Shown piece by piece: positions 1 through 64,000 of a DNA stretch of 64,000 nt. The stretch is from assembly GCF_951230155.1 (NCBI RefSeq), contig NZ_CATNVD010000020.1:1-64000 (forward strand), read 5' to 3'. Positions within the stretch are counted from its first letter, which is position 1, and each line of letters opens with the position of its first letter. The notes under the pieces were generated by a model. It made no database searches. It was not told the origin of the DNA and saw nothing but the letters and a program-made list of their open reading frames with translations. This DNA comes from Parablautia sp. Marseille-Q6255 (lineage in GTDB: Bacteria; Bacillota; Clostridia; Lachnospirales; Lachnospiraceae). Made by a program: the position numbers and the translations under genes.

Positions 1-53
1 GGGGCTTCTATGATTTAGCCACAGCCTATCAGTCTCTGCACATCAACTATTGA
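1..53 (+). CDS. Group II intron reverse transcriptase/maturase, C-terminal end (partial)
   Basis: Only the last 16 codons are inside the window. In the frame beginning at base 3 they read GFYDLATAYQSLHINY and then TGA at 51-53. This looks like the C-terminus of a bacterial group II intron-encoded protein, the enzyme that splices and retro-mobilises its own intron. The identification rests mainly on the intron RNA domains V and VI that begin immediately after the stop codon, which is where the protein gene normally ends inside domain IV. The rest of the protein and intron lie to the left of the window, so completeness and activity cannot be judged. Confidence 0.75.
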   Translation, partial: GFYDLATAYQSLHINY

Positions 54-124
54 AACCGCCGTGTACCGAACGGTACGCACGGTGGTGTGAGAGGACGGCG
101 GCTAATCACCGCCTCCTACTCGAT
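54..124 (+). ncRNA. Group II intron 3' end: domains V and VI
   Basis: Positions 55-86 form the short hairpin typical of domain V: ACCGCCGTG-TACC, a GAAC tetraloop, GGTA, a two-base CG bulge, then CACGGTGGT. It is followed by GTGAGAGG and by a second hairpin with arms GGCGG (98-102) and CCGCC (109-113), which fits domain VI. The tail CTCCTACTCGAT ends in AT at about 124, matching the usual AY 3' end of bacterial introns. The 3' splice site is therefore placed near 124/125. The subclass and the exact branch-point adenosine are not resolved. Confidence 0.8.
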
Positions 125-244
125 TTTCTAACTGTCAAAGATGGGATCTTATAACAATTGCAGATAAAATGCAAATGGTTATACGTGCATATCCAAAATG
201 AAAAAACGTGCTGTTAATTGCAGCTTCCTGTGTTAAAATAAGCA

Positions 245-521
245 TAGCGTCAGTGGACAAGGGGCAACACGCCTCACGCCATGTAATTTCGCGTATTTTC
301 TACGTTATCCTCAGTCGGCGTACGTCCAGTACGCCTCCATCGTCTGCCTTGAAAATAGGCGAAATTCCGATGGCTGAGGTCGGAGAATCAGAAATAGTTC
401 GATTTGTGCCCCTGCAAGGCACTTGAACGACGCGTACTGGACGTACGCGGAGCGAAAGTAACGGCGCAGGAGCACAAATTCGGACATTTCTGACCGTGTT
501 GTCCCCTGTTCACTGACGCTA
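245..521. repeat. Intergenic element with three nested and crossing inverted repeats
   Basis: The outer arms are 245-270 and 496-521 (23 of 26 positions complementary, both starting TAGCGTCAGTG outward). Inside lie a perfect 17-bp pair, 318-334 with 432-448, and an imperfect 27-bp pair, 389-415 with 466-492. The 17-bp and 27-bp pairs cross, so a single transcript could form either a pseudoknot or alternative folds. Both strands have open frames through it, but these encode unconvincing Arg/Ser/Thr-rich peptides. Together with 125-244, where I see nothing recognisable, it fills the gap between the intron and the first gene. It could be a miniature mobile element, a structured RNA or a repeat-family member; no function is evident. 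Confidence 0.7.
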
Positions 522-551
522 CGATTATTTCAGGGAAAGGTGGATGATGAT

Positions 552-1472
552 ATGAAATATGTAAATTGGGGCAGTACGGATAAGAAAGTGCCGGCAATTG
601 CGTTGGGATGTATGCGGATGAGCGGGATTGCTTTTGAGGAGGCCGTGCAGATCGTGGAAAAAGCACTGGAACAGGAAGTGACTTTTTTTGACCATGCAGA
701 TATTTACGGGGGCGGAGCATGCGAGACGGTTTTCGGAAAGGTGATGCGGGAGATCGGATGTGATCGGGAAAAGCTGTTTATTCAGTCTAAGTGCGGGATT
801 GTGCCGGGGGTTATGTACGATTTCTCGAAAGAGCACATTCTGGAAGCTGTGGATGGATCGCTCAAACGGCTTGGAGTGGACTATCTGGATGCGCTGCTTT
901 TGCATCGTCCGGATACGCTTATGGAACCGGAAGAAGTAGCAGAAGCCTTTGATGAACTGGAACGCCGGGGGAAGGTGCGCTATTTTGGCGTATCTAATCA
1001 GACTCCGATGCAGATGGAGCTGATGAAAAAGTGTGTAAGACAGCCTCTGTGCGCTGATCAGGTGCAGTTTGGCCTCGCGCATGCAGGTATGATCCGCAGC
1101 GGGTTTGAGGCAAATATGATGACAGACGGAGCTGTGGACCGTGACGGTGGTATTCTGGATTACTGCCGTCTGCATGATATGACGGTGCAGGCATGGTCTC
1201 CGTTCCAGTACGGGATGTTCGAAGGCGTCTTTTTCAAAAGTGAAGCATATGCCAGGCTGAATAAAAAGCTGGATGAGATCGCTGCGGCATACGGTGTGAC
1301 GAATACCACGATCGCAGTAGCATGGATCCTCCGGCATCCTGCAAATATACAGGTGCTGGCAGGTACTATGAATCCTTCCAGACTGGAGGAGATCTGTCAG
1401 GCAGCACAGCTGCGTCTTACAAAAGAAGAATGGTATGCGCTGTACCGGGCAGCAGGAAATATCCTGCCGTAA
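552..1472 (+). CDS. Aldo/keto reductase (YdhF-like)
   Basis: A 306-residue cytoplasmic NAD(P)H-dependent oxidoreductase of the aldo/keto reductase superfamily. The catalytic tetrad is visible: Asp and Tyr in FFDHADIYG, Lys in IQSKCG and His in LLLHRPD. Late motifs WSPFQYG and AVAWILRHP fit the cofactor-binding end of the TIM barrel. An in-frame GTG at 540 exists, but ATG 552 is preferred because AAAGGTGG lies eight bases upstream of it. The substrate cannot be told from sequence. The gene stands alone: the intergenic inverted-repeat element lies upstream, and a separate promoter for the NAD operon follows. Confidence 0.88.
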   Translation: MKYVNWGSTDKKVPAIALGCMRMSGIAFEEAVQIVEKALEQEVTFFDHADIYGGGACETVFGKVMREIGCDREKLFIQSKCGIVPGVMYDFSKEHILEAVDGSLKRLGVDYLDALLLHRPDTLMEPEEVAEAFDELERRGKVRYFGVSNQTPMQMELMKKCVRQPLCADQVQFGLAHAGMIRSGFEANMMTDGAVDRDGGILDYCRLHDMTVQAWSPFQYGMFEGVFFKSEAYARLNKKLDEIAAAYGVTNTTIAVAWILRHPANIQVLAGTMNPSRLEEICQAAQLRLTKEEWYALYRAAGNILP

Positions 1473-1588
1473 ACAGGAGCTACAGGGGATTTTGCCAATG
1501 TCTCTCAGGATCGTTTTGTGTGTTTACAAGTACATGCTTGCAGCTGGACGGTAACAGTTTACAGTTTACAGTTATGTTCTCAACTGTC

Positions 1589-1617
1589 TTGTCACATGAC
1601 AGAGTTAGTGCTATAAT
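1589..1617 (+). promoter_or_regulatory. Sigma-A promoter of the nadABC-niaR operon, with candidate NiaR operator
   Basis: TTGTCA (1589-1594), a 17-bp spacer and TATAAT (1612-1617) form a strong promoter 65 bp before nadA. The inverted repeat TGTCA-CA-TGACA (1590-1601) overlaps the -35 box. Since the operon's last gene encodes the niacin-responsive repressor NiaR, this repeat is a plausible autoregulatory operator; that assignment is inference. Confidence 0.7.
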
Positions 1618-1681
1618 AGGAGCGTTACTATGCTGTTTATTGGTGAAGATGGTCTGAAATACGGATCAGATGGAGGGAGAC

Positions 1682-2587
1682 ATGTCGGTTACAGAAGAAA
1701 TACGCCGTTTAAAAAAAGAAAAAAATGCAGTACTTCTGGCTCACTATTACGTGCCGGATGAAGTGCAGGAAATAGCGGATTTTATTGGGGATTCATATTA
1801 TCTAAGTAAAAAGGCGGCGCAGACACAGGCGGATATCCTTGTGTTTTGCGGAGTACGGTTTATGGGGGAGAGCGCTGCCATACTCAATCCCGGAAAGAAG
1901 GTGCTGATGCCGGATCTGTCTGCGGATTGTGCCATGGCGCACATGGCAGAGGTGGAGCGGATAAAGGAGATGCGGGAGAGATACGAGGACCTGGCGGTTG
2001 TCTGCTATATTAATTCAACAGCAGAGATCAAGACATATTCTGATGTCTGTGTGACGTCCGCAAATGCAGTAAAGATCGTAAAGGCACTGCCAAACCGCAA
2101 TATCTACTTTATCCCGGATGGGAATCTTGGCAGATATGTGGCAGAGCAGGTGCCGGAAAAGCATGTGCTGCTTGGCGGAGGCTACTGTCCGGTCCATGCG
2201 GCGTGGACGGCTGAGGATGCGGCGCGGGCAAAGGCAGAGTATCCAGGGGCCAAATTCCTGGTCCATCCAGAATGCACGAAGGAGCTTTTGGAGCAGGCGG
2301 ATTACATAGGGAGTACGTCCGGGATCATAGAGTTTGCAGCCGGGGATGACAGCAGAGAGTATATTATCGGGACAGAAGAGGGCGTCCTGTATGAGCTTAA
2401 AAAGCAGAATCCGGACAAGGTGTTCTATACACTTAACGAAAGACAGATATGCGGGGATATGAAGCTTGTGACACTTGAGAAGATACAGGCAGTTCTGGAG
2501 CATGAGACAAATGAGATCACAGTGACGCAGGAGATGAGACAGCAGGCTCTGGCTCCTCTGAAAAGGATGCTGGAGCTGGCAAAATAG
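1682..2587 (+). CDS. nadA: Quinolinate synthase NadA
   Basis: A 301-residue enzyme that condenses iminoaspartate with dihydroxyacetone phosphate to give quinolinate in de novo NAD synthesis. The three cysteines expected to hold the oxygen-sensitive 4Fe-4S cluster are at 83 (SADCAMA), 169 (GGGYCPVH) and 257 (ERQICGDM), spaced as in the short bacterial/archaeal NadA form. ATG 1682 is chosen over ATG 1670 because GGAGGGAG would lie inside the longer version and is well spaced for 1682. It is the first gene of a tight operon with nadB (8 bp gap), nadC and niaR. Confidence 0.95.
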   Translation: MSVTEEIRRLKKEKNAVLLAHYYVPDEVQEIADFIGDSYYLSKKAAQTQADILVFCGVRFMGESAAILNPGKKVLMPDLSADCAMAHMAEVERIKEMRERYEDLAVVCYINSTAEIKTYSDVCVTSANAVKIVKALPNRNIYFIPDGNLGRYVAEQVPEKHVLLGGGYCPVHAAWTAEDAARAKAEYPGAKFLVHPECTKELLEQADYIGSTSGIIEFAAGDDSREYIIGTEEGVLYELKKQNPDKVFYTLNERQICGDMKLVTLEKIQAVLEHETNEITVTQEMRQQALAPLKRMLELAK

Positions 2588-2595
2588 GGAGAGGT

Positions 2596-3894
2596 ATGAA
2601 GACTGATATATTAATCGTAGGGAGCGGCTGCGCAGGACTGTACTGTGCACTGAACCTGCCAAAAGACAGGCAGATCACAGTGATCACGAAAGCAGATGCC
2701 AGGGGGAATGATTCGTTTCTGGCACAGGGCGGCATGTGCATGCTGAAGGATGAGGCTGATTATGCCAGCTTTTTTGAGGATACAATGAAGGCCGGACATT
2801 ATGAAAATGACAGAGAGTCCGTAGACATTATGATCCGTTCTTCAAAGGATGTGGCAGAGGATCTGATGCGCTTTGGCGTGGAGTTTCAAAAGGATGAGAA
2901 GGGAGAGCTCCTTTTTACGAGAGAGGGAGCTCATTCGGCAAAGCGGATCCTGTTTCATGAGGATGTGACGGGGCAGGAGATCACGGGCACGCTGCTTGCC
3001 GAGGTGAGGCGGCAGCCGCATATCACACTTCTGGAGCACACGACAATGCTCGATCTGATCGAAGCAGATAATGTCTGCTATGGGGCAGTGCTGCTGATGG
3101 AGGATGGACAGATAGAAAAGGCAGAGGCAGACTATACGGTGATGGCTACCGGAGGGATCGGCGGTCTGTACAGGCACTCGACGAATTTCCGGCACCTCAC
3201 AGGAGATGCACTGGCAGTTGCCCTGCGCCACGGACTGGAATTAAAAGATATTTCCTATGTGCAGATCCATCCTACCACACTGTACTCGGAGGAGGAGAGA
3301 AGCTTTCTGATCTCTGAGTCAGTCAGAGGAGAGGGCGCTGTTCTGCGCGATAAAAATGGCGAGCGGTTTGTAAATGAGCTTTTGCCAAGAGATCTTCTGA
3401 CAAAAGCGATCCTGGAGCAGATGAAAAAGGACGGCACAGAATTTGTCTGGGAGGATCTGCGGCCGATCCCGGAGGAAGAGCTGAAACGGCATTTCCCGAA
3501 CATTGTTGAACATTGCAGGGAAAAGGGGTATGATGTAACGAAGGAGTGTATCCCGGTGGTGCCGGCGCAGCATTATTTTATGGGTGGCGTGAAAGTCAAC
3601 CATCAGAGCAGGACTTCCATGGAGCAGCTGTACGCAGTAGGAGAGACTGCGTGCAATGGGGTACACGGGAGAAACCGGCTTGCGAGCAATTCCCTTCTGG
3701 AAAGCCTGGTATTTGCCAGACGGGCAGCGCAGGATATTGCCGGACAGCAGGAACCGGCAAAAAAGAAGGAGGAGCTGATCGCACAGCTTGATCTGGAGCC
3801 GTACCGTGACATCGAGCGGCTCTGCGAAGAATATCACCGCATGGTAAAGGAAGAAATTGAGGCGGCGACAAAGGCTGCAGAACAGGCAGTGTGA
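2596..3894 (+). CDS. nadB: L-aspartate oxidase NadB
   Basis: A 432-residue flavoprotein that oxidises aspartate to iminoaspartate for NadA. The N-terminal FAD-binding motif is GSGCAGLYCAL. Substrate-binding and fumarate-reductase-type motifs follow (HPTTLYSEEERSFLISE, RGEGAVLRD, HGRNRLASNSLLESLVFARRA). It is shorter than the roughly 530-residue E. coli enzyme because the C-terminal helical domain is reduced; the catalytic part is complete. The stop overlaps a GTG that could extend nadC, but nadC most likely starts at 3936. Confidence 0.95.
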   Translation: MKTDILIVGSGCAGLYCALNLPKDRQITVITKADARGNDSFLAQGGMCMLKDEADYASFFEDTMKAGHYENDRESVDIMIRSSKDVAEDLMRFGVEFQKDEKGELLFTREGAHSAKRILFHEDVTGQEITGTLLAEVRRQPHITLLEHTTMLDLIEADNVCYGAVLLMEDGQIEKAEADYTVMATGGIGGLYRHSTNFRHLTGDALAVALRHGLELKDISYVQIHPTTLYSEEERSFLISESVRGEGAVLRDKNGERFVNELLPRDLLTKAILEQMKKDGTEFVWEDLRPIPEEELKRHFPNIVEHCREKGYDVTKECIPVVPAQHYFMGGVKVNHQSRTSMEQLYAVGETACNGVHGRNRLASNSLLESLVFARRAAQDIAGQQEPAKKKEELIAQLDLEPYRDIERLCEEYHRMVKEEIEAATKAAEQAV

Positions 3895-3935
3895 CAGATC
3901 AGATAAAACAGTCAGAAGAAAAGGAGAACAAAAAT

Positions 3936-4790
3936 ATGTACGATCAGGTAACATTAAAATTAAATGTAGATCCATTGATCTTAAGTGCATTGAAGGAAGA
4001 TATTACGAGTGAAGATGTGTCGACCAACAGCATTATGAGAAAGCCGCAGGCCGGGGAGGTAGATCTGATCTGCAAGCAGGACGGCATCATCTGCGGGCTG
4101 CAGGTATTTGAGCGCGTATTTACACTTCTGGATGAGAATACAAAGGTAGAGTGCTTCGCAGAGGACGGTGATGAGGTAGAGTGCGGTCAGCTTTTGGCAA
4201 AGGTGCGCGGCGACATCCGCACGCTGCTGTGCGCAGAGCGGACGGCGCTCAACTACCTGCAGCGGATGAGCGGGATCGCGACGTATACACATTCTGTGGC
4301 AGAGCTGCTTCGCGGCACAAAGACAAAGCTTCTGGACACCAGAAAGACGACGCCGAACAACCGGATCTTTGAAAAATACTCCGTTCGTATCGGCGGGGGA
4401 AATAATCACAGATACAACCTCTCAGACGGAGTTTTGCTCAAGGATAATCACATCGGAGCGGCCGGCAGCGTTGAGAAAGCGGTCAGAATGGCAAAGGAGT
4501 ACGCGCCGTTCGTGCGCAAGATCGAGGTAGAGGTGGAGACACTTGACATGGTAAAGGAAGCAGTCGCAGCGGGAGCAGATATTATCATGCTCGACAACAT
4601 GAGCCATGAGCAGCTGAAGGAAGCGATCACGTATATTGACGGCCGGGCGGAGGTAGAGGTTTCCGGAAACGTGACAAAGGAAAATATCGCGCGGCTTACC
4701 GATCTTGGCGTAGATTATATATCAAGCGGCGCGCTGACTCATTCTGCACCGATCATGGATATTTCTCTGAAAAATCTTCACGCAGTGTGA
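3936..4790 (+). CDS. nadC: Nicotinate-nucleotide pyrophosphorylase (carboxylating) NadC
   Basis: A 284-residue quinolinate phosphoribosyltransferase that converts quinolinate and PRPP to nicotinate mononucleotide, the third step of the pathway. Diagnostic stretches are ERTALNYLQRMSGIAT, LLDTRKTTPNNR (phosphoribosyl and quinolinate contacts), GGGNNHRYNLSDGVLLKDNH and the barrel-end strands DIIMLDNMS and VEVSGNVT. GTG 3891 would add 15 residues, but ATG 3936 has AAGGAG nine bases upstream and gives the conserved N-terminus. It is followed after 19 bp by niaR. Confidence 0.95.
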   Translation: MYDQVTLKLNVDPLILSALKEDITSEDVSTNSIMRKPQAGEVDLICKQDGIICGLQVFERVFTLLDENTKVECFAEDGDEVECGQLLAKVRGDIRTLLCAERTALNYLQRMSGIATYTHSVAELLRGTKTKLLDTRKTTPNNRIFEKYSVRIGGGNNHRYNLSDGVLLKDNHIGAAGSVEKAVRMAKEYAPFVRKIEVEVETLDMVKEAVAAGADIIMLDNMSHEQLKEAITYIDGRAEVEVSGNVTKENIARLTDLGVDYISSGALTHSAPIMDISLKNLHAV

Positions 4791-4809
4791 GAAAGGCAGA
4801 CGGACAGCG

Positions 4810-5385
4810 ATGAGTGGACAGGAAAGAAGAGAAGAGATTCTCACGATATTAAAAAACAGCGCGAAGCCGGTCTCCGGGCTGGCGCTGGCAAAGCGACTGG
4901 ATGTCAGCCGGCAGGTGATCGTGCAGGACGTGGCTCTTTTGCGCGCCAATGGGGAAGAGATCGTATCTACAAACCGTGGCTATGTCGCTTCCGCTGAAAG
5001 GCGCTGCAGCAGAGTATTTAAGGTCATCCACACGGATGACCAGGTAGAGGAGGAGCTGGATCTGTACGTTGACTTTGGCGGAAGAGTCGAGGACGTATTT
5101 GTATTTCATAAGGTACACGGCGTGATCCGGGTCAACATGAACATCCGTTCCAGAGTGGATGTCAGACAGTATATGCAGGATATTTCTACCGGAAAATCCA
5201 CACAGCTGATGAAGCTGACCTCCAATTATCATTATCATACGATCTCGGCAGAGCGGGAAGAGATCCTGGATATGATCCAGGAGGAACTCCAGAAGAGAGG
5301 CTTTCTTGCAAAGCTGCAGGATTATGAACCGGTAGATTTCTGGAAACAGAAGACGGAGCAGGACGATCTGCCGGAAAATATCTGA
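4810..5385 (+). CDS. niaR: Niacin-responsive transcription repressor NiaR (HTH + 3H domain)
   Basis: A 191-residue regulator. The N-terminal winged-helix (REEILTILKNSAKPVSGLALAKRLDVSRQ) is followed by a 3H domain, named for its three conserved histidines; the protein shows His-rich motifs FVFHKVHGVIRVNMN and NYHYHTISA, which in this family bind metal and nicotinate. In Firmicutes NiaR represses NAD synthesis and niacin uptake genes when niacin is present. Its place as last gene of nadABC and the inverted repeat over the operon promoter fit autoregulation. Confidence 0.92.
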   Translation: MSGQERREEILTILKNSAKPVSGLALAKRLDVSRQVIVQDVALLRANGEEIVSTNRGYVASAERRCSRVFKVIHTDDQVEEELDLYVDFGGRVEDVFVFHKVHGVIRVNMNIRSRVDVRQYMQDISTGKSTQLMKLTSNYHYHTISAEREEILDMIQEELQKRGFLAKLQDYEPVDFWKQKTEQDDLPENI

Positions 5386-5420
5386 CCAGATTTTGAACCG
5401 GATTTTGGACAGTGTTTTGA

Positions 5421-5449
5421 TTGCATTTTTATACAACAGGTGGTATGAT
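5421..5449 (+). promoter_or_regulatory. Promoter of metQ
   Basis: TTGCAT (5421-5426), 17 bp, TATGAT (5444-5449), 75 bp before the metQ start. I see no SAM riboswitch or T-box in the short leader. Confidence 0.6.
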
Positions 5450-5523
5450 AGCACCATGTTTCGTCCGCCGGTTTTTTAACCGTATACAGGACGGCAGATC
5501 ATCACAAGAAAGAAGGAGATATT

Positions 5524-6471
5524 ATGAAAAAGACAATCGCTACATTACTGACATTTGCATTTGCAGCTTCTGCGACAGCGGGTCTTTGCGTATCCGCCGA
5601 GGAGGACAAGACGATCACAGTTGCAGCGTCACCGACACCGCATGCAGAGATTCTTGAGGCAGCAGCGCCGCTGCTTGAGGAGAAGGGCTGGACGCTTGAG
5701 GTGGAGGAGTTTGATGACTATATTCTCCCGAACGAAGTAGTAGAGAGCGGTGAGATGGATGCGAATTATTTCCAGCATATCCCGTATCTGGACAGCTTCA
5801 ACGAGGAGAAAGGGACCCATTTGGTGAATGCAGGCGGTATTCACTATGAGCCGTTCGGCATTTATCCGGGGACGAAATCAGACCTTTCTGAGCTGGAAGA
5901 GGGCGATGAGATCGCCGTACCGAACGATACGACAAATGAGGCCAGAGCGCTTCTGCTGCTGCAGGACAATGGCATCATCACACTGGAAGAGGGCGTTGGC
6001 CTGATGGCAACAAAAAATGATATCGTAGACAATCCTTACGGTATTGAGATCCTGGAGCTCGAGGCAGCACAGGTTCCGCGTGTTGCAGAAGAGGTGGCTT
6101 TTGCCGTTATGAATGGAAATTATGCGCTGAATGCAGGATTTTCTGTGGCAAATGATTCCATCGCATACGAGGCGGCAGATTCTGAGGCAGCCAAAACCTA
6201 CGTGAATGTGATCGCAGTCAAAGAAGGAAATGAGGACAGCGAAGCGATCAGAGCGCTCGTAGAGGTGCTGAAGTCCCAGGAGATACAGGACTTTATCAAC
6301 GAGACATACGATGGAGCAGTTATTCCGTTCGTAGAGTCCGCTGATGCCGAGGCAGAAACGGAAGGTGCCCAGACAGAGGCAGCAGAAACTGAGGCACAGA
6401 CAGAGGCAGCAGAGGCAGCAGAAACTGAGGCTCAGACAGAGGCAGCAGAAACTGAAACAGCAGCAGAGTAA
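5524..6471 (+). CDS. metQ: MetQ/NlpA-family substrate-binding protein with a repetitive acidic tail
   Basis: A 315-residue extracytoplasmic binding protein for the methionine importer encoded just downstream. The signal peptide is residues 1 to about 25. The mature part starts EEDKTITVAASPTPHAEIL and contains the family motif DANYFQHIPYLD. Two points are odd. The signal region has a Cys (AGLC) but not a proper lipobox, so lipid anchoring is doubtful. The last 43 residues (273-315) are a low-complexity Ala/Glu/Thr/Gln tail built from AETEAQTEAAE-like units, absent from standard MetQ. D- or L-methionine is the likely ligand, inferred from metNI. Confidence 0.88.
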   Translation: MKKTIATLLTFAFAASATAGLCVSAEEDKTITVAASPTPHAEILEAAAPLLEEKGWTLEVEEFDDYILPNEVVESGEMDANYFQHIPYLDSFNEEKGTHLVNAGGIHYEPFGIYPGTKSDLSELEEGDEIAVPNDTTNEARALLLLQDNGIITLEEGVGLMATKNDIVDNPYGIEILELEAAQVPRVAEEVAFAVMNGNYALNAGFSVANDSIAYEAADSEAAKTYVNVIAVKEGNEDSEAIRALVEVLKSQEIQDFINETYDGAVIPFVESADAEAETEGAQTEAAETEAQTEAAEAAETEAQTEAAETETAAE

Positions 6472-6597
6472 TTTTTGTAAAAAGCGCAGATATATCTCCT
6501 TTAGGTGGATTGGTTGATTCGTTTTCCGGCGATTCTATTTACCATAACCTTGAGGAGATATTTTATTTTCGCTTATGCAGATCTGAACGATCGGCTC

Positions 6598-6626
6598 TTG
6601 CAACAACTCTCATTTTACGATATACT
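6598..6626 (+). promoter_or_regulatory. Internal promoter before metN
   Basis: TTGCAA (6598-6603), 17 bp, TATACT (6621-6626), 36 bp before the metN start and in the 190-bp gap after metQ. It would let the ATPase and permease be expressed apart from the binding protein. Confidence 0.6.
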
Positions 6627-6661
6627 CAAAAAAGCTGATGAAAAAGGTCAGGGGGAAGATT

Positions 6662-7672
6662 ATGGAACCAATTATAAGAGTCGAACATCTAAGTAAAGAG
6701 TTTGGAACAAAGGGCGGAGGCGTGCACGCGCTAAATGACGTCAGCCTTACGATTGATAAAGGAGATATTTACGGGATCATCGGAATGTCCGGTGCAGGCA
6801 AGAGTACGTTTGTGCGCTGTCTGAACCTGCTGGAGCGTCCGACATCAGGAAAGGTATACGTGGATGGCAAGGATCTCGTGTCGCTTTCTGAGAAGGAGCT
6901 GCGCCGGGAGCGGATGAATATCGGCATGATATTTCAGCATTTCAATCTGCTTATGCAGCGCAGTGTCATTGACAATGTCTGCTTTCCGCTGGAGATCGCA
7001 GGAGTGAAGAAAAAAGAGGCGCATGAGAAGGCCATGGAGTATCTGAGGATCGTCGGGCTGGAGGAAAAGGCAAAGTCATATCCGTCGCAGCTCTCCGGAG
7101 GGCAGAAGCAGAGAGTAGCGATCGCGAGGGTACTGGCGTCTGATCCAAAGATCCTTTTGTGTGACGAGGCGACAAGCGCACTTGATCCGCAGACGACAAA
7201 AGCGATCCTGCAGCTGCTAAAGGAGATCAATCAGAAATACGGGATCACGATCGTGGTGATCACGCACGAGATGGCGGTCGTGCAGGAGATCTGCAGTCAT
7301 GTGGCGATCATTGATCATGGCAGACTGGCAGAGAACGGCACTGTCGAAGATATTTTCAATGCTCCAAAATCAAAAGAGGCGAAGCGGCTGATCTATCAGG
7401 GATATGAAAAGGTCGCTGAGATGAAGGGAAAACGATGTGTACGCATCGTATTTTCTGAGAATTCATCGTTCGAGCCGGTCATCGGCAATATGGTGCTCGC
7501 GTTCAAGATGCCGGTCAATATCCTGTACGCGAATACGCGCGATCTGGACGGTGTGGCAAAGGGCGAGATGATCCTTCAGCTTCCAGAGGATGAGCTGCTG
7601 GGAAACAAGATGATCGCTTACTTAAAGAGCGCAAAGCTGGGAGTGGAGGAGCTGAGAGATTATGTTGGATGA
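6662..7672 (+). CDS. metN: Methionine ABC importer ATP-binding protein MetN
   Basis: A 336-residue ATPase that drives methionine import with MetI. It has Walker A GMSGAGKSTF, Q-loop FQHFNLL, signature LSGGQKQRVAIAR, Walker B ILLCDEATSALD and the H-loop VITHEM. From about residue 255 it carries the NIL domain (RIVFSENSSFEPVIGNM), which in MetN binds methionine and causes trans-inhibition. ATG 6662 is preferred to ATG 6638 because GGGGGAAG is correctly spaced for it and the conserved family N-terminus begins there. Its end overlaps metI by 11 bases. Confidence 0.95.
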   Translation: MEPIIRVEHLSKEFGTKGGGVHALNDVSLTIDKGDIYGIIGMSGAGKSTFVRCLNLLERPTSGKVYVDGKDLVSLSEKELRRERMNIGMIFQHFNLLMQRSVIDNVCFPLEIAGVKKKEAHEKAMEYLRIVGLEEKAKSYPSQLSGGQKQRVAIARVLASDPKILLCDEATSALDPQTTKAILQLLKEINQKYGITIVVITHEMAVVQEICSHVAIIDHGRLAENGTVEDIFNAPKSKEAKRLIYQGYEKVAEMKGKRCVRIVFSENSSFEPVIGNMVLAFKMPVNILYANTRDLDGVAKGEMILQLPEDELLGNKMIAYLKSAKLGVEELRDYVG

Positions 7673-8324
7673 GAAAGTAATACAGATGATTATTGAGGGG
7701 ATCGGACAGACGCTGTACATGACGATCGTGCCGACTCTTCTCGGTTATGTGCTGGGGATGCCGCTCGGTATCCTGCTGACAGTGACGGATAAGGACGGTA
7801 TCCGTCCGAATGCGGTAGTATACAAGATCATAGATTTTGTGTCAAATATTTTCCGGAGTATTCCGTTTTTGATCCTGCTGATCCTGCTGATCCCGCTCAC
7901 AAGAGCGATCGTGGGAAAGAGCTACGGATCGAATGCGATGATCGTCTCCCTGACGATCGCGGCGGCTCCGTACATTGCACGTATGGTCGAGTCCTCCTTA
8001 AAGGAAGTCGATCACGGGGTGATCGAGGCGGCGCAGAGTATGGGAGCAAGTACCTGGACGATTGTGACAAAGGTACTTCTGACAGAGGCGCGTACCTCTC
8101 TGATCGTAAATGCAACGATCGTAACGGCAACGATCCTTGGTTATTCTGCAATGGCAGGTACAGTAGGAGCAGACGGACTCGGTGCGATTGCTGTGCGGTA
8201 CGGCTATAATCGCTATCAGCCGGATATTATGATCGTAACGGTAGTCGTACTTGTGCTTCTCGTACAGATCATGCAGGCGATCGGCATGATGCTCTCGAGG
8301 AAGTTTGACCGGAGACGTTCGTAG
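7662..8324 (+). CDS. metI: Methionine ABC importer permease MetI
   Basis: A 220-residue inner-membrane permease with about five transmembrane segments. The binding-protein-dependent transport loop that contacts MetN is visible as VIEAAQSMGASTWTIVTKVLL (EAA motif with the conserved Gly). Translation is probably coupled to metN through the 11-base overlap. The original downstream gene was most likely ridA, now separated by an IS110 insertion that begins 110 bp after the metI stop. Confidence 0.94.
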   Translation: MLDEKVIQMIIEGIGQTLYMTIVPTLLGYVLGMPLGILLTVTDKDGIRPNAVVYKIIDFVSNIFRSIPFLILLILLIPLTRAIVGKSYGSNAMIVSLTIAAAPYIARMVESSLKEVDHGVIEAAQSMGASTWTIVTKVLLTEARTSLIVNATIVTATILGYSAMAGTVGADGLGAIAVRYGYNRYQPDIMIVTVVVLVLLVQIMQAIGMMLSRKFDRRRS

Positions 8325-8538
8325 CGCAGCAGGCTGCAAGGGCCTGGCGAAGCGCACAATGAAGAGGAAAAGAAACGCAGAGCAGGAAAAAACATAAGAT
8401 AAAAGATCAATCATCTAAGAAGAAAAGAGGGAATAAGATTGAAAATGAGAAGTAGAGGGTATCCATTCCCTTAAGTACACGACAAATAAGCCATCTTTCG
8501 GTGGCTGCTTTAAAAATTGAATATTAGAAATGTTAAGG

Positions 8539-9786
8539 TTATGCAGTTGCTGACTTGATTTTATAACCTTGATTCCTTGCTATGATGATTGCCTGCTCTA
8601 CTGTAATCTCACGGTCCGCAGGCGGTAGGTCGGATTTTTGGTAAAGTTCTGCATTATAGTTTTCCCCGTTCTTCAACATGTGGTATAATGCGGTAAGAAG
8701 CATTCTTGCTATTGCAAGGATTGCTTTCTTGTGACCGCGACGCTTTCTGATACGGAGATAACGGTTACGCATTTCAGGATGCTTAGTGCTTTTTACGACA
8801 GCGTTTGCGCACTGTACTAAAAGCGGTTTGATGTAGCATCCGGCCTTGGACACCCGGACAGATTTTTTCTTCCCTGCACTTTCATTGTTGGTTGGTGTAA
8901 GCCCAGCCCATGAGCACAAGTGTTTCGCCGAAGGAAAAGCCTCCATATTGGTACCGATTTCGGAAATGATTCCGATGGCAGTGAAAGTACTGCTGATACC
9001 AGGAGCGGTTTGAAGAATGGAAAGTTCCTGCTGATAGGGAGCGGCGAGCGCAAGAATGAGTTCTTCAAGCTCTGCTTTCCGGGATTCAAGGTTTTCATAA
9101 TGAGCTTTGATTACTTTGAGTTTGCCAGCCTGTTCCGGAGTGATATAGCCATCAATGGCATTGCGAAGCTCGGGAAGTTTTTTCTTCAGGCTTCTGAAAA
9201 CAAGAGGTTCAAGGTCAAAGGAAGTATTTGCGGGATTTTCCAAAAGTTTATCCAGTATCGCCTGAGCAGATTTGCCGAAGGTGTCCGAAACAACGTTTCC
9301 CAACTGGATATTGGAAACCGTGAGACAGTTCTGCAAACGATTCTTTTCGCTTGATTTGAAGCAGGTTAGTTTGAAACGGTAACGCATTAGGTCGCGAAGC
9401 TGGCGAATGTCAGCAGGTGGCATAAAGCTTCCGGCAACAAGGTCATGCTTAAACAGGTCAGCAATCCATTTGGCATCTTTTTTGTCAGTTTTCTTTCCAC
9501 GGATAGCCTTAACATATTTAGGATGAGCAAGGACAATCGAACAATCCGATTCCAAGATGTTATAAACAGGGATCCAGTATTTACCGGTAGATTCCATACA
9601 GACATCCTTGCAATTGCGATCGAGTAACCACTGTAACAAAGTTTTCAGACCGCTCGTGTAGGTCGAAAACCGGCGGCTCTCGTAAGAAGTGACACCTTTA
9701 TCGTTAGTAGAAGCGATACAGGCAACTACAAAAGTCTTGTGGACATCAATGCCACAGCAGATTTTGTACACGATTTTTAAAGCCAT
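8539..9786 (-). CDS. IS110-family transposase, copy 1
   Basis: A 415-residue DEDD-type recombinase, identical to the protein at 12089-13336. The N-terminal RuvC-like domain shows GIDVHKTFVVA (first Asp), MESTGKYW (Glu) and KKTDKKDAKWIADLF (paired Asp). The C-terminal Tnp_20 domain has LQTAPGISSTFTAIGIISE and SWAGLTPTNNESAGKK, where the Ser is the expected nucleophile. ATG 9786 has AGGAG five bases upstream and is preferred to the GTG ten codons earlier. In this family the enzyme works with a bridge RNA made from the non-coding end of the element. Confidence 0.93.
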   Translation of the reverse strand: MALKIVYKICCGIDVHKTFVVACIASTNDKGVTSYESRRFSTYTSGLKTLLQWLLDRNCKDVCMESTGKYWIPVYNILESDCSIVLAHPKYVKAIRGKKTDKKDAKWIADLFKHDLVAGSFMPPADIRQLRDLMRYRFKLTCFKSSEKNRLQNCLTVSNIQLGNVVSDTFGKSAQAILDKLLENPANTSFDLEPLVFRSLKKKLPELRNAIDGYITPEQAGKLKVIKAHYENLESRKAELEELILALAAPYQQELSILQTAPGISSTFTAIGIISEIGTNMEAFPSAKHLCSWAGLTPTNNESAGKKKSVRVSKAGCYIKPLLVQCANAVVKSTKHPEMRNRYLRIRKRRGHKKAILAIARMLLTALYHMLKNGENYNAELYQKSDLPPADREITVEQAIIIARNQGYKIKSATA

Positions 9787-10105
9787 AGGGACTCCTTTCA
9801 GAACCAGAAGGTTCACTAAAGATTATAGGGAGAGACGGCATTGACTGAACGCCTAAGCCATAAACGAGAATGTTTATACAAAGATAAGATTACGTGCTTG
9901 AAATCACACTTATTTGTGCTTGAAAAGGCGGACTACACATATAAACATACGGTCATCCGGCAAGCCGGACAGCCCACTCACCTCCCCGTGATTTGTAGTA
10001 TACCGAGTTCCCTATAAGAAGAATTATAAAGAAAAAATAAGCTCAGGAAAACATTTTCATAACGTTTTGTGCCTGAGCGAAGCGAAAGGAATGGATATAA
10101 ACATG
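9787..10105 (-). other. Non-coding left end of IS110 copy 1 (candidate bridge RNA region)
   Basis: This is the 319-bp stretch upstream of the transposase, identical to 11770-12088. From the outer edge inward it holds a 38-nt hairpin (GCTCAGG...CCTGAGC, with an inner AAAAC/GTTTT pairing) followed by TTATTTTTTC, which looks like an intrinsic terminator facing inward. Then come a small TCCGG-CTTG-CCGGA hairpin and a TATAAT box shortly before the transposase. A long structured non-coding end beside the gene start is where bridge RNAs are encoded in the IS110 group. RNA boundaries are not determined. Confidence 0.5.
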
Positions 10106-10480
10106 AAAAAAGAAGTAATCGCAACAACAAAGGCGCCGGGCGCGGTAGGACCGTACGTGCAGGCTGCAAAGGCAGGAGAGATGGTGTACTGTTCCGGTCA
10201 GCTTGGGCTTGACCCGGAGACAGGAAAGCTTGAGGACGGTGTAGAAGCGCAGGCGCACCGTTCCATGAAGAATCTCGGCGCGGTTCTGGAGAAAGCGGGA
10301 AGTGACTACGGCAGGATCGTAAAGACAACGATCTTCCTTGCCGATATGGATGACTTTGCAAAGGTAAATGAGGTGTACAAGTCCTACTTTGACGGAGATT
10401 ATCCGGCACGTTCCTGTGTGCAGGTAGCGAAGCTTCCGCTTGGCGGACTGGTAGAGATCGAGTGTATTGCCTGCGTATAA
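10103..10480 (+). CDS. ridA: RidA family enamine/imine deaminase
   Basis: A 125-residue RidA/YjgF protein that hydrolyses reactive 2-aminoacrylate-type enamines formed by PLP enzymes. Signature stretches are APGAVGPYVQAAKAG, YCSGQLGLDP and the C-terminal PARSCVQVAKLPLGGLVEIE with the substrate-binding Arg. The IS110 copy ends right at this start codon, so the native ribosome site (AGAAAAGAGGGAATA, near 8434) has been replaced by IS sequence with AAAGGA about 13 bases upstream. In-frame starts at 10067 and 10091 also come from the IS. The product is intact but its expression has probably changed. Confidence 0.93.
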   Translation: MKKEVIATTKAPGAVGPYVQAAKAGEMVYCSGQLGLDPETGKLEDGVEAQAHRSMKNLGAVLEKAGSDYGRIVKTTIFLADMDDFAKVNEVYKSYFDGDYPARSCVQVAKLPLGGLVEIECIACV

Positions 10481-10531
10481 AGAAAGCGTGCGGCGGCAGA
10501 GCAATACATAAGCAAATAGAAAGTGATACAG

Positions 10532-10578
10532 CAACAGGCTGTGAGGATCTTAAGTCCAGGATCCTGCACAGCCTGTTG
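10532..10578. terminator. Bidirectional terminator between ridA and the ABC exporter
   Basis: CAACAGGCTGTG (10532-10543) pairs with CACAGCCTGTTG (10567-10578), followed by TTTTGCTTT on the plus strand. It serves the two convergent genes that end at 10480 and 10597. Confidence 0.75.
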
Positions 10579-10596
10579 TTTTGCTTTGTGGAAATA

Positions 10597-11769
10597 CTAT
10601 GATGCGATCGCATTTCCGGTATAGAGCTGATAATACCTTCCTTTTTCTTCGAGCAGCTGCTCATGTGTGCCGCGCTCGATGATGCGTCCCTGCTCCAGTA
10701 CCATAATACAGTCGGAATTGCGGATCGTAGAGAGCCGGTGTGCGATCACGAATGTGGTACGCCCGGTCATCAGCCGGTCCATGCCCTCCTGTACGATGCG
10801 CTCGGTACGTGTGTCGATCGAGCTGGTCGCCTCGTCAAGGATCAGTACAGGTGGATCTGCGATAGCGGCACGCGCGATCGCGAGAAGTTGTCGCTGTCCC
10901 TGACTTAAATTGGCGCCGTCACCGGTAAGCATGGTATCGTAGCCCTGCGGCAGCCGGCGGATGAAGCCGTCTGCATTCGCCAGTCTGGCTGCAGCTACGA
11001 TCTCTTCATCTGAGGCGTCAAGCTTGCCGAAACGGATATTTTCCCGTACCGTTCCGGTAAACAGGTGCGTATCCTGAAGCACGATGCCCAGTGAGCGGCG
11101 CAGATCCGCCTTTTTGATCTTATTGATATTGATGCCGTCGTAGCGGATCTTTCCGTCCTGGATATCATAAAAACGGTTGATCAGATTTGTGATCGTGGTC
11201 TTGCCTGCTCCGGTAGAGCCGACAAAGGCGATTTTCTGTCCCGGTGTTGCATATAACCTGACGTCATGCAGCACGATCTTGTCGTCACTGTAGCCAAAAT
11301 CTACTCCGTCAAATACGACGTCGCCTTTTAATTCCTTGTAGTCGACAGAACCGTCTGCCTGATGAGTGTGCTTCCATGCCCAGCGTCCGGTGCGCTCTCT
11401 GCTCTCGGTGAGCGCGCCGTCCTGCTCTCTTGCATTGACGAGCGTGACATAGCCATGATCAGCTTCCGGCTCCTCGTCCATCAGCCGGAAGATACGATCC
11501 GCCCCGGCCAGAGCCATGACGATCGCATTGAACTGCTGGCTGACCTGATTGATCGGCATGTTAAAGCTTTTATTGAAGGTCAGAAAGCTTGCAAGACCGC
11601 CCAGCGTGAAGCCGCCGATCCCATTGAGCGCAAGCACACCGCCTACGATCGCGCAGACAACATAGCTGATATTGCCAAGCTGCGCATTGATCGGACCGAG
11701 GAGGTTCGCAAACGTATTTGCCCGGTCTGCGCTCTGACAGAGCTGATCGTTGAGCTGCCGGAATTTTTC
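10597..11769 (-). pseudogene. ABC exporter half-transporter B, 3' part (cut off by IS110 copy 2)
   Basis: This encodes the last part of the transmembrane domain and the whole nucleotide-binding domain: Walker A GSTGAGKTTI, Q-loop LQDTHLFTG, signature LSQGQRQLLAIARA, Walker B VLILDEATSSID and H-loop IAHRLS. Reading stays open into the IS left end (to 11808), so an IS-derived start (MCLSEAKGMDIN) could produce a truncated protein with the NBD but without the first transmembrane helices. It continues the gene whose 5' part is at 13441-14165; both parts are on the minus strand in the right order, so the interruption is a simple IS insertion. Confidence 0.9.
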
Positions 11770-12088
11770 CATGTTTATATCCATTCCTTTCGCTTCGCTC
11801 AGGCACAAAACGTTATGAAAATGTTTTCCTGAGCTTATTTTTTCTTTATAATTCTTCTTATAGGGAACTCGGTATACTACAAATCACGGGGAGGTGAGTG
11901 GGCTGTCCGGCTTGCCGGATGACCGTATGTTTATATGTGTAGTCCGCCTTTTCAAGCACAAATAAGTGTGATTTCAAGCACGTAATCTTATCTTTGTATA
12001 AACATTCTCGTTTATGGCTTAGGCGTTCAGTCAATGCCGTCTCTCCCTATAATCTTTAGTGAACCTTCTGGTTCTGAAAGGAGTCCCT
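11770..12088 (+). other. Non-coding left end of IS110 copy 2 (candidate bridge RNA region)
   Basis: This is the same sequence as 9787-10105. The inward terminator-like hairpin has arms 11797-11803 and 11828-11834. The small CCGG hairpin is at 11906-11919. TATAAT is at 12048-12053 and AGGAG lies just before ATG 12089. These positions are given so that the candidate guide RNA can be searched for loops matching the target motif. Confidence 0.5.
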
Positions 12089-13336
12089 ATGGCTTTAAAA
12101 ATCGTGTACAAAATCTGCTGTGGCATTGATGTCCACAAGACTTTTGTAGTTGCCTGTATCGCTTCTACTAACGATAAAGGTGTCACTTCTTACGAGAGCC
12201 GCCGGTTTTCGACCTACACGAGCGGTCTGAAAACTTTGTTACAGTGGTTACTCGATCGCAATTGCAAGGATGTCTGTATGGAATCTACCGGTAAATACTG
12301 GATCCCTGTTTATAACATCTTGGAATCGGATTGTTCGATTGTCCTTGCTCATCCTAAATATGTTAAGGCTATCCGTGGAAAGAAAACTGACAAAAAAGAT
12401 GCCAAATGGATTGCTGACCTGTTTAAGCATGACCTTGTTGCCGGAAGCTTTATGCCACCTGCTGACATTCGCCAGCTTCGCGACCTAATGCGTTACCGTT
12501 TCAAACTAACCTGCTTCAAATCAAGCGAAAAGAATCGTTTGCAGAACTGTCTCACGGTTTCCAATATCCAGTTGGGAAACGTTGTTTCGGACACCTTCGG
12601 CAAATCTGCTCAGGCGATACTGGATAAACTTTTGGAAAATCCCGCAAATACTTCCTTTGACCTTGAACCTCTTGTTTTCAGAAGCCTGAAGAAAAAACTT
12701 CCCGAGCTTCGCAATGCCATTGATGGCTATATCACTCCGGAACAGGCTGGCAAACTCAAAGTAATCAAAGCTCATTATGAAAACCTTGAATCCCGGAAAG
12801 CAGAGCTTGAAGAACTCATTCTTGCGCTCGCCGCTCCCTATCAGCAGGAACTTTCCATTCTTCAAACCGCTCCTGGTATCAGCAGTACTTTCACTGCCAT
12901 CGGAATCATTTCCGAAATCGGTACCAATATGGAGGCTTTTCCTTCGGCGAAACACTTGTGCTCATGGGCTGGGCTTACACCAACCAACAATGAAAGTGCA
13001 GGGAAGAAAAAATCTGTCCGGGTGTCCAAGGCCGGATGCTACATCAAACCGCTTTTAGTACAGTGCGCAAACGCTGTCGTAAAAAGCACTAAGCATCCTG
13101 AAATGCGTAACCGTTATCTCCGTATCAGAAAGCGTCGCGGTCACAAGAAAGCAATCCTTGCAATAGCAAGAATGCTTCTTACCGCATTATACCACATGTT
13201 GAAGAACGGGGAAAACTATAATGCAGAACTTTACCAAAAATCCGACCTACCGCCTGCGGACCGTGAGATTACAGTAGAGCAGGCAATCATCATAGCAAGG
13301 AATCAAGGTTATAAAATCAAGTCAGCAACTGCATAA
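12089..13336 (+). CDS. IS110-family transposase, copy 2
   Basis: A 415-residue DEDD/serine recombinase, identical in sequence to the product of 8539-9786; see that entry for the motifs. Identity at the protein level, and at every non-coding stretch compared, points to very recent transposition or to gene conversion between the two copies. Confidence 0.93.
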   Translation: MALKIVYKICCGIDVHKTFVVACIASTNDKGVTSYESRRFSTYTSGLKTLLQWLLDRNCKDVCMESTGKYWIPVYNILESDCSIVLAHPKYVKAIRGKKTDKKDAKWIADLFKHDLVAGSFMPPADIRQLRDLMRYRFKLTCFKSSEKNRLQNCLTVSNIQLGNVVSDTFGKSAQAILDKLLENPANTSFDLEPLVFRSLKKKLPELRNAIDGYITPEQAGKLKVIKAHYENLESRKAELEELILALAAPYQQELSILQTAPGISSTFTAIGIISEIGTNMEAFPSAKHLCSWAGLTPTNNESAGKKKSVRVSKAGCYIKPLLVQCANAVVKSTKHPEMRNRYLRIRKRRGHKKAILAIARMLLTALYHMLKNGENYNAELYQKSDLPPADREITVEQAIIIARNQGYKIKSATA

Positions 13337-13440
13337 CCTTAACATTTCTAATATTCAATTTTTAAAGCAGCCACCGAAAGATGGCTTATTTGTCGTGTAC
13401 TTAAGGGAATGGATACCCTCTACTTCTCATTTTCAATCTT

Positions 13441-14165
13441 TCTTCTTCGTGACAGAAGACTTTTACGACCTTCTGACCCTGCATCATCTCTTCGATGTAG
13501 CCATTGACAGCGCCGAGATTTCTTTGCTGCTCCATAAAATATCTGCCGCTGCGCCCGGTTGCCTGCTTCGTACAAAAAAGCATGATACTGACCATCACGA
13601 GCGTGACAAGCGTCAGCGGGATGTTCAGGATCAGCATACTGACAAAGACGCTTACGATCATAAAGGCGCTGTTGATGATCTGCGGGATGCTCTGGCTGAT
13701 CATCTGACGCAGGGTATCAATGTCATTCGTATATACAGACATGATATCGCCGTGCGCATGTGTATCAAAATACCGGATAGGCAGCTTTTCCATGTGCGCA
13801 AACAGATCGGTGCGCAGATCGTGCAGCACTCCCTGCGTGACAACGACCATGATCCGGTTGTAAATATAAACAGAACATACACCTGCGGCATAAAAGCAGG
13901 CGACACGTGCGATCGCCTGTGCCAGAGGCGTAAAATTCGGCGTATCACTGAGCAGGAACGGTGTGATATAATCATCGATCAGATTTTTGGTGAACATCGT
14001 TCCCTGCACATTGGCAAGTACGCCTGCAAGGATCAGCAAAACGACAACGATACAGTGCACCTTGTAATCGCGAAAGATATAGCGCATCAGGCGCATCAGG
14101 AGCTTTCCGGGGTGCTCCACCTGTGATTTTATACCGCGCGGTACGCGGTTGATCGGACCTGCCAT
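13441..14165 (-). pseudogene. ABC exporter half-transporter B, 5' part
   Basis: This holds the first 241 codons or so of an ABC exporter subunit, starting MAGPINRVPRG and running through several transmembrane helices (HCIVVVLLILAGVLA and others) to GQKVVKVFCHEEE, where IS110 copy 2 begins. The reading frame continues 13 codons into the IS and stops at 13401. ATG 14165 overlaps the stop of the upstream gene by one base (TAATG), showing translational coupling with half-transporter A. Without the 3' part it lacks any ATPase domain and cannot work as a transporter. Confidence 0.92.
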
Positions 14166-15916
14166 TACAATTCACCTGCCTTTTCATCAAAATCGCCGCC
14201 GCCTTTTATCTGTGATTCATAGATCTCACAGTAGATAGCGTTCGTCTGCAGCAGCTCTTCATGTGTGCCAAAGCCATCAATCTGTCCATTCTCCATGACG
14301 ATGATGCGGTCTGCATCCTGTACGCTGGAGATACGTTGAGAGATGATCAGCTTTGTCGTATCTGGTATGCCCTCGCGGAAGGCACGCCGAATATTTGCGT
14401 CAGTAGCCGTGTCTACGGCGCTCGTACTGTCATCGAGGATCAGGATCTTTGGCTTTTTCAGGAGCGCGCGGGCAATACAAAGCCGCTGCTTCTGACCGCC
14501 GGAAACATTGCTTCCGCCCTGCTCGATATATGTATCATATCCGTCCGGGAAGGACTGGATAAAGTTGTCCGCGCAGGCAAGACGGCATGCCCTGCGGCAC
14601 TCCTCGTCTGTAGCGTCTTTATTGCCCCAACGCAGATTTTCATAGATCGTACCGGAAAAGAGGACATTGCTCTGCAGCACAACAGACACCTGATTGCGCA
14701 GCACCTCCATGTCATATTCCCTGACATTTCTGCCGCCCACGATCACCTCTCCGGCGGTCGCGTCATACAGACGGCTGATCAGAGAGATCAGACTGGTCTT
14801 GGCGCTTCCCGTGCCGCCGATGATACCGATCGTCTCGCCGGAGTGGATCGTCAGACAGATATCCTTTAGTACCGGTTCGCGGCTGTCCGGCTGATACGAA
14901 AAGTCTACATGCTGAAAACGGATGCTTCCGTCAGGCACCTGCATGACCGGATGTTCCGGGTTTGTCAGGTCGCTTTCTTCATTTAAGACTTCGCTGATAC
15001 GCTCCATGCTCGCGGTGCTCATCGAGAGCATGACAAATACCATAGAGAGCATCATCAGGCTCATCAGGATATTCATACAGTAGGCCAGAAGACTCATCAG
15101 CTCTCCGGTCGTAAGCGTGGTGGAGACGATCATCTTCGCTCCGATCCAGCTGATCAGCAGGATGCAGGTATAGACAGTCGTCTGCATCAGAGGCGCATTC
15201 ATCACAAGCTTATTCTCCGCCTTTTTGAAAATACGGAAAATATTTTCGCTCGTCTGACGGAATTTATCTGTCTCATAATCCTCCCGCACGTATGCCTTGA
15301 CCACACGTATGGCAGAGACATTTTCCTGCACGGAGGCATTCATTGCGTCATACTTTGGAAAAGCCATACGGAAATACCGGGTTGCATTCGTCAGGATAAA
15401 GAACAGGATCACGCCGAGGATGATGACTGCTGCCAGATAGATGCTCGCCAGCTTCCGGTTGATCGTAAATGCCATAATAAGAGCGCAGATCATACTGGCA
15501 GGAGCGCGCATCATCATACGCAGCATCATCTGGTAAGCATTCTGGATATTCGTGACATCTGTGGTCAGACGCGTGATCAGTCCGGCTGTGCTGAACTTGT
15601 CAATGTTGGAAAAAGAAAATGTCTGGATATGCTCAAACATGCTCGCGCGCAGGTTTTTGGCGAGTCCGGTGGAGGCTTTTGCTCCGAACCGTCCGCCCGC
15701 CATGCCTGCGAGAAGGCCGATGGAAGCGGCCACGATCATCAGCCCTCCGGTCCGGTAGATGTGGCTGATGTTGCCGGTATTGACTCCATTATCGATAATG
15801 GACGCCATCAGAAACGGGATCAGCGTCTCCATCATGACTTCCAGTATCATAAAAAAAGGAGTCGCGATGGAGGCGCGGCGTTATTCTTTGACCTCTTTAA
15901 AAATAGTGCGGAACAT
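14165..15916 (-). pseudogene. ABC exporter half-transporter A, with a nonsense codon at position 12
   Basis: The natural start is ATG 15916 with GGAGGAG seven bases upstream. It reads MFRTIFKEVKE, then TAA at 15883-15881, then stays in frame as RRASIATPFFMILEV and on through a full exporter of about 583 residues. A Tyr codon (TAC or TAT) turned into TAA is the simplest explanation. Restart at ATG 15850 would give 561 residues but has no ribosome site. The ATPase domain shows Walker A GGTGSAKTS, signature VSGGQKQRLCIARA and Walker B ILILDDSTSAVD with Asp in place of the catalytic Glu, as in the degenerate half of heterodimeric exporters. Its partner is the IS-split gene downstream. Confidence 0.88.
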
Positions 15917-15919
15917 AGA

Positions 15920-16198
15920 CTACTCCTCCCAGCCGTCTGTGAAACGCACATTGACACAAATATTGCGGACCACCTCGCCCTCGCCCAGATCGAGGTCATG
16001 GATATCTGTGATCGGCGGGAGCTGCGCACCTTCTTCAGAAAGCTCCAGATAGATCCAGTCATACGCAGCTTCGTTGGCTTTTTCTACCGCGTCCTCAAGC
16101 GTCTCACCCTCTGCCTGGCAGCAGGCAAGATCAGGGAACGTACCCTGAAACGTACCCTTTTCAGTTTTTTTGAAAATTGCAGGGTATATGAATTTCAT
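15920..16198 (-). CDS. HicB-like antitoxin-family protein without a HicA partner
   Basis: A 92-residue protein with the HicB/UPF0150 pattern: MKFIYPAIFKKTEKGTFQGT, FPDLACCQAEGETLEDAVEKA, then a short C-terminal part. HicB proteins usually pair with a small HicA mRNA interferase encoded next to them, but no HicA-like frame is seen on either side. The stop codon lies inside the ribosome site of ABC half-transporter A, so the three genes formed one operon. The protein may act as a stand-alone regulator of the exporter; that is inference from position only. Confidence 0.8.
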   Translation of the reverse strand: MKFIYPAIFKKTEKGTFQGTFPDLACCQAEGETLEDAVEKANEAAYDWIYLELSEEGAQLPPITDIHDLDLGEGEVVRNICVNVRFTDGWEE

Positions 16199-16234
16199 AA
16201 TGTAACTCCTCCTTTTTTGCGTTTTTCACGCATT

Positions 16235-16263
16235 ATTATATGCTTTTTTAAAAAAAGGTGCAA
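16235..16263 (-). promoter_or_regulatory. Promoter of the hicB-ABC exporter operon
   Basis: On the minus strand, TTGCAC (16263-16258), 17 bp, TATAAT (16240-16235), 37 bp before the hicB start. The spacer is a run of T then A. Confidence 0.75.
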
Positions 16264-16532
16264 TCTTCATTAAAAAATAATTTGTGGAAAGGGACAGTTT
16301 TTAGACATTAAAGGACACCAGGAAAAAACAGGCAGATACAGTGCTATAGTCATAATGGTAAAAGAATATGGGACGATAATGGAGGTGATCCTGTTGCGTG
16401 TATCAGATAAAGAAATGTAAGAAGCGATTTAAGAAAGTCTTCACTTATTTTTCGGAATGATTTCCTTATTTTTGAAGAAAGGAAGCGTAGAATGAAATTA
16501 TCAAAAAACACCAGAAAAGGAAGGGAATGGAA
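16264..16532. other. Intergenic region without a recognisable gene
   Basis: This stretch lies between the hicB promoter and the secreted-protein gene. It contains only a 13-codon frame at 16379-16420 with a plausible ribosome site but no homology I recognise. A -10-like TATAGT occurs near 16345. I see no RNA gene or repeat here. Confidence 0.4.
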
Positions 16533-17099
16533 ATGAAGAGAAGGTTGGCTATGAGATGGATCGCCGCAGGTGCGGCGGGAATGACAGTTCTGTCAGGTAT
16601 GGCAATGAACACATTTGCAGACGTCCCGGAGGACATATGGGAGTATGCGCAGTATGAGGATGAGGAGGACAATATCATCTACGACTTCAAGGAAGTCGAG
16701 GTAGCGGTTCCGCAGGAGTGGAAGGGCAAATATGAGTTTGAGACATCTGAGATGTCAGACGGCACAGGCTCGTCGGTGACATTTTATCATACGGCATCGC
16801 GCGAAGCACGTGAAAAGGAACTGGGTTATGAAAACGCGGGAGGTGTTCTGTTTAACTTATGCTACAGTGAGACGTATGATTTTCTGGATGTGCTGCCGAA
16901 TTATCAGATCATCGGAAGCGGAGAGAGCGGCGTGTATTATCTGATGTTCCCGACCGATGTGCAGGGGTACTTAGATGGCGGTAAAATCTGGGCAGAGTGG
17001 GGGACACTTGCAGATGATAATGAATGGATCACAGAGAATGCCAGAATGATTTCTTCTGGAGAGGGGATTGTAGATATGGATAAAGTAGCCTGCAAATAA
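16533..17099 (+). CDS. Secreted protein of unknown function
   Basis: A 188-residue protein (190 if the ATG at 16527 is used). It begins with a charged N-terminus, a hydrophobic stretch (WIAAGAAGMTVLSGMAM) and a probable cleavage after TFA, so it is exported. The mature part is acidic, with AVPQEWKGKYEFE, SVTFYH and YYLMFPTDVQGY. It looks like the small secreted beta-rich proteins common in Lachnospiraceae whose roles are unknown. It stands alone; the next downstream feature is an IS110 element on the opposite strand. Confidence 0.75.
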   Translation: MKRRLAMRWIAAGAAGMTVLSGMAMNTFADVPEDIWEYAQYEDEEDNIIYDFKEVEVAVPQEWKGKYEFETSEMSDGTGSSVTFYHTASREAREKELGYENAGGVLFNLCYSETYDFLDVLPNYQIIGSGESGVYYLMFPTDVQGYLDGGKIWAEWGTLADDNEWITENARMISSGEGIVDMDKVACK

Positions 17100-17189
17100 A
17101 AAGTCAAGGCTAAATTGCTGAAAATTGATAATTTTATACAGGTTGAAAAAATGGGTATCACAATAAGACCACCACATCAGTGCTGGTCT

Positions 17190-18640
17190 GAAAGAAAGCG
17201 TTGTGGGATTATTCGGACTCTGGAAGTGACGAAAGATATTCTTTCACCCGACCATAGTAGATCCGTAAAAATTTATTAGCTCCGGCGGTCATGTAGACGT
17301 AATAAGGTTTACCTTGTGCTCGTTTTTTATCAAGGAACTTATAAACTGGATCATCCTGAGGCATGGTTTTGATTAAAACATCCATTACCTGAAAAAGTGT
17401 CTTGCGGAGGTCTGCGGAACCTCGTTTGGAGGTTGGAACACTCTTTTGTTCATAAGAGCCGGATTCATTTACACCAGGGTCTACACCGGCGAAAGCTGTA
17501 ATTGCGCCTTTGTGAGTGAAACGGGAAACATCGCCGATCTCAGCCATGAGTTGAGGACCAAGTGATGGACCTACGCCCTTCATTTGCATGACGATGGGAT
17601 ATTCGGGCAGCTTAGAGGCTGTTTCATTCATAAGAGTGCGAAGTTCTTCTACAGTTGCCGAGGCATTATTGAGTTGGTCAACCGCTTGCTTAATGATAAG
17701 TTTGGTTATTTCATCCTTTGGAAGTACAGGAACAAGCTCCTTTGCTTTTCCATAGATTTCCTCAGCTTTGGATTGGCTGAAGTTGTACTTCTTTCTTTTG
17801 CACCACTTTTGATAGTGGTCTACGAAGGCTTTTAGAGACATTTTACGAACACAGTCCACATGCCAGTAAGTAGATGCAAAATCAACCCATTTCTGGCTGC
17901 CGTCACTACGTGCAGGACTGTCAAAGTAGGTATTGACGCCAGGATAGGTCTGATCAAGGATGCCGATGAGGTTATTCTTCATAGCCGTCTTGTGTTTCAT
18001 ATAAAAGCCGAACTGACGGTTCATGGTTTTGAGCTGATTGCGTAATTCATCCATAACACTATACTGTTTGAGATTTTGCCACTTGTCAAGTGCATATCGG
18101 GCGATTTTGACGGCGTCAGCTTTGTCAGATTTGACTTTGCGAAGGGAATCATTATCAAAATCCTTGATAAGTTTTGGGTTAATGGCGCTGACGAAAAGAT
18201 TTGTCTGGGAAAGCTGATGGGCAAGGACTTCATAATAACGTCCGGTGTGCTCCATCACGATGCGGGATTCACCTTCAATGGAGTTGATGAGTTCTATAAG
18301 TGAATTAATATCACTGGCTGTGTGTTTGATCTCGAAAGGCGTAGCAACAATTTCGCCAAAAGGGCGCATAATAGCAACCATGCTTTTACCTTTAGAAACA
18401 TCGATACCTACTGCGTTCATAAATTTGTCACTCCTTAAAAATTGATCATGCAATGGATAAATACCAGTTTTACTCATTGCCTATTCAATCTACTGTGGTG
18501 TGACACGAATGCGCCTAAGGCGATTCAACCTGCATAAAACGAACGCTGCGAATGAGGAGCTGGTTATCAGTCTACTTAACGGACGCGAAGTCCAAGAAAG
18601 GAAGCCGACATACCGATTGCTCCATCATTATACAGCTTAA
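17190..18640 (-). mobile_element. Second, unrelated IS110-family element (limits approximate)
   Basis: The element is inferred from the transposase at 17209-18420 and its non-coding flanks. The 228 bp between the transposase start and the next gene (18421-18648) contain several short inverted segments, for example GCGCCTAAGGCG near 18511, and are the likely bridge-RNA end. With one copy only, the ends cannot be fixed. The element sits directly against the start of the response regulator gene and may have displaced its native promoter. Confidence 0.55.
17209..18420 (-). CDS. IS110-family transposase (second type)
   Basis: A 403-residue DEDD recombinase quite different from the pair at 8539 and 12089. 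The N-terminal catalytic domain shows AVGIDVSKGKSMVAI, VMEHTGRYYE and VKSDKADAVKIARYAL. The C-terminal part has VMQMKGVGPSLGPQLMAEIGD and FAGVDPGVNESGSY with the expected catalytic Ser. ATG 18420 has AGGAGTGAC seven bases upstream; the open frame runs 19 codons further but without a better start. It appears intact. Confidence 0.9.
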   Translation of the reverse strand: MNAVGIDVSKGKSMVAIMRPFGEIVATPFEIKHTASDINSLIELINSIEGESRIVMEHTGRYYEVLAHQLSQTNLFVSAINPKLIKDFDNDSLRKVKSDKADAVKIARYALDKWQNLKQYSVMDELRNQLKTMNRQFGFYMKHKTAMKNNLIGILDQTYPGVNTYFDSPARSDGSQKWVDFASTYWHVDCVRKMSLKAFVDHYQKWCKRKKYNFSQSKAEEIYGKAKELVPVLPKDEITKLIIKQAVDQLNNASATVEELRTLMNETASKLPEYPIVMQMKGVGPSLGPQLMAEIGDVSRFTHKGAITAFAGVDPGVNESGSYEQKSVPTSKRGSADLRKTLFQVMDVLIKTMPQDDPVYKFLDKKRAQGKPYYVYMTAGANKFLRIYYGRVKEYLSSLPESE

Positions 18641-18648
18641 GCAACAAG

Positions 18649-19365
18649 ATGGATAATTCCTTACTGGCTGTAAGGGATATTAACCATATTTATATTGTAG
18701 TAGAGAAAGAAGAAAAAATTACCAAACAATATTTCACACATAAGCAGGTACCATGTCAGATCGAGACGTTTCAGAGCGTAGAATGGTTTGTCTACGGGCT
18801 GGACGAGGAAGTCTTTGATCTGTACATTCTTGATGTGGAAATGCCGAAGAAAAATGGAATGGATGTAGCGAGGGAAATACGGAAGCGGTATCCTGATCCG
18901 GTCATTATTTTCGTGACGAATTATGTAGACTATGCAGTGGATGCATACGAGGTAAATACATATCGTTATATTCCGAAAAGCATGCTGGAGCAGAAGCTTT
19001 TGAGCGCGTATGATACACTGCTTCCGGAGCTCCTCGCAAAAGAAGAAAGGTATTATGTCATAGAGAAACATACAGATATAGAAAAAATCAGCTATGACAG
19101 TATTATCTATATGCGAAAGGAGGGAAAATATGTAATCTTCTATCACAGTAAAGGAGAGAGCTCGGTCAGAAAGCCGATGTCTGTTGTGTTAGAAGAACTG
19201 AATGCAAAAGAAATTCTGATGATTGATAAAGGATATGCAGTAAATATCAAGCATATCATGGGGCTGAAAAATCATGAGGTATATATGCGGGATGGAACAA
19301 TTCTTCCGGTCGGAGGAATAAAGGTTTCTCAGGTGAGCCAGGCGATCGCTGATTATTGGAAATAG
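18649..19365 (+). CDS. LytTR-family response regulator
   Basis: A 238-residue two-component regulator of the AgrA/LytR type. The receiver domain shows the phosphoacceptor Asp62 in LYILDVEMPKKNG, then IIFVTNYVDYAVDAYEV and Lys in YIPKS. The LytTR DNA-binding domain follows (about 130-235: YYVIEKHTD, ISYDSIIYMRKEGKY, FYHSKGE, LMIDKGYAVNIKHI). The acidic pocket that normally reads DDE/EDE is instead VVEKEEK, so metal binding may be weak. The start lies hard against the IS110 element without a good ribosome site, so the true N-terminus may have been altered by the insertion. It pairs with the kinase genes downstream. Confidence 0.85.
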   Translation: MDNSLLAVRDINHIYIVVEKEEKITKQYFTHKQVPCQIETFQSVEWFVYGLDEEVFDLYILDVEMPKKNGMDVAREIRKRYPDPVIIFVTNYVDYAVDAYEVNTYRYIPKSMLEQKLLSAYDTLLPELLAKEERYYVIEKHTDIEKISYDSIIYMRKEGKYVIFYHSKGESSVRKPMSVVLEELNAKEILMIDKGYAVNIKHIMGLKNHEVYMRDGTILPVGGIKVSQVSQAIADYWK

Positions 19366-19441
19366 GAAATGCTGCAGCAGGCAGATAAAACAATAAAGTG
19401 TGCAAGTAAACCAGATGATTGCCAGGGAGTTGGGAAGAGTT

Positions 19442-20914
19442 ATGGATAAAATCATTTTAAGTACAATTGCTAATATGTTAGAAACGAGCGTCGGAATATG
19501 GATATTTGGAAGGGTGTTTTCAAGGCGAGAACGATACGGTATTCCACAGCGGATTGCGGGATGGATATGGTATTCATTAATGTCGTTCGTTATTGGCTGG
19601 AATTTTCTGGGGAGTCAATCTGTTTTTATTAAAATAGCAGGATATTTGGCCCCAGTGCTTTTGTATTTTTTGTGTAGACTATTTACTGCCCGGAAAGCGG
19701 GGATACAGATTTGGGAACATAGTTTCTTACTTGTCTTGTTCGCCTTGATGACCGGACTGCTGGCATGGAATTCCCAATTTGGCTATATATCAAATTTATT
19801 GACAATACTAGGAGGTGTTTTTACTCCATTTTGTCTGTTTGTATTATATCAGTGTAAAGGCATACAAGCGTATTTATGGGGATTTTTTTATCTTTCTAGT
19901 ATAGGGATTTTTAAAGCAATTTATTTTGTTTATGAAAGTCAGACAAAAAATTTAGAGTGGGTGAGAGATTCAAAATTGTGTACCTACGGGAGCATATTTT
20001 ATGAATACGCAATAGTGCTTTTCATTATTTTACTTGTCTATTTTGGAAAGACAGATGAATTGCTTAAACGTTTGTTTCACCAATATAAGAAAATAATTTT
20101 CTTTATTGCAGCCGGATTTGTCTGCGCTACAAGTTTTATGATGTATCTTGCTGAATACGGATTTACTACGCGAGAGGCGGCGTTAGTACTTGGAATATTG
20201 ATCTGTCTTGTACTTTCTTTACTGTTTGTTATTGCCGGAAATTTTTTGAAAGCAGAGCAGACAGAGAAAAGACTGCTGGAAGTAAGAAATACTGCGGTAG
20301 AATAGCAATATCAAGAATTACAAAAAGCTTACGAACAAAACAGGCGTTTTGTACATGATCAGAAGCATATGATACAGTATTTGGAGGAATGTCTAAGCAG
20401 GGGAGAAGTACAAAAAGCAGAGTCGTTTTTAACACAGTATAAAGATGGAGCAGCACAATCTGCTCCCAGGACATGGACAGGAATTTCTACGCTTGATTTC
20501 ATACTGAATATCAAAAGCAGGGCTATGAAACAATCGGGAATTACTTTTGATTTAAAGGCTGAATTGGATGAGATTATGATGGACGAATCTGATTTTGTAG
20601 TTCTGATGGGTAATTTATTTGATAATGCAATAGAGGCAGCCAGAAAATGTGCATTGGAAGAAAGAAGGATAGCTTTATCAGTTCGAACTGCCAATCGGAT
20701 GCTTTTGATTCAAATGGAAAATACTAGTAAAGAGATGCCTGGTAAAAAACAAGGACGTTTTATAACTACAAAGCAGAATGCAGATCAACATGGGTGGGGA
20801 ATCGAGAGTATGAAGTACATTGTACAGAAATATGGAGGAGATATTTCCTTCCGTTATGATGAGTCAAAGTTTTGCGCTGATATTATAATAAACGCCAGAG
20901 AAGCATCAAATTAG
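19442..20914 (+). pseudogene. GHKL (AgrC-like) sensor histidine kinase, first tandem copy, broken by TAG
   Basis: The copy starts MDKIILSTIANMLETSVG and has about six transmembrane segments, then an in-frame TAG at 20303-20305 (AVE*QYQELQKAYEQNRRF). The same frame continues to 20914 with the phospho-accepting His (RFVHDQKHMIQYLEE), N box LMGNLFDNAIEAARK and G box GWGIESMKYIVQKYGG. The intact neighbour at 20980 reads AVEQQYKEL, so a CAG to TAG change is the only break. The two products would be a membrane sensor without a kinase and a soluble kinase core. Readthrough cannot be excluded from sequence alone. Confidence 0.9.
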
Positions 20915-20979
20915 GTAATTGATAAATGTTTTGGTGGTGCTGCAGATCAACCAGATGATCGCCAGGGGGGGGAAGAGTT

Positions 20980-22446
20980 ATGGATAAAGTGATTTTGGCT
21001 TTGAATACAATCGCAAGTTTTCTCGAAACTGGAATCGGGATATGGATATTCAGCAAAGTATTCCCCAAGAGAGAACGATATGGTATACAGCACCAGATTA
21101 CAATATATGTGTGGTATTTTTTGACTGTGATATTTTTTTATTTTAATTTTGTCAAAAGTGCATGGACAGTGGTATATGTTGTGGGATGTGTGATTCTTCT
21201 GGCAGGACACATCGTGCATAAAAGATTCAGAAAAGGAAAAGGTGAAAACACGATTCTCTTTCTTTGCCTGACGGCTGTGATGTTTTGTTTGCTGGCAAGA
21301 AATTCGTGGTATGGATATCTGGCAAATGGTATGGATTTGCTGGGTGGGGTTCTTCCGCCATTGCTTCTTTTTGCAGTATATCAGTGTAGTTTTTTACAGG
21401 CATATTTGTGGGAATTTTTTTATCTCTCAAGTACAGGGTTATTGAAACTGATGTATTTTATATATGCCAGCCAAACACAGGGAATAGTCTGGTATAACCA
21501 TATGAAACTGAATACATATGAGAGCATTGGTTATAAGTTCCTGATAATTGTATTTGTTCTTGTACTGATACGATTTTTTCCAATGGAATATTTGGTTGAA
21601 CGCTTATTGACTGTATATAAAAAGTGGATGCTTTTAATAACAGGAATGATTTGGGGTTTTACTTATTACATGACAATGCTTGGAAAAGATCAGTTCAATA
21701 TCAGTGAAATGACAGTTATGCTGGTGGCTACGATTTGCTTACTTATAAGTCTGCTGCTGGCGATTTCTAAAGCTTTTATTAAAGCAGAAAAGGCAGAAAA
21801 AAATTTATATGAGGTAAGGAATACAGCGGTAGAACAGCAGTATAAAGAATTACGCAGAGCCTATGAACAGAATCGCCGGTTTGTCCATGACCAAAAGCAT
21901 ATGGTGCAGTATTTGGAAGAATGTCTAAGCAGGGGAGAAGTACAAAAAGCAGAATCGTTTTTGTCCCAGTATAAGGATGGTACGACTCAATCTGCTCCCA
22001 AAACATGGACAGGGCTACCTACACTTGATTTCATACTGAATATCAAAAGCAGAGCCATGGAACAGGCTGGAATTACTTTTGAGTTAAAAGCTGGGCTGGA
22101 TGAAATTATGATGGATGAGGCTGATTTTGTGGTTCTGATGGGTAATTTATTTGATAATGCAATAGAAGCAGCCAGAAAATGTGCATTAGATAATAGGAAA
22201 ATCTTTTTATCACTTCAAACTGTTAATCAGATGTTTTTGATTCGGATGGAAAATACTAGCATAGAGATGCCAAAGAGAAAACAAGAGCATTTTATGACTA
22301 CAAAGCAGAATGAAGAGCAGCACGGGTGGGGAATCGAAAGTATGAAGTACATTGTACAGAAATATGAAGGAGATATTGCCTTTCATTATGATGAGTCAAA
22401 GTTTTGCACTGATATTATAATAAACGCCAGGGAAGCAACAAATTAG
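20980..22446 (+). CDS. GHKL (AgrC-like) sensor histidine kinase, second tandem copy, intact
   Basis: A 488-residue membrane kinase: several transmembrane helices in residues 1-270, a short coiled linker (RNTAVEQQYKELRRAYEQN), the phospho-accepting His in RRFVHDQKHMVQYLEECL, and a GHKL ATPase domain (LMGNLFDNAIEAARK, GWGIESMKYIVQKYEG). It is a paralogue of the broken copy before it; similarity extends into the short upstream and downstream flanks, showing a tandem duplication. It most likely phosphorylates the LytTR regulator at 18649. No AgrB/AgrD peptide genes are near, so the signal is unknown. Confidence 0.9.
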   Translation: MDKVILALNTIASFLETGIGIWIFSKVFPKRERYGIQHQITIYVWYFLTVIFFYFNFVKSAWTVVYVVGCVILLAGHIVHKRFRKGKGENTILFLCLTAVMFCLLARNSWYGYLANGMDLLGGVLPPLLLFAVYQCSFLQAYLWEFFYLSSTGLLKLMYFIYASQTQGIVWYNHMKLNTYESIGYKFLIIVFVLVLIRFFPMEYLVERLLTVYKKWMLLITGMIWGFTYYMTMLGKDQFNISEMTVMLVATICLLISLLLAISKAFIKAEKAEKNLYEVRNTAVEQQYKELRRAYEQNRRFVHDQKHMVQYLEECLSRGEVQKAESFLSQYKDGTTQSAPKTWTGLPTLDFILNIKSRAMEQAGITFELKAGLDEIMMDEADFVVLMGNLFDNAIEAARKCALDNRKIFLSLQTVNQMFLIRMENTSIEMPKRKQEHFMTTKQNEEQHGWGIESMKYIVQKYEGDIAFHYDESKFCTDIIINAREATN

Positions 22447-22540
22447 GTAATTGATAAATGTTTTGATGTTTCTATTTGCATACCAGATGTTTCCGGAGGA
22501 CAGCAGGGGTGAGCATCTCGTTTTAAAACCGGAGAGAGAA

Positions 22541-22811
22541 ATGTCATCGAAACGTGGCATTTCTGGAGGGTATAAAAGAGAAGTGTAAACAAATCGTGGC
22601 ATTACGAAGTCGAAAACGAATAAAAAGCAACGAAACGTGGCATACCAGAGGCAGGTGAGAGGAGAAAAAGCAACGAAATGTTGCACTTCTGAGGCGGTTC
22701 AGAAAAGATATGCAACAAACTGTTGCATATGAATGAAAAATACAAAAGGAATGTCAACGAAACGTGGCATATGCAAGGCGAAAGAAGAAGAAAAGCAACA
22801 AAACGTGTCAA
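22541..22811. repeat. Array of seven palindromic 20-bp motifs at a 42-bp pitch
   Basis: Copies start at 22541, 22583, 22624, 22667, 22709, 22751 and 22792, giving steps of 42, 41, 43, 42, 42 and 41 bp. The consensus is close to AAAGCAACGAAACGTGGCAT, an imperfect palindrome around AAA; the fifth copy is a perfect one (TGCAACA-AAC-TGTTGCA). The 21-23 bp between copies are much less conserved but often purine-rich (GAGG, AGAAGA). A 42-bp pitch is four helical turns, so all motifs lie on one face of the DNA. No convincing gene runs through the region on either strand. Confidence 0.85.
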
Positions 22812-22836
22812 AACAGAAGGGTACGCAGGAAAACTG

Positions 22837-22870
22837 AAAAAGTACGGACGCATGTGGTCCGTACTTTTTT
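22837..22870. terminator. Bidirectional terminator between the kinase and marR
   Basis: AAAAAGTACGGAC (22837-22849) pairs with GTCCGTACTTTTT (22857-22869), with a 7-base loop, an A run before and a T run after. It can terminate both the kinase transcript and the convergent marR transcript. Confidence 0.85.
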
Positions 22871-22915
22871 CGTGATCTTTCCAGATTTTTCTGTCGGGCA
22901 GCTCCAGGAAAAAGG

Positions 22916-23368
22916 CTAGGAAGAATGCCCTGTGATTTCATCGGCAGTATCCCCGATGATGGTAAACAACCGGATAATATCGTCTGCTTTGTTCAGGCCG
23001 ATCTTGGACATGAACTGTTCAACCAGCATCAGCGCTTTTTCGTGCATATTCTGGTACAGAGGGGATGTATGGTTGATGAATACGTAGACCTGTCGTTTGT
23101 CCAGCGAAGAACGTTCGCGAAAGATCAGCCCTTTGTCCTCCATACTCTGCAGCGTACGGTTCATCTGCGACTTTAACATTTTGGTCGCGCGGCACAGATC
23201 TGTCGCTGTCAGGGGAGCGTCCGGGCAATGGAGCTGATTGCGGTACAGCAGGTGGCAGATCACTGCCTCGTTGAGCGGCATATCAGAGACAAGCCGGTTG
23301 TTGCTGACACTCATGGACAGGTACAGCCATGCGTTTAATACTTCTTCTATTTTTTGATTCTGATCCAT
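22916..23368 (-). CDS. MarR-family transcriptional regulator
   Basis: A 150-residue winged-helix regulator. After an N-terminal dimerisation helix, the DNA-binding part runs LTATDLCRATKMLKSQMNRTLQSMEDKGLI and the wing RERSSLDKRQVYVFI. Proteins of this family usually repress a nearby transporter or detoxification gene when not bound to a small ligand. The divergently transcribed neighbour is a GNAT acetyltransferase gene, a possible target. ATG 23368 has GGAG six bases upstream. Confidence 0.88.
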   Translation of the reverse strand: MDQNQKIEEVLNAWLYLSMSVSNNRLVSDMPLNEAVICHLLYRNQLHCPDAPLTATDLCRATKMLKSQMNRTLQSMEDKGLIFRERSSLDKRQVYVFINHTSPLYQNMHEKALMLVEQFMSKIGLNKADDIIRLFTIIGDTADEITGHSS

Positions 23369-23413
23369 AGGGCTCCTTTTTTGTGGTGCACAAGTTATGA
23401 TTGCTACTACTTA

Positions 23414-23442
23414 TAATAATAACTGGCAGGAAGACAGTCAAT
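23414..23442 (-). promoter_or_regulatory. Promoter of the marR gene
   Basis: On the minus strand, TTGACT (23442-23437), 17 bp, TATTAT (23419-23414), 45 bp before the start codon. Confidence 0.7.
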
Positions 23443-23565
23443 CGTGATTTTGGACAAAAACCGCTTTTTTCTGTCAAAAGAAGATGATATAATAAATCCT
23501 GTCGAGCGGGGACAGGCGCAGCCTGTTCATCGGGAGAGGCAAATGATGAGTTTGAGGTGACGGAT

Positions 23566-24063
23566 ATGGACATTACGATACGTCCGGCAAGGGCAGATGA
23601 GGCCGGAATGCTGGCGGCGATCGAGGCGGAATGCTTTCCGGCAGCAGAGGCGGCTTCTGGTGAAGAGATCGCCAGGCGGCTGCGGACCTTTCCGGAAAAT
23701 TTTCTGGTAGCGGAGGCAGATGGCGTGCCGGCAGGATTTATCAATGGAGGGACGACAGATCGCCCGTATCTGCCGGATGCGCTTTACCATGATACCAGTC
23801 TGCACTGCCCGGATGGAGCATGGCAGACGGTATTTGGGCTGAATGTACTGCCGCAGTATCGCAGGCGTGGGATCGCTGCGCGTCTGGTGGAGGATTTTCT
23901 GGCGCTTGCCTGCAAAAGAGGGAAGCTAGGGGTGATCCTTACCTGCAAGGAGCATATGATCCCCTATTATGAGCGCTGTGGATTTGTGCGGTATGGCGTG
24001 GCAGATTCGTCTCATGGAGGGGCAAAGTGGTACGATATGAGAAAGGTTTTCAGAAAAGAGTGA
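23566..24063 (+). CDS. GNAT-family N-acetyltransferase
   Basis: A 165-residue acetyl-CoA-dependent acetyltransferase. The N-terminus is ITIRPARADEAGMLAAIEAECFP, and the acetyl-CoA-binding motif is VLPQYRRRGIAARLVEDFL, followed by LTCKEHMIPYYERCGFVRYG. ATG 23566 follows GAGGTGA; an in-frame GTG lies three codons upstream. The acceptor substrate is unknown. It is followed after 10 bp by the C_GCAxxG_C_C protein gene, so the two are probably co-transcribed. Confidence 0.88.
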   Translation: MDITIRPARADEAGMLAAIEAECFPAAEAASGEEIARRLRTFPENFLVAEADGVPAGFINGGTTDRPYLPDALYHDTSLHCPDGAWQTVFGLNVLPQYRRRGIAARLVEDFLALACKRGKLGVILTCKEHMIPYYERCGFVRYGVADSSHGGAKWYDMRKVFRKE

Positions 24064-24073
24064 GGAGTACTGT

Positions 24074-24502
24074 ATGTTAAAGGATATCGCGAAAAAGTAT
24101 TATGAGATGGATTATAACTGCGCAGAGTCGATCGTACATGCCGGGAATGAATACTACAGACTGGGTCTGAGTGAGCATGATATGAGAATGACAGCGGCCT
24201 TTGGCGGTGGTCTTCAGGTGGGAGATGTGTGCGGGGCGCTTACAGGGGCTGCCTGTGTGGTTTCAGCAAAATACGTTACAGACAGGGCGCATGAGCAGAA
24301 GGAAGAGCTGAAGGCAGTGATGATGAGGCTTGTAAAGGCGTTTCAGACAGAGCTTGGAGCCAGGCTCTGTGCAAAGATCAAGGCGGAGCATTTTGACCGG
24401 GAGGTGAGGTGCCTGAACACAGTTATGACTGCGGCACAGGTCCTGGAGGATGTTATACGCAGCTTTGATGAGGAGCAGGAAAGAGACAGTAAAAATAAAT
24501 GA
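24074..24502 (+). CDS. C_GCAxxG_C_C family (putative redox) protein
   Basis: A 142-residue protein matching the family named for its spaced cysteines: NCAESI near residue 15, GDVCGALTGAACVVSA in the middle, then ARLCAKIK and VRCLNTVMTAAQVLED. The cysteines are thought to bind metal or take part in electron transfer, often beside oxidoreductases, but no precise role is established. The next gene, 15 bp on, is an AAA+ ATPase. Confidence 0.85.
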   Translation: MLKDIAKKYYEMDYNCAESIVHAGNEYYRLGLSEHDMRMTAAFGGGLQVGDVCGALTGAACVVSAKYVTDRAHEQKEELKAVMMRLVKAFQTELGARLCAKIKAEHFDREVRCLNTVMTAAQVLEDVIRSFDEEQERDSKNK

Positions 24503-24517
24503 TGAGGAGTATCTGAT

Positions 24518-25999
24518 ATGCCGGTATTTGATTTTAATGGCAGCCCGGATAAAAACGAAGAGCCGGTCTGCACTTATACAGTTTTTCGCTCGGATGAGTC
24601 CGGACCTTGTGCGGAGCGTCCGATCCTTGTGCTGGATAACAGGCAGAGGCTGTGGGATCATTATTCCTGCGGTGTTTTTACGAATCCGGCCAAACGCACG
24701 GCATTTGAATTTGCACAGGAGGGGGAGACGCTGCGCGCGGATATAAAAAAGCTGGATGCGCGTTTTGTCAGCCTGCTGCGCTGGCTGGGCGGGCATCGTA
24801 TCCCGGTGCGTCTCTCCGGGGAAAATACGCAGGAAGGATATGCGGTTTACCGCATCCGTGAGACGGCGTTTGGCAGAGGGACAAAGCTTTCCGCGGAGGA
24901 CGGCTTTTTGCAGTTTATGATTGAGCGGCTCCTGGCAAGCAGCGCTCCTCCGGAAGAGGCAGAGGATGAAGACCAGGAAGAGGCCGGAGATGAGATGAAG
25001 CTTACGAGTATCCAGAGCATTTCGGACTTTATGACATGTGCCGGACGGACACTTCCGGATAATATACGGCTGTGGGCGCGCCGCAATCTTGCTGTGACGC
25101 GGTCAAATGAGGTCTCGGCGGAGGAACGCCGCCATGCACAGCGCGCGCTTTCTATTATGATGAATATCCAGTGGAAGAACAATTATTTTGAGTCTATCGA
25201 TCCGGTGGAGGCGCGGCGGATCCTGGATGAGGAGCTTTATGGCATGGAACGTGTGAAGCAGCGTATTATGGAGACGATCATCCAGATCAACAGGACGCAC
25301 ACGCTCCCGGCATACGGGCTTTTGCTGGTCGGTCCGGCGGGGACCGGAAAGTCGCAGATCGCGTATGCGGTGGCGCGTATTCTGAAGCTTCCGTGGACGA
25401 CTCTGGATATGAGCTCCATCAATGATCCGGAGCAGCTTACTGGAAGCTCCCGTGTGTATGCAAATGCAAAGCCGGGTATCATCATGGAGGCATTTTCCGT
25501 ATCAGGAGAATCGAACCTCGTTTTTATCATTAATGAGCTCGATAAAGCTTCGGCGGGGAAGGGAAACGGAAATCCTGCGGATGTTCTGCTGACCCTCCTT
25601 GATAATCTGGGATTTACGGATAATTATATGGAGTGCATGATCCCCACGGTGGGGGTCTATCCGATCGCAACGGCCAATGATAAGGAACATATCAGTGCTC
25701 CTTTGATGTCCCGTTTTGCAGTCATTGATATTCCGGATTATACGCCGGAAGAAAAGAAGATCATTTTTTCAGATTATGTCATGCCCAAGGTACTGCGGCG
25801 CATGAGCTTAAAGGCGGAAGAATGTATTGTGACGCCGGATGCGGCGGAGGCAGTAGTTGCCCGGTTTGCAGGTACGACAGGGATCCGCAGCCTGGAGCAG
25901 GCGGCAGAGCATCTGGCAGCCAACGCGCTGTATCAGATCGAGGCGGAGCATGCGGGATCCGTCGTGTTTGACGCGCAGGCAGCAGAGCGGCTGCTGTAG
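24518..25999 (+). CDS. Lon-like AAA+ ATPase lacking the protease domain
   Basis: A 493-residue cytoplasmic protein. Residues 1-150 form an unrecognised N-terminal domain, followed by an acidic linker (EEAEDEDQEEAGDE). The AAA+ module starts about 230: LDEELYGMERVKQRIME as in Lon, Walker A GPAGTGKSQIA, Walker B LVFIINELDKAS, sensor 1 IATANDKEHI with Arg-rich SRFAVID, and sensor 2 GIRSLEQAAEHLA. The frame ends where Lon would begin its Ser/Lys peptidase domain, so it is a remodelling ATPase or a partner-dependent factor. Its substrate is unknown. Confidence 0.82.
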   Translation: MPVFDFNGSPDKNEEPVCTYTVFRSDESGPCAERPILVLDNRQRLWDHYSCGVFTNPAKRTAFEFAQEGETLRADIKKLDARFVSLLRWLGGHRIPVRLSGENTQEGYAVYRIRETAFGRGTKLSAEDGFLQFMIERLLASSAPPEEAEDEDQEEAGDEMKLTSIQSISDFMTCAGRTLPDNIRLWARRNLAVTRSNEVSAEERRHAQRALSIMMNIQWKNNYFESIDPVEARRILDEELYGMERVKQRIMETIIQINRTHTLPAYGLLLVGPAGTGKSQIAYAVARILKLPWTTLDMSSINDPEQLTGSSRVYANAKPGIIMEAFSVSGESNLVFIINELDKASAGKGNGNPADVLLTLLDNLGFTDNYMECMIPTVGVYPIATANDKEHISAPLMSRFAVIDIPDYTPEEKKIIFSDYVMPKVLRRMSLKAEECIVTPDAAEAVVARFAGTTGIRSLEQAAEHLAANALYQIEAEHAGSVVFDAQAAERLL

Positions 26000-26071
26000 C
26001 GGCGCAGTGCGCAGGGGAACAGACTGCTTTGGGAAGGATGCAGAGGAAAAGAGCGGAGGAAAAGGGCAGGA

Positions 26072-27250
26072 ATGAAAAGAAATTTGGAGGCGGGAAATAC
26101 CGCGCATGAGGAGGCAGCAAAAACGTACAGGGAAGAGCTGCTGCGTCTGCGCCGCTGGCTGCACAGCCATCCGGAGCTGTCCATGCAGGAGCGGCAGACC
26201 AGCCGTTTTATTGCGGATTATCTCGAAGGTCTGGGGATCCCCTGCCGGATCCCCGGGGAGACTGGTGTGATCGGGACGCTGATGGCGGGGGAGGCTCTTC
26301 CTACGCTTGCGATCCGGGCGGAGATTGATGCGCTTCCGGTCTGTGAAAATACGGGGCTTTCGTTTTCCTCGGTATATCCGGGGCGGATGCACGCATGCGG
26401 ACATGATGCGATCACAGCTGTCGTGCTCAGTCTTGCAAAGCTTTTGTCAGAGCATGTGGAAAAGCTGCGGTACAATATCCGTTTTCTGTTTGAACCGGCT
26501 GAGGAGACTGGGGAGGGGGCGCGGTATCTGATCGCGAACGGCGCTTTTGAGGAGCCGCGTCCTGAGGCTGTCCTGATTTTTCATTTTGCAAATCAGGAGA
26601 CGCGTTCTATGGAGATCCAGCAAAGCATATCGACTGCGGCGGTAGGCGGGCTGCAGATCCATGTGAGCGGAAAGGCAAGCCACTGGAGCCAGCGCAGCGA
26701 CGGGATCGATGCGCTGTACGCGGCATCGCGCGCAGTGGTGGCGATCCATGAGATCAACGAAGGCTTTCAGACGCAGTTTCCGTTTGTTCTGGGATTTGGG
26801 AGGATGGAGGCAGGTACCGGCGGGAATATCATGGCGGCAGACGCGCAGCTGAAGGGATCGCTGCGCGCATTTACAGAGGGGGACTTTGAGGCGGTTCTTC
26901 AAGAGCTGGATCAGAGACTGGCGCAGATTTCGGGAGAGACTGGCGCGGATATCCGCCTGGAGCTGACGAAAAAAATCCCCCCGATCATAAATGATGCAGC
27001 TCTCGTAAAAAAAGGTGCAAGGATCGGGAGGAAGCTGTTTGGAGATCAGTTTTTTATAGGGGAAAAGCCATTCCTTGTCGGAGACAATGCGGCCTGCTAT
27101 ATGCAGCAGATACCGGGAATGCGCTGCGTCTTCCTGGCAGGCAAGGCAGGGCAGACGGTATATCCGATCCACAATCCCGGCTTTGATATAGATGAGTCGG
27201 TCATGGAGGATGCGCTGCATTTTCTGTATCGCTTCTGCTGTGAAGGCTGA
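26072..27250 (+). CDS. M20-family amidohydrolase (hippurate hydrolase / AbgB-like)
   Basis: A 392-residue zinc-dependent amidohydrolase that should cleave N-acyl or amide bonds of amino-acid derivatives. Metal-ligand motifs are GRMHACGHDAITA and EPAEETGEGARYL, and the dimerisation domain contains VSGKASHWSQRSDGIDA. A late FLVGDNAACYMQQIPG is seen in place of the usual GxEDF segment, with Asp-Asn where Glu-Asp is common, so activity or specificity may differ. The gene ends two bases before the convergent aroA stop. Confidence 0.85.
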   Translation: MKRNLEAGNTAHEEAAKTYREELLRLRRWLHSHPELSMQERQTSRFIADYLEGLGIPCRIPGETGVIGTLMAGEALPTLAIRAEIDALPVCENTGLSFSSVYPGRMHACGHDAITAVVLSLAKLLSEHVEKLRYNIRFLFEPAEETGEGARYLIANGAFEEPRPEAVLIFHFANQETRSMEIQQSISTAAVGGLQIHVSGKASHWSQRSDGIDALYAASRAVVAIHEINEGFQTQFPFVLGFGRMEAGTGGNIMAADAQLKGSLRAFTEGDFEAVLQELDQRLAQISGETGADIRLELTKKIPPIINDAALVKKGARIGRKLFGDQFFIGEKPFLVGDNAACYMQQIPGMRCVFLAGKAGQTVYPIHNPGFDIDESVMEDALHFLYRFCCEG

Positions 27251-27252
27251 GG

Positions 27253-28590
27253 TCAGATGTTTAGCCGGGAGATAGTCTCTTCCAGCACTTCAAAATAGTT
27301 TTCGAAGGTTTTTCGGCAGCACATGGGATCGCTGATGCGGATACCGCAGGCGCACAGACCGATCAGAGAAAAGCCCATAGCCATACGGTGGTCATCATAC
27401 GTCTCTACAGTGCATGCACACGGACTGCCAGGATAGATGGTCAGATCCGTCTGTGTTTCGGCGCACTGGATCCCCATTTTTTTAAGCTCTGTCGTGATAG
27501 CAGCCATGCGGTCGCTCTCCTGATAACGGATATGTCCGATATTGCGGATAGTAGTCGGAGAGTCAGCGAATACGGCGACTGCGGCCAGTGTGATCGCCTG
27601 ATCGGAGCAGGCAGACATATCTGCATCGATTCCGTGCAGGACTCCATCTGCAGGGGGCAGGAGAAGGATGCCGTGTTCTTCTTCCAGAAGCGAGCAGCCC
27701 ATCGCTTCGAGCAGCCTCAGAAAGGCGATATCTCCCTGCAGGGAGGAGAAGGATACGCCGCGCACGACAAGCGGGACGCCAAGAAGCGCGCCCATTGCAT
27801 AAAAATAACATGCGGCAGATACATCAGGCTCGATCTCGTACGTCCTGGCGCGGTACGTCTGTTCCCCGGAAAGGACAAAGCATGCATCGGACGGATGACG
27901 CACCGTCACGCCGAACTGCTGCATCATAGCCTCTGTCATTTTTATGTAGGACATGCCATGCGTGCCTGTTATATGGATCGTTATGTCCTGCTGCGCAAGA
28001 CCGGCGGAGATCAGAAGCGCACTTAAAAACTGGCTGCTGCTGCCGATGTCTACCGTCAGCTCGCTGCTGCAAAAGCCGTGCCCTGTCAGAGTGAAAGGAA
28101 AGAAGCCTTCTCTGTCGGCAAAGGTGATCTCACATCCGAGCCCGCGCAGGGAATCCAGAAGAGGCGCCATCGGCCGTCTGCGCATCTGCGGTGATGCGTC
28201 CATATGGTAAGTACCTTTTGCGGTGCCCAGACAGGCGCTTAAAAAGCGCGCGGCGGTCCCGGCGCTTCCGACATATACAGAGGCTTCCTCCAGCGGGATC
28301 TGGCCGCCAAGTCCTGTGACGGAAACAGTCTGGTCCGTCTCATTTATGCAGACCTCAAAACCCAGGGACTGCAGGCAGGCCAGGAAATGGCGGGAATCAT
28401 CACTGAACAGTACGCCGTGCAGGACAGATACGCCGTTTGCGAGCGCAGCGAGGAGGAGCGCCCGGTTTGTAATGCTTTTTGAGCCGGGTACGGATACCAT
28501 GACGGGATCCGGGGGCACTGTCGGAGACGGTATAGCAGAACCGGCTTTCCGGGGCCGGATGCAGGGAACTTCATAAATTGTTTTATCCAT
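27253..28590 (-). CDS. aroA: 3-phosphoshikimate 1-carboxyvinyltransferase (EPSP synthase)
   Basis: A 445-residue enzyme of the shikimate pathway that joins phosphoenolpyruvate to shikimate 3-phosphate. Conserved motifs are VPGSKSITNRALLLAALANG (PEP and S3P contacts), VGSAGTAARFLSA, SSQFLSALLI and the C-terminal RYQESDRMAAI and DDHRMAMGFSLIGL. The Gly of SAGTA is present. ATG 28590 has AAAGGAG five bases upstream. It is not linked here to other aro genes. Confidence 0.94.
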   Translation of the reverse strand: MDKTIYEVPCIRPRKAGSAIPSPTVPPDPVMVSVPGSKSITNRALLLAALANGVSVLHGVLFSDDSRHFLACLQSLGFEVCINETDQTVSVTGLGGQIPLEEASVYVGSAGTAARFLSACLGTAKGTYHMDASPQMRRRPMAPLLDSLRGLGCEITFADREGFFPFTLTGHGFCSSELTVDIGSSSQFLSALLISAGLAQQDITIHITGTHGMSYIKMTEAMMQQFGVTVRHPSDACFVLSGEQTYRARTYEIEPDVSAACYFYAMGALLGVPLVVRGVSFSSLQGDIAFLRLLEAMGCSLLEEEHGILLLPPADGVLHGIDADMSACSDQAITLAAVAVFADSPTTIRNIGHIRYQESDRMAAITTELKKMGIQCAETQTDLTIYPGSPCACTVETYDDHRMAMGFSLIGLCACGIRISDPMCCRKTFENYFEVLEETISRLNI

Positions 28591-28628
28591 AAGAACTCCT
28601 TTCAGATGGCAGTATCAAGTGTCCCTAT

Positions 28629-28656
28629 TTTATAACAGGTCTGGGGGATCATGCAA
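28629..28656 (-). promoter_or_regulatory. Probable promoter of aroA
   Basis: On the minus strand, TTGCAT (28656-28651), 16 bp, TATAAA (28634-28629), 39 bp before the start codon. Confidence 0.5.
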
Positions 28657-28770
28657 CTGCTAATCCGTTCAGAAGCGCCGGTCAGGTGCAAAAGAGAAAA
28701 AGGGCAGCCGGAAGAAAAAGCCGGACGGTCAGAGGGAAAAATATATAAAAAGAAAAACGGGAGAGAAAAA

Positions 28771-29835
28771 ATGAAAAGAGCAGGAAAGATAATCGGACTG
28801 GTACTGTGCGTTTTGGCGCTGCTTCTGGCGGCGGCAGTCATTTACCTGACTGTGCGGGAGTATCGCCCGGAGCCGGTGGAGGAGGTTGCAGCTTCAAAAG
28901 GAAAGAAAAAAATCGGAGTCGGAGAGGAATTTACCGTCCTGAGCTTTAATACAGGATATGCGGGACTGAGCAGGGATGAGGATTTCTTCATGGACGGCGG
29001 GAAAAAGGTACAGCCGGAAAGCAGAGAGCTGGTGCAGGAAAATCTGGAGGGGATCAGCAGGATCTTAAAAGAGCAGGAAGTAGATGTATACTTTTTGCAG
29101 GAGGTAGACCGGGACTCAAAGCGGTCCTATCGGATCGATGAACAGGCAGCCTATGAAGCGGCGCTTGGGTATCAGGGAATGTATGCGTGCAATTTCCGCT
29201 GCGACTTTGTGCCATATCCTCTGCCGCCGATCGGGAAGGTTGAGAGCGGGCTTGTGACCATGACGCCGTATGAGGTCGGGCAGGCTTTTCGCATCGCGCT
29301 GCCGGAGTCTTTTACCTGGCCGGTAAAGACCTGTAATTTAAAGCGCTGTATGCTGGAGTGCCGTCTCCCGGTGGAAGGCAGCGAGAAAGAGCTTGTGCTG
29401 ATCAATTTCCATCTGGAAGCGTATGACAGTGGCGAAGGCAAGATCGCCCAGAGCAGGATGCTGGCAGAGAAGCTGAAGGAAGAGTATGAAAAAGGGAATT
29501 ATGTGATCGCAGGCGGTGATTTCAATCAGACATTTGAGGGAATGGAGAAATATCCGATCCATGATAAAGAAAACTGGGTGCCGGGAGTCGTCGGGGCGGA
29601 TGACATTCCGGAGGGATTTTCCTATGCAGTATCCGATAACGTGCCGACCTGCCGGCTGCTGAATGCGCCGTACAGCGGCAATTATCAGGATTCGCAGGTG
29701 TATGTGATAGATGGTTTTATCCTGTCAGATAATGTAGAGCTGGTCAGCGTGGAAAATATAGATACTGATTTTCAGTATACGGATCATCAGCCGGTCAGGA
29801 TGCAGGTGCGGCTGCGGGAAAAACAGGCAGAATAG
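28771..29835 (+). CDS. Membrane-anchored endonuclease/exonuclease/phosphatase-family hydrolase
   Basis: A 354-residue protein with one N-terminal membrane helix (IIGLVLCVLALLLAAAVIYL), placing the enzyme outside the cell. The EEP fold follows with LSFNTGYAG, FLQEVDRDSKRS, VLINFHLEA, AGGDFNQTF and the terminal TDHQPV, which supply the metal and catalytic residues shared by DNase I-like nucleases and sphingomyelinases. The substrate is unknown. ATG 28771 with GGGAGAG upstream is chosen; the open frame extends 40 codons further with a basic, unlikely N-terminus. Confidence 0.85.
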   Translation: MKRAGKIIGLVLCVLALLLAAAVIYLTVREYRPEPVEEVAASKGKKKIGVGEEFTVLSFNTGYAGLSRDEDFFMDGGKKVQPESRELVQENLEGISRILKEQEVDVYFLQEVDRDSKRSYRIDEQAAYEAALGYQGMYACNFRCDFVPYPLPPIGKVESGLVTMTPYEVGQAFRIALPESFTWPVKTCNLKRCMLECRLPVEGSEKELVLINFHLEAYDSGEGKIAQSRMLAEKLKEEYEKGNYVIAGGDFNQTFEGMEKYPIHDKENWVPGVVGADDIPEGFSYAVSDNVPTCRLLNAPYSGNYQDSQVYVIDGFILSDNVELVSVENIDTDFQYTDHQPVRMQVRLREKQAE

Positions 29836-29877
29836 AGAAGATCCGGAATACGCCTGTTTTGGCATAAGTTGTCCACA

Positions 29878-29905
29878 TTGACATATGAGAAAACTAACGT
29901 ATAAT
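29878..29905 (+). promoter_or_regulatory. Promoter before the 82-residue protein gene
   Basis: TTGACA (29878-29883), 16 bp, TATAAT (29900-29905), 55 bp before ATG 29960. Confidence 0.7.
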
Positions 29906-29959
29906 AATAGTGGCACGATCACAAAGCATACTTTGTGCGGAGAAAGTGAGGAGGATACC

Positions 29960-30208
29960 ATGCGTTTAGAGCGTGTGCAGGAAGCATTGCGGCAGAAAAA
30001 AATTTCATTTGCTTATACGCAGGAGGATGGCTGTGGAAGTCTGGATTTTCTGTTCCGCGGACTGAGCTTTCATGTATGGGAGTACTACGATGGCGTATGG
30101 GGAGCAGAGACGAATGTGTTCAATGTCGGGAGGAGTCAGGATCTGGAGGGCGATTATGAAGAAGTGATCGCGCAGGAGATTCTTTCCTGGCCGGATATGA
30201 TCGCATGA
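29960..30208 (+). CDS. Small conserved-looking protein of unknown function
   Basis: An 82-residue acidic cytoplasmic protein with no signal or membrane segment. It begins MRLERVQEALRQKK and contains YTQEDGCGSLDFLFRGLSFHVWEYYDG and an Asp/Glu-rich end. ATG 29960 has GAGGA at the right distance and a clear promoter upstream, so it is very likely real. I do not recognise a family. The sufC-sufB pair follows under its own promoter. Confidence 0.75.
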   Translation: MRLERVQEALRQKKISFAYTQEDGCGSLDFLFRGLSFHVWEYYDGVWGAETNVFNVGRSQDLEGDYEEVIAQEILSWPDMIA

Positions 30209-30291
30209 CCGGATGTGCCGGAGGCAGACAGGCAAAAGTGCGCGAGGAAGCGGCGCGGCTGCAGGCGATAGAAAAAAGTACAGATCCCATC

Positions 30292-30320
30292 TTGATAGAT
30301 GGAAGGATTTTCATTATAAT
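30292..30320 (+). promoter_or_regulatory. Promoter of sufC-sufB
   Basis: TTGATA (30292-30297), 17 bp, TATAAT (30315-30320), 36 bp before the sufC start. Confidence 0.75.
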
Positions 30321-30356
30321 AAATGCCGAAAACATCGGAAAGAAAAGGTGAAAAAG

Positions 30357-31106
30357 ATGCTGGAGTTAAAGGATGTGTCGTTTGAGGTATCAGACGAAAA
30401 GGAACAAAAGGATATTTTGAGGAATATTAATCTCAGGATCGATGAAAAGAAATTTGTAGTGATCACCGGACCAAACGGCGGCGGAAAATCAACGCTTGCC
30501 AGGCTGATCGCAGGTATTGTACAGCCGACTTCGGGACGGATTTATTTTGACGGCGTAGATATTACGGACAAGAGTATTACGGAGCGCGCGCGGATGGGGA
30601 TCAGCTTTGCCTTTCAGCAGCCGGTGCGTTTTAAGGGGATCCAGGTGCTTGATCTGATCCGCATGGCGGTAGGAAAGCGAGTGAGTGTGGCAGACGCGTG
30701 CAAGTACCTCTCTGAGGTGGGACTTTGCGCGAAGGATTATATCAACAGAGAGGTAAACGGAAGTCTTTCCGGAGGAGAGCTTAAGCGCATTGAGATCGCA
30801 ACGGTGCTGGCCAGAGGGACAAGGCTTTCGGTCTTTGATGAGCCGGAGGCCGGTATTGATCTGTGGAGCTTCCAGAATCTGATCCAGGTATTTGAGCGGA
30901 TGCAGGAGCGTATCGAGCACGGCTCCATTCTGGTCATTTCTCATCAGGAGCGTATTTTGAATATTGCGGATGAGATCGTGGTGATCGCAGACGGAAGGAT
31001 CGTGCAGCAGGATACGAGAGAGGCAGTGCTCCCGAATCTGCTGGGGACCGCTTCGGCTGTAAATGTATGTGAGGGATTCTATCAGGGAAAAGGAGGAGAG
31101 CGATGA
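30357..31106 (+). CDS. sufC: Fe-S cluster assembly ATPase SufC
   Basis: A 249-residue ABC-type ATPase that powers the SUF scaffold. It shows Walker A GPNGGGKSTL, the SufC-type stretch RARMGISFAFQQPVRFKG, signature LSGGELKRIEIA, Walker B LSVFDEPEAGIDLWS and H-loop VISHQE. ATG 30357 with AAGGTG upstream is used; the open frame extends 48 codons further with no conserved sequence. Its end overlaps the next start (ATGA), so the scaffold subunit is translationally coupled. Confidence 0.92.
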   Translation: MLELKDVSFEVSDEKEQKDILRNINLRIDEKKFVVITGPNGGGKSTLARLIAGIVQPTSGRIYFDGVDITDKSITERARMGISFAFQQPVRFKGIQVLDLIRMAVGKRVSVADACKYLSEVGLCAKDYINREVNGSLSGGELKRIEIATVLARGTRLSVFDEPEAGIDLWSFQNLIQVFERMQERIEHGSILVISHQERILNIADEIVVIADGRIVQQDTREAVLPNLLGTASAVNVCEGFYQGKGGER

Positions 31107-32026
31107 TGCTGGATGAGATTCAAAAGAGGCTGATCGAGGAAGTCGCTGATCTTCATGAGGTGCCGGAAGGCGCGTACAATATCCGCGCGAACGGCCAGAT
31201 GGCAGCCAGAAACACAACGGCGAATATTGATATTGTGACGAAGGAGGACGGCAGCGGTATTGATATCCGCATTGCGCCGGGTACGAGACATGAGAGTGTG
31301 CATATCCCGGTCGTCCTGAGCCAGAGCGGGATCAGGGAGACGGTATATAATGATTTTTATATCGGCGAGGACAGTGACGTCGTGATCGTGGCAGGCTGCG
31401 GTATTGACAACTGTGGTACGCAGGATTCTCAGCATGACGGGATCCACCGCTTTTATGTAGGGAAAAATGCACGCATCAAATACGTGGAAAAGCACTATGG
31501 AGCCGGGGATGGAGCCGGAAAGAGGATCCTGAATCCGGGGACAGAGGTCTATATGGAGGAAGGCAGCTACATGGAGATGGACATGGTCCAGATCAAAGGG
31601 GTTGATTCCACCGTGCGTGACACGAAGGCAGAGCTGGCAGAGGGCGCGAAGCTGATCGTGCGCGAGCGTCTGATGACGCACGGCAGCCAGAGCGCAGTCA
31701 GCAACTATGCAGTCAGTCTGAACGGAGAAAATGCCAGCGCAGATGTGATTTCCCGCTCGGTAGCAAGAGACGCTTCTTATCAGAAATTTGATTCACGGAT
31801 CATCGGCAATGCGCCGTGCAGCGGTCATACTGAGTGCGATGCGATCATTATGGACAACGCGCGGATCCTGGCTGTTCCGCAGCTTGAGGCGAATGATCTG
31901 GATGCGGCGCTGATCCATGAGGCGGCGATCGGAAAGATTGCAGGCGAGCAGATCATCAAGCTGATGACGCTGGGACTGACGGAGGAGGAAGCCGAGGAGC
32001 AGATTGTAAATGGTTTCCTGAAATAA
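31103..32026 (+). CDS. SufB/SufD-family scaffold protein (SmsB-like)
   Basis: A 307-residue protein of the SufBD beta-helix family, starting MMLDEIQKRLIEEVADLHEVPEGAYNIR on a smaller plan than the 450-residue SufB of E. coli. It has VIVAGCGIDNCGTQDSQHDG (Cys-rich), the core LMTHGSQSAVSNYAVSLNG and the C-terminal family signature HTECDAIIMDNARI, HEAAIGKIAGEQI and LMTLGLTEEEAEEQIVNGFL. With SufC alone it forms the two-gene minimal SUF system described in archaea and anaerobes; no SufS, SufU or SufD is adjacent. Cysteine desulfurase must come from elsewhere. Confidence 0.9.
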   Translation: MMLDEIQKRLIEEVADLHEVPEGAYNIRANGQMAARNTTANIDIVTKEDGSGIDIRIAPGTRHESVHIPVVLSQSGIRETVYNDFYIGEDSDVVIVAGCGIDNCGTQDSQHDGIHRFYVGKNARIKYVEKHYGAGDGAGKRILNPGTEVYMEEGSYMEMDMVQIKGVDSTVRDTKAELAEGAKLIVRERLMTHGSQSAVSNYAVSLNGENASADVISRSVARDASYQKFDSRIIGNAPCSGHTECDAIIMDNARILAVPQLEANDLDAALIHEAAIGKIAGEQIIKLMTLGLTEEEAEEQIVNGFLK

Positions 32027-32035
32027 AAGACAGAA

Positions 32036-32081
32036 ATACCGGAGACTCTTATAGATACGGGAGATGCTCCGGTATTTTTTT
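32036..32081 (+). terminator. Intrinsic terminator after sufCB
   Basis: ATACCGGAG (32036-32044) pairs with CTCCGGTAT (32067-32075), followed by seven T. Confidence 0.8.
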
Positions 32082-32121
32082 GAAGGCACATTTGGCTGCG
32101 AAAACTTCTGTCATAAAAACC

Positions 32122-32175
32122 TTGCAAAATACCTGACGGGGGTATATAATGAAAAAAGATACCGGATAGGGGTAT
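32122..32175 (+). promoter_or_regulatory. copA promoter with two CsoR-type operators
   Basis: The promoter is TTGCAA (32122-32127), 17 bp, TATAAT (32145-32150). One copy of ATACC-N4-GGGGGTAT (32129-32145) fills the spacer, and a second, ATACCGGATAGGGGTAT (32159-32175), follows 30 bp downstream. Both match the CsoR copper-repressor consensus, so copper should induce the gene. No csoR gene is in the window. Confidence 0.85.
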
Positions 32176-32207
32176 AAAAGTTCGTGGCTTCGGAAGGAGG
32201 AGATGCG

Positions 32208-34748
32208 ATGAAACAGTATCATGTAACAGGTATGAGCTGCGCGGCATGCAGCGCGCGGGTTGAGAAAGCGGTTGCAGGGCTGCCCGGTGTGACGGCGTGC
32301 TCGGTCAGTCTGCTGACGAACTCTATGGGCGTGGAGGGGGATGCGACTGCGCAGCAGGTCATTGCAGCTGTGGAGGCTGCCGGGTACGGAGCGTCGGAAA
32401 AGGGCGCGCCAGGTCCGGCGCAGGGAGAAAAAAGCGGCGTGAATCTGGCACAGGAATACGAAGATATGCTGCAGGACCGGGAGACGCCGGCGATGAAGCG
32501 GCGCCTGGTTGCCTCTCTTGTGCTGCTGCTCCCGCTGATGTATGTGTCTATGGGGCATATGATGTGGGGCTGGCCGCTTCCGGCTGTGCTGGCAGATAAT
32601 CATGTGTCTATGGGACTTGTACAGCTTCTTTTTACGGCAGCCATTATGGTGATCAACCAGAAATTTTTTGTCAGTGGTTTTAAGGGACTTCTCCACCGGG
32701 CGCCGAATATGGATACGCTGGTGGCGCTGGGCTCCGGCGCGTCATTTCTATACAGCACGTACGCGCTCTTTGCGATGAGTGATGCGCAGCTGCACGGCGA
32801 CATGGCAGGCGTGATGCGCTATATGCATGAGTTCTACTTTGAGTCGGCGGCGATGATCCTGACGCTGATCACAGTGGGGAAGATGCTGGAGGCGCGCTCC
32901 AAGGGAAAAACGACAGATGCCCTGAAAGGGCTGATGAAGCTGGCTCCCAGGACAGCTGCTGTGCTGCGGGATGGACAGGAGGTCACAGTAGGTATTGAGG
33001 AGGTCCGTATCGGCGATCACTTTGTCGTGCGGCCGGGGGAAAACATCCCGGTAGATGGCGTTGTCATAGCAGGCAGCAGCGCTGTCAATGAGTCTGCGCT
33101 TACGGGAGAGAGTATCCCGGTGGACAAGGAGGCGGGAGATCCCGTTTCGGCAGCTACGGTGAACCAGTCGGGATTTCTTGAGTGTGAGGCAACGAGGGTC
33201 GGAGAGGATACGACGCTCTCTCAGATCATCCAGATGGTCAGCGACGCGGCTGCTACGAAAGCGCCGATCGCGAAGGTGGCAGATAAGGTATCGGGTGTGT
33301 TTGTGCCGGTCGTGATCGCAATTGCGGCAGTGACGATCCTGATATGGCTGCTCGCAGGACAGAGCATTGGCTTTGCACTGGCCCGGGGGATATCAGTTCT
33401 TGTGATCAGCTGTCCGTGCGCGCTTGGTCTGGCGACGCCGGTAGCGATCATGGTAGGAAACGGTATGGGTGCAAAGCACGGGACGCTGTTCAAGACTGCA
33501 GTATCTCTGGAGGAGACAGGAAAGGTCGAGATCGTGGCGCTTGACAAGACGGGGACGATCACAGGCGGTGAACCTGAGATCACAGATATTCTGGCAGCAG
33601 AAGGGACAACGCGGGAAGAGCTTCTGGAGCTGGCGTGTGCACTGGAGCAAAAAAGTGAGCACCCGCTTGCAAAGGCAGTCATAAGGTATGCGAAGGAGAC
33701 GGGACTTGTGATGCGGGAGATTACTGATTTTCAGGCGGTGCCGGGCAATGGCCTGACAGGGACTCTGGACGGCGCAGCGCTGGCAGGGGGGAATCTGACG
33801 TTTATCCGTACAAAGGCAGATATCCCGCAGGCCTCGCAGGAAGAAGCGATGCGGCTGGCAGAGGAGGGAAAGACTCCGCTGTTTTTTGCAAGAGACGGAA
33901 AGCTTGCGGGCGTGATCGCCGTTGCGGATATGATCAAGGAAGACAGCCCGGAGGCCGTGCGCCAGCTCAGAAATATGGGGATCCGCGTCGTGATGCTTAC
34001 CGGGGACAATGAGCGGACCGCAAAGGCGATCGGAGCGCAGGCGGGCGTAGATGAGGTGATCGCCGGTGTGCTTCCGGACGGAAAAGAAAGCGTGATCCGC
34101 GCTCTCAGGGAGCAGGGAAGGGTCGCAATGGTGGGTGACGGGATCAATGATGCCCCGGCGCTTACGCGGGCAGATATCGGTATCGCGATCGGCGCAGGCA
34201 CCGATGTGGCGATCGACGCTGCGGATGTGGTGCTGATGAAGAGCAGGCTGCTGGATGTACCGGCAGCGATCCGGTTAAGCCGCGCGACCCTGCGGAATAT
34301 CCACGAAAATCTGTTCTGGGCGTTTATTTACAATATCATCGGTATTCCGCTGGCAGCAGGTCTGTGGTATCCGCTGTTTGGCTGGAAGCTCAATCCGATG
34401 TTCGGAGCGGCGGCAATGAGCTTATCAAGCTTCTGTGTTGTAACAAATGCATTGCGCTTAAACCTGTTTTCGATGTATAATACAGCAAAAGATAAAAAAA
34501 TCAGTCATAAAAATAAAACAGTAAAGGAGAAGAATACAATGGAAAGAACGATGAAGATTGAAGGCATGATGTGCGGACATTGTGAGGCAAGAGTGAAAAA
34601 AGTACTGGAGGCGCTGCCGGAGGTAGACGAGGCAGTGGTCAGCCATGAGTCAGGGACTGCCGTAGTGAAGCTGAATGCCGAGATCGCAAATGACGTGCTC
34701 AAAAAGGCAGTGGAAGAGCAGGATTATAAGGTGACAGAGATCGCATAA
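32208..34748 (+). CDS. copA: Copper-exporting P1B-type ATPase with a C-terminal CopZ-like domain
   Basis: An 846-residue membrane protein that pumps Cu(I) out of the cell. The N-terminal heavy-metal domain has GMSCAACS; the core has the phosphatase loop TGESIPVD, intramembrane CPC ([11 protein letters not shown]), the phosphorylation site DKTGTIT, TGDNERT and [10 protein letters not shown]. The ATPase core ends near residue 760 (LNLFSMYN). An A-rich Lys/Asn linker follows, then from residue 778 a second heavy-metal domain ([18 protein letters not shown]), as if copA and copZ had joined in frame. ATG 32208 with AAGGAGGAG is the start. The operators upstream point to CsoR control. Confidence 0.93.
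34539..34748 (+). CDS. Possible separate CopZ copper chaperone from an internal start in copA
   Basis: Inside the copA frame, ATG 34539 is preceded by AAAGGAG (34523-34529) with a 9-base gap, a better ribosome site than most genes here have. The product would be 69 residues with the CopZ copper motif [10 protein letters not shown] and length typical of a free chaperone. The A/T-rich 55 bp before it look like a former intergenic spacer. Either the fusion alone, or both fusion and free CopZ, may be made; sequence alone does not decide. Confidence 0.55.
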
Positions 34749-34763
34749 GGATCAGCTGCGGGC

Positions 34764-34813
34764 GGGATGCTGCAAAATCATCGGGAGTCTTTCCGGGTGA
34801 TGCGCAGCATCCC
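34764..34813 (+). terminator. Inverted repeat after copA, possible terminator
   Basis: GGGATGCTGC (34764-34773) pairs perfectly with GCAGCATCCC (34804-34813). The loop is 30 bases and only ATTTC follows, so termination may be weak. Confidence 0.5.
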
Positions 34814-34837
34814 ATTTCTACATTTACGAGGTGACAA

Positions 34838-36103
34838 ATGATGCAGGAAAAAACGATAGAGCAGGCGGCAGTTTCGACGCAGCGCCTGTATTATGAGGAC
34901 AGCCACAAAAGCGAATTTACAGCGACAGTACTTGCGTGCAGGGCGTATAAGGACAAATACGGTATCCTGCTTGACCGCACATCATTTTTCCCGGAGGGCG
35001 GAGGACAGTTTGGAGATACCGGATGGCTCTGCAAAAAGGGAGAGGAGGGTGAGAATGCGCAGGAGCTGCAGACCCGGAGAGAGCAAAAGGCTGTCGCAGT
35101 GCTTGATACGCAGGAGAAGGACGGCATGATCTGGCATGTGACGGATCTGCCGCTTGAGGCAGGCGATGAGGTGGCGGGACGCCTTGATTTTGAGAAGCGG
35201 TTTGACCGGATGCAGCAGCACAGCGGGGAGCACATCCTCTCGGGTATTGTGCACCGCCTGTATGGGCTGGATAATGTCGGATTTCATCTTGGCGAGGAGC
35301 TGACAACGCTTGATTTTAATGGAGAGCTCTCCAAAGACCAGGTGCGCACGGTCGAGACACTGGCAAATCAGGCGGTGTTTGCCGATCTTCCGGTAGAGGT
35401 GCTGTATCCGGCGAAGGAGGAGCTCGCAGCTTTGGAGTACCGGAGCAAGATCGAGATAGAGGGACAGGTGCGGATCGTGCAGATTCCCGGTGTCGACCGG
35501 TGTGCCTGCTGTGCTCCGCATGTCGGCAGGACAGGAGAGATCGGTCTGATCAAGATCCTTTCCTGTGAGCGCCATCGCGGCGGCTGCCGTATGGTGATGG
35601 TGAGCGGGAGCAGAGCGCTTCAGGATTATATGCAAAAGCAGGAGAGCGTTGAGGCGGTATCTGTCGCGCTTTCCGCAAAGCAGGAGGCCGTCGCGCAGGC
35701 CGTTTTGCACCAGAAGGAACAGATCAGCGCGCTGCGGGAGCAGCTCAACCGGCTTCAGGCAGCCTCTTTGTCCGGACAGCTTGAACAGATCAGGCCGGAT
35801 CAGCAGGACGTCTGTCTCTTTGTTGAGGATTTTGATATGATCGCAGTGAGGAGCTTTGTGAATCAGGCGATGGAACGGTGCAGTGGCCTGTGTGCGGCAT
35901 TTGAAGGCACAGAAGAGGAGGGGTATCACTATATTATCGGAAGCAGCCGGCTGGATACGAGGACTGCTGCCAAAGCTCTGAGGGAGAGCTTTGGCGGGAA
36001 AGGCGGCGGCAGACCGGAGATGGTACAGGGCTTTGTGTGCGGCAAAGAGCAGGAGATCCGGGCGCTGCTTGCCCGGTGCGCAGCAGAGCAGACCGGCGAA
36101 TGA
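34838..36103 (+). CDS. Alanyl-tRNA editing protein (AlaX type with DHHA1 domain)
   Basis: A 421-residue stand-alone homologue of the editing half of alanyl-tRNA synthetase, expected to remove Ser or Gly wrongly attached to tRNA-Ala. The editing site zinc ligands are in QQHSGEHILSG and CACCAPHVGRTGEIG. The N-terminal beta-barrel part has TSFFPEGGGQFGDTG, and the C-terminal DHHA1-like domain has GGKGGGRPEMVQG. A coiled linker lies around residues 280-310. The start could be ATG 34838 or the next codon; GAGGTGA precedes both. Confidence 0.9.
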   Translation: MMQEKTIEQAAVSTQRLYYEDSHKSEFTATVLACRAYKDKYGILLDRTSFFPEGGGQFGDTGWLCKKGEEGENAQELQTRREQKAVAVLDTQEKDGMIWHVTDLPLEAGDEVAGRLDFEKRFDRMQQHSGEHILSGIVHRLYGLDNVGFHLGEELTTLDFNGELSKDQVRTVETLANQAVFADLPVEVLYPAKEELAALEYRSKIEIEGQVRIVQIPGVDRCACCAPHVGRTGEIGLIKILSCERHRGGCRMVMVSGSRALQDYMQKQESVEAVSVALSAKQEAVAQAVLHQKEQISALREQLNRLQAASLSGQLEQIRPDQQDVCLFVEDFDMIAVRSFVNQAMERCSGLCAAFEGTEEEGYHYIIGSSRLDTRTAAKALRESFGGKGGGRPEMVQGFVCGKEQEIRALLARCAAEQTGE

Positions 36104-36151
36104 GGCAGAATGCATGACAGAGAAAACAGAAAAAGAAGGGGAGGAATCCAC

Positions 36152-37174
36152 ATGAAAACAGTAAGACTGGGAAAAACAGAGATCGTGACAAATAAAAACG
36201 GCTTCGGCGCGCTTCCGATCCAGCGCATCAGCGATGAGGATGCGGTAAAAATCGTACGGAGAGCCTATGACAGTGGCGTGACGTTTTTTGATACCGCGCG
36301 GTTCTATACAGACAGTGAGCACAAGCTTGGTCTGGCGCTTTCGGAGGTCAGAGATCAGGTGTACATAGCTTCTAAGACAGCGGCAGTAAGGCCGGAGGAC
36401 TTCTGGAAGGATCTGGAGACAACGCTTACAAATCTGAAGACGGACCATCTGGATATTTATCAGTTCCACAATCCGTCCTTTTGCCCGAAGCCGGGAGACG
36501 AAAGCGGCGTATATGAGTGTATGCTTGAGGCGAAAAAGCAGGGAAAGATCCTGCACATCGGTATCACAAACCACCGTTTAGGCGTCGCGCGTGAGGCGAT
36601 AGCTTCGGGGCTGTATGAGACGCTGCAGTTCCCGTTCTGTTATCTGGCGACCGAGGATGATATCGCGCTTGTGCATGCATGTAAGGAGAAGGATATGGGC
36701 TTTATTGCGATGAAAGCGCTCTCGGGCGGCCTGATCACAAACTCTGCCGCGGCGTATGCGTTTGAAGTGCAGTTTGACAATGTGCTGCCGATCTGGGGTG
36801 TGCAGCGTATGCGTGAGCTGGAGGAGTTCCTTTCTTATATTGAGACTCCTCCGGTGATGACCGATGAGCTGCGTGCGCTGATCGAGAAGGACAGGAAAGA
36901 GCTGATGGGAGATTTCTGCCGGGGCTGCGGCTACTGCATGCCGTGTCCGGCCGGTATAGAGATCAACAACTGTGCCCGGATGTCCCTGATGATCCGCCGC
37001 GCGCCGTCGGATGCGCAGCTGACCGGAGAGATGCAGGCAAAGATGATGAAGATCGAGGAATGTCTGCATTGCAACCAGTGCATGAGCAAATGTCCATATC
37101 ATCTGGACACGCCAAAGCTGCTGGAAAAGAATCTGAAAGATTATAAAGAGATCCTTGCGGGAAAGGCGTACTGA
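36152..37174 (+). CDS. Aldo/keto reductase with C-terminal 4Fe-4S ferredoxin domain
   Basis: A 340-residue oxidoreductase. The barrel has the tetrad Asp and Tyr in FFDTARFYTDSE, Lys in YIASKT and His in IYQFHNPSF. The C-terminus adds cysteine motifs CRGCGYCMPCPAGIEINNC and CLHCNQCMSKCP, typical of the iron-sulfur subclass of aldo/keto reductases in anaerobes. ATG 36152 with GGGGAGGA upstream is preferred over the frame opening at 36110. The substrate is unknown. Confidence 0.9.
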   Translation: MKTVRLGKTEIVTNKNGFGALPIQRISDEDAVKIVRRAYDSGVTFFDTARFYTDSEHKLGLALSEVRDQVYIASKTAAVRPEDFWKDLETTLTNLKTDHLDIYQFHNPSFCPKPGDESGVYECMLEAKKQGKILHIGITNHRLGVAREAIASGLYETLQFPFCYLATEDDIALVHACKEKDMGFIAMKALSGGLITNSAAAYAFEVQFDNVLPIWGVQRMRELEEFLSYIETPPVMTDELRALIEKDRKELMGDFCRGCGYCMPCPAGIEINNCARMSLMIRRAPSDAQLTGEMQAKMMKIEECLHCNQCMSKCPYHLDTPKLLEKNLKDYKEILAGKAY

Positions 37175-37189
37175 CGCCTGTAAAAACAG

Positions 37190-37273
37190 TTCAGCCATAC
37201 AAAAAGTATACAGAAAATCTTCGTTTTCAAACAAATTTGGATTCAGATTTTTGTAACTTTGTGCATGGCTGAA
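37190..37273. repeat. Inverted repeat in the gap before the XRE gene
   Basis: TTCAGCCAT (37190-37198) and ATGGCTGAA (37265-37273) flank 66 bp of AT-rich sequence. It may be the 3' hairpin of either convergent gene, but the loop is long and no T run follows closely. Confidence 0.35.
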
Positions 37274-37337
37274 TTTTATAAAAACGTAATTTTGAAAATC
37301 CTGTAAAATGCAGAAGAAAAAGTGAGTCTGTAAAAAA

Positions 37338-37670
37338 TCAGGAGCCCTGCATATGAGCCAGATAACCATCGATATAGGCTTTGACTTTTTCACGCCCTGT
37401 CAGATCGAGCTTTCGGAACGCCTGAATAAGTGCTATTTCTTCTTCTTTTAGAGAATTTACTTGCAATGGTTCATATCTGTTGCTGGAAAGACCGAGGATA
37501 TAATCAATGTTGGCGTTGAATATTTCGCGCAATTTTAATAGTGATTTTACACTTGGAAAATATTTTCCCATTTCATATGCACTGATGGTCTCTTGTGAAA
37601 CTTCCAACTCAATGCTAAGACGGACCTGTGTAATTCCTTTTTCTTCTCTTAATTCCCGAATTCGATTCAT
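37338..37670 (-). CDS. XRE-family helix-turn-helix repressor
   Basis: A 110-residue DNA-binding protein. The HTH_3 domain is RIRELREEKGITQVRLSIELEVSQETISAYEMG, followed by SVKSLLKLREIFNANIDYILGLS, and the C-terminal half may form the dimer interface. It is divergent from the large surface protein gene at 37851. Two inverted-repeat sites lie in the space between them, one on the promoter of that gene, so it most likely represses its neighbour and itself. Confidence 0.88.
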   Translation of the reverse strand: MNRIRELREEKGITQVRLSIELEVSQETISAYEMGKYFPSVKSLLKLREIFNANIDYILGLSSNRYEPLQVNSLKEEEIALIQAFRKLDLTGREKVKAYIDGYLAHMQGS

Positions 37671-37696
37671 GAAAAATTCCTTTTTTGATTTATATT

Positions 37697-37780
37697 ACAA
37701 GTTTAGTTTATGAAAAGTAGAATTTAATATTCTAAAATATACAAGTTTAACTTGTAAAGAAAACAGGTGTATATTATAAT
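37697..37780 (+). promoter_or_regulatory. Promoter of the surface protein gene with repressor operators
   Basis: TTGTAA (37752-37757), 17 bp, TATAAT (37775-37780). The perfect palindrome ACAAGTT-T-AACTTGT (37741-37755) overlaps the -35 box, and a weaker copy ACAAGTTTAGTTTAT lies at 37697-37711 near the XRE gene. This arrangement fits XRE autoregulation and repression. Confidence 0.7.
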
Positions 37781-37850
37781 GAAAAAGAAGGAGTATGGAA
37801 GATAAACTATTATCTTGAAGAAAAAGTATTGAACAGGGAGGAGAATGGTG

Positions 37851-40781
37851 ATGAAAGTTAAAAAGAGCTGTATGAGGTTATTGATTATTGTGATAATCAC
37901 AAGCATTTGGTTTATGTCAGTGAATACTTTGCAATCGAAGGCAGCGCCAATTTCGGCAGGAGAAGTGCAGACACGTTTAAGTTCTGTAATGAAACAGTAT
38001 CCTAAGGGTTCTTTGTGGACACAGAGTTTTGCGGGCGGTTCGCAATGCTATGCATTTGCACACAAAGTATTTAATACGATTTTTGAACGCGGCAGCAGAC
38101 AGGTGGGGAATGGCGCACTTTCCAGCAATAGTACCTGTTACAAATTGAATAATGTTGCATCAGATATAACGACGATAGGAACTCTGGCACCGGGATACTC
38201 TCTGGCAAGTTTGGAATCGTTACTTGAAAAGGCGGCTCCGGGTGACTATATACAGGTAAAAAGAAATGGATCAGGGGGACCGCATTCCATGATTGTAGTT
38301 AATGTGAATGCAGGGTCAAATACTATTGAGATATACGATGCAAATGCAGTAGCCCAAAATACAGTGGGGCATTATACACAAACCTTTGATTATTTTAAAC
38401 AGAGAAACGCAGGGGTTTCGGTATATCGATATAAGGATTATATCAAAGGACATAACCCAGAGGGTGCATGCGATATCACAGGGATAGCAGGTGGAATTAA
38501 AATAACTGGTTGGGCATTGGACAAGGATAGAAAGTCAGAGGCCTTATCGATACATGTTTATGTGGGGGGACCAGCAGGTAAAGGAGAGTCACATGCAATT
38601 GCGGCAAATGTATATAGACCAGATGTTCCCGTTAATTTGGCAGATCCTGCTTTAGGAAATTATCATGGAATTGATAGCGTTATTCGTACACAAAAAACAG
38701 GAAAACAAGAGGTGTATGTGTATGCTATCAATGTGGGGGCTGGAACGGATCATACGATAATTGGACATACGACAATAAATATACCAAAAGATACAGAAAA
38801 ACCTAAAATTGCAAATGTTAAAGTGTCGAACATTACGAAGGATAGCTATACAGTTTCATTTACCGCAACAGATAATGTGGGAATTGACAAGGTTTGGTTG
38901 CCTTCATGGTCAGTGAATAATGCTCAAGATGATATTAAAGATGAATCGTATACAAAATCGGGAAATACCTATTCGTTTCAAGTAAAACGTTCTGTGCACA
39001 AAAATGAGTGTGGACCGTATCGAAGTGATATATATGTTTATGACAAGGCGGGCAATTATAATTGGGCGACAGTAAATGAAGCAGGGGTGTCGCTTTTACA
39101 TTATGAAGTGACTGATCCAGCTGTGTCAGCGACATGTACAACAGCCGGAAAGACAGCCGGAAAGCACTGCTCAGTATGTAAAAAAGTAATCACAGCCCAG
39201 AAAACGGTACCAGCGAAAGGGCATATGGAAGTAGTCGATCCAGCTGTGTCAGCGACATGTACAACGGAAGGCAAGACGGAAGGAAAGCACTGCTCAGTGT
39301 GTAAAAAAGTAATTACAGCACAGAAAACGGTACCGGCAAAAGGACATACAGAGGTAATCGATCCGGCAGTGGAAGCAACGTGTACGACGGCAGGAAAGAC
39401 GGCAGGCAAGCATTGTTCAGTATGTAAAAAAATAATTACGGAACAGCAAACTGTACCGGCAAAGGGACATACAGAAGTAGTCGATCCGGCAGTGGAAGCA
39501 ACGTGTACGACGGCAGGAAAAACGGCAGGCAAGCATTGTTCAGTATGTAAAAAAGTAATTACAGAACAGCAAACCGTACCGGCAAAGGGACATACAGAAG
39601 TAGTCGATCCGGCAGTGGAAGCAACGTGTACGACGACGGGAAAGACGGCAGGCAAGCATTGTTCAGTATGTAAAAAAGTAATTACAGAACAACAAACCGT
39701 ACCGGCAAAGGGACATACAGAAGTAGTCGATCCGGCAGTGGAAGCAACGTGTACGACGGCGGGAAAAACGGCAGGTAAGCATTGTTCTGTATGTAATGCA
39801 GTGATAACGGCGCAGCAGGTAGTTCCGGCGAAAGGACATACAGAAGTAATTGATCCGGCGGTATCAGCAACGTGTGCAACAGCAGGAAAGACCGCAGGAA
39901 AACACTGTTCCGTATGTGGCGCAGTGTTGGCAGTACAGCAGACGATTTCTGCGAAGGGGCATTATTACGGAAATGGTGTAATTACAAAAGAAGCAACGGA
40001 GTATGCTACCGGTATTATGACATATATATGTAATACGTGTGGCGATAGGAAAACAGAGATAATTCCAAAGAAAGTTTCCAAGCCGCAGGATAAGCCTTCA
40101 ATAGAGAAACCATTTGAACCTACTCGTCCGGCAGTGCCGCAAAGACCCGCGGAGACAGAAAAGCCGTTACAGTATCCGGAATCTGAAAATAAAGTATTGC
40201 CACAGGGCACGGTATTGCGCGACAGTACGAGTGAGGGAATCTATCGGGTGGCATCTTCGGGGGCGACACAAAAAGAAGTAACCTATGTGGGAACGACACA
40301 AAAAGGTTCGACTGTAAAAATTCCGAATACTGTAGTTTTGCAAGGTGTAAAATATGATGTGACAGTGATTGCGCCGCATGCTTTTGCAGGAAATAAAAAG
40401 CTGAAAAAGGTAGTGATCGGAGCAAATGTTGCAGTGATAGGGGATAATGCATTCAGTAATTGCGTTAATCTGAATTCAGTTGAGCTTGGGAAGAATGCGA
40501 AAGTGATAGGAAACAAAGCTTTCTATAAGTGTAGTAAGCTGAAAAAGATTAAAATTCCTGCACGAGTTGAAAAAATAGGAAAACAGGCATTTTATGGTTG
40601 CAAAAAATTGTCGCAGATCACAATTCAGACAAAGAAGCTGAGCACAAAAAAAGTAGGGCAAAAGGCATTTGAGAAAATCTATGATAAGGCAACAGTAAAA
40701 GTGCCCGGAAGTAAAATGAAAACGTATAAGAAGGTTTTGAGGGCAAAGGGAATCAGCGCAAGGGTAAAAATAAAAAAGTAA
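37851..40781 (+). CDS. Large secreted protein: peptidase-like, GBS_Bsp-like, 41-residue repeats and LRR_5 domains
   Basis: A 976-residue exported protein with a signal peptide (residues 1-33, ending SKA). Residues about 60-200 carry a Cys/His pair in GSQCYAFAHKVF and GGPHSMIVVNVN, resembling a papain/CHAP-like cysteine peptidase or amidase. A beta domain with GWALDKDRKSEALSIHVYV and a GBS_Bsp-like repeat follow. Residues 417-703 are seven tandem 41-residue repeats (HTEVVDPAVEATC, GKHCSVCKKVI, TVPAKG), each with a lone Cys and a CxxC. The C-terminus is BspA-like leucine-rich repeats (IGDNAFSNCVNL, IGNKAFYKCSKL). No LPxTG is seen. ATG 37851 has GGGAGGAG at proper distance. The gene is AT-rich compared with its neighbours, suggesting transfer. 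Confidence 0.85.
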   Translation: MKVKKSCMRLLIIVIITSIWFMSVNTLQSKAAPISAGEVQTRLSSVMKQYPKGSLWTQSFAGGSQCYAFAHKVFNTIFERGSRQVGNGALSSNSTCYKLNNVASDITTIGTLAPGYSLASLESLLEKAAPGDYIQVKRNGSGGPHSMIVVNVNAGSNTIEIYDANAVAQNTVGHYTQTFDYFKQRNAGVSVYRYKDYIKGHNPEGACDITGIAGGIKITGWALDKDRKSEALSIHVYVGGPAGKGESHAIAANVYRPDVPVNLADPALGNYHGIDSVIRTQKTGKQEVYVYAINVGAGTDHTIIGHTTINIPKDTEKPKIANVKVSNITKDSYTVSFTATDNVGIDKVWLPSWSVNNAQDDIKDESYTKSGNTYSFQVKRSVHKNECGPYRSDIYVYDKAGNYNWATVNEAGVSLLHYEVTDPAVSATCTTAGKTAGKHCSVCKKVITAQKTVPAKGHMEVVDPAVSATCTTEGKTEGKHCSVCKKVITAQKTVPAKGHTEVIDPAVEATCTTAGKTAGKHCSVCKKIITEQQTVPAKGHTEVVDPAVEATCTTAGKTAGKHCSVCKKVITEQQTVPAKGHTEVVDPAVEATCTTTGKTAGKHCSVCKKVITEQQTVPAKGHTEVVDPAVEATCTTAGKTAGKHCSVCNAVITAQQVVPAKGHTEVIDPAVSATCATAGKTAGKHCSVCGAVLAVQQTISAKGHYYGNGVITKEATEYATGIMTYICNTCGDRKTEIIPKKVSKPQDKPSIEKPFEPTRPAVPQRPAETEKPLQYPESENKVLPQGTVLRDSTSEGIYRVASSGATQKEVTYVGTTQKGSTVKIPNTVVLQGVKYDVTVIAPHAFAGNKKLKKVVIGANVAVIGDNAFSNCVNLNSVELGKNAKVIGNKAFYKCSKLKKIKIPARVEKIGKQAFYGCKKLSQITIQTKKLSTKKVGQKAFEKIYDKATVKVPGSKMKTYKKVLRAKGISARVKIKK
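39099..39959 (+). repeat. Seven tandem 123-bp repeats in the surface protein gene
   Basis: Seven units of exactly 123 bp, each coding 41 residues beginning His-x-Glu-Val. Units 3 to 6 are nearly identical at DNA level, which favours copy-number change by slippage or recombination. An eighth, much diverged unit (HYYGNGVITKEAT) follows. Confidence 0.9.
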
Positions 40782-40870
40782 GCTGAAAAGGAAACTCTGT
40801 AATCGGTAAAAGGTTGCAGGGTTTTCTTTTCTAAGAGCGATTTTTGAAAAATTTTGGAGCAGGTGAATTA

Positions 40871-42511
40871 TAAAAGTAACTTCCGGTTGTAAAAGTAACG
40901 TCCGGATGAAAGAGAAACTTCTGTTTTCAGGCAGGAAAACGGAAGTTTTTCTTGCCTAAAAGACTTTTTTTGTGTAAACTTTAAGTACAGTTCCGCTTTT
41001 TTGCGCATGCAAAGCGGAGCAAAGGGAGCTTTTTCTTTTTTTGTGAAAGACAAAGTTCCGTTGCCCAGAAGAATACATATGGGACGTGTGTTCATAGGGG
41101 CAAAATTAATGGTGTAAGGATAAGTCAGCGGTTGTGGCTGGCTTATTCTATTTTCAGCAGATACGGCTGAAGCGTTACGGAATCCGGTTCGATCCGTCTG
41201 ACACCCAGCTTATGCAGCAGCGTTTCCCCATAAAAGAAGGAAAAGACCTCATAAGGAGTTCTTCCGCCTAATACCTTTCGTGGAACGGAATTGATATGAT
41301 CGAACATAAGATTCAGATCTTTCTGCGTCAGGTGTTCGAGATTCCGCTGGTTCGGAAGGATATTCCGGACATAGTTGTGGTTATTTTCTACATGAGGTTT
41401 CTGGCTTGGTGTCTGTGGGTCGCAATAAAAGATATTTGTCCGTATCTGTCCGCTCTTTGGATTCTGTTCAAAGAGGGAGACTTTTTCAAACTCTGTCCCA
41501 CGGTCAGTGAGGATCAGGGAAAAGAGGCGGAAATAGTCGATGCCGAGAAGCTCCTGAAGGAAATCTAAGGCAGAAGCCATGGATTCCGAAGTTTTTTCCT
41601 GATGGAGGAATCCGATCATAAGTCCGGTATTCTGAAAAGAAAAGGTCTGGATATAAGGTCCTTGCGGTTGGTTGTACAGAGTATCCATCTCCGTTGTCGG
41701 GATGGAAGGATTGTCGGCAAGAAACGCGAGATAGTCTGAAAACTTATGCCCCTCATAGTTGACCGGCTCTCTGCGTTTTTTCAGCTTTTTGCGTTCGCGC
41801 ATGGAAACCTGTCTGCGCAGAGAGAAGTTATCAACGCCAAAGTCTTTAAAAACGCCGCCTTCGATGTAGGTGTAGAGGGATTTTACCGAAAGGGAGAGTT
41901 CCGGATGGTTAGCAAGGATCTGATAAAGGGACTGCCCTTTTTTGAGGAGCGGGGCAATGGTTTGTGCAATGAGTAGACGTTGCGGCTCTGAAAGATTAAC
42001 GCCCTGTCTGGAATCGGACAGGTGAAAGAGATAATCTTCGTGAGCATGACTGGCGTTGTAGAAGTAATGATCCAGCCGGCAGTGTTTGATGTCCGGACAA
42101 TGGTTGCAGGCGCCGACGGAGCGGTCACGCAGGGAACAGGACTGTTCGGCATAGGACGGGCAGGCTTCAGAACAGTATTTACGGGGTTTGCTGCACTGTT
42201 TAAAGTTTGAACAGATGACAGGTGAATTGAAGCGGTTGCGTGGTTTTAAGGTTCTATGCTTTTTGATTTCTTTTGCAATGGTAGTCGGATCTTTGTGGAG
42301 GGAACGGGCAATGGCTGTTTTGGACAAGCGCTTTTCGATGCCCTCCTGGATTATTTTTCTTTCTTCTAAGGTTAAATGTTTTGCTCTCATTATGTACATC
42401 CTTTCTCCCATGAACATCACAGGAAGAGGATAACCGGAAATAAGTCTTTCATAAAGCCTTAATGAAAAACAAGCTTCCGGAAGTGCGAAGAAGAACCGGA
42501 AGTTACTTTTA
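40871..42511 (-). mobile_element. IS30-family insertion sequence
   Basis: The element is bounded by perfect 18-bp inverted repeats TAAAAGTAACTTCCGGTT at 40871-40888 and 42494-42511, giving 1,641 bp. A second, near-identical copy of the end sequence (TAAAAGTAACGTCCGG) lies just inside the left end at 40890-40905. No 2-3 bp target duplication is obvious. Instead a 13-bp direct repeat, AAATTTTGGAGCA, lies nine bases outside each end (40849-40861 and 42521-42533). The right end is 46 bp from the rpoB -35 box. Confidence 0.88.
41143..42390 (-). CDS. IS30-family transposase
   Basis: A 415-residue DDE transposase. The N-terminal helix-turn-helix reads HLTLEERKIIQEGIEKRLSKT and SLHKDPTTIAKEIKKH; a cysteine-rich region (CSNFKQCSKPRKYC, CNHCPDIKHC) suggests metal binding. 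The catalytic core has Asp in TTEMDTLYN, Asp in LILTDRGTEFEK and Glu in PHVENNHNYVRNILP. ATG 42390 with AAAGG nine bases upstream is used; the longer open frame (to 42678) reads through the IS end. It appears intact. The 250 bp after it, inside the IS left end, hold a GGCAGGAAAA/TTTTTCTTGCC hairpin and no gene. Confidence 0.92.
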   Translation of the reverse strand: MRAKHLTLEERKIIQEGIEKRLSKTAIARSLHKDPTTIAKEIKKHRTLKPRNRFNSPVICSNFKQCSKPRKYCSEACPSYAEQSCSLRDRSVGACNHCPDIKHCRLDHYFYNASHAHEDYLFHLSDSRQGVNLSEPQRLLIAQTIAPLLKKGQSLYQILANHPELSLSVKSLYTYIEGGVFKDFGVDNFSLRRQVSMRERKKLKKRREPVNYEGHKFSDYLAFLADNPSIPTTEMDTLYNQPQGPYIQTFSFQNTGLMIGFLHQEKTSESMASALDFLQELLGIDYFRLFSLILTDRGTEFEKVSLFEQNPKSGQIRTNIFYCDPQTPSQKPHVENNHNYVRNILPNQRNLEHLTQKDLNLMFDHINSVPRKVLGGRTPYEVFSFFYGETLLHKLGVRRIEPDSVTLQPYLLKIE

Positions 42512-42556
42512 CATTTCTCGAAATTTTGGAGCAAGAAAAATTTGGGTAAAAAACTC

Positions 42557-42585
42557 TTGACAGCTACCTTTGGTTGCGATAAAAT
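42557..42585 (+). promoter_or_regulatory. Promoter of rpoBC
   Basis: Consensus TTGACA (42557-42562), 17 bp, TAAAAT (42580-42585), with about 90 nt of leader before rpoB. Confidence 0.85.
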
Positions 42586-42677
42586 GTAAGTTGCACTATT
42601 GTGCGGGATTATGCCCAATGGTATAACTATGCCCAAAAGTAGATTCAGACTGCAGAAAGAACAGAGGTGAAACATCA

Positions 42678-45600
42678 ATGGAGAAAAACAGGATACGTCC
42701 TATTACAAATGGTAAAGGATTTCGTATGAGTTACTCGCGGCAGAAAGAGGTTCTCGAAATGCCGAATCTTATTGAAGTTCAGAAAGACTCTTATCAGTGG
42801 TTTCTGGATGAGGGACTCAAAGAAGTCTTTGATGATATCTCACCGATTGAAGACTACAGCGGCAAGCTGAGCCTTGAGTTTGTGGATTTTAAATTGTGTG
42901 AGGACGATAAAAAATACTCGATTGAGGAGTGTGTGGAGCGTGATGCCACGTATGCCGCACCGCTGAAGGTCAGAGTACGTCTTCGCAATAAGGAGAATGA
43001 CGAGATAAGCGAGCATGATATTTTCATGGGTGATCTTCCGCTGATGACCGCGACAGGTACGTTCGTGATCAATGGAGCGGAGCGTGTTATTGTCAGCCAG
43101 CTTGTGCGTTCTCCGGGTATCTATTATGCGATCGCCCATGATAAGCTGGGCAAGAAGCTGTATTCCTGTACCGTGATTCCGAACCGCGGCGCTTGGCTTG
43201 AATATGAGACAGACTCCAATGATGTTTTCTATGTGCGCGTTGACAGGACGAGAAAGGTACCGGTTACGGTTCTGATTCGTGCACTCGGTATCAGTTCTAA
43301 TGCAGAGATTATAGATCTGTTCGGCGAGGAGCCGAAGATCGTGGCGACACTGGCAAAGGATACTTCCGAGAATTATCAGGAAGGTCTTCTTGAACTGTAT
43401 AAGAAGATCCGTCCGGGTGAGCCGCTTGCAGTAGAGAGCGCTGAGAGCCTCATTATGAGTATGTTCTTTGACCCGCGCCGCTATGATCTGGCGAAGGTGG
43501 GAAGATACAAGTTCAATAAAAAGCTGCTGCTGCGCAACCGCATCACAGGTCATATACTCGCAGAGGATGTCATTGATATGACAACCGGCGAGATCATCGC
43601 GCAGGCCGGCACAGAGGTGACGCGCGAGATGGCCGATGAGATCCAGAACGCAGCGGTTCCGTACGTGATGATCCGTACGGAGGAGCGCGACGTAAAGGTT
43701 CTCTCCAGCATGATGGTAGATCTGCGCAGCTATGTGGACTGCGATCCGCATGAGCTTGGCATTACAGAGTTAGTATACTACCCGGCTCTCGAGAAAATAC
43801 TGGAAGAAAATGACAATGCAGATGATATCAGGGATGCTATCAGAAAATCAGTGCACGAGCTGATTCCGAAGCACATCACAAAAGAGGATATCATCGCTTC
43901 TATCAACTACAATATCCATCTGGAGTACGGCATCGGAAATGACGATGATATCGACCATCTCGGAAATCGTCGTATCCGTGCGGTGGGCGAGCTTTTGCAG
44001 AACCAGTACCGCATCGGTCTGTCCAGACTGGAGAGAGTCGTACGCGAGCGTATGACGACACAGGAGATCGAGGGGATCTCCCCGCAGTCTCTGATCAATA
44101 TCAAGCCTGTGACAGCAGCGGTAAAGGAGTTCTTCGGTTCTTCCCAGCTGTCTCAGTTCATGGATCAGAACAACCCGCTTGGTGAGCTGACGCACAAGAG
44201 ACGTCTCTCCGCTCTGGGACCGGGTGGTCTGTCCAGAGACCGTGCAGGATTCGAGGTGCGAGACGTACATTATTCCCACTATGGAAGAATGTGCCCGATC
44301 GAGACTCCTGAGGGACCGAACATCGGTCTGATCAACTCACTGGCTACGTATGCAAGAATCAATGAGTACGGCTTTGTAGAGGCGCCGTACCGCAAGATAG
44401 ATAAAACAGATCCGAAGAATCCGCGCGTCACAGAAGAGGTTGTTTACATGACAGCGGACGAAGAGGATAATTACCATGTAGCGCAGGCGAACGAGGCGCT
44501 GGATGAGGAAGGACATTTCATCCGTAAAAATGTTTCCGGTCGTTACCGCGAGGAGACACAGGAGTACGAGAGAAGCATGTTTGATTACATGGACGTCTCT
44601 CCGAAGATGGTATTCTCTGTCGCTACGGCGCTGATCCCGTTCCTGGAGAACGATGATGCGAACCGCGCTCTGATGGGATCGAACATGCAGCGTCAGGCGG
44701 TGCCGCTTCTTAAGACAGAGGCGCCGGTTGTCGGTACAGGTATGGAGGTCAAGACGGCAGTCGACTCCGGAGTCTGCGTGCTTGCAAAGCATGCAGGTGT
44801 GGTAGAACGCTCCGAGTCCAACCGGATCATTGTAAAGACAGACGATGGTATGAGAGATGAGTATCATCTGATGAAGTTCGTACGAAGCAACCAGAGCAAC
44901 TGCTACAATCAAAGACCGATCGTCTTTAAGGGCGAGCGCGTGGAGCAGGGCCAGGTGATCGCGGACGGAGCGTCTACGTCAAACGGCGAGATCGCGCTCG
45001 GAAAGAACCCGCTGATCGGTTTCATGACCTGGGAGGGTTACAACTACGAGGATGCCGTCCTTTTAAGTGAAAAGCTTGTCATGGATGATGTGTATACATC
45101 TGTTCATATTGAAGAATACGAGGCGGAGGCGCGTGATACAAAGCTCGGACCGGAGGAGATCACAAGAGATGTTCCGGGTGTCGGCGATGATGCGCTCAAG
45201 GATCTCGATGAGAGAGGTATCATCCGCATTGGAGCAGAGGTACGTGCAGGAGATATTCTGGTCGGAAAGGTGACTCCGAAGGGAGAGACAGAGCTTACGG
45301 CGGAGGAGCGTCTGCTGCGTGCGATCTTCGGCGAGAAGGCGCGCGAGGTAAGAGATACTTCTCTGAAGGTGCCGCACGGCGAGTACGGTATCGTTGTAGA
45401 CGCAAAGGTATTTACACGCGAGAATGGCGATGAGCTGGCTCCGGGAGTAAATCAGGCGGTCCGCATTTACATTGCTCAGAAGAGAAAGATCTCTGTCGGA
45501 GACAAGATGGCCGGCCGTCACGGAAACAAGGGTGTCGTTTCCCGTGTGCTTCCGGTAGAGGATATGCCGTTCCTTCCGAACGGACGTCCGCTTGATATCG

Positions 45601-46520
45601 TGCTGAACCCGCTGGGCGTGCCGTCCCGTATGAATATCGGACAGGTGCTTGAGATCCATTTAAGCCTTGCTGCAAAGGCGCTCGGCTTTAACGTGGCTAC
45701 GCCGGTATTCGATGGAGCGAACGAGAACGATATTATGGACACTTTGGATCTTGCGAATGATTACGTAAATCTTGAGTGGGAAGAATTTAAAGAAAAGCAC
45801 GGAGACGAGCTGCTTCCGGAGGTCCTGGATTATCTGTATGAGAACAGAGATCACAGAGCGCTGTGGAAGGGCGTGCCGATCTCCAGAGATGGTAAGGTGC
45901 TTCTGCGCGACGGCCGTACGGGCGAGTATTTCGACAGCCCGACAACGATCGGACACATGCATTATCTGAAGCTGCACCATCTGGTAGACGATAAGATCCA
46001 CGCACGTTCTACAGGTCCGTACTCACTTGTTACGCAGCAGCCGCTGGGCGGTAAGGCACAGTTCGGCGGACAGCGTTTCGGAGAGATGGAGGTATGGGCG
46101 CTTGAGGCATACGGCGCATCCTATACCCTTCAGGAGATCCTGACTGTGAAGTCGGATGACGTGGTCGGACGTGTGAAGACCTATGAAGCGATCATCAAGG
46201 GTGACAATATCCCGGAACCGGGTATTCCGGAATCCTTTAAGGTACTTCTCAAAGAGCTTCAGTCTCTCGGACTGGACGTCAAGGTATTGCGGGAGGACAA
46301 TACAGAGGTAGAGATCATGGAGACTGCCGATTACGGCGAGACAGATCTTCGCTCTGTGATCGAGGGCGACCGCAGATACCGTGATAAGGAAGAGGACTCT
46401 CTTGGCAACTACGGCTTCAGCCGCCAGGAATTTGAAGGCGAGGAGCTGGTCGATGTGGAGGAAGACAGCGACGAAGACTTTTTGGAAGAAATGGAAGAAA
46501 CTTTTGACGACGAAGAGTAA
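42678..46520 (+). CDS. rpoB: DNA-directed RNA polymerase subunit beta
   Basis: A full-length 1,280-residue RpoB. The rifampicin pocket reads [17 protein letters not shown], then [20 protein letters not shown], with the common resistance positions (Asp516, His526 and Ser531 in E. coli numbering) unchanged, so target-based resistance is not predicted. Other landmarks are [29 protein letters not shown] and [24 protein letters not shown]. The C-terminal tail is acidic ([14 protein letters not shown]). ATG 42678 has AGAGGTGA upstream. rpoC follows 21 bp later. The usual rplJ-rplL neighbours are not immediately upstream; an IS30 and a surface protein gene stand there instead. Confidence 0.98.
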
Positions 46521-46541
46521 CGTGTGAAAGGAGTACCATCA

Positions 46542-49500
46542 ATGCCAGAGACAACAAACAATGAGGCATATCAGCCGATGACGTTTGATGCGATCAAGAT
46601 CGGCCTTGCATCTCCGGACAAGATCAGAGAATGGTCTCACGGAGAGGTAAAGAAGCCGGAAACTATAAATTACCGTACATTAAAGCCGGAGAAGGAGGGA
46701 CTTTTCTGCGAACGCATTTTCGGACCGAGCAAGGACTGGGAGTGCCACTGCGGAAAGTACAAAAAGATCCGTTATAAAGGCGTTGTGTGCGACCGCTGTG
46801 GAGTAGAAGTGACGAAGGCTGCCGTGCGCCGTGAGCGTATGGGGCATATCGAGCTTGCCGCACCGGTCTCCCATATCTGGTATTTTAAGGGCATCCCTTC
46901 CAGAATGGGTCTGATACTGGATCTTTCCCCGCGTACACTGGAGAAGGTTCTGTATTTTGCAAACTATATCGTGCTGGATCCGGGGACAACGGATCTGCAC
47001 TACAAGCAGGTGCTCACAGAGCGTGAGTTCCAGGAGGCACGCGAGAAATGGGGCAGCAGCTTCCGCGCCGGCATGGGCGCCGAGTCGATCAAGGAGCTTC
47101 TGGAAGCGATCGACATGGAAAAAGAGGCTGCAGAGTTAAAGCGCGGACTCAAGGAATCCACCGGACAGAAGCGGGCAAGGATCATCAAGAGACTTGAGGT
47201 CGTAGAAGCATTCCGCGAATCCGGCAACCGCCCGGAGTGGATGATCATGACGGTCATCCCGGTCATTCCGCCGGATCTGCGTCCGATGGTACAGCTCGAC
47301 GGAGGACGTTTCGCTACGTCTGACTTAAATGACCTGTACCGCCGTATCATCAACAGAAACAACCGTCTGAAAAGACTGCTGGAGCTTGGCGCTCCGGATA
47401 TCATCGTCCGCAACGAGAAGCGTATGCTGCAGGAGGCGGTCGATGCGCTGATCGACAACGGCCGCCGCGGCCGTCCTGTCACAGGACCGGGCAACCGCGC
47501 TCTGAAATCCCTGTCTGACATGCTCAAGGGTAAGTCCGGACGTTTCCGTCAGAACCTGCTCGGCAAGCGTGTTGACTATTCCGGACGTTCCGTTATCGTC
47601 GTAGGACCGGAGCTTAAGATCTATCAGTGCGGTCTGCCAAAGGAGATGGCGATCGAGCTGTTTAAGCCGTTCGTTATGAAAGAGCTTGTAGCCAACGGTA
47701 CATCGCACAACATTAAAAATGCAAAGAAGATGGTAGAGCGTCTGCAGCCGGAGGTGTGGGACGTACTCGAGGAAGTCATCAAAGAGCATCCGGTTATGTT
47801 AAACCGTGCTCCTACACTGCACCGTCTTGGTATTCAGGCATTTGAGCCGATCCTCGTAGAGGGTAAGGCGATCAAGCTGCATCCGCTCGTATGTACAGCG
47901 TTCAACGCCGATTTCGACGGAGACCAGATGGCTGTACATCTTCCGCTGTCCGTAGAGGCTCAGGCAGAGTGCCGCTTCCTCCTGCTTTCTCCGAACAACC
48001 TGTTAAAGCCGTCTGATGGAGGTCCGGTTGCCGTTCCGTCTCAGGATATGGTACTTGGTATCTACTATCTGACGCAGGAGAGACCGGGCGCGCTTGGCGA
48101 GGGCAAGTTCTTCAAGAGCGTAAATGAGGCGATCCTCGCATATGAGAACAAGGCGGTCACACTGCAGACGCGCATTAAGGTGCGGATGCAGAAGAAGCTT
48201 GAGGATGGTACAGTGATCTCTGATGTCGTAGAGTCTACACTGGGCCGCTTCCTCTTCAATGAGATCCTTCCGCAGGATCTTGGCTTTGTGGATCGTACGA
48301 TCCCGGGCAATGAGCTCAAGCTTGAGGTTGATTTCCTGGTAGGAAAGAAGGGCCTGAAGCAGATCCTTGAGAAGGTCATCAATACACACGGCACGACAAA
48401 GACGGCCGAGGTGCTTGACCTGATCAAATCAACCGGATACAAGTATTCTACAAGAGCAGCGATGACGGTATCTATTTCGGATATGACCGTGCCGCCGGAG
48501 AAGCCGCAGCTGATCCAGAAGGCACAGGATACGGTTGACCGTATCACACGCAACTACAAGCGTGGTCTTATCACAGAAGAAGAGCGTTACAAAGAAGTCG
48601 TTGAGACATGGAAAGAGACAGATGATATCCTGACGAAAGCCCTGCTTGACGGACTTGACAAATACAACAATATTTACATGATGGCGGACTCCGGTGCGCG
48701 TGGTTCTGACAAGCAGATCAAGCAGCTTGCCGGTATGCGTGGTCTGATGGCAGATACGACCGGTCACACGATCGAGCTTCCTATCAAGTCAAACTTCCGT
48801 GAAGGTCTTGACGTACTGGAATACTTCATGTCTGCGCATGGTGCGCGTAAAGGTCTGTCCGATACGGCTCTTCGTACAGCGGACTCCGGTTACCTGACAA
48901 GACGTCTCGTAGACGTATCTCAGGAGCTGATCGTGCGCGAGATCGACTGCTGTGAGGGCAGAGACGAGATCCCGGGCATGTATGTACAGTCATTTACTGA
49001 CGGCCGTGAGGAGATCGAAAATGTTCAGGAGCGTATCACGGGAAGATTCTCCTGTGAGACGATCAAAGATAAAAATGGCGAAGTGATCGTAAAGGCAAAC
49101 CATATGATCACACCGAAGCGTGCGGCGCGTATCATGAAGGATGGCGTGGATGCGGAAGGAAAGCCGTATCAGAAGATCAAGATCCGTACGATCCTGACCT
49201 GCCGCTCTCATGTCGGCGTCTGCGCAAAATGCTACGGCGCAAACCTGGCTACCGGCGAGCCGGTACAGGTAGGTGAATCTGTAGGTATCATTGCAGCACA
49301 GTCGATCGGTGAGCCGGGTACGCAGCTTACGATGCGTACGTTCCATACAGGCGGTGTTGCCGGTGGAGATATCACACAGGGTCTTCCCCGTGTCGAGGAG
49401 CTTTTTGAGGCGAGAAAGCCGAAGGGTCTTGCGATCATCACAGAGATCGCAGGTGTGGCTACGATCCGCGATACGAAGAAGAAGCGTGAGATCATCGTAA

Positions 49501-50282
49501 CAAATAATGAGACAGGAGAGTCAAAGACATACCTGATCCCATATGGTTCCAGGATCAAGGCTGTCGATGGCGCTTATCTGGAAGCCGGAGATGAGCTGAC
49601 AGAAGGTAGCGTGAATCCGCATGACATCCTCAAGATCAAGGGTGTAGAGGCGGTTCAGGACTATATGCTGCGCGAAGTACAGCGTGTATACCGTCTGCAG
49701 GGTGTTGAGATCAACGACAAGCATATCGAGGTGATCGTGCGCCAGACACTCAAAAAGATCCGCGTAGAGGACAATGGCGATACGCAGTTCCTTCCGGGTA
49801 CGCTCGTGGATATTCTGGACTTTGAGGATGAGAATGAGCGGATGATCGCAGAGGGCAAGCAGCCGGCAGAGGGCAAACGTGTCATGCTCGGTATCACAAA
49901 GGCTGCGCTTGCGACAAACTCCTTCCTGTCTGCAGCGTCCTTCCAGGAGACGACAAAGGTACTGACAGAAGCAGCGATCAAGGGTAAGGTGGATCCGCTG
50001 ATCGGTCTGAAGGAGAATGTTATTATCGGTAAGCTGATTCCGGCTGGTACTGGTATGAGACGTTATCGCGATGTTCAGATCGATATTTCCGGTACGGATG
50101 ATTACAAGTATGATCTTGCCAATGCCAGAAAGAAGCTGGAGGAAGAAAAAGAGCAGGAGCTGCTCGACGAGCTGATCGATGATCCGGAGCTGCCGGAGGA
50201 GAATCTGGAAGCAGATGTCCAGGATGATATTCTGGAGGAGGATGCAGAGGAGATCCTGATCGGCGAAACGACAGAGGAATAA
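46542..50282 (+). CDS. rpoC: DNA-directed RNA polymerase subunit beta'
   Basis: A full-length 1,246-residue RpoC. The N-terminal zinc site is [20 protein letters not shown]. The catalytic Mg-binding Asp triad is in [19 protein letters not shown], followed by trigger-loop and bridge-helix regions ([19 protein letters not shown]). The second zinc site is around [13 protein letters not shown], with [21 protein letters not shown] after it. ATG 46542 with AAAGGAG is preferred to GTG 46524. A strong terminator follows, and the usual rpsL-rpsG-fusA genes are not next in line. Confidence 0.98.
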
Positions 50283-50319
50283 ACAGCCAGCGTCGGATGA
50301 CAATAAAAAAGATATAGTT

Positions 50320-50365
50320 CAGGGGGCTTCCGCTTTACGATATACGGTAAAGCGGAAGCCCCCTG
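50320..50365 (+). terminator. Strong terminator after rpoC
   Basis: A 19-bp perfect stem, CAGGGGGCTTCCGCTTTAC (50320-50338) with its complement at 50347-50365, and an 8-base loop. AAAAAA precedes and ATTACTTTT follows, so it may also serve the convergent VanZ gene. Confidence 0.88.
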
Positions 50366-50393
50366 ATTACTTTTCAGCATATTTATCATATGG

Positions 50394-51434
50394 TCAGGAA
50401 TGCGAAGAATCGTTATGTGATTTGCGTTCTGCTTTTTGTTCCTTCAAATCGTGCATCAGCTTTTTCAGAGATAAATCTTCAGAAAGCCGGTCAGAGGATT
50501 CACGCTCTGGTCTGCGGTAAGGCGGCTGTGTCGGAGCGTAATAACCGCCAGGATTGCCATAGCCGTCAGGAGCGTCGTAGCCGCCAGGATTGCCATAGCC
50601 GTCAGGAGCGCCGCAGCCGTTTGGACTGCCATAGCCGTCAGGAGCGCCGTAGCCGTTTGGACTGCCATATCCGCCAGGAGCGCCGTAGCCATTTGGACTG
50701 CTATAGCCGCCAGGAGCGCCGTAGCCATTCGGAATGCCATAGCCATCTGGAGCACCGCTGCGGGTCTGTCTGTTTTTTCTGGAAAAACGTTTTTTCTTGT
50801 CTGTGCTGTCGCCGGATGTGCCGTATGGCGGATAATAGGATACTGGCTGTGCGTCAGCGTTCCCGCCGTATGGTGCATTTGGATAGGGCGGATACGGATA
50901 AGGCGGAGCCTGGTACGGCGGAACTTCTGCGTATGCCTTCTTTTTCTTTCCGAACGGACGGAAAATGGTCTTGCGCCCGGTCCATCCGATGATCCGTACC
51001 AGGATGATCCCCCAGAATACGCCGAAGGAATCGATCAGCACATCACGTTTGGACGGCCCGCGTCCTGCGACGTAGGACTGGTGGTATTCGTCTCCGCAGG
51101 CAAAGGCGACGCAGAGAAAACCGGCGACAAGCATCAGCCAGATGCCGCGCAGTCCATATACATACAGCGGAAAGGAGACTGCCACAGCCAGCGCAAAGTA
51201 TTCTGTCATGTGAGCAATTTTTCGAATCACTCCATGAAAACGTACGGCTAGACTGTCGATCTCCCATGGCTCAAAGTCTGCTCCGAGTATTTCCCCGCCT
51301 ACCTCGACCAGCTTGTAGCTCACCTTGTAGCTTAGCTGGGATGATGTAGTTCCGTCCTGTGCGGAAAAGGTAAAGATCATATACATCAGACACAGAGCAG
51401 GCAGGAATGAAAGTGGTTTTAATAATTTGATCAT
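50394..51434 (-). CDS. VanZ-like membrane protein with a Gly/Tyr/Pro repeat tail
   Basis: A 346-residue protein. Residues 1-150 form a VanZ-like domain with about four membrane helices and the motifs [25 protein letters not shown] and [25 protein letters not shown]. VanZ itself gives low-level teicoplanin resistance, but most relatives have unknown roles. From about 165 the protein is hydrophilic: a Pro/Tyr-rich part ([15 protein letters not shown]), then about a dozen units of [12 protein letters not shown] type, then a charged helix ([17 protein letters not shown]). The tail is probably disordered. ATG 51434 with AAGGGAG upstream is used. Confidence 0.83.
50525..50760 (-). repeat. Short tandem repeats coding Gly-Tyr-Gly-x-Pro units
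   Basis: On the plus strand, units related to CCAGGAGCGCCGTAGCCATTTGG, about 27-30 bp long, recur some eight times. All keep the reading frame of the VanZ-like gene. Confidence 0.8.
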
Positions 51435-51547
51435 AATCATACTCCCTTACATAGATCTGCTGTAGATCTGCCTGTTAATATGCAGTTGCTCCGGCATCGG
51501 GACGCGGACCTTGCGGACCTCCTGTGCGCGGATGCCAGGTTTCCGAT

Positions 51548-51576
51548 ATTGTATCATTGCCCCATTTGTCTGTCCA
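51548..51576 (-). promoter_or_regulatory. Promoter of the VanZ-like gene
   Basis: On the minus strand, TGGACA (51576-51571), 17 bp, TACAAT (51553-51548). The leader of about 110 nt contains a GGCATC/GATGCC inverted repeat and two AGATCTG copies. Confidence 0.6.
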
Positions 51577-51879
51577 GTGATTTAAGGAATTTATAAGAAG
51601 AGAGGCGGAAAAACAGGAAAAAGAAGCGGTAGAAAAACTAAGATAAAATCGACAGCTTTGTTCCGGATTATGCAAAAGAACAGGACTAAAATTCCGAATG
51701 ACAAAAGAAAAGGGGAGAAGAAACCGTTATAATAACGAAAACAGATAAAAAGAAGGAGAAAAAGTATTCAAACTGTACAAAAAGAGCAATTTTTTTAAAC
51801 CCTTGGGCAATTTCCCATAATGAAATACAGTGCAGGGGTGTTTATAATGGAAACCAGATAAGACAAGGAGGAAACGTGT
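51577..51879. other. Intergenic region before the sugar ABC operon
   Basis: No gene is seen. TATAAT at 51843-51848 lies 32 bp before the ATPase start, but no good -35 box lies upstream of it, which suggests a promoter that needs an activator such as the AraC-type protein at 55642. Confidence 0.4.
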
Positions 51880-53382
51880 ATGAGGAGCGTGCTTGAGTTT
51901 AAGAATATCTCAAAGTATTTTCCCGGTGTAAAAGCGCTTGATGATATTTGTTTTAAAGCGTATGGCGGAGAAGTACTTGCGTTTCTGGGTGAGAACGGGG
52001 CAGGAAAATCTACCCTCCTGAAGGTGCTAAACGGCGACTATCAGCCGACAAAGGGTGAATATCTGTTAGATGGTGTTCAGAAGCATTTTCATTCTCCTCA
52101 TGAGGCGATCCAGGAAGGGATCAGTGTTATTTATCAGGAGCGCCAGATCCTGCTCGAGCTGAGTGTGGCAGAAAACATTTATCTCGGACGTATGCCGGTC
52201 AACCGCTTCGGGATCATTGACACGGCAAAGGCCAATCAGATGGCGAAGGCGATCATTGATGATTTCGGACTTCCGATCTCTCCGACAACAAAGGTAAAGG
52301 ATCTCAGCATCGCATATCAGCAGATGGTAGAGATCATGAAGGCATACAGCCGTGAGAATCTAAAGGTCATCTGCTTCGATGAGCCGACCGCAAGCTTAAG
52401 TGATGCAGAGATCGACAGCTTATTTGAAATCATCGAAAAACTGAAAAAGCAGGAAAAGATCATCATTTATGTTTCACACCGTATGAAAGAGATCCAGCAG
52501 ATCGCGGACAAGGTGGCGATCTTTAAGGATGGGCGGTATGTGGATACCGTAGTGACAAAAGAGGTGCCGGAGCAGCAGCTGATCAAGATGATGGTCGGAC
52601 GTGATCTGGGCGATATATTTGAGAGCCTCGACCGCAATAAGGAGATAGGAGATGTGCTCCTTGAGGTGAAGGAGGTATCTTCTGATTACGTTAAGCCGGT
52701 ATCCTTTACACTGCATAAGGGAGAGGTCCTGGGATTTTCCGGACTGGTCGGCGCAGGCAGGACAGAGCTGATGCGTGCGATCATAGGCGCAGATAAGATG
52801 CGCACCGGAGAGGTATGGCTTGAGGGAAAAAAGATTGTGAACCGGTCTCCGAAGGAAGCGGTGGAAAATGGCATCGTTCTGGTGCCGGAGGACAGAAAGC
52901 TGCAGGGGATCCTCGGCAATTTAAGTGTTGCCGGGAATATCAATATCTCGCTGCTGGATAAGAATTCCAATAATCTGGGAGTGATCAGTTCCGCGAAGGA
53001 AGCACAGGCAGCAGCGAAGGGCATCGCGGATTTCAAGATCAAAACACCGTCTCCGGACAAAAAGATCGTAGAGCTCTCCGGAGGAAACCAGCAGAAGTGT
53101 ATTGTAGCGAGATGGATCGCGACAAATCCCAAGGTACTCATCCTCGATGAGCCGACAAAGGGAATTGACGTCGGGGCAAAGTCGGAGTTTTACAATATGA
53201 TCTGCGAATTTGCAAAACAGGGGCTTGGCGTGATACTGATCTCTTCGGAGCTTCCAGAGGTGATCGGTCTTTCGGACCGGATCATCGTCATGAGGTCGCT
53301 GCGCGTATCCGGCGAGGTGAGCAGGGAAGAGGCAACGGAGGATAAACTGTTAAGTCTTGGAATGATGGGGGATGAAGCGTAA
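51880..53382 (+). CDS. Sugar ABC importer ATP-binding protein (RbsA/MglA/AraG type)
   Basis: A 500-residue ATPase with two fused nucleotide-binding domains, as in the ribose, galactose and arabinose importers. The first has Walker A GENGAGKSTLLK and Walker B VICFDEPTASLSD; the second has a degenerate P-loop (GLVGAGRTELMRAIIG), signature LSGGNQQKCIVARW and Walker B VLILDEPTKGIDVG. Its last base overlaps the permease start (TAATG). With the permease and the binding protein it forms a CUT2-type pentose/hexose importer. Confidence 0.92.
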   Translation: MRSVLEFKNISKYFPGVKALDDICFKAYGGEVLAFLGENGAGKSTLLKVLNGDYQPTKGEYLLDGVQKHFHSPHEAIQEGISVIYQERQILLELSVAENIYLGRMPVNRFGIIDTAKANQMAKAIIDDFGLPISPTTKVKDLSIAYQQMVEIMKAYSRENLKVICFDEPTASLSDAEIDSLFEIIEKLKKQEKIIIYVSHRMKEIQQIADKVAIFKDGRYVDTVVTKEVPEQQLIKMMVGRDLGDIFESLDRNKEIGDVLLEVKEVSSDYVKPVSFTLHKGEVLGFSGLVGAGRTELMRAIIGADKMRTGEVWLEGKKIVNRSPKEAVENGIVLVPEDRKLQGILGNLSVAGNINISLLDKNSNNLGVISSAKEAQAAAKGIADFKIKTPSPDKKIVELSGGNQQKCIVARWIATNPKVLILDEPTKGIDVGAKSEFYNMICEFAKQGLGVILISSELPEVIGLSDRIIVMRSLRVSGEVSREEATEDKLLSLGMMGDEA

Positions 53383-54377
53383 TGGAAAACAAAGAAAAGA
53401 AAAATATACTCAGTTGGATCGGCGGGGATAAGTTGATTCTGATCATTGCAAATATTGTTGTATTCGTCTTATTCACCTGTCTGAACAGAAACTTTATGAC
53501 GCTCCAGAATATGATGAACCTGCTCGTGGCGGCATCGCTTGTCGGCATGGTGGCAGTGGGGCATACATATCTGATCATTGCAGGACAAAACGACCTGTCT
53601 CCTGGTTCGCTGGCAGCTTTTGCAGGGACGCTGGTTGCGCTTCTTCTGAGTATGGGCGTGCCGTTTGTGCTGGCAGTGGTGATCACACTGGCAGCCGGTG
53701 TACTTGTAGGACTGTTCAATGCATGGATGGTCAACTGTATTAAGCTGGAAGCATTTATCGCAACACTTGTCACACAGTCCGTTATCCGCGGATTTGCCTA
53801 TATTATCTGTGATGGAAAGCCGGTCGCAGTCAGCAACCAGACCTTTATCGCGCTTGGCAAGCTTCGGATCGCGGGAGTCCATATTTCGGTATGGCTGATG
53901 ATCATTTCCTTTATCGTATTTGGCTTCATCCTTGCAAAGACCAAATTCGGACGGAGCGTGTATGCGATCGGAGGAAGCACAGAGGCAGCAAGACTTGCAG
54001 GCTTAAATCCGAGAAAGATCATCCGTACCTGCTTCGTACTGATCGCTGTACTGACCTCCCTTGGAGGAATCATTTTTGCGGCACGTATGAATTCCGGCCA
54101 GCCGGCAGCCAATGTCAACCTTGAGTTCGATGCGATCACGGCGGTTATCCTCGGCGGCGTATCCTTTGCAGGCGGCGTCGGCAGTATGTTCGGCACGGTG
54201 CTGGGCGTGATCCTGATCCAGGCTTTCAACACAGGTCTGATCATGGTAAATGTGCCGACCTTCTGGCAGTATGTAGCGCGCGGCGCTCTGCTTTTGTTCG
54301 CTCTGACCTCGGATTACATCCGTAAGCAGAGAAGAGAGAAAGAGCTTCTGGAAGCAAGCATGAGAAATATCAAATAA
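53382..54377 (+). CDS. Sugar ABC importer permease (RbsC type)
   Basis: A 331-residue inner-membrane permease with about eight to ten helices. The family pattern is clear: AGQNDLSPGSLAAFAGTLVALLL, GLFNAWMVNCIKLEAFIATL, ARLAGLNPRKIIRTCFV (coupling loop) and DAITAVILGGVSFAGGVGSMFGTVLG. It is translationally coupled to the ATPase gene. A 120-bp gap with regulatory-looking repeats separates it from the binding protein gene. Confidence 0.92.
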   Translation: MENKEKKNILSWIGGDKLILIIANIVVFVLFTCLNRNFMTLQNMMNLLVAASLVGMVAVGHTYLIIAGQNDLSPGSLAAFAGTLVALLLSMGVPFVLAVVITLAAGVLVGLFNAWMVNCIKLEAFIATLVTQSVIRGFAYIICDGKPVAVSNQTFIALGKLRIAGVHISVWLMIISFIVFGFILAKTKFGRSVYAIGGSTEAARLAGLNPRKIIRTCFVLIAVLTSLGGIIFAARMNSGQPAANVNLEFDAITAVILGGVSFAGGVGSMFGTVLGVILIQAFNTGLIMVNVPTFWQYVARGALLLFALTSDYIRKQRREKELLEASMRNIK

Positions 54378-54448
54378 CGGCCCTAAACGGCAATCAGCAT
54401 GTAGAATGAAATCTACAGATAAATCTACAGATCATTCACAGAACCCTT

Positions 54449-54464
54449 TCACACGGACGTGTGA
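54449..54464. repeat. Palindrome between permease and binding-protein genes
   Basis: TCACACG-GA-CGTGTGA, seven-base arms with a two-base centre, 34 bp before the binding protein start. Just upstream, ATCTACAGAT occurs twice (54411 and 54423 region). It may be an operator, or a short hairpin protecting the more abundant binding-protein mRNA. Confidence 0.5.
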
Positions 54465-54497
54465 GGATATAAAAACAAATTCAAGGAGGAACGTAAC

Positions 54498-55496
54498 ATG
54501 AAAAAGAAAATGATGAGTATGGTACTTTGCGCGGCAACCGTAGGAAGCCTGATGGCAGGAAGCGTTGTGGCAAACGCAGAAGAGGATAAGCTCGTAGTTT
54601 ACGGTATCTACAAAGCCGGTGATCAGACATGGTTTATTGATGAGGGAGCAGCAGCCCAGAAGGCAGTAGAGGAAGCAGGCGGAGAGTTCATTTTTGTAGA
54701 TGCAAAGATGAACCCGGAGGAGTACTTAAAAGCAATTGACAATGCGATCGCAAATAAGGCGTCCGGTATTGTTACCTGTATCCCGGATCAGACAATGTCC
54801 CAGGCAGCTGTAGATAAGGCTACAGAGGCAGGTATCCCGATCGTTGCAGCAGATGATGCACTGCAGGATGCAGAGGGCAACAAGCTGGCTCCGTGGGTAG
54901 GCATTAACGCTTACGTGATCGGTGAAGCAAACGGCGAGTGGCTTGCAAATTATGCGATCGACAATGAGCTGGTAGGAAAAGAGGACGTAGGACTTCTTCT
55001 GATGACGATGGATACCGTATCCAGCTGTGTACCGCGTGCAGAGGGCGAGCTGGCAAAATTCACAGAGCTTTGCCCGGACTTCCCGGAGAGCAATATCTTC
55101 AAGGCTGACTACGATGGAACGACAGACAAGGGAAATACAGCGGCAGCAGCAGTCATTACAGCAAATCCGCAGATCAAGACATGGCTGGTAACAGGAGCAA
55201 ACGAAGAGGGCTGTATCGGTGCGGCACGTGCGCTTGAGAGTGCAGGACTTGACGCAGATGCGTGTGTAGTAGGTCTTGGCGCATACATGGCAAAGGATGA
55301 GTGGAACAACAAGGGTGCGGATGGCACATGTGTAAAGGCATCTGCATACTTCTCCGCTGATCAGGTCGGCGCAGGTTCTGTAGAGGTTCTTCTTGACATG
55401 ATCAACGGTGAGGAGCCGGCAATGGAGACGGCTGTAGACGCAGTAGTTGTTACTCCGGAAGACTATAAGGAAGTAATGGGAAGCTACGCAGAATAA
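54498..55496 (+). CDS. Periplasmic-type sugar-binding protein (AraF/XylF-like)
   Basis: A 332-residue exported protein with a signal peptide ending VVANA before EEDK. The mature part has the type I periplasmic-binding fold: LVVYGIYKAGDQTWFIDEG, DAKMNPEEYLKAIDNAIA, GIVTCIPDQ, GIPIVAADD and WLVTGANEEGCIGAARALE. The closest recall is to arabinose-binding proteins, but the sugar is not certain. There is no lipobox cysteine at the cleavage site, unusual for a Gram-positive binding protein. A strong RBS (AAGGAGGA) suggests high expression. Confidence 0.87.
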   Translation: MKKKMMSMVLCAATVGSLMAGSVVANAEEDKLVVYGIYKAGDQTWFIDEGAAAQKAVEEAGGEFIFVDAKMNPEEYLKAIDNAIANKASGIVTCIPDQTMSQAAVDKATEAGIPIVAADDALQDAEGNKLAPWVGINAYVIGEANGEWLANYAIDNELVGKEDVGLLLMTMDTVSSCVPRAEGELAKFTELCPDFPESNIFKADYDGTTDKGNTAAAAVITANPQIKTWLVTGANEEGCIGAARALESAGLDADACVVGLGAYMAKDEWNNKGADGTCVKASAYFSADQVGAGSVEVLLDMINGEEPAMETAVDAVVVTPEDYKEVMGSYAE

Positions 55497-55546
55497 GAAA
55501 CAGTACAGGATGGATATTTCAGTCAGATATCCTGATATAAGATGAG

Positions 55547-55619
55547 CAGGGCTGCCTCAGATGCAGATTCCGGTAAGTGATACGCACAAGGATCACCGGA
55601 ACCATCTGAGGCAGCCCTG
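55547..55619. terminator. Large bidirectional hairpin between the binding protein and araC-like genes
   Basis: CAGGGCTGCCTCAGATG (55547-55563) pairs perfectly with 55603-55619. Inner arms TTCCGGT-AGTGAT and ATCACCGGAA extend the fold. It separates two convergent genes. Confidence 0.8.
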
Positions 55620-55641
55620 TCTGTTTGCAGATAAGAACACG

Positions 55642-56502
55642 TTATTCTATGGCAGCGTGGGCGCGGTATTCGCTGGGAGTCGTGTTTTCCCACTTTTTAA
55701 AGGTGGAGCAGAAGCTGCTTTCGCTGTTAAATCCGCAGGCAAAGGCGATCTCCTTGATCGACATGCCCGGCGTCTTTAACAGATATTTGGCTGAGTTTAA
55801 CCGTGTGGCGATCAGATACTGATGCGGAGTAAAACCAGTCTCAGCAGTGAATACGCGTGTGAAATAGTAGGGACTCAGATTAGAGTTCTGCGCAAGTGTT
55901 TCCAGAGAGACGGGTTCGCTGAAATGCTCATTGATATACGCAAGAGAGCTTTCGATCACCGATGAGCGGGAGGTGCTGGCATCTGCATCGGAACGCCCAT
56001 TCAGCAGCTCTGTCAGTATCTGGGTGATATAGGCAGATACGGACGCTTCGCGGATCGGCGCGGACTCCCGGAAAAGCCGGAGGATCTTGCGCATATTGTG
56101 AGCGACCGGATAGGAGTTGGGCAGGGTGAGTACATTTCCGCGGCTTGCGGTGATAATCTCATAGTAGCTGCGCGCGAGCGGACCGTCAAAGTGCAGCCAT
56201 GCGACCTCAAGGGTCGTATCGGACTCCATATTGCCGTACTCATGCGGCTCATAGCAGTCCATCAGGACGATCTGATCTTTGGAAGCTGTAAAAGGTCTTC
56301 CCTGACAGGCGCCGGTGCAGGTGCCGTCTAAGATGTGCATCAGCAGAAAATTATCGTAATGGTTCCTGCGGCGAAGATAGCCTGGCTCGTAGAAAAAGTG
56401 CCCGGTCGCTACCGGATAGAGATACAGTCTGGCAGCGATGGCGCTGGGAAAATATAAATAATAATCAGAAGCCCTGGTAATCCCTTTTTCTTTGGAATAC
56501 AT
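55642..56502 (-). CDS. AraC-family transcriptional regulator
   Basis: A 286-residue regulator. The N-terminal cupin-like sensing domain (YPVATGHFFYEPGYLRRR, NFLLMHILDGTC) is followed by two helix-turn-helix motifs: VSLETLAQNSNLSPYYFTRVFTAETGF and MSIKEIAFACGFNSESSFCSTFKKW, ending TPSEYRA. It lies between the sugar importer and the DUF5107-type gene and is divergent from the latter, so it probably activates both in response to a sugar. GGAGG precedes ATG 56502. Confidence 0.9.
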   Translation of the reverse strand: MYSKEKGITRASDYYLYFPSAIAARLYLYPVATGHFFYEPGYLRRRNHYDNFLLMHILDGTCTGACQGRPFTASKDQIVLMDCYEPHEYGNMESDTTLEVAWLHFDGPLARSYYEIITASRGNVLTLPNSYPVAHNMRKILRLFRESAPIREASVSAYITQILTELLNGRSDADASTSRSSVIESSLAYINEHFSEPVSLETLAQNSNLSPYYFTRVFTAETGFTPHQYLIATRLNSAKYLLKTPGMSIKEIAFACGFNSESSFCSTFKKWENTTPSEYRAHAAIE

Positions 56503-56686
56503 AGAGAGAAATCCTCCTTTTTGATCGTGGTGTCATTTTCATATAAGCCGGTAAATCTGTCTGCTCTGGAGGCTTTTGCTGTGTGGGATATTGTAGCTGT
56601 TCCAGAGGGAAAAAGCAAGAGAAAAGAGAGCAATTTATTTGAAATTATAAGCAAATTTGAGCAATGAAAAAAGGAAATCATTCAGC

Positions 56687-56692
56687 TATAAT
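56687..56692 (+). promoter_or_regulatory. -10 box before the DUF5107-type gene
   Basis: TATAAT preceded by AGC; no usable -35 box at 16-18 bp. This fits activation by the divergent AraC-type regulator. The 150-bp space holds no gene. Confidence 0.45.
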
Positions 56693-56749
56693 AAGAATAT
56701 CAGAAAAAAGATGAAAAGCAAAAACTATAAAGAGGTACAGGAGGTAATC

Positions 56750-59700
56750 ATGGAAGAGGTAAGAATCTGGGAAGAGCAGGTTGTCATTCCTACATATGAG
56801 ATCGGTGATGCGGATAAGAATCCGATGTTCCTTGAAAAACGCGTGTATCAGGGGAGCTGCGGCAAGGTTTATCCATATCCGACGACCGAAAAGATCAGTC
56901 CGGTAAAGACGGACAAAACGTATCAGGCAGTTTATCTGGAAAATCAGTACATAAGGGTGATGGTGCTTCCGGAGCTCGGAGGACGTATCCAGAGAGCGTA
57001 TGATAAGACGAATGATTATGATTTTGTATACTATAATCATGTGATCAAGCCGGCTCTTGTGGGACTGGCAGGGCCGTGGATCTCAGGCGGGATTGAGTTT
57101 AACTGGCCGCAGCATCACAGACCGACTACATATATGCCGGTTGACCATGTGATACAGGAAAATGCAGACGGAAGCAAGACGCTGTTTGTCAATGATGTGG
57201 ACCAGATGTACGGCACCAAGGGGATCGCAGGCTTCACGCTCTACCCGGATAAGGCATACATCGAAATCCGCGGACAGCTTTACAACCGCACGGCAACACC
57301 GCAGACCTTCCTCTGGTGGGCAAACCCGGCAGTTGCCGTAAACGACAATACACAGTCGATCTTCCCGCCGGATGTTCACTCTGTGATGGATCACGGCAAG
57401 AGAGACGTCTCCCGTTTTCCGATCGCGACAGGCGTATATTACAAGCACGATTACAGCGAGGGCGTGGATATTTCGAGATACAAAAACATCCCGGTACCGA
57501 CCTCCTATATGGCAGAGAAGTCGGAGTATGATTTTGTGGGCGGCTACGACTATGGCAAAAAGGCAGGTATCCTGCACGTAGCAGATCATCATATTTCTCC
57601 GGGGAAAAAGCAGTGGACGTGGGGCTGCGGCGAGTTCGGACAGGCGTGGGACCGCAACCTGACGGATGAGGATGGTCCGTATATTGAGCTGATGACGGGC
57701 GTTTATACGGATAACCAGCCGGATTTCACGTGGCTGAAGCCGTTTGAGGAGAAGACATTTAAACAGTATTTTATGCCGTATAAGGAAGTCGGCGCAGTAA
57801 AGAATGCAAGCATTCACGCAGTGATGAATATGGAGGTCCGCGATGGCGGGATCTATGTCTGTGTGTACGGCACGGAAAGATACGAGGATGCGGTGATCGT
57901 AGTGAAGAACTGCGGCGAGGAGATCTTCCGCAGGCAGACCGTGCTCTCTCCGAATGATATTTTCGAGGAAACGATCCCGGCGTCTGTCAAAAAAGACAGT
58001 GATGTAAAGGTGCAGGTATTTTCGGGAGAAAAATTGCTTGTGGAGTATCAGCCAAAGGACGAGGGGATACCGGAGCTTGCGAAGCCGGCAGAACCGGCAA
58101 AAGATCCGCAGGAAATCATGACAAATGAGGAGCTGTTTTTGACGGGGCTTCATATTGAACAGTACCGTCATGCGACCTATCTTCCGGATCCCTATTATCT
58201 GGAAGGCTTAAAGCGCGATCCGGGCGATATCCGTATCAATAATGCGTACGGTTCTCTTCTGATGAGAAGAGGCTGCTTTGCCGAGGCTGAGAAGTATTTC
58301 CGCAAAGCGCTGGAGCGTCTGACCTGGAAGAACCCGAACCCGTATGACAGCGAGCCATACTATAATCTGGGCCTTGTACTGTTTTACCAGGGCAGCTATG
58401 ACGATGCGTTCGATGCTTTCTACAAGGCAACGTGGAGCAATGAACAGCAGGAAATGTCGTTTTACTATCTGGCATGTATCGCAGCGCGCAGAGGGGACTT
58501 TGAAGAAGCGCTTGCCTTTGTTGACAAGGGACTTGTCAAGAATGCGCATAATATCAAGGCACGCGGCCTCAGGGCAGTGATCCTGCGCAGGCTTGGTCAG
58601 GAGGAGCGCGCACAGGAGTGGATCAAAGAAAACCTTGGCATAGACCCGTTTGACTATGTCTCCATGTTTGAGTCGTATCAGCTTTCTGGCGATGAAACGG
58701 TTCTGGCAAGGATGAACGGCCTGATGAGGGATTTCCATGAGAATTATCTGATGTGCGCGCGCGACTATGCAGAGGCAGGATTCTACAAAGAAGCGGTAGA
58801 GCTTCTGGAGCAGTGTACACAGGAAAAGCCGATGCTCTATTATTACCGCGGCTTTTACAAGCGCTGCATCGGCGAGGATGGCCTGGCAGATTATGCAAAG
58901 GCAGAGGCAGCTTCTCCGCTGTACTGCTTCCCGAATAAGCTGGAGGATATCTGCGTACTGGAAGACGCGATCCGGGCAGGAGAGACTTGTGCAAAGGCGA
59001 ACTATTATCTGGGCTGTCTGTTTTATGATAAGCTGCAGTTTACACATGCGCTCGATCTGTGGGAGGCGTCTGAGGCTTCGGATGGTGAGTATCCGACCTT
59101 ACTTCGAAACCTTGCGCTTGCCTACTATAATAAATGCGGTGAGCCGGAGAAGGCGCGCGAAAAGCTGGAAAAAGCATTTGCGCTTGATCCGACCGACGCA
59201 CGCGTATTTCTCGAGCTCGACCAGCTTTATAAAAAGCTGAACTGTCCGTTTGAAGAACGGATTGTGAAGTATGAAGCGCACCTGGAGCTGACGAGAGAGC
59301 GGGATGATGTGATGATAGAGTATATCACAGTGCTGAATTCTCTTGGCAGGCATCAGGAGGCGTATGACACGATCATGTCCCACACCTTCCGTCCGTGGGA
59401 AGGCGCAGAGGGGAAGGTGATAACACAGTATAAAGCGGCGCTTGTCGAAATGGCAAAAGAAAAGCTTGGCGCACAGGACTATGAGGGAGCCAGGGAGCTG
59501 CTGGAGCGCGCGCTTGTCTATCCGGTAAATCTCGGCGAAGGCCGTCTGGAAGGGACGAAGGACAATAACATTTATTATTATCTGGGCTGTGTCAAAGAAG
59601 CACTGGGAGATGACGCGGGGGCAAAGGAATGCTTCCATCTCGCTTCCCTTGGCCAGGACGAGCCGGCAGGCATGATGTATTATTACGATCAGCCGGCAGA

Positions 59701-60037
59701 TATGATCCTTTATAAGGGGCTTGCCGCTCAGAAGCTGGGTGATCAAAGAGCCGCAAACGCATGCTTCTACAAGCTGATTGATTACGGTGAGAAGCATATC
59801 CGCGACCATATGCGCATCGACTATTTTGCGGTATCTCTCCCGGATTTCCTGATCTTCGAGGAGGACCTGAACCTGAAAAATGAGGCGCACTGCTATTATC
59901 TGATGGGACTTGGCAGACTGGGACTCGGTGAAAAGGAAGAGGCGGCAAAGCAGTTTGCACAGGTATTAAAACGGGATAAGAGCCATCAGAACGGGATCTT
60001 CTATGCGCGGATGGCGCGTGGAACAGAGCATGCGTAA
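56750..60037 (+). CDS. DUF5107-type protein with TPR repeats
   Basis: A 1,095-residue protein with no signal peptide. Residues 1 to about 330 match, from memory of the family, the DUF5107 domain, a beta-rich fold related to sugar-mutarotase-like domains: VIPTYEIGDADKNPMF, LPELGGRIQRAYDKTNDYDF, GGIEFNWPQHHRPTTYMPVD and EFGQAWDRNL. From about 480 onward run TPR-like helical repeats (RRGCFAEAEKYFRKAL, YNLGLVLFYQGSYDDAFDAF, NYYLGCLFYDKLQFTHAL). Its place next to a sugar importer and an AraC gene suggests a part in carbohydrate metabolism, possibly as an intracellular glycan or sugar processing factor. ATG 56750 with GGAGG is chosen over 56657. Confidence 0.75.
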   Translation: MEEVRIWEEQVVIPTYEIGDADKNPMFLEKRVYQGSCGKVYPYPTTEKISPVKTDKTYQAVYLENQYIRVMVLPELGGRIQRAYDKTNDYDFVYYNHVIKPALVGLAGPWISGGIEFNWPQHHRPTTYMPVDHVIQENADGSKTLFVNDVDQMYGTKGIAGFTLYPDKAYIEIRGQLYNRTATPQTFLWWANPAVAVNDNTQSIFPPDVHSVMDHGKRDVSRFPIATGVYYKHDYSEGVDISRYKNIPVPTSYMAEKSEYDFVGGYDYGKKAGILHVADHHISPGKKQWTWGCGEFGQAWDRNLTDEDGPYIELMTGVYTDNQPDFTWLKPFEEKTFKQYFMPYKEVGAVKNASIHAVMNMEVRDGGIYVCVYGTERYEDAVIVVKNCGEEIFRRQTVLSPNDIFEETIPASVKKDSDVKVQVFSGEKLLVEYQPKDEGIPELAKPAEPAKDPQEIMTNEELFLTGLHIEQYRHATYLPDPYYLEGLKRDPGDIRINNAYGSLLMRRGCFAEAEKYFRKALERLTWKNPNPYDSEPYYNLGLVLFYQGSYDDAFDAFYKATWSNEQQEMSFYYLACIAARRGDFEEALAFVDKGLVKNAHNIKARGLRAVILRRLGQEERAQEWIKENLGIDPFDYVSMFESYQLSGDETVLARMNGLMRDFHENYLMCARDYAEAGFYKEAVELLEQCTQEKPMLYYYRGFYKRCIGEDGLADYAKAEAASPLYCFPNKLEDICVLEDAIRAGETCAKANYYLGCLFYDKLQFTHALDLWEASEASDGEYPTLLRNLALAYYNKCGEPEKAREKLEKAFALDPTDARVFLELDQLYKKLNCPFEERIVKYEAHLELTRERDDVMIEYITVLNSLGRHQEAYDTIMSHTFRPWEGAEGKVITQYKAALVEMAKEKLGAQDYEGARELLERALVYPVNLGEGRLEGTKDNNIYYYLGCVKEALGDDAGAKECFHLASLGQDEPAGMMYYYDQPADMILYKGLAAQKLGDQRAANACFYKLIDYGEKHIRDHMRIDYFAVSLPDFLIFEEDLNLKNEAHCYYLMGLGRLGLGEKEEAAKQFAQVLKRDKSHQNGIFYARMARGTEHA

Positions 60038-60055
60038 AAAGACGAGGAGGAGCGT

Positions 60056-60469
60056 ATGAGAAGGATCGAGAGCATTACGCGGGAAGCGTTTGCCGCGTTT
60101 GGGAGTGTGATTGAATTTTCACCGGATTTTGAGGATGTGTATGAGATTGTTGAGACGGAGGAGGAAAAGCCGTGGATCCTGGCGGTGTTCCGGTATAAGA
60201 ACAAAACGATCCGAAGACTTGAGAATCATCCGACTTCTATGGAGACGTTTGAACCGCTTGCCGGGGTGACAGTGCTGCTCGTGGCGGAGCATGAGACGCC
60301 GGAGGAGTACCGGGCATTTGTGCTGGATAAGCCAGTCTGCCTGAAAAAGGGCGTATGGCACCAGGTGCTCTCTCTGACCCCGGAAGCATCAGTCAAGATT
60401 ACCGAGAATAAGGATGTGTATTCAGAGTTTTACGATCTTTCCCAGGAGGTCTGTGCGCAGATCGGATAG
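60056..60469 (+). CDS. Ureidoglycolate lyase-like (AllA family) cupin protein
   Basis: A 137-residue small beta-barrel protein. Motifs resembling AllA are ITREAFAAFGSVIEFSPD, RRLENHPTSMETFEPLAG, FVLDKPVCLKKGVWHQVL and a following acidic end. AllA releases glyoxylate from ureidoglycolate in allantoin breakdown, but no other allantoin gene is near, and the context is a sugar locus, so the substrate may differ. It starts 18 bp after the DUF5107-type gene and is likely co-transcribed. Directly after the stop, a 20-bp segment of its 3' end is repeated imperfectly. Confidence 0.7.
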   Translation: MRRIESITREAFAAFGSVIEFSPDFEDVYEIVETEEEKPWILAVFRYKNKTIRRLENHPTSMETFEPLAGVTVLLVAEHETPEEYRAFVLDKPVCLKKGVWHQVLSLTPEASVKITENKDVYSEFYDLSQEVCAQIG

Positions 60470-60555
60470 CGGGAGCACAGATTGGATAGCGAGAACCTTG
60501 ACAGGTACAGATCCTGCATAGAAAAAGGGGCTGTCGAGAAATAGATAGTTCTAAA

Positions 60556-60595
60556 TAGGGACAGATGTGACTCGCGCGAGTCACATCTGTCCCTA
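60556..60595. repeat. Perfect 40-bp palindrome without spacer
   Basis: Two 20-base arms meet at ACTCGC/GCGAGT with no loop; the arm reads TAGGGACAGATGTGACTCGC. It abuts the broken end of the reductase remnant on the right, and an AAAAAGGGGCTGTCGAGAAA segment lies 20-40 bp to the left. Such a structure could extrude as a cruciform or form a very stable RNA hairpin. Confidence 0.9.
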
Positions 60596-60596
60596 A

Positions 60597-60845
60597 AATC
60601 CCTTTTCCATTTTCTTCCCGCAGTCTTTTTATCAGTTCAACAGGATTTTCATTGACAAAATGGATTTTATCGGAAGATGTTTTTTGCTTGTGTGTTACAA
60701 CATAAGATGTAAAATCATCATAAACCCATTCGCCTGGTGAAAGTTCAGTGACAATCTGATGATATGTATTCCACCCCATTATCACAGTATCAATGTCTTT
60801 CACAAATTCAGAATATGCGTCAATGCTTGATTCATAAATTGGATT
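60597..60845 (-). pseudogene. Dihydrofolate reductase/RibD-like remnant, truncated at both ends
   Basis: About 83 codons remain on the minus strand, from NPIYESSIDAYSEFVKDID through TVIMGWNTYHQIVTEL and GEWVYDDFTSYVVTH to ELIKRLREENGKGI. These match the middle of DHFR-family proteins of about 175-180 residues. The 5' part is missing: the fragment follows directly after the GNAT stop codon (TAG at 60848-60846). The 3' part, which would begin with the nucleotide-binding Gly-Gly motif, is replaced exactly at the 40-bp palindrome. The remnant is certainly non-functional. Confidence 0.82.
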
Positions 60846-61298
60846 CTATCTATGGATGTACATTCTTGTCATATCAGGGTCATTATTCCCTTGAACCATA
60901 CACAAAAATTCCCAGCCGTATCTTTCATAAAAACTTGTATGGTCCGTAATCAAATAGATAGGAGTAATACCCTTTAACTTCATATCCTTCACGACAATAT
61001 CGAGTAATTTTCCCGCAATTCCCTGACAGCGATATTCCTTGTCTGTATATACTGCACATACATTCGGCGCAAGGTCTTTCCTGTTATGAAAATCATTTTC
61101 GATTACTCCAAGACCACCCACAATCCGTTCTTTATCTAAGCAAAGATACCAACCATACTCTGTTTCATGATTGAGATATGCTTCCATGCATTCAAGATAC
61201 GCTTCTTGTGGCACTTCCCATTTATCATGAAACCATGCTGCAGCAGCTTCTTTTAATTCTGGTTTTTGTCTTAAAGTAACATAGGTAAATTCTTTCAT
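60846..61298 (-). CDS. GNAT-family N-acetyltransferase
   Basis: A 150-residue acetyltransferase. It has YVTLRQKPELKEAAAAWFHDKW, then KERIVGGLGVIENDFH and the acetyl-CoA loop VYTDKEYRCQGIAGKLLDIVV, ending with YLITDHTSFYERYGWEFL. This pattern resembles acetyltransferases seen next to aminoglycoside-resistance-like genes, but the substrate is unknown. ATG 61298 has GGAGG five bases upstream; the TTG seven codons earlier is less likely. It is AT-rich and co-oriented with the next GNAT gene, so the pair may have been transferred together. Confidence 0.87.
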   Translation of the reverse strand: MKEFTYVTLRQKPELKEAAAAWFHDKWEVPQEAYLECMEAYLNHETEYGWYLCLDKERIVGGLGVIENDFHNRKDLAPNVCAVYTDKEYRCQGIAGKLLDIVVKDMKLKGITPIYLITDHTSFYERYGWEFLCMVQGNNDPDMTRMYIHR

Positions 61299-61324
61299 AT
61301 CTGCCTCCGCAACTTTCAAATTTG

Positions 61325-61741
61325 CTAAATTCTCTTAATAAGAAACAGTTCCATTGGCTGCTCATATCCTGGAATATCTATAACAAAACCACCACAATCT
61401 TTATATCCTAATTTTCTATAAAAATGCTGTGCTTCTTCATCAACCTGTGTAGAAGTCAGAAGCATACCATATCCTTGTGATTTCATGTCAGCTTCCCAAT
61501 GCTCCATAAGTTTTTTTCCATAACCTTTTCCTTGATAATTCCAATCAACAAACAACATTGTACAAAATGGCGTATTATCCCAAAAAAGATTATATCTCAG
61601 CAAGCCTGTCGGCTTATTATCATCTAATAAAACATATCCTCTTTTTTCTCTAACTTTACTGTCAAATTCCTGTTCTGGCAAATGCTTATCAAGACTATAC
61701 CAAAACTCTTTATCTTCTAATTGAACATATCTAATTTCCAG
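61325..61741 (-). CDS. GNAT-family N-acetyltransferase, probable CTG start
   Basis: A 138-residue acetyltransferase when begun at CTG 61741. The first in-frame ATG is at 61681, but the frame upstream reads EIRYVQLEDKEFWYSLDKHL, a normal GNAT N-terminus, and GAGG lies five bases before the CTG. The acetyl-CoA loop is FVDWNYQGKGYGKKLMEHWE and the end is AQHFYRKLGYKDCGGF. It is followed by the GNAT gene at 60846 and preceded by its own promoter. The substrate is unknown. Confidence 0.78.
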   Translation of the reverse strand: MEIRYVQLEDKEFWYSLDKHLPEQEFDSKVREKRGYVLLDDNKPTGLLRYNLFWDNTPFCTMLFVDWNYQGKGYGKKLMEHWEADMKSQGYGMLLTSTQVDEEAQHFYRKLGYKDCGGFVIDIPGYEQPMELFLIKRI

Positions 61742-61790
61742 GATTTCCTCGCCTCTTTAACTTCTAAATTTATTGTTCTCTTTATATCAA

Positions 61791-61820
61791 ATTATACCAT
61801 GCTGTTATAAGCATTGTCAT
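61791..61820 (-). promoter_or_regulatory. Promoter of the GNAT pair
   Basis: On the minus strand, ATGACA (61820-61815), 18 bp, TATAAT (61796-61791), 50 bp before the CTG start. Confidence 0.6.
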
Positions 61821-62118
61821 TTCTTTTCTTGCTTTTGATAATTGTAAAGTAAAGTTCTTGATAAGAGGAAACAGGATGGGTGGTGTCGGAGATGATTTTA
61901 CCGGCACCACTTTTAATTCCGAAAAATATAATTTATACTGCCATTAATACCAAAATGTGTAAGACGAAGACATCTGTGAATGATAAAATCAGCTTAAGAA
62001 TCAAAGGAAGAATGGCATACAGGACGGAAACGGACGGCAGTCTGGAAGAGATAGAAATAAATACCGAATTGTGATAAAATAGCTTTCATAAACACACAGA
62101 GCATATCCGGAGGATGAA
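61821..62118. other. Intergenic region before the araC-like gene
   Basis: An open frame of 64 codons (61880-62074) ends in an acidic stretch but has no ribosome site or family I recognise. A GATAAAAT box near 62068 may serve the AraC-type gene. No RNA gene is seen. Confidence 0.35.
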
Positions 62119-63003
62119 ATGAAAAGGCTGAAGGAAAGTATGATAAAGACTATTAAGAGCGATTCTTTTGAGATTCGTATGAGAAATGCCGGAGTATTTC
62201 GGTTTCCGGCCGCATATCGGTTTGAGACACATAATCACCGGGAGATCGAGATCAATTATATCAACAGTGGATCGTGCATCATGGGAATAGAAGGGGTGCT
62301 TGTTCCTCTCAAGCACGGTGACTGTATTGTTATTTATGCCGGCGTGCCTCATCAGTTTATTGTGGAGGACAAGGAGAACTGCAGGATTACGCAGCTTGAG
62401 TTTCGGGTAGAGCATTCGGAGGGATTGCAGGAAACGCTCAGGTTTTTCAGTGGAGCGGCGCCTTATTACAGGCTGTGCGGGTGTGAGGATGTTTGCGTTT
62501 ATATGGAGAACCTGTGCAGACTTTATCGTGCGGATAAGGATCCGGAATACAAGGAGCTTATGATGCAGCTGGGATTTTTTCAGCTTTTTCTGGAGCTTTC
62601 TGAGAAGATGCAGCGTTCTGCCCGAAGGGATATCAAAAAAGGAAAAGCAGGGCGTATTGATGGGATCATCCGCTACATCAATGAAAACTGGGATAAGGAG
62701 ATCAATATCGAAGCGCTTGCCCGGCAGTTTGAGGTCAGCTCGCGTTACATAAGGAAATGCTTCCGGCAGGAAACAGGGGTGAGCTGCCAGAAATATATTT
62801 GCACGCTGCGGATCAGTAAGGCAAAGGAGCTTTTATGGTTTACTGCAAAATCAGTGACGGAGATCGCACTTGAGACGGGGTTTGGGAGTTCTCAGTATTT
62901 CTGTCGGGTATTTCAGCAGTATACAGATATGTCGCCGATGGAGTACCGCAATCTCTGGCGCGGTCAGAAGGCGCAGGAATTATGTGTAGTAGATTTTCGC
63001 TGA
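62119..63003 (+). CDS. AraC-family transcriptional regulator
   Basis: A 294-residue regulator. The N-terminal cupin domain has NHREIEINYINSGSC and GDCIVIYAGVPHQF. The C-terminal pair of helix-turn-helix motifs is INIEALARQFEVSSRYIRKCFRQETG and SVTEIALETGFGSSQYFCRVFQQY, ending SPMEYRNLW. GGAGG lies six bases before ATG 62119. It is followed by a methyltransferase-type gene 22 bp later, which it probably controls. Confidence 0.9.
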   Translation: MKRLKESMIKTIKSDSFEIRMRNAGVFRFPAAYRFETHNHREIEINYINSGSCIMGIEGVLVPLKHGDCIVIYAGVPHQFIVEDKENCRITQLEFRVEHSEGLQETLRFFSGAAPYYRLCGCEDVCVYMENLCRLYRADKDPEYKELMMQLGFFQLFLELSEKMQRSARRDIKKGKAGRIDGIIRYINENWDKEINIEALARQFEVSSRYIRKCFRQETGVSCQKYICTLRISKAKELLWFTAKSVTEIALETGFGSSQYFCRVFQQYTDMSPMEYRNLWRGQKAQELCVVDFR

Positions 63004-63025
63004 CAGGTAAAAGGAGGAAGGTATT

Positions 63026-64000
63026 ATGACAGACAGAGAAAATTTTTTGTCACTGCTTCGCAGACAGGGGTATGAGCGTGTGCCGGTGGAATTTATACTG
63101 TGTCCGCATTTGCAGGAGGTATGTAAGAAGGAACTGGGGGCAGAGGATTATGAGGAATATTTCGGCTTTCCATGGCGCAGAGTGGATGACCTGCGGCTGG
63201 TCGGGCATGATGTGGAACAGTATCGGAAATTTTATCAAAGACCCCTTGCGCAGGGAGCAGACATTGATCTTTGGGGAGTAGGGCACGAAAAGTCCCCGAA
63301 CAGTATGCATATGACTTACATGCGGCATCCGCTGGAGGATATGGAGACGCTGGAGGAGATACAGAACTATCCCTATCCTGATTTTGCGCATGCGGACGGA
63401 TCTCATCAGGCTGAGCAGGTGCGCCGGATCAAAGAAAGGGATCTGATCGCTATTGGCGATATGCAGATGACGATCTGGGAGTGCGCATGGTATATGCGCA
63501 GCATGGAAGAGCTGTTCTGCGATATGATGGAGGAAAATGAGATCGCAGAGTTCCTGTTTGATAAGGTAACGGAGCTTTCTCTGATCCGGGCAAAGGCGTA
63601 TGTGAATGCGGGCGTGGATGTCCTGTTTTTGGGGGATGATATCGGAATGCAGCATACGATCATGATGAGCGAGGAGCTGTACTGCACCTGGATCAAGCCG
63701 CGTCTGAAATATATCATTGATGAGGTGAAAAAGATCAACCCGGATCTGATCGTATTTTATCATTCCTGCGGATTTATTGAGCCGATGATTCCGCATTTGA
63801 TCGAGGCAGGGGTAGATGTACTCAACCCGATTCAGAGTGAGTGTATGGATTTTGAGGAAATCTTCCGTAAATATGGAGACCGGATTTCTTTTCACGGTAC
63901 GATCGGCACGCAGACGGTGATGCCGCATGGTACGCCGGAGGAAGTAAAGCAGGCAGTATGGAGAAATCTCGATATTGCAGGAGAAAAAGGCGGGCTTTTT
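63026..64000 (+). CDS. Uroporphyrinogen decarboxylase-family (corrinoid methyltransferase-like) protein, partial
   Basis: The first 325 codons; the gene runs off the window. The fold is URO-D-like: GYERVPVEFILCPHLQ, AIGDMQMTIWECAWYMRS, VDVLFLGDDIGMQHTIMM, FYHSCGFIEPMIPHLIEAGVDVLNPIQ and ISFHGTIGTQTVMPHGTPEEV. Members away from haem genes commonly act as methyltransferases (MtaA/MtbA-like) that move methyl groups between corrinoid proteins and cofactors. The HSC of FYHSCG may provide zinc ligands. ATG 63026 has AAGGAGGAAG upstream. Confidence 0.85.
   Translation, partial: MTDRENFLSLLRRQGYERVPVEFILCPHLQEVCKKELGAEDYEEYFGFPWRRVDDLRLVGHDVEQYRKFYQRPLAQGADIDLWGVGHEKSPNSMHMTYMRHPLEDMETLEEIQNYPYPDFAHADGSHQAEQVRRIKERDLIAIGDMQMTIWECAWYMRSMEELFCDMMEENEIAEFLFDKVTELSLIRAKAYVNAGVDVLFLGDDIGMQHTIMMSEELYCTWIKPRLKYIIDEVKKINPDLIVFYHSCGFIEPMIPHLIEAGVDVLNPIQSECMDFEEIFRKYGDRISFHGTIGTQTVMPHGTPEEVKQAVWRNLDIAGEKGGLF

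Follow-up and report, generated by a model that had tools for sequence, protein, structure and literature searches.

Seven related motifs stand in one row between the second of two tandem GHKL sensor kinase genes and a marR gene, in a stretch of DNA of 64,000 nucleotides that was analyzed as a whole (hereafter the window), and this locus raises the question of what such a row of sites may serve for and which protein might bind it. The features concerned are the following:

18649..19365, plus strand: LytTR response regulator of the same locus
20980..22446, plus strand: GHKL sensor kinase, second of two in tandem, 3' end toward the array
22541..22560, plus strand: copy 1, ATGTCATCGAAACGTGGCAT, 3 mismatches over the 15 positions of GCAACRAAAYGTTGC
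22583..22602, plus strand: copy 2, GTGTAAACAAATCGTGGCAT, 4 mismatches, the weakest of the copies
22624..22643, plus strand: copy 3, AAAGCAACGAAACGTGGCAT, 1 mismatch
22667..22686, plus strand: copy 4, AAAGCAACGAAATGTTGCAC, 0 mismatches
22709..22728, plus strand: copy 5, TATGCAACAAACTGTTGCAT, arms perfect, 1 central mismatch
22751..22770, plus strand: copy 6, ATGTCAACGAAACGTGGCAT, 2 mismatches
22792..22811, plus strand: copy 7, AAAGCAACAAAACGTGTCAA, 2 mismatches
22836..22870, both strands: terminator-like hairpin between the array and marR
22916..23368, minus strand: MarR-family regulator, 3' end toward the array

An array of seven sites and its origin

A first, sequence-only reading had reported seven copies starting 41-43 bp apart, and the array is real: seven copies of about 20 bp, all in the same orientation, occupy positions 22541-22811, with successive starts 42, 41, 43, 42, 42 and 41 bp apart. 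At a threshold of 14 identical bases out of 20, the region holds seven copies as compared to a mean of 2.5 and a maximum of 4 in dinucleotide shuffles, none of the 60 reaching seven; eight copies (one of them outside the array) are found at 13/20 and six at 15/20, with shuffle maxima of 6 and 2, respectively. Moreover, the five matches to GCAACGAAACGTGGCA with up to three mismatches in the 64-kb window, where 0.45 were expected, all lie within the array, whose consensus is AAAGCAACRAAACGTKGCAT. With a PWM, the copies score 20.1-28.4 and the best match elsewhere in the window 13.9; copies 1-7 rank 8, 12, 2, 1, 4, 5 and 3 among 127,962 positions, a ranking that is partly circular since the sites behind the PWM were picked using the pattern. 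Tandem Repeats Finder, at a score of 40, did not report the array. The motif, formerly described as a 20-bp imperfect palindrome, thus stands as a motif, while its palindromy is uneven: in the GCAAC/GTTGC register, 2, 2, 4, 5, 5, 3 and 3 of the 5 arm bases pair in copies 1-7, and only copies 3-5 are good palindromes.

Regarding the origin of the array, the spacers can be aligned with one another (their mean alignment score was reached by none of 300 shuffles), and for this reason the array is the product of a tandem duplication, apparently an old one. The mean pairwise identity is 0.71 for the motifs and 0.59 for the spacers (0.54 when shuffled), in a comparison that favors the spacers, these having been aligned with gaps and the motifs without. 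On these figures, the motif is better kept than the spacers since the duplication. The spacers do drift more than the motifs, as had been noticed when the array was called unlike a young tandem duplication; being alignable, they nevertheless speak for a duplication, apparently an old one. The repeats being only 71% identical and the spacers homologous, the array lacks the near-identical repeats and unrelated spacers of a CRISPR array, which had rightly been set aside. A decayed protein-coding repeat, named beforehand as one of the findings that would refute the sequence-only reading, is unlikely since the one-base shifts alter the frame from copy to copy; the open minus-strand frames agree with plus-strand spacers 77% of whose bases are purines.

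The same figures bear on a functionless relic, i.e., an operator fragment that was tandemly duplicated and is now decaying, its motif having been preserved by chance. Homologous spacers, the degenerate copies 1 and 2 and the confinement of the array to one of the genomes examined would all fit such a history. However, a motif identity of 0.71 next to spacers at 0.59, close to the 0.54 of shuffled sequences, suggests that the sites were kept and the spacers were not, which makes a relic somewhat unlikely in our opinion.

The regular spacing had been interpreted as selection for helical phase, each copy being four turns of DNA from the next. Relative to a 42-bp grid, copies 1-7 have offsets of 0, 0, -1, 0, 0, 0 and -1, i.e., three one-base departures of which one is compensated, and the second sites found near related operators (see below) are 16-41 bp away. 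As 42 bp is at the same time the duplication unit and second sites occur at other distances, the step from four turns to selection is a weak one.

A repeated RNA hairpin had been proposed too, and could correspond to hairpins in the 3' UTR of the kinase gene or to backup terminators behind marR on the minus strand. Copies 4 and 5 are terminator-like on the minus strand, and, on both strands, the interval 22530-22880, which includes the terminator, gives a better fold than its shuffles do (z -5.87 and -4.77). Against this, four of the seven copies pair only 2-3 of their 5 arm bases, Rfam gave no relevant match up to an E value of 5 over 18000-26000, and elsewhere the same dyad stands upstream of genes. 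We consider such an RNA-level element quite unlikely. A type III toxin-antitoxin system, in which RNA antitoxin repeats are followed by a terminator, would share with this locus its tandem repeats of about 42 nt and the terminator-like hairpin behind them; it is nevertheless barely credible, with no plausible toxin gene behind the array among frames of at least 80 aa and among nine proteins compared to Pfam, a plus-strand frame behind the array that is antisense to marR, a GNAT gene as the next gene and no relevant Rfam match.

The neighboring kinase and marR genes converge on the array, in which no promoter-like match was found. The MarR and LytTR regulators of the locus had been put forward as possible binders; the window holds no PWM match of at least 14 outside the array, and, the promoters of these genes being without a site, they are unlikely binders. 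Among the relatives of the flanking genes (17 marR loci in 16 other genomes and 22 kinase loci, with flanks of about 1.5 kb), there is no array and at most a single weak match; within the genus, the closest relatives of marR share 36-47% identity with it. One marR relative (L089) is followed at 1904-2055 by a 40-bp repeat in 3.6 copies, made up of the 3' end of that gene and its trailing sequence: this is a duplicated gene tail, unrelated to the array. The first of the two tandem kinase genes (19400-20914), which shares 59% identity with the second, has its frame broken by one in-frame TAG.

Sites elsewhere in the same genome

Outside the array and open frames, the best sites of the genome belong to two prophages and to the upstream regions of the two contig-28 XRE genes (L121):

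G000:C28:15425-15778: 118-aa XRE protein, two sites upstream of its gene
G000:C1:443000-447490: prophage L026, motif pair at 2614/2637
G000:C27:1500-6000: prophage L028, motif pair at 2142/2175

Upstream of the first contig-28 XRE gene, the two sites have 1 and 4 mismatches to GCAACRAAAYGTTGC, and the single site upstream of the second gene has 3. A 19-base pattern allowing up to three mismatches gave 27 matches in the genome vs. 17 for its reversed control. The six matches with 0-1 mismatches are three array copies and three prophage sites, and the six with two mismatches comprise the other site of one prophage, one site per contig-28 XRE gene and three more, of which two are inside open frames and one is intergenic with no XRE gene seen; copies 5 and 6 of the array appear at three mismatches, and copies 1 and 2 exceed this limit. 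A shorter pattern yielded three 1-mismatch matches inside open frames and, at three mismatches, no excess over the reversed control in this genome (162 vs. 168). By our count, the genome has 14 recognizable sites (seven in the array, a pair in each prophage and three at the XRE genes, the first of which has two), and the array thus holds 7/14.

In both prophages, the motif pairs adjoin tail-fiber cassettes and genes for XerC-like, shufflon-like recombinases, and stand immediately before a AAACACGAATAC junction; the core of copy 7, GCAACAAAACGTGTCA, is identical to the prophage site at C1:445637-445652. The pair of L026 is upstream of the recombinase gene; in L028, where this gene is oppositely directed, the pair is behind it. 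Lying so near cassette junctions in both prophages, the motifs could be recombination sites of a tyrosine-recombinase shufflon. Yet no good motif match accompanies the homologous recombinase loci, five in number, from other phages (the best one scoring 11.2, in L117), and the motif is therefore not part of the recombination site. AAACACGAA is present in L114 and L117, and inspection by eye recognized AAACACGG in L115, L116 and L117, while L118 showed neither of the two; the 64-kb window lacks the core patterns CACGAATAC, CACGAAGAC and AACACGAA, and a shufflon at this locus is very improbable. The nine neighboring proteins scanned include no tyrosine recombinase.

A conserved element upstream of XRE/HTH_3 regulator genes

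With the contig-28 XRE protein as a query, matches were obtained in 33 of 250 genomes of the family (E<=1e-12), the 39 matches listed giving 30 loci. Within 250 bp upstream of the gene, GCAACRAAAYGTTGC with up to two mismatches is found at 12/30 loci (that of the genome itself included) vs. 0/30 in each of five control windows, and with up to three mismatches at 16/30 vs. 0-2/30. As GCAACRAAAYGTTGC had been derived from the window, the test was repeated pattern-free: 29 foreign XRE genes were chosen by protein homology alone and, over the 200 bp preceding them, GCAAC-N5-GTTGC came out on top of 11,264 palindromic dyads, being present at 11/29 genes vs. 0/174 control windows (p=7.5e-11), with the caveat that the 29 genes are homologous and that the sites of L164, L165, L171 and L180 look like one related group. 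Several of the other top-ranked dyads are registers of this same site. The motif of the array matches, then, a conserved element upstream of a class of XRE/HTH_3 regulator genes and, among the options of the sequence-only reading, an operator array has the most support, its motif being the top dyad of this pattern-free search.

The array itself contains the site common to the upstream regions of the XRE class, copies 1 and 2 resembling it weakly (3 and 4 mismatches); it lacks the position of an operator at a promoter under its control, with no promoter-like match and genes that converge. At position 16, five of the seven copies have G and the XRE class mostly T. Moreover, 18/29 foreign genes of the class are without a site at up to two mismatches. 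The genome itself has 49 HTH_3 matches: two are the contig-28 genes and, among the other 47, none of the 28 examined has a site. The exact motif occurs in 18 other genomes among 397 of the family, once in each; its reversed control gave 8 matches in 5 genomes, so that the excess is only about twofold. Of these 18 occurrences, 11 lie outside frames longer than 100 aa, and 4 precede an HTH_3 gene by 35-120 bp.

The PDB sequence nearest to the contig-28 XRE protein is 7T8I (E 1.3e-10), named as an Xre-family regulator of ICEBs1, which we take to be ImmR; the protein also weakly resembles the NCBIfam models RstR and DicA, below their cut-off. ImmR is said to bind six regions at two promoters (PMC4207663).

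The motif family had been suggested to be perhaps common in related genomes, and this is true of one or two sites at XRE promoters and not of arrays. A two-unit model of the array gave no second array among 47 genomes of the genus and 397 of the family (sets that overlap and include the genome itself), in a search whose stricter filters can lose weak matches. In the genus, the model matched 13/47 genomes at E<=0.1, with 9.7e-4 as the best value outside the genome itself. Among the 397 family genomes, the sole foreign match at E<=1e-3 (G200, 8.2e-5) is a double site, 28 bp apart, directly upstream of a gene matching the contig-28 XRE protein. A search of the genus with one mismatch, which had matches in 32/47 genomes, is uninformative because the reversed control is equally frequent.

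A genome scan returned 34 loci, about 30 being estimated by chance. By eye, four of them are near XRE-like genes (L189, L193, L194 and L205, of which L194 is apparently from the same genome as L059 and not independent) and one (L192) is beside a recombinase gene like that of L026. L205 has, upstream of an XRE gene similar by eye, one perfect site and a poor second one; as the match coordinates coincide, its genome is probably G032, a member of the genus, and it has no array either. In L192 (550-900), from a further Lachnospiraceae MAG, the recombinase-like gene is preceded by two sites, one perfect and one poor, the latter with 5 mismatches. In L193 (2150-2600; Bacillus sp. B15-48), several sites resembling GCAAC-N5-GTTGC lie, by eye, next to XRE-like genes, in what resembles a phage immunity region. 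A viral scan gave 17 loci; most of the ten checked by eye are seemingly in coding sequence, and in L033, whose score pattern is the same as that of L038, the sites stand between two HTH_3 genes. Among phages and plasmids, the array had no BLAST match. In the parts of the literature covered by our search, the letters of the operator were not found as an operator, one match being to an attB site. Similar cores also occur in genomes of the genus (L221, L223 and L224) within terminator-like hairpins, by eye seemingly in one shared context.

A putative titration site for an XRE regulator

Judging from sequence, the array is most likely a homotypic set of operator-like sites for a lambda-repressor-like regulator of the XRE/HTH_3 type, the best candidate being the contig-28 protein, and would act as a titration (decoy) site; we hold this reading tentatively, at a probability of about 0.45. 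A passive action is proposed because the flanking genes converge, no promoter-like match is present and half of the recognizable sites of the genome are gathered here, and titration is judged most likely because the gene of the likely binder has sites of its own. A unit of about 42 bp was repeatedly duplicated, its sites being then kept better than its spacers. We infer that one protein, the putative 118-aa binder, physically binds all seven operator-like sites, which have no promoter-like match among them, and the array would in this way passively lower the concentration of free regulator. As the sites upstream of genes probably control their promoters, such a decrease may in turn tune the regulator's own gene and other genes that have one or two sites, probably including the shufflon-like recombinase gene of a prophage. 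Several observations count against an operator reading, namely the poor copies 1 and 2, the G at position 16 in five copies, the presence of the array in a single genome among those examined, the 18/29 foreign class genes without a site, the small or absent excess of the motif over reversed controls and the similar cores in terminator-like hairpins.

The converging genes, together with the single orientation and the 41-43 bp spacing of the sites, might also be expected of an architectural element or road-block, where the regulator, bound to seven sites, would compact or silence the locus or halt converging transcription in the manner of stoperators. Nonetheless, a terminator-like hairpin for both strands is already present and the spacing is not kept in related pairs of sites, and we deem such a role quite unlikely.

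The titration reading finds partial parallels in known systems. In phages and ICEs, XRE/HTH_3 repressors likewise have near-palindromic operators, often a pair, in front of their own genes, whereas here seven sites in tandem are without a promoter-like match and the regulator gene is on another contig. The operators OI and OII of pLS20 are clusters of repeated motifs too (a1-a7 and b1-b4), to which the binding of Rco is cooperative; those clusters, however, serve divergent promoters through looping (PMC4207663). DnaA titration sites such as datA also form a binding-site cluster away from promoters that is discussed as titrating a protein; that protein is a replication initiator and the cluster is conserved among E. 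coli strains, as opposed to the XRE regulator and the single genome of the present case. The stoperators of mycobacteriophages are repressor sites outside promoters too, but asymmetric ones scattered over the phage genome, unlike one compact chromosomal array. In synthetic DNA sponges, one operator is repeated with spacers of 10-30 bp, which lowers the free regulator, except that they are engineered and the array is natural (PMC7686491). The literature search, as far as the sources retrieved extend, showed no like case of a natural tandem decoy array in bacteria. Decoy sites having been much modeled and engineered, a compact natural array that could be deleted in one step would allow a test in a living genome; a testable operator is offered, moreover, for a class of XRE regulators spread over many genera of the family.

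Finally, there is a hint that prophage genes for tail-fiber switching carry the same sites as the array. A dedicated chromosomal decoy could set the free level of the host XRE protein and couple the dose of this regulator to prophage tail-fiber switching via the sites at the recombinase genes, a scenario that we consider unlikely. The two prophages look able to switch their tail-fiber ends, with an XerC-like recombinase, AAACACGAA junctions in both orientations and alternative fiber ends, and the end of contig 1 falls inside a cassette common to both. Elsewhere in the window, a gene for an IS110-family transposase (17209-18477, minus strand) is near the LytTR gene, and within a 978-aa gene at 37845-40781 a 123-bp unit of 41 aa, which includes a CSVCK motif, is repeated 6.5 times at 39114-39917.
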